Part shown: positions 1 through 21,597 of the stretch, piece after piece
Layout of the letters: each line of letters opens with the position of its first letter
How positions within the stretch are numbered: the stretch's first letter is position 1
Source of the DNA: a virus
Virus record (IMG/VR): IMGVR_UViG_3300042308_000860
Span: 1-21,597 of that record
Reading direction: 5' to 3' (one strand)
Length of the DNA stretch: 21,597 nt
Notes under the pieces: model-generated
Told to the model about the DNA's origin: nothing
The model's input: only the letters and a program-made list of their open reading frames with translations
Databases searched by the model: none
Position numbers and translations under genes: made by a program

Positions 1-1
1 T

Positions 2-115
2 ATGACAATAACAGCTAGAGTAAAATATACCTACGCAACTAAAAAGAATGGTATGTTTGAAACTGAATGGAAGTCGGATTCAACTTTAGTCATTCAAAAG
101 ATTATTTTGAAATAA
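2..115 (+). CDS. Short ORF or C-terminal part of a gene cut by the window edge
   Basis: An open frame of 37 codons starts with ATG at base 2 and ends in TAA at 113-115. The peptide (MTITARVKYTYATKK...) alternates polar and hydrophobic residues like a beta-strand protein. Because the window begins one base before the ATG, it could be either a complete tiny gene or the 3' end of a longer one. The promoter for the next gene starts inside its last codons. No family is recognised. Confidence 0.4.
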   Translation: MTITARVKYTYATKKNGMFETEWKSDSTLVIQKIILK

Positions 116-136
116 CAAATAATTTTCTTATATTTG
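106..136 (+). promoter_or_regulatory. Bacteroidota-type promoter (TTTG / TATATTTG)
   Basis: TTTG at 106-109 and a perfect TAnnTTTG box (TATATTTG) at 129-136 are separated by 19 nt, the spacing known for the Bacteroidota primary sigma factor. Transcription would start near 141-143, about 15 nt before the ATG at 157. This is the closest match in the window to the canonical host promoter. Confidence 0.75.
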
Positions 137-156
137 ATAATGTAAAAATGATAATT

Positions 157-414
157 ATGAGTAAAACAAATCAGGAGTTTATGAAACAAACAATGACAGG
201 TTCTATCGGTGGTGATGAGGACTATTTATACGAACAATATATTGCACAAGAACAAATGAATGAAGAATATTGGCAATGGAAAAGTAAACAAAGTCATTCT
301 ATATTTCCAGAAGGTATGGAATATGATGATGAATATTATAAATCAAGTTATCTACCAACCCCCGAAGAGGAGAATGAAAACTTTAAACAAGTAAAACAAA
401 ATGGACATACTTAG
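157..414 (+). CDS. Small acidic hypothetical protein (85 aa)
   Basis: No family is recognised. The frame is open from 67, but the promoter at 106-136 makes starts before about 141 impossible on that transcript, so ATG 157 (MSKTNQEFMKQT...) is chosen; ATG 148 is a close alternative. The product is very acidic and rich in Glu, Asp, Tyr and Gln, with no membrane segment and no cysteines. Its last 14 nt overlap the next gene, suggesting translational coupling. It is the first gene of a co-directional unit of small genes, as is usual for phage early regions. Confidence 0.65.
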   Translation: MSKTNQEFMKQTMTGSIGGDEDYLYEQYIAQEQMNEEYWQWKSKQSHSIFPEGMEYDDEYYKSSYLPTPEEENENFKQVKQNGHT

Positions 415-745
415 TGAAATAATCGAAGTGTCAAATCAACTTATTGATACTTTAGATGAAAACGATTTCTTTATTGAAAATCCGTTTATAGAACAAATAC
501 CATTGAGACGAGCATTACAAATTAGGATGCAACAAAAGTGGGAACAAGAAGAGGAAATCTTTTTGAGTGATGATGAATTTTTAGAAGTATGTCAAAGTGT
601 TTCTAATAATGAAATTGCAAATACAATTGAGTCATTGGTAGACAAAGGTGCACTGAATATGAGTGTAAACGAAGATGGGGAAATACTATATTCAGCAAAC
701 AAAGATTATCAATTTGATAAAGATGATGACGATGAATTTCAATAA
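401..745 (+). CDS. Acidic hypothetical protein, possible winged-helix fold (114 aa)
   Basis: The protein starts MDILSEIIEVSNQ and ends in a run of aspartates (DKDDDDEFQ). Residues about 65-100 read as two helices, then a turn and a hairpin: EIANTIESLVDKGALNMS followed by NEDGEILYS. This resembles the recognition helix and wing of small winged-helix proteins (...LVDKGLL...DEDGE..Y). The resemblance is by eye only, and the acidic charge argues against simple DNA binding. It overlaps both neighbours by about 14 nt. Confidence 0.7.
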   Translation: MDILSEIIEVSNQLIDTLDENDFFIENPFIEQIPLRRALQIRMQQKWEQEEEIFLSDDEFLEVCQSVSNNEIANTIESLVDKGALNMSVNEDGEILYSANKDYQFDKDDDDEFQ

Positions 746-989
746 GACTGATGATGAATTAAAGGGAATGAGTGATGATGAATTGTTTGAGTATTTAGAT
801 GCAAAAGTAACACACTTAAAACAACACACCTCACCATTGAGTAGTTATAAAACAAAAAAGTTTGCAAGTATCGGAGCAGCAATATCCAAAACCGAATTTG
901 ACTACGATAGTGTAAAACAAATAGCAAAAGAGAACGAACAAAAAGGATACGAAAAATTTATAAAAGATAAAAACAAAAATAATGAATAA
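732..989 (+). CDS. Hypothetical protein (85 aa)
   Basis: No family is recognised. The frame is open from 675 but several ATGs follow; ATG 732 (MNFNKTDDELKGMSDDELFEYL...) gives the usual 14-nt overlap with the upstream stop at 745, matching the overlap style of the preceding gene pair. The N-terminal half is acidic (SDDELFEYLD) and the C-terminal half lysine-rich (KFIKDKNKNNE). It probably forms a short helical protein. It overlaps the next start by 8 nt. Confidence 0.65.
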   Translation: MNFNKTDDELKGMSDDELFEYLDAKVTHLKQHTSPLSSYKTKKFASIGAAISKTEFDYDSVKQIAKENEQKGYEKFIKDKNKNNE

Positions 990-1611
990 ACCAACAATAA
1001 TTACAGCACAACAATATGGTACAAAGATTTCAGTAGAAGTTGACCATAGTGATTTAACCTTAGATGAAGTAATGGATGCATTTCAAACTTTAATTATAGG
1101 ATTGGGATATCACGAAAATTCATTTAAGAATTGGGTATTGGAAAGAGCGGATGAATATAATGAAACCGATGCAGAGGACTTAAAAGAAAAGTTAGAAGCA
1201 TGGAAGTTTGATGATGACAATGATATTGTTTTAAGACATCAATACGAAGATCGTGAGGAATTGGAAAATGATTTCTTTGGTAGTTATGATGCTGAAGCAG
1301 AAAAGAGAATGGACATCATAGGACAAAACGGAAATGATGGATTACATTATAGAGCAACCGAAGAGGATGAAGCTGAGTTTGATGATTACGGAAAACGAAT
1401 TGAGAAAGATGCAGTAAGTTTTGAGTGGGGTGATGAACCTGAAGAAGATTACGATGGTCAGTTCAATCATTGGAAAAACGAAACACCCGAAGATGATAAT
1501 TTATTTGAAGGTGATGGGTGGAAACTAAATCAAAAGTTAGTTGAAGCAAACGATAGGTATAAAAAGGAAGTGAAGAAAATGAAATCTAAAAAGAAAAAAG
1601 ATAAAAAATAA
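982..1611 (+). CDS. Acidic hypothetical protein with basic C-terminal tail (209 aa)
   Basis: Not recognised. Residues 1-60 look like a compact domain: a strand pair (ITAQQYGTKISVEV) followed by helices (TLDEVMDAFQTLIIGLGY). The middle (about 65-190) is strongly acidic and probably extended, while the last 15 residues are almost all lysine (KKMKSKKKKDKK). Such bipolar charge is seen in phage proteins that bind nucleic acid or other proteins, but no role can be assigned. Its TAA shares bases with the next ATG (TAATG), indicating translational coupling. Confidence 0.8.
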   Translation: MNKPTIITAQQYGTKISVEVDHSDLTLDEVMDAFQTLIIGLGYHENSFKNWVLERADEYNETDAEDLKEKLEAWKFDDDNDIVLRHQYEDREELENDFFGSYDAEAEKRMDIIGQNGNDGLHYRATEEDEAEFDDYGKRIEKDAVSFEWGDEPEEDYDGQFNHWKNETPEDDNLFEGDGWKLNQKLVEANDRYKKEVKKMKSKKKKDKK

Positions 1612-1811
1612 TGGGTTTCAATAATTGTTATATACCGAACCTAACTGAATTAACTAAATACTATAATGAATTTGGTTTGGAAATGTTATATAAACGATTT
1701 AGAAAATACGATAGTTGGTCAGGTGATTCTGATGCAATTAACTTTTTAGAAAATAAAATAAAAGAATATGAAAAGGTTATTAGTGATATTAATAGCATTG
1801 ATTTGCTTTAG
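1611..1811 (+). CDS. Hypothetical protein (66 aa), 3' end overlaps a lipoprotein gene
   Basis: ATG 1611 overlaps the preceding stop (TAATG). The peptide is tyrosine- and charge-rich (LTKYYNEFGLEMLYKRFRKYD) and helical at its end. Its last 44 nt also encode, in another frame, the signal peptide of the lipoprotein that starts at 1768. That overlap is larger than elsewhere in the window. Either the overlap is functional, or arrival of the lipoprotein gene replaced the original 3' end of this gene. No family is recognised. Confidence 0.6.
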   Translation: MGFNNCYIPNLTELTKYYNEFGLEMLYKRFRKYDSWSGDSDAINFLENKIKEYEKVISDINSIDLL

Positions 1812-3201
1812 TTGTAATAAAGAGTTATCAATAAACATAAAACAATTAGATGAACTTTCCAGCAAAAAATTAGACACATCATATTGTAATATTGAATGTC
1901 AAATACTTAGAAAAAATGAAATGAATCCAACTTCCCCAAAAGTTGGTTTTGTTATTGATACCAATTGGTTCAAATCTAAATATCCTGGATTTTGGATAGA
2001 GACACATAATGGCAGAGGTGAAGGTGATTTTAATAATGATGGAAGAAAAGATTTGGTGGTTATGTTCGCATCCAATACGGAGGCTAAATATATGTTCCAA
2101 AAAGATGAATCAAGTAGAATTGTTGTTGGAGTTTTTATAAACAATAAAACCTATTTTGAATTAGATACCAATATGGTATATTCTTATTTGGGTGGATATA
2201 GTGATATATCAGTTGCCGATATAAATCATGATGGGTATTTGGATATCTATCAAATGACTGGATATTGGAAAGGTGATATTGCATCAAGACCAACATATTA
2301 TAACCAAAATGGTAGAGGTGGTATGAATAGTTATGTGTTTATGAATAATAAAAACAAAAACTTTACAAAACATACTTTATCAATTGAAAATGATGGGGCA
2401 TCCACAATATCCATCATTTTTGATAATAACCAAAATGGTTTTGATGAGATATATTCACAATCTTGTTTATGTTATTTCGAATTTAATGGAAATTCTTTTT
2501 CGAAAAATAAATTATCTTTAGACAATAATTTTAAAAATCAATCATATAATTTAAATGTTATAACGCCAAAATATGGAAATAAAAAAGCAGGTATGATTTT
2601 TACATCTGAAAATAGCTTTGGTGAAACATATTTTATTTTAAAACTTGAGAATAATAAACTTATCCCTAAAATAAAATTTAAACCAACATATCCAAATTCA
2701 GGCCCTGCACAAGAAATTTATGTAGAAGATTTAGATAAAGATGGTAAGTTTGAATATGTAATTCCAATGTTAATATCGGAAAATAACGATAACACAATAC
2801 CGGCTATACCATATTTAATGATAGTTGATGAAAGTGGAACAAATGTTACATCAAAATTTGTAGATGATGAAATTGCAAAACCATTATCATATGAACAAAT
2901 TGATTGGATTGGAAGATGGCAAACTGGATTTATTTATTACACATTTGTAGATTTAGATAATGATGGGATAAATGAAATACTCCCAGCAAGTGGTTTGGGT
3001 TATAAAAAGGGAAACGATTCTTATTATTATAAATTAATAGATGGTAAATACAAATTAAAATTATACTATAATGGTTGGATAGGTGATGTGCATAAAAAAG
3101 AACCTGATGTATATAAAGTATTTGTTGATGAAAAAAATAAAGTAAGTGTCTTTTTAAGAATAGAGTATAACTTATTTAAATCAATATTTAAAACATTTTA
3201 A
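1768..3201 (+). CDS. FG-GAP/VCBS-repeat lipoprotein (477 aa)
   Basis: The N-terminus is a lipoprotein signal: MKR, a hydrophobic stretch and a relaxed Bacteroidota-type lipobox ending FSC, with Cys16 as lipidation site followed by NK. The mature protein carries repeated DxDxDG-type calcium-binding loops typical of FG-GAP/VCBS beta-propeller repeats: residues 87-95 (DFNNDGRKD), 151-159 (DINHDGYLD), 321-329 (DLDKDGKFE) and 395-403 (DLDNDGINE), with a degenerate one near 219-229. It is therefore predicted to be an envelope-anchored propeller. ATG 1768 is the first ATG in frame. It is by far the largest gene of its unit and sits among tiny phage genes, so it looks like cargo from a host. A surface role such as receptor masking or superinfection exclusion is possible but is inference only. 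Confidence 0.85.
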   Translation: MKRLLVILIALICFSCNKELSINIKQLDELSSKKLDTSYCNIECQILRKNEMNPTSPKVGFVIDTNWFKSKYPGFWIETHNGRGEGDFNNDGRKDLVVMFASNTEAKYMFQKDESSRIVVGVFINNKTYFELDTNMVYSYLGGYSDISVADINHDGYLDIYQMTGYWKGDIASRPTYYNQNGRGGMNSYVFMNNKNKNFTKHTLSIENDGASTISIIFDNNQNGFDEIYSQSCLCYFEFNGNSFSKNKLSLDNNFKNQSYNLNVITPKYGNKKAGMIFTSENSFGETYFILKLENNKLIPKIKFKPTYPNSGPAQEIYVEDLDKDGKFEYVIPMLISENNDNTIPAIPYLMIVDESGTNVTSKFVDDEIAKPLSYEQIDWIGRWQTGFIYYTFVDLDNDGINEILPASGLGYKKGNDSYYYKLIDGKYKLKLYYNGWIGDVHKKEPDVYKVFVDEKNKVSVFLRIEYNLFKSIFKTF

Positions 3202-3203
3202 TT

Positions 3204-3695
3204 ATGGGATATAATAAATTTCGATGGTGGACAAAAGGAAGAACACATAAACCATTAAAAGCAGATGCACCTTTGTTATTGAAAATACGAAATGGTGATT
3301 TTGATTATTCGTATATGTTTGGTGAGGCAAAACAAATGAGAGAAACATCGGACAAAGTATACCAACAAGCTTATAAAAACTATGGTGGAACGGATGAACA
3401 AAATAGAATACAGGTTGCATTAGAAGCATCACAAATGAAACGAGTTAAAGCTTTAAAGTTAGAATTTGAAGCAAATAGAGATGAGAATATGATACTCTAT
3501 AAATTACGAAGTGAACTTACTAAGGAATTTGGAAAGGATTTGTGGGATAAGGCAATGGAACGAAGTAGAGGTAAGGGAAGATTGGAGGACTTATATAATT
3601 GGTATAAGAAACAATGTAAAATTGGAACTACTAAGTCGGAAACTGACATACAATTAAAACGCCCGAATATTAAAGGTTTGGAATATTTATTGTAG
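3204..3695 (+). CDS. Helical hypothetical protein (163 aa)
   Basis: The gene starts 2 nt after the lipoprotein stop and abuts the next gene directly. The N-terminus is aromatic and basic (MGYNKFRWWTKGRTHKP); the remainder is charged and predicted helical (QVALEASQMKRVKALKLEFEANRDENMILYKL is one long amphipathic stretch at about residues 70-105). A second region, residues about 105-140, is rich in Lys, Arg and Trp. There are no cysteines apart from one near the end. No family is recognised; the layout would suit a small structural or scaffolding-type protein, but this is not established. Confidence 0.75.
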   Translation: MGYNKFRWWTKGRTHKPLKADAPLLLKIRNGDFDYSYMFGEAKQMRETSDKVYQQAYKNYGGTDEQNRIQVALEASQMKRVKALKLEFEANRDENMILYKLRSELTKEFGKDLWDKAMERSRGKGRLEDLYNWYKKQCKIGTTKSETDIQLKRPNIKGLEYLL

Positions 3696-4064
3696 ATGAA
3701 AGATGTACCAATTATATTACACATAGACTTAGAAAATCAATCAGTTAATGGTTGGTTAGAAGAAAACCGTTATATTATTTTTTCAGAATTGGTTAGGTAT
3801 TCGAGGAAGTTATTAACTGAAGATTTGGACAATGTTCAGGCAATAATGGTATCTAATTACTATGACAATTTAGTATTCATTCTAAAGAGAGAAAATCTTA
3901 AATTGACTTTGGAAAAAGCAATGGAATATTTTATGGATATGGAAGAATACGAAAAATGTGCCGAAATTCGTGATTTGGATATACTTATTCAAAACTTAGA
4001 AAATGAAACAGGAAATATTAAAACTGGTAAATCAAATCAAAGAAAATCTAAAGTCAATCGATAA
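3696..4064 (+). CDS. Protein with UVR-like motif (122 aa)
   Basis: Residues 74-101 (KAMEYFMDMEEYEKCAEIRD and following) match the pattern of the UVR motif, a helical hairpin of the form K-x-(A/E)-x5-(D/E)-(F/Y)-E-x-A-A-x-IRD found in UvrB, UvrC, ClpC and McsA, where it mediates protein-protein contact. Upstream is an N-terminal part (IILHIDLENQSVNGWLEE) that I do not recognise; the C-terminus is basic (SNQRKSKVNR). It starts immediately after the preceding stop. A contact with host UvrB/UvrC or ClpC is possible, but only the motif is visible. Confidence 0.75.
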   Translation: MKDVPIILHIDLENQSVNGWLEENRYIIFSELVRYSRKLLTEDLDNVQAIMVSNYYDNLVFILKRENLKLTLEKAMEYFMDMEEYEKCAEIRDLDILIQNLENETGNIKTGKSNQRKSKVNR

Positions 4065-4185
4065 AGAGGGAGTTTCTCACCCACTAATCGATGATGTTTA
4101 TGAAAAATTGGAATTGATTGAAGATGAAATTTATGAAGATGATGCACAAGCAGACGCATTATCATTTGAGGATGACGATTATTAA
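4003..4185 (+). CDS. Small acidic helical protein (60 aa)
   Basis: ATG 4003 lies 62 nt before the end of the preceding gene, in another frame. The peptide begins with an amphipathic helix (MKQEILKLVNQIKENLKSI) and ends strongly acidic (FEDDDY). The long overlap is somewhat unusual, but the stop is followed after 7 nt by the next gene and nothing else fills 4065-4192, so it is likely genuine. No family is recognised. Confidence 0.6.
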   Translation: MKQEILKLVNQIKENLKSIDKEGVSHPLIDDVYEKLELIEDEIYEDDAQADALSFEDDDY

Positions 4186-4192
4186 ATAAATT

Positions 4193-5173
4193 ATGGTTCC
4201 AAAAATATTGTTAACAACTGGATGTAGTTATGGTAAATTCTCACATGTTTTTGACCAAAAATTAATAAATGATATTGAAAATTTAGAATTAGTTATAGAT
4301 TTACATTCTATATCAATGGGTTCTAATTTTCAAATGATAAGCATTATCGATACAATTGATAAATTACTTTCAATCGGAGTTAACCCAAATGATATATTTG
4401 TTTTAGCTGAATTTTCAGAAATATATAGAAAAGATATCGTAATTCAAAACGAATTTTTAGTCAATCAAATTGATGGGGCATTCGAAGTAGACCCAATAAA
4501 TTATCCAGATAGAGTAATTATAAAACATACCGATTTTTCTAAAAATGTTTTGGATAATCTGGTGGTTAAAAAAATATTTCCAGGTGATTATCCTAAATTT
4601 AGAAATTATTATGTAATAAATCCTGAAAAGGAACATCAACCAAAATTTCCAAATGATATAATTCAAAACATTTTGGAAAACTATGTAAGTGGTTTGAATG
4701 TGCAATCAATGGATATTAGAAATATTGAATTGATTGATAGAGCTATTAGATATTTTCAAAACATTTTATTATCGGAACAATATTTAAAATCTAAAGGAAT
4801 TAAATATAAATTTTGTTTAATAAATAATCAATTTTCAATGTATAATGAAAATGGTTTACAAGATATTAAAAAAACAAAGTTAATTTCGGGTGAACATTTT
4901 CTATATCAAGATTATTTAAATTCCAAACATATTTGGGAAATAAATTCTATAATAAAAATATTATACAATATGATTGATTGGAGTGGTTGGTGGTTTTATG
5001 AAAACAAAGAAAAAAATATTATTTGGGGTGGAATAGATGAATTTGCAATTGACAAATATGGTATAAAGGTGTATGAAGATAAAAATAATGACCAAAACTT
5101 ATTTGGTCAACATCCATCAACAATACTTTATAGTGATTTGATTGTAAATCATTTAATGAAGGATTACTTTTAA
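4193..5173 (+). CDS. SGNH-hydrolase-like protein (326 aa)
   Basis: The N-terminus MVPKILLTTGCSYGKFSHVF has the block I signature of SGNH-type folds found in phage proteins (strand, then GCS with Ser12 as possible nucleophile). SMGSNFQ at residues 42-47 could supply the block II/III Gly and Asn. Near the C-terminus GQHPSTILYSDLIVNHL (His307) resembles block V, where catalytic Asp/His lie in a D-x-HP motif; the Asp is not obvious here. The middle part is unassigned and rich in Ile, Asn and Lys. If active it would be an esterase, for instance acting on acetylated surface glycans. Family assignment is by motif only. Confidence 0.75.
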   Translation: MVPKILLTTGCSYGKFSHVFDQKLINDIENLELVIDLHSISMGSNFQMISIIDTIDKLLSIGVNPNDIFVLAEFSEIYRKDIVIQNEFLVNQIDGAFEVDPINYPDRVIIKHTDFSKNVLDNLVVKKIFPGDYPKFRNYYVINPEKEHQPKFPNDIIQNILENYVSGLNVQSMDIRNIELIDRAIRYFQNILLSEQYLKSKGIKYKFCLINNQFSMYNENGLQDIKKTKLISGEHFLYQDYLNSKHIWEINSIIKILYNMIDWSGWWFYENKEKNIIWGGIDEFAIDKYGIKVYEDKNNDQNLFGQHPSTILYSDLIVNHLMKDYF

Positions 5174-5184
5174 AACAAAACAAA

Positions 5185-5526
5185 ATGAATAGGTTATTAT
5201 ATGGTATCTTTTATGGTATCTTAGGACAAATATTTTCTTTTATGCAATTGCAGGGAAGTATTAAATATGGTTGGTATCAAAAATATCCAATTATAATATT
5301 ATTAAGTTCAATACCAGCAGCGTGGTTTTACATTAAATCGGTAGAACATTTAGTTGCATGGGGTGATGGTCAATTATGGCCTTCTCGTCTTATTGGATTT
5401 GGTATTGGTATGATTGTATTTGTACTTTTGAGTATGATATTATTTAAAGAACCATTGACATTAAAAACACTAACGTGTCTAATGTTAGCAGCGAGTATTT
5501 TATTAGTACAAATATTTTGGAAATAA
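5185..5526 (+). CDS. Four-helix membrane protein, DMT/SMR-like half (113 aa)
   Basis: Four hydrophobic segments are visible at about residues 5-22, 34-52, 68-86 and 94-111. The C-terminal half (GFGIGMIVFVLLSMILFKEP, then LTLKTLTCLMLAASILLVQI) has the pattern of drug/metabolite-type transporters: a helix ending in a (G/K)E(P/x)L turn followed by a last helix. The size equals that of SMR proteins (about 105-115 aa), which work as dimers. The conserved membrane-embedded Glu of SMR exporters is not seen in helix 1, so transport of the usual cations is doubtful. Its TAA overlaps the next ATG. Confidence 0.8.
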   Translation: MNRLLYGIFYGILGQIFSFMQLQGSIKYGWYQKYPIIILLSSIPAAWFYIKSVEHLVAWGDGQLWPSRLIGFGIGMIVFVLLSMILFKEPLTLKTLTCLMLAASILLVQIFWK

Positions 5527-5729
5527 TGAGAAAAATAGAAACAGCAAAAGTTGGTGAGGACTTATACGAAATAGTAAAGAAATTACCAATACAAAGATTT
5601 ACACAAGAAGTAACGGGTGAATATGCAGAAGCACTAAAAAAGTATTATGGAGTTGAAAAGATATTGAAATTTCATCAAACACAGGAGTATTTATTTGTAA
5701 ATAAAATCGATGAATTGGAAATTTTTTGA
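5526..5729 (+). CDS. Hypothetical protein (67 aa)
   Basis: ATG 5526 overlaps the upstream stop in a TAATG, so the in-frame ATG at 5475 is not needed and is taken as internal to the membrane gene. The protein (MRKIETAKVGEDLYEIVKKLP...) is mixed helix and strand, with a likely beta pair at its end (EKILKFHQTQEYLFVNKIDE). No family is recognised. Confidence 0.65.
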   Translation: MRKIETAKVGEDLYEIVKKLPIQRFTQEVTGEYAEALKKYYGVEKILKFHQTQEYLFVNKIDELEIF

Positions 5730-5761
5730 TATTTATATAGGAACAATTAAAATTAATAAAA

Positions 5762-5941
5762 ATGGAAGAATTATTTTGTATCAGAGAATGTTGTGGTGGA
5801 CCAGTAGTTGCTGGTTGTGAATCAATGACAATGGAACAAGTATACGAATGGATGACAGACCACAATGAAGATGTTGAACAAACTGAAGATTGTGCAGATA
5901 CTCAAAAGTATATATTCATGCCAGTTGGACAAGTGAATTAA
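5762..5941 (+). CDS. Small Cys-containing protein (59 aa)
   Basis: This frame runs from ATG 5762 to TAA 5939-5941. It has five cysteines: Cys6, Cys10, Cys11, Cys19 and Cys44. Four of them fall in the first 19 residues (MEELFCIRECCGGPVVAGCE), which suggests metal binding or disulphide formation. The rest is acidic with a helix (MTMEQVYEWMTDHNEDVEQ) and a final strand (KYIFMPVGQV). The start is preceded by an A-rich stretch (AATTAATAAAA), typical of this window. No family is recognised. Confidence 0.65.
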   Translation: MEELFCIRECCGGPVVAGCESMTMEQVYEWMTDHNEDVEQTEDCADTQKYIFMPVGQVN

Positions 5942-5945
5942 AGAA

Positions 5946-6044
5946 ATGACTAAGAAAGAAACAAAATCCCTGAATAGAAAAAAGATGGGAAACAAAACTA
6001 GAAGTGAGCAATTAAAAGCAAAATCTTATAGGAAACATACATAA
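5946..6044 (+). CDS. Very short basic peptide (32 aa)
   Basis: ATG 5946 lies 4 nt after the previous stop, and the frame ends at TAA 6042-6044, just before an intrinsic terminator. The peptide (MTKKETKSLNRKKMGNKTRS...) is almost a third Lys/Arg and has no hydrophobic core, so it may bind nucleic acid or be an unstructured tail. The tight spacing supports translation; its size makes it uncertain. Confidence 0.45.
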   Translation: MTKKETKSLNRKKMGNKTRSEQLKAKSYRKHT

Positions 6045-6068
6045 AAATCTTGCATGCCATGTGCGTAC

Positions 6069-6103
6069 GGGGATACCTTTTTTGATTAGGGTGTCCCCTT
6101 TTT
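6069..6103 (+). terminator. Rho-independent terminator
   Basis: A 9-bp stem is formed by GGGGATACC (6069-6077) and GGTGTCCCC (6090-6098) with one G-T wobble, a 12-nt loop and a TTTTT run at 6099-6103. It closes the first transcription unit and lies two bases before the -33 box of the next promoter. Confidence 0.9.
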
Positions 6104-6104
6104 A

Positions 6105-6136
6105 TTTGGCAGAATGAAATAAATTTCGTATATTAC
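6105..6136 (+). promoter_or_regulatory. Promoter of the extended TTTGG family
   Basis: TTTG at 6105-6108 and TATATTAC at 6129-6136 are 20 nt apart. The sequence just before the -7 box (AAATTTCG) resembles the AATTTGTCG found in the same place at 8741 and 16800. It lies between the terminator and ATG 6152 and so drives the second unit. Confidence 0.75.
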
Positions 6137-6151
6137 ATTATAAATAAAGTT

Positions 6152-6346
6152 ATGAAACAACAATACGCAAAACAAATAATAGAATGGGCTGAGGAAGCAA
6201 AACAATATTTGACTATCCGTAAAGAAATTATATTAGACGAAAATACTACCGACCAACAATTGGGTAGTATAGTTAGACAAATGTATAATTCAAAAGTTCA
6301 AACACAAAACGAAACAATAGAAAATACAAAACAAAATACAAAATAA
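6152..6346 (+). CDS. Small helical protein (64 aa)
   Basis: This is the first gene after the promoter, with its ATG 15 nt behind the -7 box. The protein is helical (YAKQIIEWAEEAKQYLTIRKEI) with a polar, Gln/Asn/Thr-rich C-terminal tail (TQNETIENTKQNTK). No family is recognised. It is followed after 1 nt by the next ATG, so the two are probably coupled. Confidence 0.7.
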   Translation: MKQQYAKQIIEWAEEAKQYLTIRKEIILDENTTDQQLGSIVRQMYNSKVQTQNETIENTKQNTK

Positions 6347-6347
6347 A

Positions 6348-6539
6348 ATGAGAAAATTAGAATGGGTTATTGACAACAACAAACTACAAAAGAATAAAGA
6401 TATTGTAGTGGTATTACCAATATTAAAATTATGGTATAGTAAAAAATATTACGCAGGGCCGAATACATTTACACCGGCATTTGGAATAGCAATTAGTTGG
6501 TTGAAGTGGAATTACTATTTCACATTACAAAAGAAGTAA
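6348..6539 (+). CDS. Hypothetical protein with hydrophobic strands (63 aa)
   Basis: It begins 1 nt after the preceding stop. The sequence is rich in Trp, Tyr and Lys with two hydrophobic patches: DIVVVLPILKLWY (about residues 18-30) and FGIAISWLKWNYYFTLQ (about 45-61). They are too short and too charged at the edges for confident membrane helices and look more like core strands. No family is recognised. Confidence 0.65.
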   Translation: MRKLEWVIDNNKLQKNKDIVVVLPILKLWYSKKYYAGPNTFTPAFGIAISWLKWNYYFTLQKK

Positions 6540-6542
6540 AGA

Positions 6543-6731
6543 ATGAAATCGGAAAAAGTTATGGCACTCTATAAACGAAAAAAAGAATTGCAAGAACAAA
6601 TCATTTATTGGGAGAAATTTCAGGGAGTGAATTGGTTAGGTAAGTGGGGTCGTAGTATAAGATTAGAAAGATTGAAAGAAAGGTTTGCAAAAGTAGAAAA
6701 ACAAATAATAGAATTAAAATCTAAAAAATAA
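6543..6731 (+). CDS. Short coiled-coil protein (62 aa)
   Basis: Two amphipathic helices, KVMALYKRKKELQEQIIYWE (about residues 5-24) and IRLERLKERFAKVEKQIIEL (about 39-58), flank a GVNWLGKWGRS turn, forming a probable helical hairpin. It is strongly basic. There are no cysteines and no family is recognised. Spacing to both neighbours is 3 nt. Confidence 0.7.
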   Translation: MKSEKVMALYKRKKELQEQIIYWEKFQGVNWLGKWGRSIRLERLKERFAKVEKQIIELKSKK

Positions 6732-6734
6732 GTT

Positions 6735-7094
6735 ATGGTAGTATTAGTAACATTCGTATTGACTATTGTATTCAGTATTGGATATTTAGTTGGAGCAAAA
6801 CAAAGTACAAAACAATTAATAGATAAAATTAAAAAGGATGGTGGATACTTTGATATGGAAATTACAGGAGCAGTTTATCCTTATGAACATATGCCAAGTT
6901 GGACACCACCAACAAGTTCAGTAGATACAATGGGTACAATAGGTAGTAAACCAAAAACACAAACCGATTATCAAAGAGAGCATGCAAAGATATCACCCTG
7001 TGTTGGACATGAATTAGAATCCCAAAAAGAAATTGAAAAAAGGGATATCGATTTTATGTATAAGTGGATAAGAGAAAAGAGTGGAAAAAAATAA
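6735..7094 (+). CDS. Single-pass membrane protein (119 aa)
   Basis: The N-terminal residues 1-20 (MVVLVTFVLTIVFSIGYLVG) form a membrane anchor or uncleaved signal, followed by AKQSTKQLIDKIKKDGGYFDM and a proline-rich segment (HMPSWTPPTSS), then a charged helical C-terminus (ESQKEIEKRDIDFMYKWIREK). The positive-inside rule favours a cytoplasmic C-terminal domain. There is no lipobox. The stop overlaps the next ATG (TAATG). No family is recognised. Confidence 0.75.
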   Translation: MVVLVTFVLTIVFSIGYLVGAKQSTKQLIDKIKKDGGYFDMEITGAVYPYEHMPSWTPPTSSVDTMGTIGSKPKTQTDYQREHAKISPCVGHELESQKEIEKRDIDFMYKWIREKSGKK

Positions 7095-7534
7095 TGAGTT
7101 GGATTTGTAGATATTGTGGTAAAGATACCAAATGGATTGACATGGATTATTTAGTAGGTACTGACCATTTACAATGTGCATTAGAAAATAACAAAATGAA
7201 AACAAAATTAAAGATAACTAATCCCGAAAAGATTAATAGTAAAAATTTGTGTTTGGATGGTTCTACGATTGAAATATGTTATATGAAACATGAGGCACGT
7301 ACCAACGCATCGGACAATGAACCTTATACTTTATACAAATTCGCAGGAGTTAAAAATGGTTCGTCTAATCATCATACAATATTTGAAATACATACTGATA
7401 TTAAAAATGGTAAAGTTCAATTCAATATTTGGAATATTAATAAAAGTATGACTGTCGATAGTATACCTGTTGAGTTGGTAAAAGATAGGAATGAATTAAT
7501 AAATAGAATGATTGCAGAAGTCAAAAAATATTAA
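7094..7534 (+). CDS. Putative zinc-binding protein (146 aa)
   Basis: The start is set at ATG 7094, which overlaps the previous stop; an upstream in-frame ATG at 7064 would add ten residues inside the neighbour. Cys5-x2-Cys8 (CRYCGK) and His25-x2-Cys28 (HLQC) form a CCHC set typical of a small treble-clef or zinc-ribbon knuckle. The remaining 115 residues look beta-rich (SNHHTIFEIHTDIKNGKVQF) with a final helix. This could be an HNH-like remnant, but no catalytic HNH residues are seen, so only metal binding is proposed. Confidence 0.75.
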   Translation: MSWICRYCGKDTKWIDMDYLVGTDHLQCALENNKMKTKLKITNPEKINSKNLCLDGSTIEICYMKHEARTNASDNEPYTLYKFAGVKNGSSNHHTIFEIHTDIKNGKVQFNIWNINKSMTVDSIPVELVKDRNELINRMIAEVKKY

Positions 7535-7535
7535 T

Positions 7536-7916
7536 ATGAAAATAAAAGGTTGGGAAAAATTAAGTGGGATTACATATAAAGGTTATTGTATAGTTAACCC
7601 AATACACAATGCACATGAAACAAAGTATGAAGCAACAATATTAAATTTGAATTTACCACAAAAACCAAAATGGGAATTATCAGTATTGACACCACAACAT
7701 AAATTTATAGTAGGTGAAAATACCGCAGATGGTATATTTTTTATATCAATGTGGGATGATAATAAATTTAGTGCAACTCGTAAAATGAATAAACAAAAGA
7801 TGAAGTCTATTTCAAATTTTAGAGAAACATTTGAGGAAATGGTGGATGAAATATTGAAAATGCAATTAACATCGACACCAGTTAGTTATTCAATTGCAAC
7901 ACAATTATATAATTAA
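7536..7916 (+). CDS. Possible divergent member of the MLTIxN family (126 aa)
   Basis: The start is set at ATG 7536, 1 nt behind the previous stop. The N-terminus MKIKGWEKLSGITYKGYCIV follows the same plan as four other proteins in this window (8196, 8456, 10512, 11858): a short strand with I-K/N, then a K-L motif, then a run of beta-strands, then a C-terminal helix (NFRETFEEMVDEILKMQ) that follows a strand. Similarity is weaker than among the others. Function is unknown. Confidence 0.7.
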   Translation: MKIKGWEKLSGITYKGYCIVNPIHNAHETKYEATILNLNLPQKPKWELSVLTPQHKFIVGENTADGIFFISMWDDNKFSATRKMNKQKMKSISNFRETFEEMVDEILKMQLTSTPVSYSIATQLYN

Positions 7917-7931
7917 CATAAAATACATAAT

Positions 7932-8192
7932 ATGTCAAAGTTAAATGAAATAATAAATGGATGGGCAAATGTAGTTAAAGATAGAATAGGAACATTAGAC
8001 CCGAATATAAAACAAATGGCAGAGAATAGATTATTACTATGTAATGTATGTCATATGAGGATAAATAATACATGTAGTCCTAAAAATATAGGAATAAACG
8101 AAATAACAAAACAAGAAACAAAAGGATGTGGATGTAATATATCAGCAAAGACTTTAAGTCCTGAAAGTAAATGTCCACTAAGTAAATGGTAA
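7932..8192 (+). CDS. Cys-rich zinc-ribbon-like phage protein (86 aa)
   Basis: Six cysteines occur in a regular pattern: Cys37-x2-Cys40, Cys48, Cys66-x-Cys68 and Cys81, with the final segment CPLSKW. The order (ENRLLLCNVC...C...GCGCNISAKT...CPLSKW) is one I associate with a widespread family of small uncharacterised proteins in Bacteroidota phages that end in CPLxKW. The N-terminal helix (LNEIINGWANVVKDRI) may be a protein-contact surface. It most likely binds one or two zinc ions; the role is unknown. Confidence 0.8.
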   Translation: MSKLNEIINGWANVVKDRIGTLDPNIKQMAENRLLLCNVCHMRINNTCSPKNIGINEITKQETKGCGCNISAKTLSPESKCPLSKW

Positions 8193-8195
8193 ACA

Positions 8196-8462
8196 ATGTT
8201 AACAATAAATAATTTAGATAAAATAGTTAGGTACCCGATAGGATATTCCTTTCGTGTGAAATCAATGGTGTGTGGACATACAACTTATCATATTTCATTG
8301 ATAGATGGTAAAGGACAATATAGAGATTTAAAACTTAATCGTATAAAAAATAAACGAGGTAAATATACAATATCACATGGTAACTATTCTTTGTATTTGA
8401 AATTTTCAGACATACACAATTTAGATTTCTTTTGTAAACAAATAAAACGATTACTATGTTAA
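8196..8462 (+). CDS. MLTIxN-family protein A (88 aa)
   Basis: The protein begins MLTINNLDKIVRYPIGYSFR, continues with beta-strand-like stretches (TTYHISLIDGKGQYRDLKL) and ends SLYLKFSDIHNLDFFCKQIK. The opening and the closing LYL..SDI.NLD.F..QI pattern recur in the proteins at 8456 and 11858, and the first 12 nt of the gene (ATGTTAACAATA) are identical in all three. It is therefore one of a set of diverged paralogues. It is basic and likely a small beta fold plus one helix. Function is unknown. It overlaps the next gene by 7 nt. Confidence 0.75.
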   Translation: MLTINNLDKIVRYPIGYSFRVKSMVCGHTTYHISLIDGKGQYRDLKLNRIKNKRGKYTISHGNYSLYLKFSDIHNLDFFCKQIKRLLC

Positions 8463-8725
8463 CAATAAAAAACCCGCAAAAGTTAATCGGACAAGAATAT
8501 AACGAAGTGTTTAATATTATTGGAGTTAAAGAACATAAACAATTCTACGAATTTACATTAGGATATGATGCTACTATAAAACCGGCAGTAGAAACTATAT
8601 TACTACATAGAGAACAAACCGACAACGGAATGTATGTAATGGAATACAATAGTAAAACCCTTTGGTTAAATACGAATGAGTTTGATACAATAGATAAAAT
8701 TATCATTTGCATGCAGACTATCTAA
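8456..8725 (+). CDS. MLTIxN-family protein B (89 aa)
   Basis: It begins MLTIKNPQKLIGQEYNEVFN and ends TLWLNTNEFDTIDKIIICMQ, aligning with the paralogue immediately upstream over both ends; the gene also starts with the same 12 nt. A head-to-tail pair of related genes overlapping by 7 nt points to an old tandem duplication. It is the last gene of its unit: the stop is followed directly by the promoter at 8726. Function is unknown. Confidence 0.75.
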   Translation: MLTIKNPQKLIGQEYNEVFNIIGVKEHKQFYEFTLGYDATIKPAVETILLHREQTDNGMYVMEYNSKTLWLNTNEFDTIDKIIICMQTI

Positions 8726-8757
8726 TTTGGTAAAGTGAAAAATTTGTCGTATATTTA
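8726..8757 (+). promoter_or_regulatory. Promoter of the extended TTTGG family, directly before uvdE-like gene
   Basis: TTTG at 8726-8729 and TATATTTA at 8750-8757 are 20 nt apart; the whole element is nearly identical to the one at 16785-16816 (TTTGGTAA, then AAAAATTTGTCGTATATT). The predicted transcription start (about 8761-8763) falls on or next to the ATG at 8762, so the mRNA would be leaderless or nearly so. Confidence 0.8.
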
Positions 8758-8761
8758 CTAT

Positions 8762-9649
8762 ATGAATATAGGATATGCATGTATTAACCTTTCATTAGGT
8801 AAAAAGATTACAACGAATAGGACAATGGTCAAACGAACTTTCATAGCAAAGGGTATTGACTATGTATCGGATTTGGTATTGCAGAATGTTGCAGACCTCG
8901 AACGAATTATAGATTGGAATGAGGAAATGGGGATTAAAATGTATCGCATGAGTAGCGAGATGTTTCCGTGGGCAACTGAATATGAATTTGAACAATTAAA
9001 AGATTGGAAAGCAATACATACAATACTACAAAGATGTGGTGAGAAGGCAACAAAGTATAAACAAAGATTATCATTTCACCCAGGTCCGTTTAATGTATTA
9101 GTTTCACCAAAAGAAAGTGTAGTAGAAAATACAATAAAAGATTTAGAAGTGCATGGTAAAATAATGGACGCAATGAATTTATCCAAAACACCTTACAATA
9201 AAATTAATATACATTGCAACGGAGTATATGGTGACAAGATTGCAGCAATGGATAGATTTTGTACTAACTTTGACAAACTATCTAATTCAGTTAAGACAAG
9301 ACTAACAATAGAGAATGATGATAAGGCAAGTATGTATTCAGTTAAAGACTTAATGTATATTCATAATAAGATTAACATACCGATTACATTTGATTATCAC
9401 CACCACACATTTAACACAGGAGATTTAAGTGAACGAGATGCATTAAAGTTAGCAGTATCAACCTGGCCGAAAGGTATAACACCAGCAGTTCATTATTCCG
9501 AAAGTAAAGCATTACATGAAAACAATACAAAAGTCAAAGCACAAGCACATTCCGATTATATTGATACCATCCCCGATACATACGAATTGGACGTGGACAT
9601 TATGGTTGAAGCAAAACAAAAAGATTTAGCAATATTAAAATTTATATAA
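8762..9649 (+). CDS. uvdE: UV damage endonuclease, UvdE family (295 aa)
   Basis: UvdE enzymes are metal-dependent TIM-barrel nucleases that nick DNA 5' of UV photoproducts. Family landmarks are present in order: MNIGYACINLSL at the N-terminus, YRMSSEMFPW (61-70), LSFHPGPFNVL (His106), INIHCNGVYGDK (His151), LTIENDD (Glu184), FDYHHHTFN (Asp211, His213-215), PAVHYSES (His244), HSDYI (His263) and Glu284 near the end. The start is set at ATG 8762 because MxIGYACINLSL is the family N-terminus; the GTG at 8735 lies inside the promoter. The length is normal for bacterial members. One oddity is Ala242 two residues before His244, where the Thermus enzyme has a modified Lys. The gene is probably for repair of phage or host DNA after UV damage. 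Confidence 0.93.
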   Translation: MNIGYACINLSLGKKITTNRTMVKRTFIAKGIDYVSDLVLQNVADLERIIDWNEEMGIKMYRMSSEMFPWATEYEFEQLKDWKAIHTILQRCGEKATKYKQRLSFHPGPFNVLVSPKESVVENTIKDLEVHGKIMDAMNLSKTPYNKINIHCNGVYGDKIAAMDRFCTNFDKLSNSVKTRLTIENDDKASMYSVKDLMYIHNKINIPITFDYHHHTFNTGDLSERDALKLAVSTWPKGITPAVHYSESKALHENNTKVKAQAHSDYIDTIPDTYELDVDIMVEAKQKDLAILKFI

Positions 9650-9650
9650 A

Positions 9651-10220
9651 ATGAAAAACTTAATTATAATAGGACACCCTGATAAAAAGAGTTTCTGCTA
9701 CAATGGTATAATGAAAACCATTGAAGGATTTTTAAAACAAAATAAAGAGGAAACGTGTGTTATTGATTTATACAAAGAAAATATAACATTTGAATTTTCA
9801 AAAGATACAATCAAAAGATACAAAGAGTTAATAACTTGGGCAGATAGGATTTATATTATTTCTCCCGTATGGTGGTTTAGATGCACACCTGCAATGGAGG
9901 CATTCTTTGACCAAATATTTACACCAGGGTTTGCATATAAGTTTACACCCGTTACAAAAGTGTATGGTTATCCAACACCTCTATTGAGTGATAAAAAAGT
10001 TAGAACTTATTTGACACATGGAGCACCTGCATTGCCTGTATTAACAATGTATTTTAATTCAGTTAAATTGAGATTGGTTATGGGTGTGTATTCATTTGTA
10101 TTCGGTTGGTTTAAAACAAAGACTCGTCAATTTTGGAGTGTACCCTTTGTTTCTCAAAATGAAAGAATGGTATATTTGGAAAAGGTTAAACAGGATATTA
10201 GAAAAGATTTAAAAGGATAG
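9651..10220 (+). CDS. Flavodoxin-fold NAD(P)H:quinone-reductase-like protein (189 aa)
   Basis: The N-terminus MKNLIIIGHPDKKSFCYNGI matches the first strand and phosphate-binding loop of the NQO/KefF/MdaB flavodoxin-like family (I..GHP...SF...). SPVWWFRCTPAMEAFFDQIF (71-90) and TPGFAYKF (91-98) are the characteristic FMN/FAD-contact and dimer motif of that family, and THGAP (122-126) is the next flavin-contact loop. The length is typical. Such enzymes transfer two electrons from NAD(P)H to quinones or similar acceptors. The gene begins 1 nt after uvdE, so both are on one transcript. It is unusual in a phage and looks like an acquired metabolic gene. Confidence 0.88.
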   Translation: MKNLIIIGHPDKKSFCYNGIMKTIEGFLKQNKEETCVIDLYKENITFEFSKDTIKRYKELITWADRIYIISPVWWFRCTPAMEAFFDQIFTPGFAYKFTPVTKVYGYPTPLLSDKKVRTYLTHGAPALPVLTMYFNSVKLRLVMGVYSFVFGWFKTKTRQFWSVPFVSQNERMVYLEKVKQDIRKDLKG

Positions 10221-10221
10221 T

Positions 10222-10368
10222 ATGAAACGATTATTTGCAAAGTTAATAGAATATAGATTCACCGATACAGTAAATGGTAAGGCCGTTTTTCTATATGAAT
10301 GTAAAGATGGGACTCGTTTTCTTGCACATTCTAAATGGGAATCTTTATTTTTTTATGTTAAATTTTAA
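10222..10368 (+). CDS. Small hypothetical protein (48 aa)
   Basis: The frame runs ATG 10222 to TAA 10366-10368, 1 nt behind the reductase stop. The peptide (MKRLFAKLIEYRFTDTVNGK...) has a basic N-terminal helix followed by strand-like stretches (AVFLYECKDGTRFLAHSKWE) and a hydrophobic end (SLFFYVKF). It could be a small beta barrel or a peripheral membrane peptide. No family is recognised. Confidence 0.6.
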   Translation: MKRLFAKLIEYRFTDTVNGKAVFLYECKDGTRFLAHSKWESLFFYVKF

Positions 10369-10381
10369 AGATTGAAGTAAT

Positions 10382-10537
10382 ATGAAAATAATATACATGC
10401 AAAGAACAATTGAAATGATTGTTAAAAATGAAATTGAATTGTCAGCAGATAGTTTATTACACACAAAACCGACAAGAGTTGAAACACACAAAGAACAAAA
10501 CTATTTAGTATATGAGTTTGACAATAAAGAATTATAA
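10382..10537 (+). CDS. Small hypothetical protein (51 aa)
   Basis: ATG 10382 to TAA 10535-10537. The N-terminal half is a helix (MKIIYMQRTIEMIVKNEIEL), and the end is a strand with acidic tail (QNYLVYEFDNKEL). It overlaps the next start by 26 nt. No family is recognised; confidence rests on spacing and on filling the gap between two longer genes. Confidence 0.55.
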   Translation: MKIIYMQRTIEMIVKNEIELSADSLLHTKPTRVETHKEQNYLVYEFDNKEL

Positions 10538-10859
10538 ACAATTAGAAGGTTGGGCACATCACTACAAAGACTTTAGAATAGGTGAAGTGATTGAAACCGA
10601 AACGGAATATAGTTTTAGAGTTGCATATAATTCTATGCCATACACAATAAAAATATTTAGAACAAAACTTATTACAAACGAATATGAAATGGTATTGAGG
10701 GATGGTGCAGATATAACACAATACGGCAGAGAATGGATTGTAGGTAGAAAATTAAAATCATTAGAACTAACTGCATTAATATTTGAATCATTGATAGTAA
10801 AATGTAAACCAAAAGCAAAACAAACACAGGGTAATATAAATTTCAATAACCCGTTTTAA
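10512..10859 (+). CDS. MLTIxN-family protein C (115 aa)
   Basis: It starts MSLTIKNYKQLEGWAHHYKD, with the LTIKN-x2-(K/Q)-L core of the paralogues at 8196, 8456 and 11858, and has similar alternating beta stretches (EYSFRVAYNSMPYTIKIFRT). The C-terminal half includes LKSLELTALIFESLIVKCKP, a helix in the position occupied by the conserved helix in the others, plus an extra polar tail ending NINFNNPF. Function is unknown. Confidence 0.7.
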   Translation: MSLTIKNYKQLEGWAHHYKDFRIGEVIETETEYSFRVAYNSMPYTIKIFRTKLITNEYEMVLRDGADITQYGREWIVGRKLKSLELTALIFESLIVKCKPKAKQTQGNINFNNPF

Positions 10860-10869
10860 AACAAATAAT

Positions 10870-11121
10870 ATGAAAATAGAATTAGGATTTAGTTTTTTAA
10901 GTAAAAGAGAAACACTATTAGGATTGCAAATAACTACACATAACGGAGTGACTGCACAAAATGACACATTGTATAGTGAACGAGCGGTAGAGTTTAGTAT
11001 TGGTATTGTATTTGCAATATTAACAATAGGATTCGTTTCAATGGGTGAAAAGTTAGATATACCCGAAATGGATAATGTAAAGAGAGCGATGAAAGCTTTT
11101 GAAAACGAAATGGATAAATAA
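10870..11121 (+). CDS. Small protein with one membrane segment (83 aa)
   Basis: Residues 41-58 (EFSIGIVFAILTIGFVSM) form a probable membrane helix. The N-terminal 40 residues are beta-like (MKIELGFSFLSKRETLLGLQ) and the C-terminal tail is charged (DNVKRAMKAFENEMDK). No signal peptidase site is evident. No family is recognised. Confidence 0.7.
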   Translation: MKIELGFSFLSKRETLLGLQITTHNGVTAQNDTLYSERAVEFSIGIVFAILTIGFVSMGEKLDIPEMDNVKRAMKAFENEMDK

Positions 11122-11129
11122 AAAAGACA

Positions 11130-11657
11130 ATGGTAAATAGAATTGATGCATTAGCTCACGACGATACAAACGATAGGATAATTGCAAAATCATTTTTAGA
11201 AAATCAAGGTTGGTGGGATATCAAATTAGGTGGAAAATATGATTTGGATTTAGAAGTACCTAAATTTAAAAGAGGATGTGATATTGAAATGATTAACTAC
11301 GGAATGGATAGGTTTGAAAAACATAATCATTTTAGAATACCTGTTAGGAAATATAAATATTGGAGTGAATTGCCAACATACAAAGACAAAAACGAAAATG
11401 AAAAATACAATAAGTATCACGATTGGTATATAGATTATATTCAGTTTCTTAATAATGATTTGACTGAATTGCTTTGGTATAATTGGAAAACAATAAAACA
11501 CTACAAAGATAATTTATATATTGATAATACATTAACAAAACAATGGAGTGAACGAGAAAGTAGTTTTATAACAATACCCTACAATTATATAAAAGAATTT
11601 AGTGGAATTAAACATTATAAATTAATAAACGGATTATGGACAAGACAAATCAATTAA
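11130..11657 (+). CDS. Hypothetical protein, weak PD-(D/E)XK-like pattern (175 aa)
   Basis: The order DLDLEVPKFKRGCDIEM (Asp38, Asp40, Glu42, Asp51, Glu53), then NHFRIPVRKYKYW (67-78), recalls phage proteins of the PD-(D/E)XK nuclease fold in which an acidic pair is followed by an iPxRK-x2-YW segment. The canonical catalytic Lys after the second acidic residue is not seen, so activity is doubtful. The C-terminal half is Trp/Tyr/Asn-rich. There are no cysteines besides Cys50. The assignment is tentative; it may be an unrelated fold. Confidence 0.7.
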   Translation: MVNRIDALAHDDTNDRIIAKSFLENQGWWDIKLGGKYDLDLEVPKFKRGCDIEMINYGMDRFEKHNHFRIPVRKYKYWSELPTYKDKNENEKYNKYHDWYIDYIQFLNNDLTELLWYNWKTIKHYKDNLYIDNTLTKQWSERESSFITIPYNYIKEFSGIKHYKLINGLWTRQIN

Positions 11658-11854
11658 TAGGAGACTTTAAACAATTTATAACAATTGAAAGAAGGGAATT
11701 GAATCAATTACAAGGATTAGCAGATGAATTGATGGATAAGGGTAGTAAGATAGAAGATGCAGGAATGTATCAAAAGGGAATAGGTATAAACTATGCAATT
11801 GAATGGATAAAAGAAAATAATATCTACAATAAAGAATTTGAAATAAAAGGATAG
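11636..11854 (+). CDS. Small helical hypothetical protein (72 aa)
   Basis: ATG 11636 overlaps the previous gene by 22 nt. The protein is largely helical (LIGDFKQFITIERRELNQLQ; then KGIGINYAIEWIKENNIYN) with no cysteine or membrane segment. The pattern of two helices separated by a short turn resembles small four-helix dimers, but no family is recognised. Confidence 0.65.
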   Translation: MDKTNQLIGDFKQFITIERRELNQLQGLADELMDKGSKIEDAGMYQKGIGINYAIEWIKENNIYNKEFEIKG

Positions 11855-11857
11855 TAT

Positions 11858-12175
11858 ATGTTAACAATACAAAACTTAAATAAATTAAACAATAAAGGAT
11901 TGGGTAAGAAAAACTTTTATGTTGAAAGGATAACTGAACAATTTAGTATGGATAATAAAAACTTACTTGCAGTTGAACATCAATACAAATTTGAAATAAC
12001 CAATAGAAAATATGGTATAACAATTATATTGAATAGAGAACCGGCTCAATATAATGCATTAGGAACATATTTTACATTACATAGTAGTACGGGACATAAA
12101 TTGTATATATCAAAAGACGAAATTAGTAACATGGATATATTCATTGATAAATTAAGATTAGTTGCATTAGGTTAA
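11858..12175 (+). CDS. MLTIxN-family protein D (105 aa)
   Basis: It begins MLTIQNLNKLNNKGLGKKNF and ends KLYISKDEISNMDIFIDKLR, matching proteins A and B (LYL..SDI.NLD.F..QI and LWL.TNEFDTIDKI). The gene shares their first 12 nt. Between these ends it has an extra 20 or so residues in the beta region (YKFEITNRKYGITIILNREP). It is the last gene before the G-tract intergenic region. Function is unknown. Confidence 0.75.
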   Translation: MLTIQNLNKLNNKGLGKKNFYVERITEQFSMDNKNLLAVEHQYKFEITNRKYGITIILNREPAQYNALGTYFTLHSSTGHKLYISKDEISNMDIFIDKLRLVALG

Positions 12176-12201
12176 TACGAAACCACAAACCACGAACCGA
12201 A

Positions 12202-12225
12202 GGGGTGGGGGTTGGGGGTGAGTCG
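12202..12225 (+). repeat. G-tract motif, inverted partner of the C-tract at 20756
   Basis: Runs of 4, 5 and 5 G (12202-12205, 12207-12211, 12214-12218) are followed by TGAGTCG. The reverse complement matches 17 of 19 bases at 20756-20774. It lies in the gap 12176-12303, which has no gene and no recognisable promoter. The tract could form a two-tetrad G-quadruplex, or act in transcription termination. Confidence 0.7.
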
Positions 12226-12303
12226 TTTAAGGAAATTTTTTTGATAGTCATGCAAAGTCAAAAACAGTAATAAGATAGTAATAACAAATAAAACAATAGT
12301 AAA

Positions 12304-12447
12304 ATGGAAAAGATTAAAAAGATTTGGAATGTAATATGTGCACCAACGGCATTCTTTTTGGGTGGAATGTATATGTGGATAGGTGAAGTAGGATTAGGAT
12401 GTTTATTTATTCTATTCGCAACGAATGAAACAATTAAAAATGATTAG
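12304..12447 (+). CDS. Tiny membrane protein (47 aa)
   Basis: ATG 12304 to TAG 12445-12447. After a basic N-terminus (MEKIKKIWN) two short hydrophobic segments follow, about residues 9-25 and 28-40 (GLGCLFILFA), so it is likely a membrane hairpin. It is the first of six consecutive very short genes. No family is recognised. Confidence 0.6.
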   Translation: MEKIKKIWNVICAPTAFFLGGMYMWIGEVGLGCLFILFATNETIKND

Positions 12448-12448
12448 T

Positions 12449-12601
12449 ATGAATTTAGAAACTGATACAATAGGATTGACATACATACCCACATGCGTAA
12501 TATACAAAGGTAAAAGGTTTGAGACACCTGTATACCTTTCTACATTACAAAGTTGGGATTACATTGCGAGTATATTGAGAAGTGGTGAGTGGAATAAGTA
12601 A
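12449..12601 (+). CDS. Small hypothetical protein (50 aa)
   Basis: It begins 1 nt after the preceding stop. The N-terminus is strand-like (LTYIPTCVIYKGKRFETPVY) and the end helical (LQSWDYIASILRSGEWNK). It is soluble in appearance, unlike its neighbours. No family is recognised. Confidence 0.6.
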   Translation: MNLETDTIGLTYIPTCVIYKGKRFETPVYLSTLQSWDYIASILRSGEWNK

Positions 12602-12644
12602 AACAATTTTGAAGAACGAGATAAAATAAATTCAGCTAATAGTA

Positions 12645-12737
12645 ATGTATGTAAAGCAAACAATAATGTATATAGTATGTATAATGATAATGTATGTACT
12701 ATGGTTAAGAGACTATATAAAGAACAAAAATAAATAA
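12645..12737 (+). CDS. Micro membrane peptide (30 aa)
   Basis: ATG 12645 to TAA 12735-12737. Residues 6-21 (TIMYIVCIMIMYVLWL) form one hydrophobic helix, followed by a basic tail (RDYIKNKNK). The order and size are like phage single-helix peptides, but it is short enough to be chance. The 43 nt before it contain no other gene. Confidence 0.45.
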   Translation: MYVKQTIMYIVCIMIMYVLWLRDYIKNKNK

Positions 12738-12743
12738 ACAAAT

Positions 12744-12908
12744 ATGATAGGAATAATAGTAGTAATGATAGTAAGTGTAATAGTAATGTATAACCAACAT
12801 ACAAACTATATGAACGATAAAAAGAAAATAAAGGAATTAGAAGATATGCTGGATAGGTACTATAAGGAAAGAGAACAAAGATTAAAAGATAACGGATTAA
12901 TAAAATAA
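12744..12908 (+). CDS. Single-pass membrane protein with helical tail (54 aa)
   Basis: Residues 2-15 (IGIIVVMIVSVIVM) form a membrane anchor, and the rest is a charged helix (KKIKELEDMLDRYYKEREQR) ending in NGLIK. This anchor-plus-coil plan resembles small phage lysis-accessory or spanin-like proteins, but no lipobox or partner gene is seen. Its start is 6 nt after the previous stop. Confidence 0.6.
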   Translation: MIGIIVVMIVSVIVMYNQHTNYMNDKKKIKELEDMLDRYYKEREQRLKDNGLIK

Positions 12909-12911
12909 GAT

Positions 12912-13073
12912 ATGAATAACGAACTAAAAACAAAAGATGTATTAGAAGGGATATCGTTTATATTAATGTGTATTGCAATAATAGGATTGATGTGTGTACT
13001 ATATGAAGTAAAGGAATTAAAGAGGTTAACAAAGGATGCAAGAAACTTTAGGAGTATAACAAATCAAAAATAA
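12912..13073 (+). CDS. Single-pass membrane protein (53 aa)
   Basis: ATG 12912, 3 nt behind the previous stop. Residues 14-31 (ISFILMCIAIIGLMCVLY) are hydrophobic, followed by a basic helical tail (EVKELKRLTKDARNFRS). The same anchor-plus-charged-helix plan as the preceding gene suggests a functional or ancestral pair. No family is recognised. Confidence 0.6.
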   Translation: MNNELKTKDVLEGISFILMCIAIIGLMCVLYEVKELKRLTKDARNFRSITNQK

Positions 13074-13076
13074 GAT

Positions 13077-13256
13077 ATGAATAAGAATAGAAGGTTAAGA
13101 AGTCTAAATATTAAACCAACTAAAGAAGTTAAGGATAGAATATTTGCAATGATATATGAACAAATGTATAAAGACTTTGATACAATGTGTGCGTTCAATC
13201 GTATTCAATATTCAATCAATAGTATATCAAACGATACTATATCAAAATTAAAATAG
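13077..13256 (+). CDS. Small basic protein (59 aa)
   Basis: ATG 13077 to TAG 13254-13256; the last gene before the long non-coding region. The N-terminus is basic (MNKNRRLRSLNIKPTKEVKD), the middle helical (RIFAMIYEQMYKDFDTM) and the end polar. It could bind nucleic acid. No family is recognised. Confidence 0.6.
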   Translation: MNKNRRLRSLNIKPTKEVKDRIFAMIYEQMYKDFDTMCAFNRIQYSINSISNDTISKLK

Positions 13257-13463
13257 TAGTGTTAATTTGTGGGTGAAAGTGGTAAATTGTGTTAAAGAGT
13301 GTCAAAAGTTTTTATGTATCATTATAAACTACTAACATACTAACACACTACATAAACGAACATATCAATAAAAGTATATCAAACGAAGTCAATGTATCCT
13401 GCACATCCACGCTTTGAAAGTATTTTTTTCCCCTATACGAAAATACACCGAAAAATTTTCTGT

Positions 13464-13598
13464 TGTAGCACGGACCTGGTAGAAAAATATTCTGTCAAAC
13501 CCTTACTGGCAGTGGATTGCACGGATTTGGTAAAGTGAATTTATTTTAGTCCTCCTCTGAAACTCATTGGTGGCAAGGGTTTGACGGGTCCTGCTGTA
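13464..13598. repeat. Nested long inverted repeat / structured RNA candidate
   Basis: The inner arms GTCAAACCCTT (13494-13504) and AAGGGTTTGAC (13575-13585) are perfect 11-bp complements. Outside them TGTAGCA plus GGACC (13464-13470, 13472-13476) pairs with GGTCC plus TGCTGTA (13587-13598), allowing one bulged C and G-T wobbles. The arms enclose about 70 nt. A direct repeat GCACGGAYYTGGTARA occurs at 13468 and 13519, so the loop is itself related to one arm. Confidence 0.75.
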
Positions 13599-13645
13599 AT
13601 CAATTAATTCAAAGTTATTTTTTATTCAATTTTATACCCTTTTTA

Positions 13646-13899
13646 TAACTTACTGATAATCAATGAGTTACATAACTGACTGATTTTCAACGCTTTAGAG
13701 TGTTCTTATATAAGATATTATGTTAAATGGGTAACTTATTCAGTATCAACGAGTTATGCTCAAAAAGACATATAACTGATATTATGTTAAATCCCGGCCC
13801 GTAACTGGTTGATTTTCAATGAGTTATAACAGATTGATTCCTAATAACTTACACATAGTAAAAAAATATATGTGCAACTCGTTGATTGCCCATAAAAAC
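13646..13899. repeat. Cluster of 25-bp dyad repeats (iteron-like)
   Basis: Copies begin at 13646, 13673, 13732, 13802, 13827 and, more degenerate, 13875; a half copy starts near 13773. The consensus has half-sites TAACTNNTTGA and TCAAYGAGTTA separated by 2-3 nt; the half-sites are reverse complements of each other, so each copy is a dyad. The best copy is 13802-13826. The arrangement resembles initiator-binding iterons or operators of a dimeric regulator. Confidence 0.75.
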
Positions 13900-13923
13900 T
13901 TTTCAAAATAGTTTCAAAAAGCC

Positions 13924-13954
13924 ATTGCCAGGGTCCTAAATTGTCGTATCTTTG
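13924..13954 (+). promoter_or_regulatory. Promoter with perfect TAnnTTTG box
   Basis: TATCTTTG at 13947-13954 fits the consensus exactly; ATTG at 13924-13927 is a 19-nt-spaced -33 candidate, though it lacks the full TTTG. The nonamer before the box (TTGTCGTAT) is shared with the promoters at 8726 and 16785. It lies just downstream of the dyad-repeat cluster. Confidence 0.6.
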
Positions 13955-14018
13955 GGTATATCCCAACAATGAGGGGAGTATATATAAAATTTTTCTAATA
14001 TCTAAAATTGTAAAGAAT

Positions 14019-14393
14019 ATGAATAACTACAAAACAAACGAATTTAACCAATATACGGAAGTCGCGTATAATACATCTCGTAACGAAAAACCTCAATATC
14101 GTAATTTCGCGGGTAGTAAGTTTAACATACCTACTAAACCAAATTCAATTGTAGAGTTTAAGGATTTTATGGGTAGAGTCCATAAAGTTTCAGTTAAGAA
14201 TAATACTGAATTGAAAAAACAAATGAAGTTTTTCGCTGAGTTGAAAAAAGAGTCTTTGACTATTTCACAAATTATTTCATCTTATCCTATTAGTATGGGT
14301 AAAGTAGAAAAGAAGTTTATTAGTCAATGTCGTAAAGAGTTGAAACAAACTTTAGGTTTGTCAAAACGAGCTATTGATATAGTGTTAGGTTAA
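14019..14393 (+). CDS. Hypothetical protein (124 aa)
   Basis: The frame is open from 13941, but that stretch contains the promoter, so ATG 14019 (MNNYKTNEFNQYTEVAYNTS) is taken; the 12-nt leader AAAATTGTAAAG before it recurs exactly before the next gene. The N-terminal 70 residues are polar with a strand motif (SIVEFKDFMGRVHKVSVKN). The C-terminal half is basic and helical (KKFISQCRKELKQTLGLSKR), perhaps a helix-turn-helix-like DNA-contact part. No family is recognised. Its stop codon lies in the loop of a terminator hairpin. Confidence 0.75.
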   Translation: MNNYKTNEFNQYTEVAYNTSRNEKPQYRNFAGSKFNIPTKPNSIVEFKDFMGRVHKVSVKNNTELKKQMKFFAELKKESLTISQIISSYPISMGKVEKKFISQCRKELKQTLGLSKRAIDIVLG

Positions 14394-14408
14394 TCTAACA
14401 CTATTTTT
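14380..14408 (+). terminator. Intrinsic terminator overlapping the stop codon
   Basis: TAGTGTTAG (14380-14388) and CTAACACTA (14395-14403) form a perfect 9-bp stem with a 6-nt loop GTTAAT that contains the TAA stop (14391-14393), followed by TTTTT (14404-14408). An alternative pairing GGTTAA (14388-14393) with TTAACC (14410-14415) would exclude the terminator stem. Ribosomes finishing the gene would cover the hairpin, allowing translation-dependent read-through. Confidence 0.8.
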
Positions 14409-14431
14409 GTTAACCATTAAAATTGTAAAGT

Positions 14432-14695
14432 ATGAAAAGTAAAGAAAATGTAAAGAGTAACTACTCTATAAAGAAAGTCAAAAGAGTATTGAGAATGAAA
14501 AGTGAGAACTTTAAACCTGCTGAATTTGAAGTATATAAAGTAACAGGTCCTAAAGGTATTAAAAAGTTTTTCAGTAATAGAAAGGACGCGAGTGAGTTCG
14601 TTAAAAAACATACCGATACAAAAATGAATATCGTTGATGTGTTTACTGAAATCAAACGAATCGAAAATATGAAGTTACCAATTAAAACAATCTAA
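14432..14695 (+). CDS. Basic hypothetical protein (87 aa)
   Basis: It is very Lys-rich. After a basic N-terminus (MKSKENVKSNYSIKKVKRVL) comes FEVYKVTGPKGIKKFFSNRK and DASEFVKKHTD. This stretch resembles YEVIELSGPKMDKPRIFVDE followed by ESVRKYV in the protein at 16000, suggesting a shared small fold (strand, GPK turn, strand, helix). Function is unknown. The leader AAAATTGTAAAG ends 1 nt before the ATG. Confidence 0.7.
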   Translation: MKSKENVKSNYSIKKVKRVLRMKSENFKPAEFEVYKVTGPKGIKKFFSNRKDASEFVKKHTDTKMNIVDVFTEIKRIENMKLPIKTI

Positions 14696-14696
14696 T

Positions 14697-14795
14697 ATGA
14701 TAGGATTAATAATCTTTTTAAGTATAGTATATGTCGGACATACTTTAAACCTAACCGACAAAGATATAAAATTTAATGAAATTAAAACGAAATAA
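14697..14795 (+). CDS. Micro membrane peptide (32 aa)
   Basis: ATG 14697 to TAA 14793-14795, each end 1 nt from its neighbour. Residues 2-14 (IGLIIFLSIVYVG) are hydrophobic, followed by a polar tail (LTDKDIKFNEIKTK). The start MIGLII resembles the MIGIIV of the gene at 12744. Tight spacing supports it; its length makes it uncertain. Confidence 0.5.
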   Translation: MIGLIIFLSIVYVGHTLNLTDKDIKFNEIKTK

Positions 14796-14796
14796 T

Positions 14797-15189
14797 ATGA
14801 ATAAGAATATAACACCAACACATTTACAAAGTCCAATTGATACACCAAACGAAATATGGGAAGAGAAAGTAGGATATGATTCTGCAAATAAACGAATGGT
14901 TGCAAAAGTATATAAACACCTTTACAATGTAATGGAATTAGAAGTCAAACCATCGTGGATAAAAGTAATAACCTCAATGCTATTTGAAGATGGTAGATTA
15001 GGTAAGGTAAGTCTTAACGGATACTATTCAACGATACGAAAAAACTTAAAGGACATTGGAGTAATACAATACAATGGTCGTAAGGGATTGAGTAAAGGTA
15101 AGAATTGGGATAGGTTTTATGGTGATGAAGATTGGAGTTGGTTTATTACTAACACTAATTCGGGCGGATATGGAACAATAGTAAAATAA
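14797..15189 (+). CDS. Putative winged-helix-like protein (130 aa)
   Basis: The start at ATG 14797 is preferred to 14776, because it begins 1 nt behind the previous stop. After a polar N-terminus, residues about 48-85 (KPSWIKVITSMLFEDGRLGK, then STIRKNLKDIGVIQYNGRKG) read as helix, helix, and a wing-like hairpin with the LkdiGVIxY pattern typical of winged helices in replication or regulator proteins. The C-terminus is rich in Gly, Asn and Trp. A DNA-binding role is plausible but the family is not identified. Confidence 0.75.
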   Translation: MNKNITPTHLQSPIDTPNEIWEEKVGYDSANKRMVAKVYKHLYNVMELEVKPSWIKVITSMLFEDGRLGKVSLNGYYSTIRKNLKDIGVIQYNGRKGLSKGKNWDRFYGDEDWSWFITNTNSGGYGTIVK

Positions 15190-15206
15190 AATAAATAAAA
15201 TAGAAT

Positions 15207-15476
15207 ATGAGTAAGCATTTAACATTACACCTTATCAACCACCAATTAAAAGTGTGGGAGAAGGTATTACCTGAAGTTCACCAATCGGATAAAGTTTGGT
15301 TTGCATTTGTATTAGGGAAAATTAAAAAACTAAAATCGAAAAAACAAACTTATCTTTGTCGTAAGAAACCACAAAAACTAGGTGTACAATATACGAACAA
15401 AGAAGAAACAAATTTTTCAATAGATAAAGAGATTAAGAAATGGTACGAAAGAAACGAAACGATAGAAACCATGTAA
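15207..15476 (+). CDS. Basic hypothetical protein (89 aa)
   Basis: The N-terminal half is helical with histidines (MSKHLTLHLINHQLKVWEKV), the middle strongly basic (KIKKLKSKKQTYLCRKKPQK), and the C-terminus acidic/helical (IDKEIKKWYERNETIETM). No metal-binding pattern is complete. It overlaps the GIY-YIG gene by 37 nt. No family is recognised. Confidence 0.7.
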   Translation: MSKHLTLHLINHQLKVWEKVLPEVHQSDKVWFAFVLGKIKKLKSKKQTYLCRKKPQKLGVQYTNKEETNFSIDKEIKKWYERNETIETM

Positions 15477-15757
15477 TTTACGAAATAGTAAATACTGAAA
15501 ATGGTAAGAGTTATATAGGAGTTACAGTTGCAATCGGTAGAAGGTTTCACTATTCTGCTAAATTAAGATTACAAAAACACTTTAGTCGAGCGAGAAAGGA
15601 AAACAAAAACTGGTCCTTATACAATGATATGAGAGAACATAGTGAGTCAGTATATGATTTGTTTATCCTCAAAGTGATTAGAGGTAAAGCAGAAGCTCAC
15701 CAATACGAAACGAAACAATTGCAAAAGTTTCATTATGAATTAAATTCAACACACTAA
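15440..15757 (+). CDS. GIY-YIG nuclease domain protein (105 aa)
   Basis: The GIY-YIG signature is visible as VIYEIVNTENGKSYIGVT (residues 12-29): IYEI stands for GIY and YIG is at 25-27. A catalytic-type Arg follows at 34/35, a His at 47, and AHQYETKQLQKF (86-97) supplies the Glu (Glu90) that binds the metal. The protein is a single domain with no DNA-recognition tail, shorter than typical homing enzymes. Stand-alone domains of this kind in phages act as free-standing mobile endonucleases or in DNA repair. Which one applies is open; no intron is seen nearby. Confidence 0.82.
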   Translation: MVRKKRNDRNHVIYEIVNTENGKSYIGVTVAIGRRFHYSAKLRLQKHFSRARKENKNWSLYNDMREHSESVYDLFILKVIRGKAEAHQYETKQLQKFHYELNSTH

Positions 15758-15766
15758 AATAAAGAT

Positions 15767-15934
15767 ATGACATTAAAGTTAACAAGCGAACAAAAACAAA
15801 CTGTACTAATAGCATTAAGTGAATTGTTTAATAGTGATACATGGACATCCGGTAGAAGTGAAGATAGTATTGATAAGATAGCAGATACTGCACAACATCT
15901 AATAAAGCAAATTGAAGATAATATAAATAGATAA
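15767..15934 (+). CDS. Small helical protein (55 aa)
   Basis: ATG 15767 to TAA 15932-15934. The peptide consists of two helices (SEQKQTVLIALSELFN and SEDSIDKIADTAQHLIKQIE) joined by DTWTSGR. It is acidic and has no cysteine. It follows the nuclease gene by 9 nt. No family is recognised. Confidence 0.6.
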   Translation: MTLKLTSEQKQTVLIALSELFNSDTWTSGRSEDSIDKIADTAQHLIKQIEDNINR

Positions 15935-15935
15935 T

Positions 15936-15995
15936 ATGCAAAGGTCAATACCCTGGTATCCATTCAACGAAGTAATTAAAAACATTAAAAGATAA
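15936..15995 (+). CDS. Possible 19-aa micro-ORF
   Basis: ATG 15936 sits 1 nt after the previous stop and the frame ends at 15995, 4 nt before the next ATG. The peptide is MQRSIPWYPFNEVIKNIKR. The exact fit between two genes is the only support; it may be untranslated spacer. Confidence 0.3.
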   Translation: MQRSIPWYPFNEVIKNIKR

Positions 15996-15999
15996 TAAT

Positions 16000-16398
16000 A
16001 TGAATAAGAAAGTAAAAGAAATTAAATTAGGTAAGAGAGGTTATAAAGCTGTAGTGAAGAATAAGAAATTCAATTTCGGTGATGGTAAACATATCTACGA
16101 AGTGATTGAGTTATCAGGACCGAAGATGGACAAGCCTCGTATCTTTGTTGACGAAGAAAGTGTTCGTAAGTATGTGGGTGAAATTGAAATCGAAACTAAA
16201 ATGGATAAGTTAGAAACCTCATTGATAAAAAATGTATTGAGTAAGAAAGATAAAAAGGAATTGATTGCAACTAATGTATTAGAAGGTGCATTGGTTTCAA
16301 ACAAATTAACCTTAGACACCGCTTATAGTACATACTACAATGGTGGTAGTATCAATGTAGAATCAACAACTGCAAATGGTGAGGACACCGACAAATAA
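16000..16398 (+). CDS. Hypothetical protein (132 aa)
   Basis: The N-terminus is basic (MNKKVKEIKLGKRGYKAVVK), followed by a strand-turn-strand-helix part (HIYEVIELSGPKMDKPRIFV, then DEESVRKYVGEIEIE) that resembles part of the protein at 14432. A helical segment follows (KLETSLIKNVLSKKDKKELI), and the C-terminal 30 residues are Ser/Thr/Asn/Gly-rich (SINVESTTANGEDTDK) and probably disordered. No family is recognised. Confidence 0.75.
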   Translation: MNKKVKEIKLGKRGYKAVVKNKKFNFGDGKHIYEVIELSGPKMDKPRIFVDEESVRKYVGEIEIETKMDKLETSLIKNVLSKKDKKELIATNVLEGALVSNKLTLDTAYSTYYNGGSINVESTTANGEDTDK

Positions 16399-16421
16399 TT
16401 AATAAATAAAAAAGAAACAAA

Positions 16422-16778
16422 ATGAAAAAGCATATTACTGTAAAAAGATTATCATCTACAAAACAAAAAAGACATATTCACGAAGTATGGAAACAATGGA
16501 TTATTTCAATATACGAAAATCCTCAAGGTAAATTTGAAGTGACGGCATATCCTTACGCTTTAGCAAAACCAAACGGAACTAAAGACCACTACACATATCT
16601 AATGGAACATTTGACGAAGAAATCAATAACTGAATTAAAGGATAAGAAATTATATATTACAGGTCCTAAAGCAACTTATGTTAAATTGAGTAAGAAACAA
16701 TATTATTCGGCTCTAGAATTAGATATCATCGTAGATGCATTTAAATTCAGATTACCTGATGTGATAGATTTCAAATAA
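16422..16778 (+). CDS. Hypothetical protein (118 aa)
   Basis: The first 20 residues are basic with two histidines (MKKHITVKRLSSTKQKRHIH). The central part alternates aromatic and polar residues (WKQWIISIYENPQGKFEVTA), giving a likely beta-sheet; TKKSITELKDKKLYITGPKA again holds a GPK turn, as in the proteins at 14432 and 16000. It ends with a helix (ALELDIIVDAFKFRLPDVID). No family is recognised. Its stop is 6 nt before a promoter. Confidence 0.75.
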   Translation: MKKHITVKRLSSTKQKRHIHEVWKQWIISIYENPQGKFEVTAYPYALAKPNGTKDHYTYLMEHLTKKSITELKDKKLYITGPKATYVKLSKKQYYSALELDIIVDAFKFRLPDVIDFK

Positions 16779-16784
16779 AATAAA

Positions 16785-16816
16785 TTTGGTAATGTCAAAA
16801 ATTTGTCGTATATTAC
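16785..16816 (+). promoter_or_regulatory. Promoter of the extended TTTGG family
   Basis: TTTG at 16785-16788 and TATATTAC at 16809-16816 are 20 nt apart. The element matches the one at 8726 almost base for base. It starts the transcript carrying the lipoprotein gene and the tRNA-like element. Confidence 0.8.
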
Positions 16817-16928
16817 ATATAACAAAGAGACAATAACAAAATAAAGATACAAACGAAGCTGAGGTAAAAGCGACCCGCCTCAATGGAGTTTGAACAATTA
16901 ATAACTTAATGGGAAGCAAAAAAATAAC
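16817..16928 (+). other. Long 5' leader with small hairpin
   Basis: About 105 nt separate the promoter from ATG 16929, far more than at the other promoters here. TGAGG (16860-16864) and CCTCA (16878-16882) can pair around a 13-nt loop. No ORF or known riboswitch pattern is recognised; the leader may regulate the lipoprotein. Confidence 0.4.
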
Positions 16929-17246
16929 ATGGCAAAGAAAATTGCAACAAAAGTGAACTATCAAGTAACTGAATTAGTAAACAACTTAAACGAAGCGAGT
17001 ACGACTTTGAGTGAACAAAAGAGAGATTTTTATACAACTAAAGCTCTTTACAACGCGAAAAGATTATCATCTATTTTGAATAAAGCAAAAGTAGGTGCGA
17101 TGTCTTTAGTATTAGTTATCGGTTTAGCTAGTTGTGGTTCTGCTTCAACTGAAGCAACAACTGATTCAACAGCAGTAGTAGTTGATTCAACGAGTGTTGA
17201 TACAACATCTATTCCAGTAGTAGACACTACATCAGTAGTAAAATAA
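16929..17246 (+). CDS. Lipoprotein-like protein with N-terminal extension (105 aa)
   Basis: Residues 1-56 are a basic, helical soluble segment (MAKKIATKVNYQVTELVNNL...). Residues 57-69 (GAMSLVLVIGLASC) are a hydrophobic stretch ending in a perfect lipobox LASC with Cys69, followed by GS and a Thr/Ser/Val/Asp-rich tail (TDSTAVVVDSTSVDTTS). Tails of this kind are common in small flavobacterial lipoproteins, where the signal is at the N-terminus. Here it is internal. An alternative start at ATG 17100 (MSLVLVIGLASC) would give a 48-aa lipoprotein lacking the usual basic n-region. The gene follows a strong promoter and precedes structured RNA. Confidence 0.75.
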   Translation: MAKKIATKVNYQVTELVNNLNEASTTLSEQKRDFYTTKALYNAKRLSSILNKAKVGAMSLVLVIGLASCGSASTEATTDSTAVVVDSTSVDTTSIPVVDTTSVVK

Positions 17247-17250
17247 TTTA

Positions 17251-17271
17251 GTACGGACTATTAGTTCGTAC
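17251..17271 (+). other. Hairpin upstream of the tRNA-like element
   Basis: GTACGGACT (17251-17259) pairs with AGTTCGTAC (17263-17271) over 9 bp with one wobble and a 3-nt loop. No T run follows, so it is not a terminator; it may protect or guide processing of the downstream RNA. Confidence 0.6.
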
Positions 17272-17278
17272 CAATGAA

Positions 17279-17377
17279 GCGGTGAAAGTGTAATGGTTAC
17301 CTCACGGACGTAAAAGCCCATGGGTTGCACGATAGTCATCCAGACTAAAGGGGTTAGTTCAAATCTAGCTCACCGCT
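17279..17377 (+). tRNA. tRNA-Gly(UCC)-like element with 25-nt insertion
   Basis: GCGGTGA (17279-17285) pairs perfectly with TCACCGC (17370-17376), leaving T as discriminator, as in bacterial tRNA-Gly. The T arm is complete: GTTAG, loop TTCAAAT, CTAGC (17353-17369). The D loop has the standard A14-to-A21 pattern AATGGTTA. TAGTC-ATCCA-GACTA (17333-17347) fits the anticodon arm, with TCC in anticodon position but A instead of T at position 33. The body is 99 nt. An excess of 25 nt between two CACG copies (17303-17306, 17328-17331) explains this; without it the length is 74. CCA is not encoded. It may be a pseudogene or an atypical tRNA. Confidence 0.6.
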
Positions 17378-17380
17378 CTA

Positions 17381-17449
17381 TATCAAAGTTATCTCGGTTA
17401 CTTTACAAATGGTTATTCTCCGATTTACTTTACAAGAAAAACTTTGATA
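17381..17449 (+). ncRNA. Structured RNA with long terminal stem
   Basis: TATCAAAGTT (17381-17390) pairs perfectly with AACTTTGATA (17440-17449). Inside, TCGG (17394-17397) can pair with CCGA (17420-17423), and an 11-nt direct repeat TTACTTTACAA occurs at 17398 and 17425. It begins 3 nt behind the tRNA-like element and ends just before a terminator, so it is probably transcribed with both. It is not a tRNA: no T-arm is present. Family unknown. Confidence 0.5.
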
Positions 17450-17455
17450 GTTAAC

Positions 17456-17486
17456 AAAGTGGTACCCCGAGAGTACCACTTTTTTT
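17456..17486 (+). terminator. Rho-independent terminator
   Basis: AAAGTGGTAC (17456-17465) and GTACCACTTT (17473-17482) form a perfect 10-bp stem around CCCGAGA, with a T run to 17486. It ends the lipoprotein and tRNA-like unit. Confidence 0.92.
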
Positions 17487-17506
17487 ATAACCATATTAAA
17501 ACGAAT

Positions 17507-17929
17507 ATGATATATTTAAAAACACCTATAACAAAATTAGGTAGAGAACCTGCAGTGCGAATTGCAAATATGGTCCTGAGATGGTGTCGCACGAATATGG
17601 GAGTAAACAAACGAAAGAAGTTTGACCCTATCTGGTCCGTAGTGAAAGGATATGATACCGATTGTGGTGCATACGACGCGGACGACAATGAGGTATGGAT
17701 ATACTGGGACCAATGTAGTGATGTGAGAGAGTTAATCAATACTTGTGTACACGAATGGACACACCAACTACAACCAATAAGAACGAAATACTATAAGTAC
17801 CCCGGTTCATATAGTAGAAACCCGTATGAGAGACAAGCAAGAAGAAACGAAGATAAGTATACACCGATAGTGTGGAAACAAATTAAAGATAAAATAAATA
17901 AAAAGTATAAGGATGGATTACGCAATTAA
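17507..17929 (+). CDS. HEXXH metallopeptidase-like protein (140 aa)
   Basis: The start is at ATG 17507, since earlier in-frame codons lie in the terminator. INTCVHEWTHQLQP (78-91) contains the zincin motif HEWTH (His82, Glu83, His86) on a predicted helix; NPYERQARRNEDKY (105-118) may give the third zinc ligand (Glu108), as in gluzincin-like families. A strand motif (VWIYWDQC, 63-70) precedes it. The protein is short and lacks a signal peptide, so it acts in the cytoplasm, if at all. SprT- and ImmA-like enzymes have similar compact layouts. It overlaps the next gene by 17 nt. Confidence 0.8.
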   Translation: MIYLKTPITKLGREPAVRIANMVLRWCRTNMGVNKRKKFDPIWSVVKGYDTDCGAYDADDNEVWIYWDQCSDVRELINTCVHEWTHQLQPIRTKYYKYPGSYSRNPYERQARRNEDKYTPIVWKQIKDKINKKYKDGLRN

Positions 17930-18143
17930 GAAGTTAAAACAAGATGAGATAGTATTGATGAAGAAGATTAAAGGTCTGCAAGACGGCAAACCGAAGTGGG
18001 CTGCAAGTGAACAGTTAAGTGAAATCAGGTCCGCAATTGCATTGTTAGATAGATACAATGAGATGACCGCTGAACAAATGGAGGATGAAGAAGAATACCT
18101 TAAAGAGTTATTCACGCAGAGTCCACCCAAAGCAAAAGCTTAA
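17913..18143 (+). CDS. Coiled-coil-like hypothetical protein (76 aa)
   Basis: The protein is helical throughout: DYAIKKLKQDEIVLMKKIKG, then SEQLSEIRSAIALLDRYNEM, then an acidic helix (EQMEDEEEYLKELF), with a short proline/lysine tail. It overlaps the metallopeptidase-like gene by 17 nt and could be its partner. No family is recognised. Confidence 0.7.
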   Translation: MDYAIKKLKQDEIVLMKKIKGLQDGKPKWAASEQLSEIRSAIALLDRYNEMTAEQMEDEEEYLKELFTQSPPKAKA

Positions 18144-18191
18144 TCGGACAATCTTAATAAAAATAAATTCAGTTCAATAAACAATAGTAGT

Positions 18192-18404
18192 ATGAATACA
18201 ATAGTAGAGACAATCAATAGTATAGACATAGATAGATTACATAGTATAGAGAAAGAAAGAGAGAAGGTATTAGCAGATGAGAACTTTCAACATTGGTGCA
18301 AAGAGATGCATATAGGTTGTAGAGTAGAAGTGAAAGATTATCGAGCAACTGAACTCATGCAACAATATAGTAATTATCCTAAGTGGGTAAGTAGACAATT
18401 TTAA
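18192..18404 (+). CDS. Small hypothetical protein (70 aa)
   Basis: The N-terminal 35 residues form an acidic helix (SIDIDRLHSIEKEREKVLAD). Then comes ENFQHWCKEMHIGCRVEVKD with two cysteines and a strand, followed by an aromatic end (QQYSNYPKWVSRQF). A 48-nt gap precedes the ATG. It is the last gene before a structured non-coding region. No family is recognised. Confidence 0.65.
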   Translation: MNTIVETINSIDIDRLHSIEKEREKVLADENFQHWCKEMHIGCRVEVKDYRATELMQQYSNYPKWVSRQF

Positions 18405-18446
18405 AGAGAGAAGTTTTCCTTGGTTTTCATATTTTTATTTTAATTG

Positions 18447-18514
18447 CAAAGAGCTCCTAATCATAGGATGAACCGATAGCGTAAATGCTGTCGGTCTCTT
18501 TGTGCTCATTTTTT
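18447..18514 (+). ncRNA. Three-way-junction RNA candidate ending in a T run
   Basis: The outer stem CAAAGAG (18447-18453) with CTCTTTG (18496-18502) is perfect. Inside are two hairpins: TCCTA-ATCA-TAGGA (18455-18468) and ACCGATAGC-GTAAAT-GCTGTCGGT (18472-18495, one wobble). A run of six T ends at 18514. This is far more nested pairing than expected by chance. It may be a small RNA with its own end, or a complex terminator for the gene at 18192. Confidence 0.6.
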
Positions 18515-18627
18515 CGTGTGGGGTGGAGACGAGTCGAGGTTTCGTGTAGGTCGCAAAAAGTGCGATATGCAAAACCGGGTCGGATACGTGCGAATACCGG
18601 GGTCCAATTTTCCCCTATAGCGCGTTT
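18515..18627. other. GC-rich island with inverted repeats
   Basis: Counting by hand, about 55% of 102 bases here are G or C, against roughly a third elsewhere. Local hairpins include TCGCA-AAAAG-TGCGA (18552-18566), CCGG pairs near 18577 and 18597, and GGGG/CCCC around 18598-18615. TTTTCCCCTATA at 18608-18619 also occurs at 13426-13437. No ORF of credible composition was found. It may be a foreign piece, an origin or packaging signal, or a structured RNA. Confidence 0.5.
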
Positions 18628-18700
18628 TTTGACATGAGAGTTGACACTCACATCTGACTATTAAGGGAATTTTATTTACTTAAGTTATATTTATAGGTGT

Positions 18701-18898
18701 ATGAAACTAAAAGAAATATTAATAAAAGAATTAGAGGAAGGAGTTTGTGAGAGACTACCCAACGAAACGGACAATGAGTTCTTAACCCGTTGTGCAAACG
18801 ACATCTACAACCCTATTGGTTCAGTTGCACAAAGAAGTAATGTACCTCTTGCAATGAAAAAGAAAATCGTTATCCCTATACCAATTAAAAAGAAGTAA
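18701..18898 (+). CDS. Small hypothetical protein (65 aa)
   Basis: It starts with an amphipathic helix (MKLKEILIKELEEGVCERLP), continues with a helical middle (ETDNEFLTRCANDIYNP) and ends basic and proline-containing (KKKIVIPIPIKKK). Two cysteines are present. The ATG is 8 nt behind a -7-like TATATTTA. No family is recognised. Confidence 0.65.
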   Translation: MKLKEILIKELEEGVCERLPNETDNEFLTRCANDIYNPIGSVAQRSNVPLAMKKKIVIPIPIKKK

Positions 18899-18927
18899 GT
18901 GAGTGTTAACGAATTAAACGAAGTAAT

Positions 18928-19230
18928 ATGTTAAAAGAAGAAGTCTTTGACAGAGTTGCAAAAGAATATGGAACATCTATCGGTGTTGCAAAGATATTCT
19001 CTATACAACCTTTAGATGAAGTTCAATCGGAATTTAAAGATACGGAATCATATAAGGAATACGAAAAAGGATTGACTCTTAATTATATTATAACCGATTC
19101 AATATATGAAGGATTATACCAAAGCTTGCAAAAGAAACTATACGAATTAAGAGTAATAAGAAAGACAAAGATTCAGGACGAATTAAAGTTATATAGGAAG
19201 GCATATAAAGAAATAACAAATGAGAATTAA
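18928..19230 (+). CDS. Helical hypothetical protein (100 aa)
   Basis: It opens MLKEEVFDRVAKEYGTSIGV, continues with a predicted helix-rich body and a long basic helix near the end (QKKLYELRVIRKTKIQDELK). No cysteines and no membrane segments. It overlaps the next gene by 11 nt, suggesting co-translation. No family is recognised. Confidence 0.7.
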   Translation: MLKEEVFDRVAKEYGTSIGVAKIFSIQPLDEVQSEFKDTESYKEYEKGLTLNYIITDSIYEGLYQSLQKKLYELRVIRKTKIQDELKLYRKAYKEITNEN

Positions 19231-20263
19231 AGAAATTAACCAAAATCCGGAAAGATATACAATCGATGGCAAGAATTGGAAGATTTCTGCATCAAAGGAC
19301 ATTAAACCTATATACTTACCTATTGGTGTTGAGTTACAAAACTTAAAACCTCTAATCTCAGGAAGTGGCATTGTAGTGAAGGTAGGTGAGAATTATCTAT
19401 GTTCATTAGAGACTCTTAACTTAATAAAAGAATCTAAGAACCCTCATTACGATATAGTACAAAATGGCAGTATCAAAGTAAAGGATAAAGAAGTGGTGAT
19501 GGGTAAGACGGTTAAGATTATTGAATTGGATATAAGTAAGTTACAAGGACTTATCGATAGTAGAGATTTTCAGAATAGACAATCCGGTGTTGTTGATATC
19601 GAATACACAAATGAGGGCAAAGAGTTAATAGATGGAATATCACAAAAGTTAATAGACCAAATCAACTATACATTAGATAAAGAAAGTAGTAGGCCTAAGG
19701 ATAAATTTGAAGTGGTAGACTACTTTAAGATGGTGGATAAGTCGGCAAATCCACATTATACCTTTGTACCTATAAGAACTCAAACCGACCAAGAAGAAAC
19801 CATTTTCATACCAAATAAACTAAGAACTTTTCTCATAGGACTGGATGACCAATTAAACCTATTAAGAAGAGATTTTAATACTATTAAGAGTACATTCTTT
19901 GATGGTACTATACCTACTCCTAATCCATATGGTATTATTCAACAAGATATCCTTGCAAGAACTGATACAGATGATGACGATAATACTATCAATAGTAATA
20001 GAAGAACTGAGAGTAGTGATATTCTTTCTATTGAAGATTCTCCTGCACAACAACTTAAGTCCGAAATAGAAAAGACCAAAATAGATTTAGAGGATAGTAT
20101 TGCAGAAACCAATGAAGGAGTAAGGAGAAGAATTGAAGAACAAAGGATAAGTATTGAACAAAGAATACAACAAGGCCAATCTACGGATGCACAAAATCAA
20201 AACTTCCTTGCAGATAAGATTCAAGAACTAAGACAAGCACTTACAAAGAAACAAGATAAATAG
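19220..20263 (+). CDS. Coiled-coil protein of unknown function (347 aa)
   Basis: Residues 1-110 are beta-rich (SGSGIVVKVGENYLCSLETL), 110-245 mixed, 248-256 an acidic run (TDTDDDDNT), and about 275-345 a long charged coiled coil (SEIEKTKIDLEDSIAETNEG; RRRIEEQRISIEQRIQQGQ). The motif S-x-NPHY occurs twice, at 72-77 (SKNPHYDIV) and 175-180 (SANPHYTFV), hinting at an internal duplication. The plan of globular head plus coil suits a structural or assembly-type protein, but no phage structural family is recognised. Confidence 0.8.
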   Translation: MRIKEINQNPERYTIDGKNWKISASKDIKPIYLPIGVELQNLKPLISGSGIVVKVGENYLCSLETLNLIKESKNPHYDIVQNGSIKVKDKEVVMGKTVKIIELDISKLQGLIDSRDFQNRQSGVVDIEYTNEGKELIDGISQKLIDQINYTLDKESSRPKDKFEVVDYFKMVDKSANPHYTFVPIRTQTDQEETIFIPNKLRTFLIGLDDQLNLLRRDFNTIKSTFFDGTIPTPNPYGIIQQDILARTDTDDDDNTINSNRRTESSDILSIEDSPAQQLKSEIEKTKIDLEDSIAETNEGVRRRIEEQRISIEQRIQQGQSTDAQNQNFLADKIQELRQALTKKQDK

Positions 20264-20268
20264 TTATT

Positions 20269-20541
20269 ATGAAATTAAAGTTACTAAAAGAAAGTACAAT
20301 TAAATGGATGGAACATATCGGAGTTGTAATGAGAGTTATTGCATTCGGTACTCTATCTATTATGGGCCCTCAAACTCCTTTCCTACTTATGTGGATATGG
20401 AATACCATCGATGCAATCATTTTAACATATTGTGCATGGGAAAGAAACAACAAAGCTTATCTTATTCTAAACATATTTTGGATGATTGTCGGATTTGTTG
20501 GCATTTACACATCAATCTTTGGAAATGGTATCAATCATTAA
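20269..20541 (+). CDS. Three-helix membrane protein (90 aa)
   Basis: Hydrophobic helices at about 17-33, 36-56 and 63-84 are joined by short loops (GPQTPF; AWERNNKAY). The pattern GPxxPFLxMWxWNTxDAxxLTYCAWER...AYxxLNxFWxxVGxxGIY recalls a small uncharacterised membrane protein found in marine phages. Its role is unknown. It overlaps the next gene by 17 nt. Confidence 0.78.
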   Translation: MKLKLLKESTIKWMEHIGVVMRVIAFGTLSIMGPQTPFLLMWIWNTIDAIILTYCAWERNNKAYLILNIFWMIVGFVGIYTSIFGNGINH

Positions 20542-20680
20542 ATTTATATTACTATTCTTGCGTCTTATAATGATGATGTCGGTACTTTTCATTGCAACCT
20601 TTGTGGTTTCTCTCTATTGGGTGGTATACTTTCCTATATGGTATGTCAAACGTCTTAAAAGGGATATAATGAGGAAATAA
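20525..20680 (+). CDS. Small membrane protein (51 aa)
   Basis: The start is set at ATG 20525; the upstream in-frame ATG at 20486 is inside the neighbour. It is hydrophobic from residue 3 to 40 (IIKFILLFLRLIMMMSVLFI; then VVSLYWVVYFPIWY), enough for one or two helices, followed by a basic tail (VKRLKRDIMRK) that would stay in the cytoplasm. No family is recognised. Confidence 0.6.
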   Translation: MVSIIKFILLFLRLIMMMSVLFIATFVVSLYWVVYFPIWYVKRLKRDIMRK

Positions 20681-20755
20681 GGGTATCTATATAAAAAAGA
20701 AAGAAGTTGCAACTATCAATAGGAGATACAAAAATTTTCTTAAAAAACGACTTTT

Positions 20756-20778
20756 CGACTTTCCCCCAACCCCCTCCC
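20756..20778 (-). repeat. C-tract motif, inverted partner of the G-tract at 12202
   Basis: CGACTTT followed by CCCCCAACCCCC (20763-20774), then TCCC. The - strand carries three G runs and matches 17 of 19 bases with the + strand at 12207-12225. It lies in the intergenic gap 20681-20843, which also holds a GTATCT/AGATAC pair (20683-20688, 20724-20729) and the next promoter. Confidence 0.7.
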
Positions 20779-20793
20779 TCTCATTTTCTTTTT

Positions 20794-20825
20794 TTTGGTA
20801 ATGTCGATAATTATGTGTATATTAA
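20794..20825 (+). promoter_or_regulatory. Promoter of the extended TTTGG family
   Basis: TTTG at 20794-20797 and TATATTAA at 20818-20825 are 20 nt apart; TTTGGTAATGTC is identical to the start of the promoter at 16785. It precedes ATG 20844 by 18 nt. Confidence 0.72.
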
Positions 20826-20843
20826 TAGATAAAAATTACATTC

Positions 20844-21597
20844 ATGCAAATTGACGAAATCATTAGTCCTGATATTGAAAGTCAAATTCAAAAAGTTGAG
20901 AATAGGGTAGATGACCAAATGAAAAGTGGTGTTGAGGTATTTGATATCAAAGTCGATTTACTACAATACATGCGTCAAACTGTTTTTGCAGAGAAAGGCA
21001 AAGGATTAGAGATAGAACACAAATTCCATTTCCAAGACATCGAAGAACAAGATTGTTTGTTAATGCAAGTTCCTAATATCAATGAAAGTGGATATTATTC
21101 TGGTATAGTTGGTTTAAAGTCTTGGATAGATAAATATGAACCCGAATTAAGGGTTGCAATTATAGACCCTGTAATCGATTATTTCTTTTTGAACCCACCG
21201 GATAAACAGGGTGAGTTTTTCAATTTATTTAACACATACTCTAAACAAAGTCAATTTCATCTATTATACAATTTTCAGGAAACATACGACATTGCATATG
21301 GATTTGTAGGTAGATATATTGAAAAGGCAAAACCGAAATTTTTAGGATTTAGTATCATTGATGGTAATATAGATGGAACACTTGCAATTGCAAAATTAGT
21401 AAAAGAAAAATATTCAGAGGTTAAAATTTTAGTTGGTGGTAATGGTGTTGAAGTGTTAGACTTTGGTAGATTACCTAACTCAAATTATAAAACAAACGAC
21501 TATACTTTCATCGATGCAATCAGTAGAGGTGATGGTGAGATAACATTTGTAGAAATACTTAAGTCCGATTGGAGTGAGGAATCCTTAATGTCTATTG
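20844..21597 (+). CDS. B12-binding radical-SAM-type protein, 5' part (251 codons, truncated by window)
   Basis: The frame is open from ATG 20844 to the window end. After a 70-residue N-terminal part of unknown kind, residues 72-240 follow the cobalamin-binding Rossmann domain that precedes the radical SAM barrel in class B enzymes: CLLMQVPNIN (71-80), PELRVAIIDPVIDYF (100-114), PKFLGFSIIDGN (164-175), VKILVGGNG (193-201) and IDAISRGDGEITFVEIL (223-239; the (G/R)GDGE motif). The radical SAM CxxxCxxC cluster would lie beyond the window. Such enzymes methylate or rearrange unactivated carbons; the substrate cannot be told. It has its own promoter. Its presence next to phage-like genes is unusual. 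Confidence 0.82.
   Translation, partial: MQIDEIISPDIESQIQKVENRVDDQMKSGVEVFDIKVDLLQYMRQTVFAEKGKGLEIEHKFHFQDIEEQDCLLMQVPNINESGYYSGIVGLKSWIDKYEPELRVAIIDPVIDYFFLNPPDKQGEFFNLFNTYSKQSQFHLLYNFQETYDIAYGFVGRYIEKAKPKFLGFSIIDGNIDGTLAIAKLVKEKYSEVKILVGGNGVEVLDFGRLPNSNYKTNDYTFIDAISRGDGEITFVEILKSDWSEESLMSI

Follow-up and report, generated by a model that had tools for sequence, protein, structure and literature searches.

A diverged family of small single-domain proteins with a conserved start sequence in uncultured tailed phages

The early, host-takeover modules of phages such as T4 and SPO1 encode many unrelated small proteins, and in integrons single promoterless ORFs, the gene cassettes, are swapped whole at a conserved short sequence. 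Here, we describe small phage genes that resemble both systems in part. The window, the whole 21,597-nt stretch of IMG/VR record IMGVR_UViG_3300042308_000860 that was analysed, carries five ORFs that an initial annotation had taken for a diverged paralogous family. In this report, we show that they belong to one family of single-domain proteins of about 90-120 residues, and we propose, with a probability of about 0.5, that this family forms a repertoire of binding proteins with a common fold, which is shuffled between phages and probably directed against host or rival targets.

One family and its predicted fold

All five ORFs are present where they had been annotated (Table 1), and the start MLTI-x-N-x2-K-(I/L), together with identical first 12 nt, is indeed common to 8196, 8456 and 11858 (genes are named by their first position), with LTIKN recurring in 10512. 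The common end, given as LYL-x3-(D/E)I-x-N-(L/M)D-x-F, had been drawn too narrowly: it is literal in 8196 alone (LYLKFSDIHNLDFF), whereas 11858 has LYI (LYISKDEISNMDIF) and 8456 a loose version (LWLNTNEFDTIDKI). Full-length identity to 11858 is 30% for 8196, 26% for 8456, 17% for 10512 and 12% for 7536.

Table 1. Family genes, start sequences and a gene gain/loss junction in the window
Feature	Position	Strand	Remarks
Probable member: C-x2-C-x16-H-x2-C zinc-finger-like motif and KLKITNPEKIN... domain	7094..7534	+	full profile match
Distant member, 126 aa, MKIKGWEKLSG...	7536..7916	+	hhalign whole-domain match and own model
Family member, 88 aa, MLTINNLDKI...	8196..8462	+	orthologs in 10/29 records
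Start sequence ATGTTAACAATA	8196..8207	+	identical 12-mer
Gene gain/loss junction	8452..8473	+	alignment overlap with G015 of 22 nt, spans start sequence
Family member, 89 aa, most widespread subfamily	8456..8725	+	present in 19/29 records
Start sequence ATGTTAACAATA, holds stop codon of preceding family gene	8456..8467	+	identical 12-mer
Family member, 115 aa, MSLTIKN start, longer C-terminal tail	10512..10859	+	present in 15/29 records
Family member, 105 aa, structure modelled	11858..12175	+	present in 17/29 records
Start sequence ATGTTAACAATA	11858..11869	+	identical 12-mer

Ninety-eight ORFs chosen in 15 records by their first six residues alone lie on one strand in every record; the profile seeded with them missed two, both of which were dropped, and recovered 166 ORFs at E<1e-3; in the last round the best E value among shuffled sequences was 0.51. 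A profile search across 29 related uncultured phage records yielded 306 copies, 2 to 32 per record and on a single strand in each; both totals take in ORFs recruited by the profile itself, and the records are not independent throughout, G007/G008, G013/G014 and G017/G018 being partly near copies, G001 matching the window in its family genes and several records being covered in part. The stricter leave-out test used only ORFs picked by their first six residues: of the 22 strictly separated groups, 17 still outscored all 816 background ORFs once their first 11 residues had been cut away, and two of the five groups not ranked first are ORFs that the profile itself rejects. In a wider test, likewise on bodies without the first 11 residues, 53 of 57 groups scored above all 1523 background ORFs, as did the groups of 8196, of 8456 (32.7 bits versus 15.8 for the best background), of 11858 (30.0 versus 14.4) and of 10512 (17.7 versus 13.3). 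Four of the five annotated genes are thus homologous by profiles from related phages.

The fifth gene, 7536, whose ORF starts with a TTG at 7512 in the program's list, had been suggested as a distant relative, and this suggestion held, its link to the family consisting of a profile-profile comparison and an independently predicted model: hhalign aligned it across the whole domain (probability 84.6, E 6.8e-6), with probabilities of 58.5 and 11.5 for smaller profiles of ten and three sequences. The annotated extent was correct for these five genes but missed a sixth candidate, 7094-7534, as well as the arrays of up to 32 copies in relatives. The C-terminal part of this candidate is a probable family member, which is weak on its body alone (7.7 bits versus 15.2 for background without the first 11 residues; hhalign probability 14.5). 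A similar finger is fused to a 7536-type domain in records G005, G016, G019 and the G017/G018 pair.

The model of 11858 (pLDDT 86.7, pTM 0.76) shows a short helix, a five-strand meander, another short helix and a long C-terminal helix, and the 7536 model, built from its own 14 sequences (pLDDT 82.9), repeats this order. Although the two alignments do not overlap, both models read H-E-E-E-E-E-H-H, with one extra 3-residue strand in that of 11858, in line with the common fold that a single family implies. The domain is predicted to be a five-strand antiparallel meander preceded by a short helix and followed by a C-terminal one, and both the family and its shared fold are well supported. A meander with a C-terminal helix likewise occurs in the actin capping protein C-terminal domain, the PI31 FP domain and class I type III secretion chaperones; the 7536 model aligned with 3aae_H (Z 8.4, rmsd 3.6, 112 aligned), 4ouh_D (Z 7.6, rmsd 3.3, 97 aligned) and 3kxy_H (Z 7.1, rmsd 2.9, 91 aligned), and 3aae_H ranks second for the 11858 model (Z 5.7, rmsd 3.5, 87 aligned). 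However, these structural neighbours differ in sequence (5-12% identity to the family models), and Foldseek of the models against PDB and BFVD returned nothing at E<=0.001, lists from which a related family may be absent. The likeness to these folds may reflect a common arrangement alone, neither kinship nor function. By analogy with proteins that resemble the models, the family proteins are perhaps dimeric.

The motif at the N-terminus was considered as a targeting signal and rejected: it sits nine residues in within MQPTLKQNRITIKN... and tens of residues in within the 7094 fusion, and because it sometimes lies away from the N-terminus, a structural role is likelier.

The initial annotation knew of no described family with this signature, and our searches agree: neither a family nor a solved structure that would give a function emerged from Pfam, PHROGs, NCBIfam, PADLOC, PDB sequences or the fold searches. 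When 84 members were scanned against the first four, no family matched more than one of them at E 0.01, and among the window proteins compared with curated families, 7536 drew TAGT alone, at 21 bits and below the cut-off of 27.5. The nearest public relatives by baseplate genes, Flavobacterium phage immuto, Microcystis phage Mel-JY01 and uncultured phage LR756508, share a related baseplate wedge protein (40-44% identity) but have no convincing family member by profile (best E 0.006, internal stops); the family profile found no member in LR756502 either, nor did a 7536-type profile find anything in these four phages. Further negatives, which cover no more than exact patterns or one query at a time, came from public phages and cellular genomes: 11858, 7536 and 8456 had zero matches in INPHARED, and in bacterial and archaeal genomes the exact start pattern had 0 matches and the 11858-ortholog profile 45 pattern matches, none of them confirmed. 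A literature search, judged by title, found no work on such a family. Within everything searched, the family was confined to a set of related large tailed phages whose sequences come from metagenomes.

Start sequence and gene turnover

The first approximately 18 nt of family genes are conserved beyond the protein level. The 12-mer ATGTTAACAATA occurs three times in the window, as against a mean of 0.02 in 100 shuffles, none of which reached three. In 41 of 69 groups Leu2 is most often encoded by CTA, which accounts for 11.9% of Leu codons in the gene bodies (p 6e-21), and the start sequence also prefers ACA (92% versus 51%), ATA (83% versus 60%) and AAC (48% versus 25%). Preferred usage at codon 2 varies from record to record, agreement within records being 0.62 against a shuffled mean of 0.445 and a maximum of 0.545 in 300 shuffles. 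A special upstream element was rejected, as conservation begins at the ATG and the upstream profile of the family closely resembles the one seen in other genes. An out-of-frame stop in ATGYTAA is present in 162 of 179 members versus 43 of 802 other genes; as an independent constraint it was set aside, since it largely follows from Leu2 and a next codon beginning with A, and it ends the preceding gene in only 20 of 174 cases. One such case is the 7-nt overlap in which the TAA stop of 8196 falls within the start sequence of 8456, and arrays are often laid out head to tail in this way or with 1-nt gaps.

The family falls into 92 groups at 40% identity in the 29 records, of which 37 were seen once; subfamilies are mostly patchy in distribution, and any one has at most one or two members per record. 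Most members are intact ORFs with a median length of 106 residues. Their median net charge is +2, with pI >9 in 90, <7 in 90 and <5 in 11 of 258 members, and the net charge and the small number with pI <5 rule out acidic DNA-mimic anti-restriction proteins as an identity for the family. The best within-record blastp identity is 37.7% among 2256 pairs. The repeated duplication proposed in the initial annotation is not what present genomes hold, and recent tandem duplication is excluded: as no within-record pair exceeds 38% identity, the copies are old paralogs that are gained and lost as whole genes.

Judged by dN/dS, the family evolves at about twice the rate of other genes (median 0.428 in 760 pairs versus 0.231 in 1917 pairs, the pairs passing the filters from 1026 family pairs and from 3000 sampled out of 3568 other pairs; pairs are non-independent, and some paralog pairs may be included). 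Because the family values are mostly below 1 (above 1 in 7 of 760 pairs), they do not demonstrate an arms race.

Gains and losses involve whole family genes, with junctions at the approximately 18-nt start sequence and often within it. Of 208 family starts, 35 are insertion/deletion junctions, as against 72 of the 1318 starts of other genes (Fisher p 1e-7); the median alignment overlap is 22 nt at the former, 15 nt at the latter and 8 nt elsewhere. Where 8196 and 8456 adjoin in the window, G015 carries two further family genes between their orthologs, and in G018 a single additional gene sits, exactly start-to-start, between two genes that are direct neighbours in G017 and G015.

A repertoire of binding proteins and its alternatives

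We propose that each array would be translated as coupled reading frames of one polycistronic message. Each protein may be a small protein-binding module, perhaps a dimer, whose target differs from those of the others; host enzymes, defence systems and competing phages are the likeliest candidates. By recombining at their start sequences, ready-made genes would pass from phage to phage, while near-identical neighbours would recombine with each other and be lost, so that a varied set of proteins built on one scaffold remains. Faster evolution and gene turnover are compatible with, but do not demonstrate, the interaction with changing host targets suggested in the initial annotation. A more specific version, in which the approximately 18-nt sequence is at once start context, often preceding stop, and joining point for assorted one-fold binders, none alike, is put forward tentatively, and we doubt that it holds in full.

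A possible, though somewhat improbable, alternative for the DNA is a shared regulatory site, at which an RNA or protein regulator reads AUGYUAACAAUA at the start codon and acts on all copies together; T4 RegA is the model for a regulator that recognises the sequence around a start codon. Constrained synonymous positions, preferred codons that differ among records, and conservation that begins at the ATG behind an ordinary upstream profile are consistent with such a site, whereas the excess of insertions and deletions at family starts and their longer overlaps count against it. The two ideas are compatible. Junction overlaps would also be expected had the start sequence been conserved on other grounds while genes turned over by any route, and the starts of other genes serve as junctions as well.

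For the proteins, we consider it unlikely that they serve the phage itself, as diverged regulators or subunits (nucleic-acid-binding, or parts of a heteromeric assembly) acting on phage components. The 8456 and 11858 subfamilies are retained in 19 and 17 of the 29 records, as core genes might be, the members are slightly basic on average and one branch has the zinc-finger-like motif; but most subfamilies are patchy, copy number ranges from 2 to 32, charge is uneven and the family genes evolve faster than others. It is far less probable that the genes are selfish cassettes spread by recombination between phages with no benefit to the carrier: precise start-to-start insertion and patchy distribution would suit them, but purifying selection (median dN/dS 0.43), mostly intact ORFs and the lack of a nuclease or integrase seen within the unit all argue otherwise. 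The view that unrelated proteins share short ends by chance or convergence, to which identities of only 12-30% within the window might point, is dismissed by the leave-out tests, in which bodies still recognise each other, by the 12-mer shuffles and by the same predicted topology from separate alignments.

Relation to known systems

For many phage accessory genes no relatives can be recognised; in this case 92 groups reduce to one domain, and hence to a single structural question and a single search profile. If the start sequence is a joining point, the proposed repertoire would explain how a large set of small effectors is kept and renewed, and if the binding partners are host or defence proteins, the arrays would be ready-made inhibitor libraries on a single scaffold. 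Like integron cassettes, the family genes are exchanged as whole units at a short conserved sequence; unlike them, that sequence is the gene's own start, and an integrase was not seen in the unit. The arrays also share with the host-takeover modules of T4 and SPO1 their one-strand runs of small, fast-evolving ORFs, which vary among relatives and have no recognisable domains, but in contrast to those modules they repeat one fold and one start sequence up to 32 times.

Diverged small-protein genes and their arrays

All five related ORFs that the initial annotation had proposed are present in the window (genes 7536, 8196, 8456, 10512 and 11858, named by their window starts). The start MLTI-x-N-x2-K-(I/L) is common to three of them, and these three also have an identical 12-nt gene start, which occurs exactly 3 times in the window versus a shuffled mean of 0.02; the end motif proposed for the same three is literal in one and absent in that form from the other two. 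None of the five belongs to a Pfam family above cut-off or to a PHROGs family at E 0.01, and megablast of the window, which is the entire record of 21,597 bases, gave no match among 50,697 phage records.

Scans of IMG/VR with single members returned 12, 9, 15 and 14 loci, several with many additional ORFs of the same start; the start pattern was matched in 19 of 21 records and a reversed control pattern in none. The 98 ORFs (15 records) selected by their first six residues alone all lie on one strand per record, and the profile built from them detected 166 ORFs at E<1e-3; in a shuffled-protein control no E was better than 0.0086 in round one or 0.51 in the final round. Members were found in all 14 records scanned with the profile; the largest set was 32, in a record of 101 kb, and a record of 274 kb had 17. 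With further sequence pieces added, the count reached 306 copies in 29 partly non-independent records, on a single strand within each. One relative, G001 (60,868 bases), has the same five profile-found family genes as the window, plus four further ones.

When the first 11 residues were removed and each group was scored against the profile of the other groups, 53 of 57 groups scored above all 1523 background ORFs, and the four failing groups include that of the window ORF 7094-7534, with its zinc-finger-like motif. In a stricter version, with ORFs selected by their first six residues only and groups without detectable mutual body similarity, 17 of 22 groups ranked first against 816 background ORFs; two of the other five are ORFs rejected by the profile itself. 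We consider the family and its arrays well supported.

A family gene stands immediately upstream in 108 of 174 cases; the spacing to the neighbour gene is 1 nt in 62 of the 174 and a 7-nt overlap in 20, of which 19 lie behind a family gene. The assortment of family genes differs between records in the array maps. Recent duplicates are absent among 2256 within-record pairs, where the highest blastp identity is 37.7%; clustering at 40% identity gave 92 groups, 55 of them shared between records, and only 2 records contain a pair of members from a single group. The copies are therefore old paralogs. Across 760 family pairs the median dN/dS is 0.428, versus 0.231 in 1917 other pairs (0.227 for short non-family genes); the family proteins are maintained by selection yet evolve about twice as fast as others. 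Their charge is mixed.

Start sequence and gene turnover

The start sequence, the first ~18 nt of family genes, is conserved beyond what the amino acids need. Among 124 unique members, Leu2 is encoded by CTA in 59% (12% in bodies, the proteins without their first 11 residues, and 8% in other genes), Thr3 by ACA in 92% (51% in bodies), Ile4 by ATA in 83% versus 60% and Asn6 by AAC in 48% versus 25%. CTA is preferred for Leu2 in 41 of 69 groups (p 6e-21) and used in 4 of 34 non-family ORFs beginning Met-Leu. Unrelated members of one record agree at codon 2 at 0.62 versus 0.445 when shuffled (maximum 0.545 of 300), as expected from within-genome exchange or from a clade-specific recognition factor, and the profile upstream of the family ATG resembles that of other genes. 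Service as a recombination point and a role in start recognition are both possible.

The arrays of two related uncultured phage records, G017 and G018, differ by one extra gene in G018, which fills precisely the space from the stop codon of one family gene to the start codon of the following one. The alignments on its two sides have 25 nt in common, at the start sequence; identity is 100% over the 1721 nt before it and 96.8% over the 771 nt after. Because the two flanking genes adjoin in G015 as in G017, insertion in G018 is the simpler reading. In the window, genes 8196 and 8456 share a 7-nt overlap, and G015 carries two additional family genes between their orthologs. Insertion/deletion junctions fall at 35 of 208 family starts versus 72 of 1318 other gene starts, with a median alignment overlap of 22 nt at family starts, 15 nt at other starts and 8 nt away from starts. 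Gene content in records G001-G029 is mosaic far outside the arrays: the sequence pieces analysed contain 220 unique insertion/deletion sites, and 113 of these are not at a gene start.

Carrier viruses and neighbouring genes

The host is likely to belong to the Bacteroidota. The relative G007 encodes a T4-type baseplate wedge protein, nearest to those of Microcystis phage Mel-JY01 (44%), uncultured LR756508 (40%) and Flavobacterium phage immuto (40%). It also encodes a protein in which SbcD and SbcC are fused; among phage records, full-length relatives of this protein occur in Mel-JY01 (42%) and LR756508 (38%). The G018 record holds a clamp loader, a TonB-dependent receptor and family arrays; such a receptor is unusual in a phage, and the record could be chimeric. 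The profile search found no convincing family member in Mel-JY01, LR756508 and immuto, the nearest by baseplate gene, or in LR756502, and two narrow scans of a bacterial and archaeal genome collection found none.

In the window, family genes flank a UV-endonuclease gene, uvdE (Pfam E 7e-65), whose closest match in phage records is in the 642-kb uncultured phage LR756502 (45%); a putative reductase ORF, recognised by eye, adjoins it. In the window lineage, one domain type has a zinc-finger-like motif as its fusion partner; in G005, G016, G017, G018 and G019 such a motif is instead fused to the 7536-type domain, a swap of partner domains.

Features of the window, of two relatives and of the predicted models
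Feature	Source	Positions	Details
Zinc-finger-like ORF	window	7094-7534	zinc-finger-like motif and KLKITNPEKIN domain; probable family member
UvdE	window	8735-9646	UV-endonuclease
Putative reductase	window	9651-10220	flavodoxin-like NAD(P)H-quinone reductase
SbcD-SbcC ORF	L085 (piece of G007)	12797-15937	SbcD- and SbcC-like parts in a single 1047-aa ORF
TonB-dependent receptor	L070 (piece of G018, 79.8 kb)	13799-16327	full; CarbopepD_reg_2, plug, beta-barrel
11858 model, helices	protein	7-10, 86-90, 92-104
11858 model, strands	protein	21-32, 37-48, 53-59, 69-76, 81-85	short strand 64-66
7536 model, helices	protein	6-9, 86-89, 92-113
7536 model, strands	protein	17-24, 30-37, 45-51, 67-73, 79-85

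Predicted fold and putative role

The 11858 protein model, from an alignment of 84 members, has a pLDDT of 86.7 and a pTM of 0.76, and the 7536 model, built on 14 sequences of the 7536 type with none shared with that alignment, has values of 82.9 and 0.74; the two were compared by their lists of elements. In a profile-profile comparison the two sets matched along almost all of the domain, with a probability of 84.6 and E 6.8e-6. Because of this comparison and the separately built model, 7536, initially put forward as a possible distant fifth, is best read as a distant family member. At E<=0.001, Foldseek returned no PDB match for either model and no BFVD match for 11858, the model compared with that database.

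We propose a recombining repertoire of one-fold putative binding proteins, which fits the gene turnover, the faster evolution, the lack of near-identical copies and the domain shape. For the 11858 model, the best VIA-align neighbours are 7emf_Q of Mediator (Z 5.9) and 3aae_H of actin capping protein (Z 5.7), and those of the 7536 model are 3aae_H (Z 8.4) and PI31 (4ouh_D, Z 7.6), with type III secretion chaperones at Z 7.1 and 6.6. Several of these neighbours are dimeric protein-binding domains, which suggests a putative binding role for the family proteins.

Follow-up and report, generated by a model that had tools for sequence, protein, structure and literature searches.

The window analysed here is the whole 21,597-base stretch of a 21.6-kb virus record, which is probably a fragment. 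Its intergenic region 13257–14018 contains all four copies of a 25-bp inverted repeat (dyad) of the pattern TAACTNNTTGA-NNN-TCAANNAGTTA, with 18 fixed bases, and is followed by a gene for a 124-aa protein. Dyads in the window were called by scoring against the consensus TAACTNNTTGANNNTCAANNAGTTA with a cut-off of three or fewer mismatches. The features of the locus are as follows.

13646–13670, unstranded: dyad 1, TAACTTACTGATAATCAATGAGTTA, with one mismatch to the 18 fixed bases and counterparts in relatives.
13673–13697, unstranded: dyad 2, TAACTGACTGATTTTCAACGCTTTA, with three mismatches and a degenerate right arm.
13707–13728, + strand: second direct repeat, copy 1, TATATAAGATATTATGTTAAAT, with a final 11 bases identical to the right arm of E. 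coli dif.
13732–13756, unstranded: dyad 3, TAACTTATTCAGTATCAACGAGTTA, with one mismatch, 59 bp from dyad 2, a spacing kept in relatives.
13771–13792, + strand: second direct repeat, copy 2, TATAACTGATATTATGTTAAAT, 64 bp from copy 1.
13802–13826, unstranded: dyad 4, TAACTGGTTGATTTTCAATGAGTTA, the exact consensus (0 mismatches), 70 bp from dyad 3, a spacing kept in relatives.
13827–13851, unstranded: degenerate dyad abutting dyad 4, with four mismatches and the left half TAACAGATTGA.
13875–13885, + strand: a lone half-site, CAACTCGTTGA, which recurs in relatives and, in a sister phage, ahead of the GP88 homologue.
13923–13954, + strand: Bacteroidetes-type promoter, CATTG (13923–13927)-N19-TATCTTTG (13947–13954), with a poor −33 element.
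14019–14393, + strand: 124-aa gene downstream of the cluster, with no match in PHROGs and none above the curated cut-off in Pfam.

No further dyad with three or fewer mismatches was found in the 21,597-base window. Order-1 shuffles (30 trials) gave 0.07 matches per 21.6 kb at exactly three mismatches and zero with fewer, and a second-order Markov model gave 0.02 dyads per window at the same cut-off, with two dyads within 200 bp in 0 of 100 simulations. The background at exactly four mismatches was 0.43 per window, and the copy at 13827 has four, with a good left half only. The initial annotation had counted six or more 25-bp copies. Four of these stand as dyads (13646, 13673, 13732 and 13802), and the cluster is described here as four dyads, one degenerate copy and one half-site because the copy at 13827 has four mismatches and that at 13875 is a single half-site. 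The start-to-start spacing of the four dyads is irregular (27, 59 and 70 bp), as had been noted, and thus differs from the regularly spaced direct repeats of a CRISPR array. Rfam and tRNA searches of the window returned no match. Upstream of the dyads, at 13494–13585, lies a 28-nt inverted repeat of the GCAANCC...GGNTTGC type with 71 % complementarity, and hairpin-like pieces similar to it occur, with variation, in relatives.

A promoter had been proposed just after the cluster, at 13924, and this is supported by comparison with the Bacteroidetes −33/−7 consensus, TTTG/TAnnTTTG (PMC2483708), to which the CATTG element and, 19 bases further on, TATCTTTG correspond. Further promoters of the form TTTGG-N19-TANNTT are present in the window at 6105, 8726, 16785 and 20794, all without dyads. 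The 124-aa protein encoded downstream is basic and conserved. Since its AlphaFold model has low confidence (mean pLDDT 63), regulation of its own gene by this protein is only a possibility. Small basic proteins common to the clade are candidates for the regulator.

In IMG/VR, 17 loci are related to the 124-aa gene; one of them (L138) is practically the same virus and several are near-identical to each other. Dyads lie at the same place upstream of the gene in the related loci for which upstream DNA was available. The 59- and 70-bp spacings (the latter 70 or 71) are kept in 11 loci, several of them near-identical, and in a divergent phage (L012) whose homologue of the 124-aa protein is 34 % identical. 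Four loci (L131, L133, L135 and L136) keep the dyads in a different arrangement and lack the 22-bp repeats. By their baseplate protein, Microcystis phage Mel-JY01 and Flavobacterium phage immuto are the nearest relatives with annotation; the first has a single dyad and the second none. Measured against the conditions set in the initial annotation, the outcome is split: relatives have the motif at the syntenic position, and other intergenic regions contain it as well.

A 116,680-base sister record (G001) has dyads at five places, before the 124-aa gene, a GP88 (PF17338) homologue, a MoxR-type AAA protein, a 764-aa protein and a short ORF. Across the clade the dyads are located after a stop codon and before a promoter TTTGG-N19-TANNTT, and they stand upstream of orthologous genes in different phages. 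In scans of the whole of IMG/VR, 46 stretches had the order dyad-then-promoter and two the reverse (binomial p 8e-12, which is optimistic, as are the other p-values given here, because contigs are related and the IMG/VR matches are probably mostly from one clade). In eleven clade contigs the counts were 51 and 3, with about 2.9 expected for each. In placement, the dyads thus have the properties of an operator region: multiple inverted-repeat sites near a promoter and the same site at several promoters.

Distances from dyad centre to TTTGG fell into discrete clusters, at 20–21, 26–27, 31–32, 37, 40–44 and 53–54 bp. They followed a period of 5.25–5.5 bp (about 5.4; R about 0.7, n=30). When each combination of gene family and distance was counted once, R was 0.62–0.64 at 5.25, 10.5 and 11 bp (p about 5e-4, n=19), so that phasing by a half turn is hard to tell from phasing by a full turn. 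The TTTGG form of the −33 element was found at one of seven clusters with three or more dyads vs 29 of 37 others (Fisher p 0.002, from a post hoc hand count).

The symmetry of the 25-mer could reflect either a site in duplex DNA or a hairpin. Watson–Crick pairing between the arms was equal to or below that expected from independent columns in three sets of sequences (the bacterial metagenome-assembled genome described below, viruses with 50-bp doublets, and this phage family). An RNA or single-stranded DNA hairpin was rejected on this lack of compensatory covariation. Because the arms do not covary, a duplex-DNA site for a protein is favoured, and its symmetry suggests that the protein would bind as a dimer. 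The earlier proposal of a multi-operator for a symmetric dimer therefore gains support from the independent evolution of the arms, from synteny in relatives and from dyads upstream of other phage promoters.

Taken with this evidence, the cluster is probably a multi-site upstream operator for a putative regulator, itself probably an activator, that controls the 124-aa gene (14019–14393). Several dimers bound within 13646–13900 would act on the host-type promoter at 13923–13954 with its poor −33 element, and they would most likely be activators helping host RNA polymerase. The same protein may control a set of operons in the clade, including those of the GP88 homologue, the MoxR-type AAA ATPase, the 764-aa protein, a HAD-like protein and others, since a dyad of this kind stands close before the promoters of orthologous genes. 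Sequence by itself thereby gives a candidate virus-wide regulon for a clade of large uncultured Bacteroidota-type phages, in which the exact sites, the target genes and the class of promoter can be named.

Class I activators such as CRP bind palindromic sites at a few preferred upstream distances that are phased by one helical turn. The phage dyads likewise have preferred distances; their period of about half a turn is unlike a classical class I activator and counts against the operator model, as does the fact that not every dyad of the window cluster is in phase with the promoter. No regulator gene for the dyads was identified, and this also counts against it. Another parallel is phi29 p4, a phage dimer that binds several imperfect inverted repeats, CTTTTT-N15-AAAATG, between promoters A2c and A3, upstream of a promoter with a poor −35 element (PMC3100819). 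We infer both the regulatory protein and the sign of its action here, activation as by p4 at promoter A3 being most likely. The dyad differs from the p4 site in being another palindrome, of 25 bp, with a putative binding protein, and in recurring at many operons. In phage Mu, Mor binds an inverted repeat as a dimer and activates the middle promoter Pm, which host RNA polymerase uses (PMC4390567). The 16-bp element bound by Mor has its centre at −43.5; the centres of the nearest dyads here lie further upstream, and there can be several dyads.

The same dimeric protein could instead silence promoters from upstream, for example by looping between dyads, and multiple spaced dyads with conserved geometry would suit this. 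However, the nearest dyad is mostly centred 20–54 bp upstream of the −33 element with no overlap of −33/−7, and poor −33 elements at multi-dyad promoters suit activation better, so that repression appears unlikely. Dyads might also act as insulators or termination-linked sites, where readthrough out of the gene ahead of them is stopped or processed before it reaches the next promoter. They are often close behind a stop codon, some lie inside terminator-like inverted repeats, and in some bacteria they occur 11–14 bp beyond the 3′ ends of tRNA genes (seven loci: L151, L158, L215, L231, L245, L247 and L249) and also, in many cases, between convergent genes. Against this, the arms lack covariation, the distances to the promoter are discrete, and G003 has a separate terminator-like hairpin ahead of its five dyads; we regard such a function as distinctly unlikely.

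Two further explanations start from the repeats themselves. The initial annotation had suggested a candidate origin, and clustered repeats in the largest non-coding region, which is A+T-rich and has conserved geometry and a second direct repeat, would fit a replication origin or iteron-like initiator array. The same phages, however, have dyads at several other intergenic loci unrelated to this one, and among the neighbouring genes that were searched none was recognised as a replication gene, most ORFs being without assignment. GC skew falls steadily through the cluster without a switch, a test weakened because nearly all genes run in one direction and because the records are possibly fragmentary. 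On these three grounds an origin is less likely than an operator; the suggestion is not supported, and we consider it very improbable. Recurrence of the site before many promoters suggests a virus-wide control circuit, a start of replication being improbable. The 22-bp direct repeat, which sits between the dyads and was overlooked previously, raises the question of a Xer/dif-type resolution or attachment site in which the 22-bp copies are recombinase sites and the dyads accessory sites. Both copies contain the exact right arm of E. coli dif, TTATGTTAAAT (PMC3025954), and most relatives retain it with the 64-bp spacing. The left arms, on the other hand, match at 5–6 of 11 positions, which is chance level, and over all 28 positions the two copies score 20 and 19, compared with 19 at an unrelated site elsewhere in the window. 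A dif site was rejected since the 28-bp XerC-spacer-XerD match is not above the window background, and attachment by a tyrosine recombinase since Phage_integrase (PF00589) has no match in 11 phage records. The four loci that have dyads without 22-bp repeats also speak against this explanation, which is the most improbable of those considered. The upstream operator remains the preferred reading of the cluster.

The dyad is not confined to phages. A Microscillaceae metagenome-assembled genome, Prado074 (G012, comprising L140 and related loci), has 2,479 dyads at two or fewer mismatches, compared with four for a reversed-pattern control, or about one per 2.7 kb; in the part read they were mostly intergenic and their flanks were varied. 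At this threshold two other bacteria have 83 and 105 dyads (controls 0). Promoter association is absent in the Microscillaceae genome, with four vs four by order. A general Bacteroidota site was rejected, as the dyad at one or fewer mismatches occurs in only 4 of 118 genomes. Interspersed, intergenic, high-copy palindromes of this kind resemble REP palindromes with RAYT transposases (PMC3733652); the phage dyads, unlike REP, are tied to promoters. A REP/RAYT relationship was rejected: none of 12 Y1_Tnp loci had a dyad at two or fewer mismatches, and no Y1_Tnp was present in the genome with 83 dyads. Y1_Tnp was likewise not found in phage G001. A full-text literature search with the half-site letters returned one unrelated plant paper only, and topic searches, at the level of titles and abstract openings, gave no match for this palindrome in phages. 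It is a tentative and rather doubtful idea that one protein family reads the 25-bp palindrome both in phages and in dyad-rich bacteria, the phages using a chromosome-wide host DNA-binding protein, with thousands of sites in the Microscillaceae genome, to regulate many of their promoters. If one protein does bind the phage 25-mer and the thousands of bacterial dyads, it would suggest that a DNA-binding protein acting across the chromosome has so far gone undescribed.

Dyads are also arranged as doublets exactly 50 bp apart in 39 of 120 viral loci (including L033, L035, L036, L075, L097 and L107). In the examples read these flank a GC-rich 25-mer, and they repeat every 0.3–2 kb between genes, resembling a cassette array. 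Profile and motif searches placed a recombinase beside a dyad in two of the fetched loci only. In both, from two Cytophagales-type genomes, 85 bp separate a perfect dyad (L150, 5574; L174, 3248) from the reading frame for a tyrosine recombinase.
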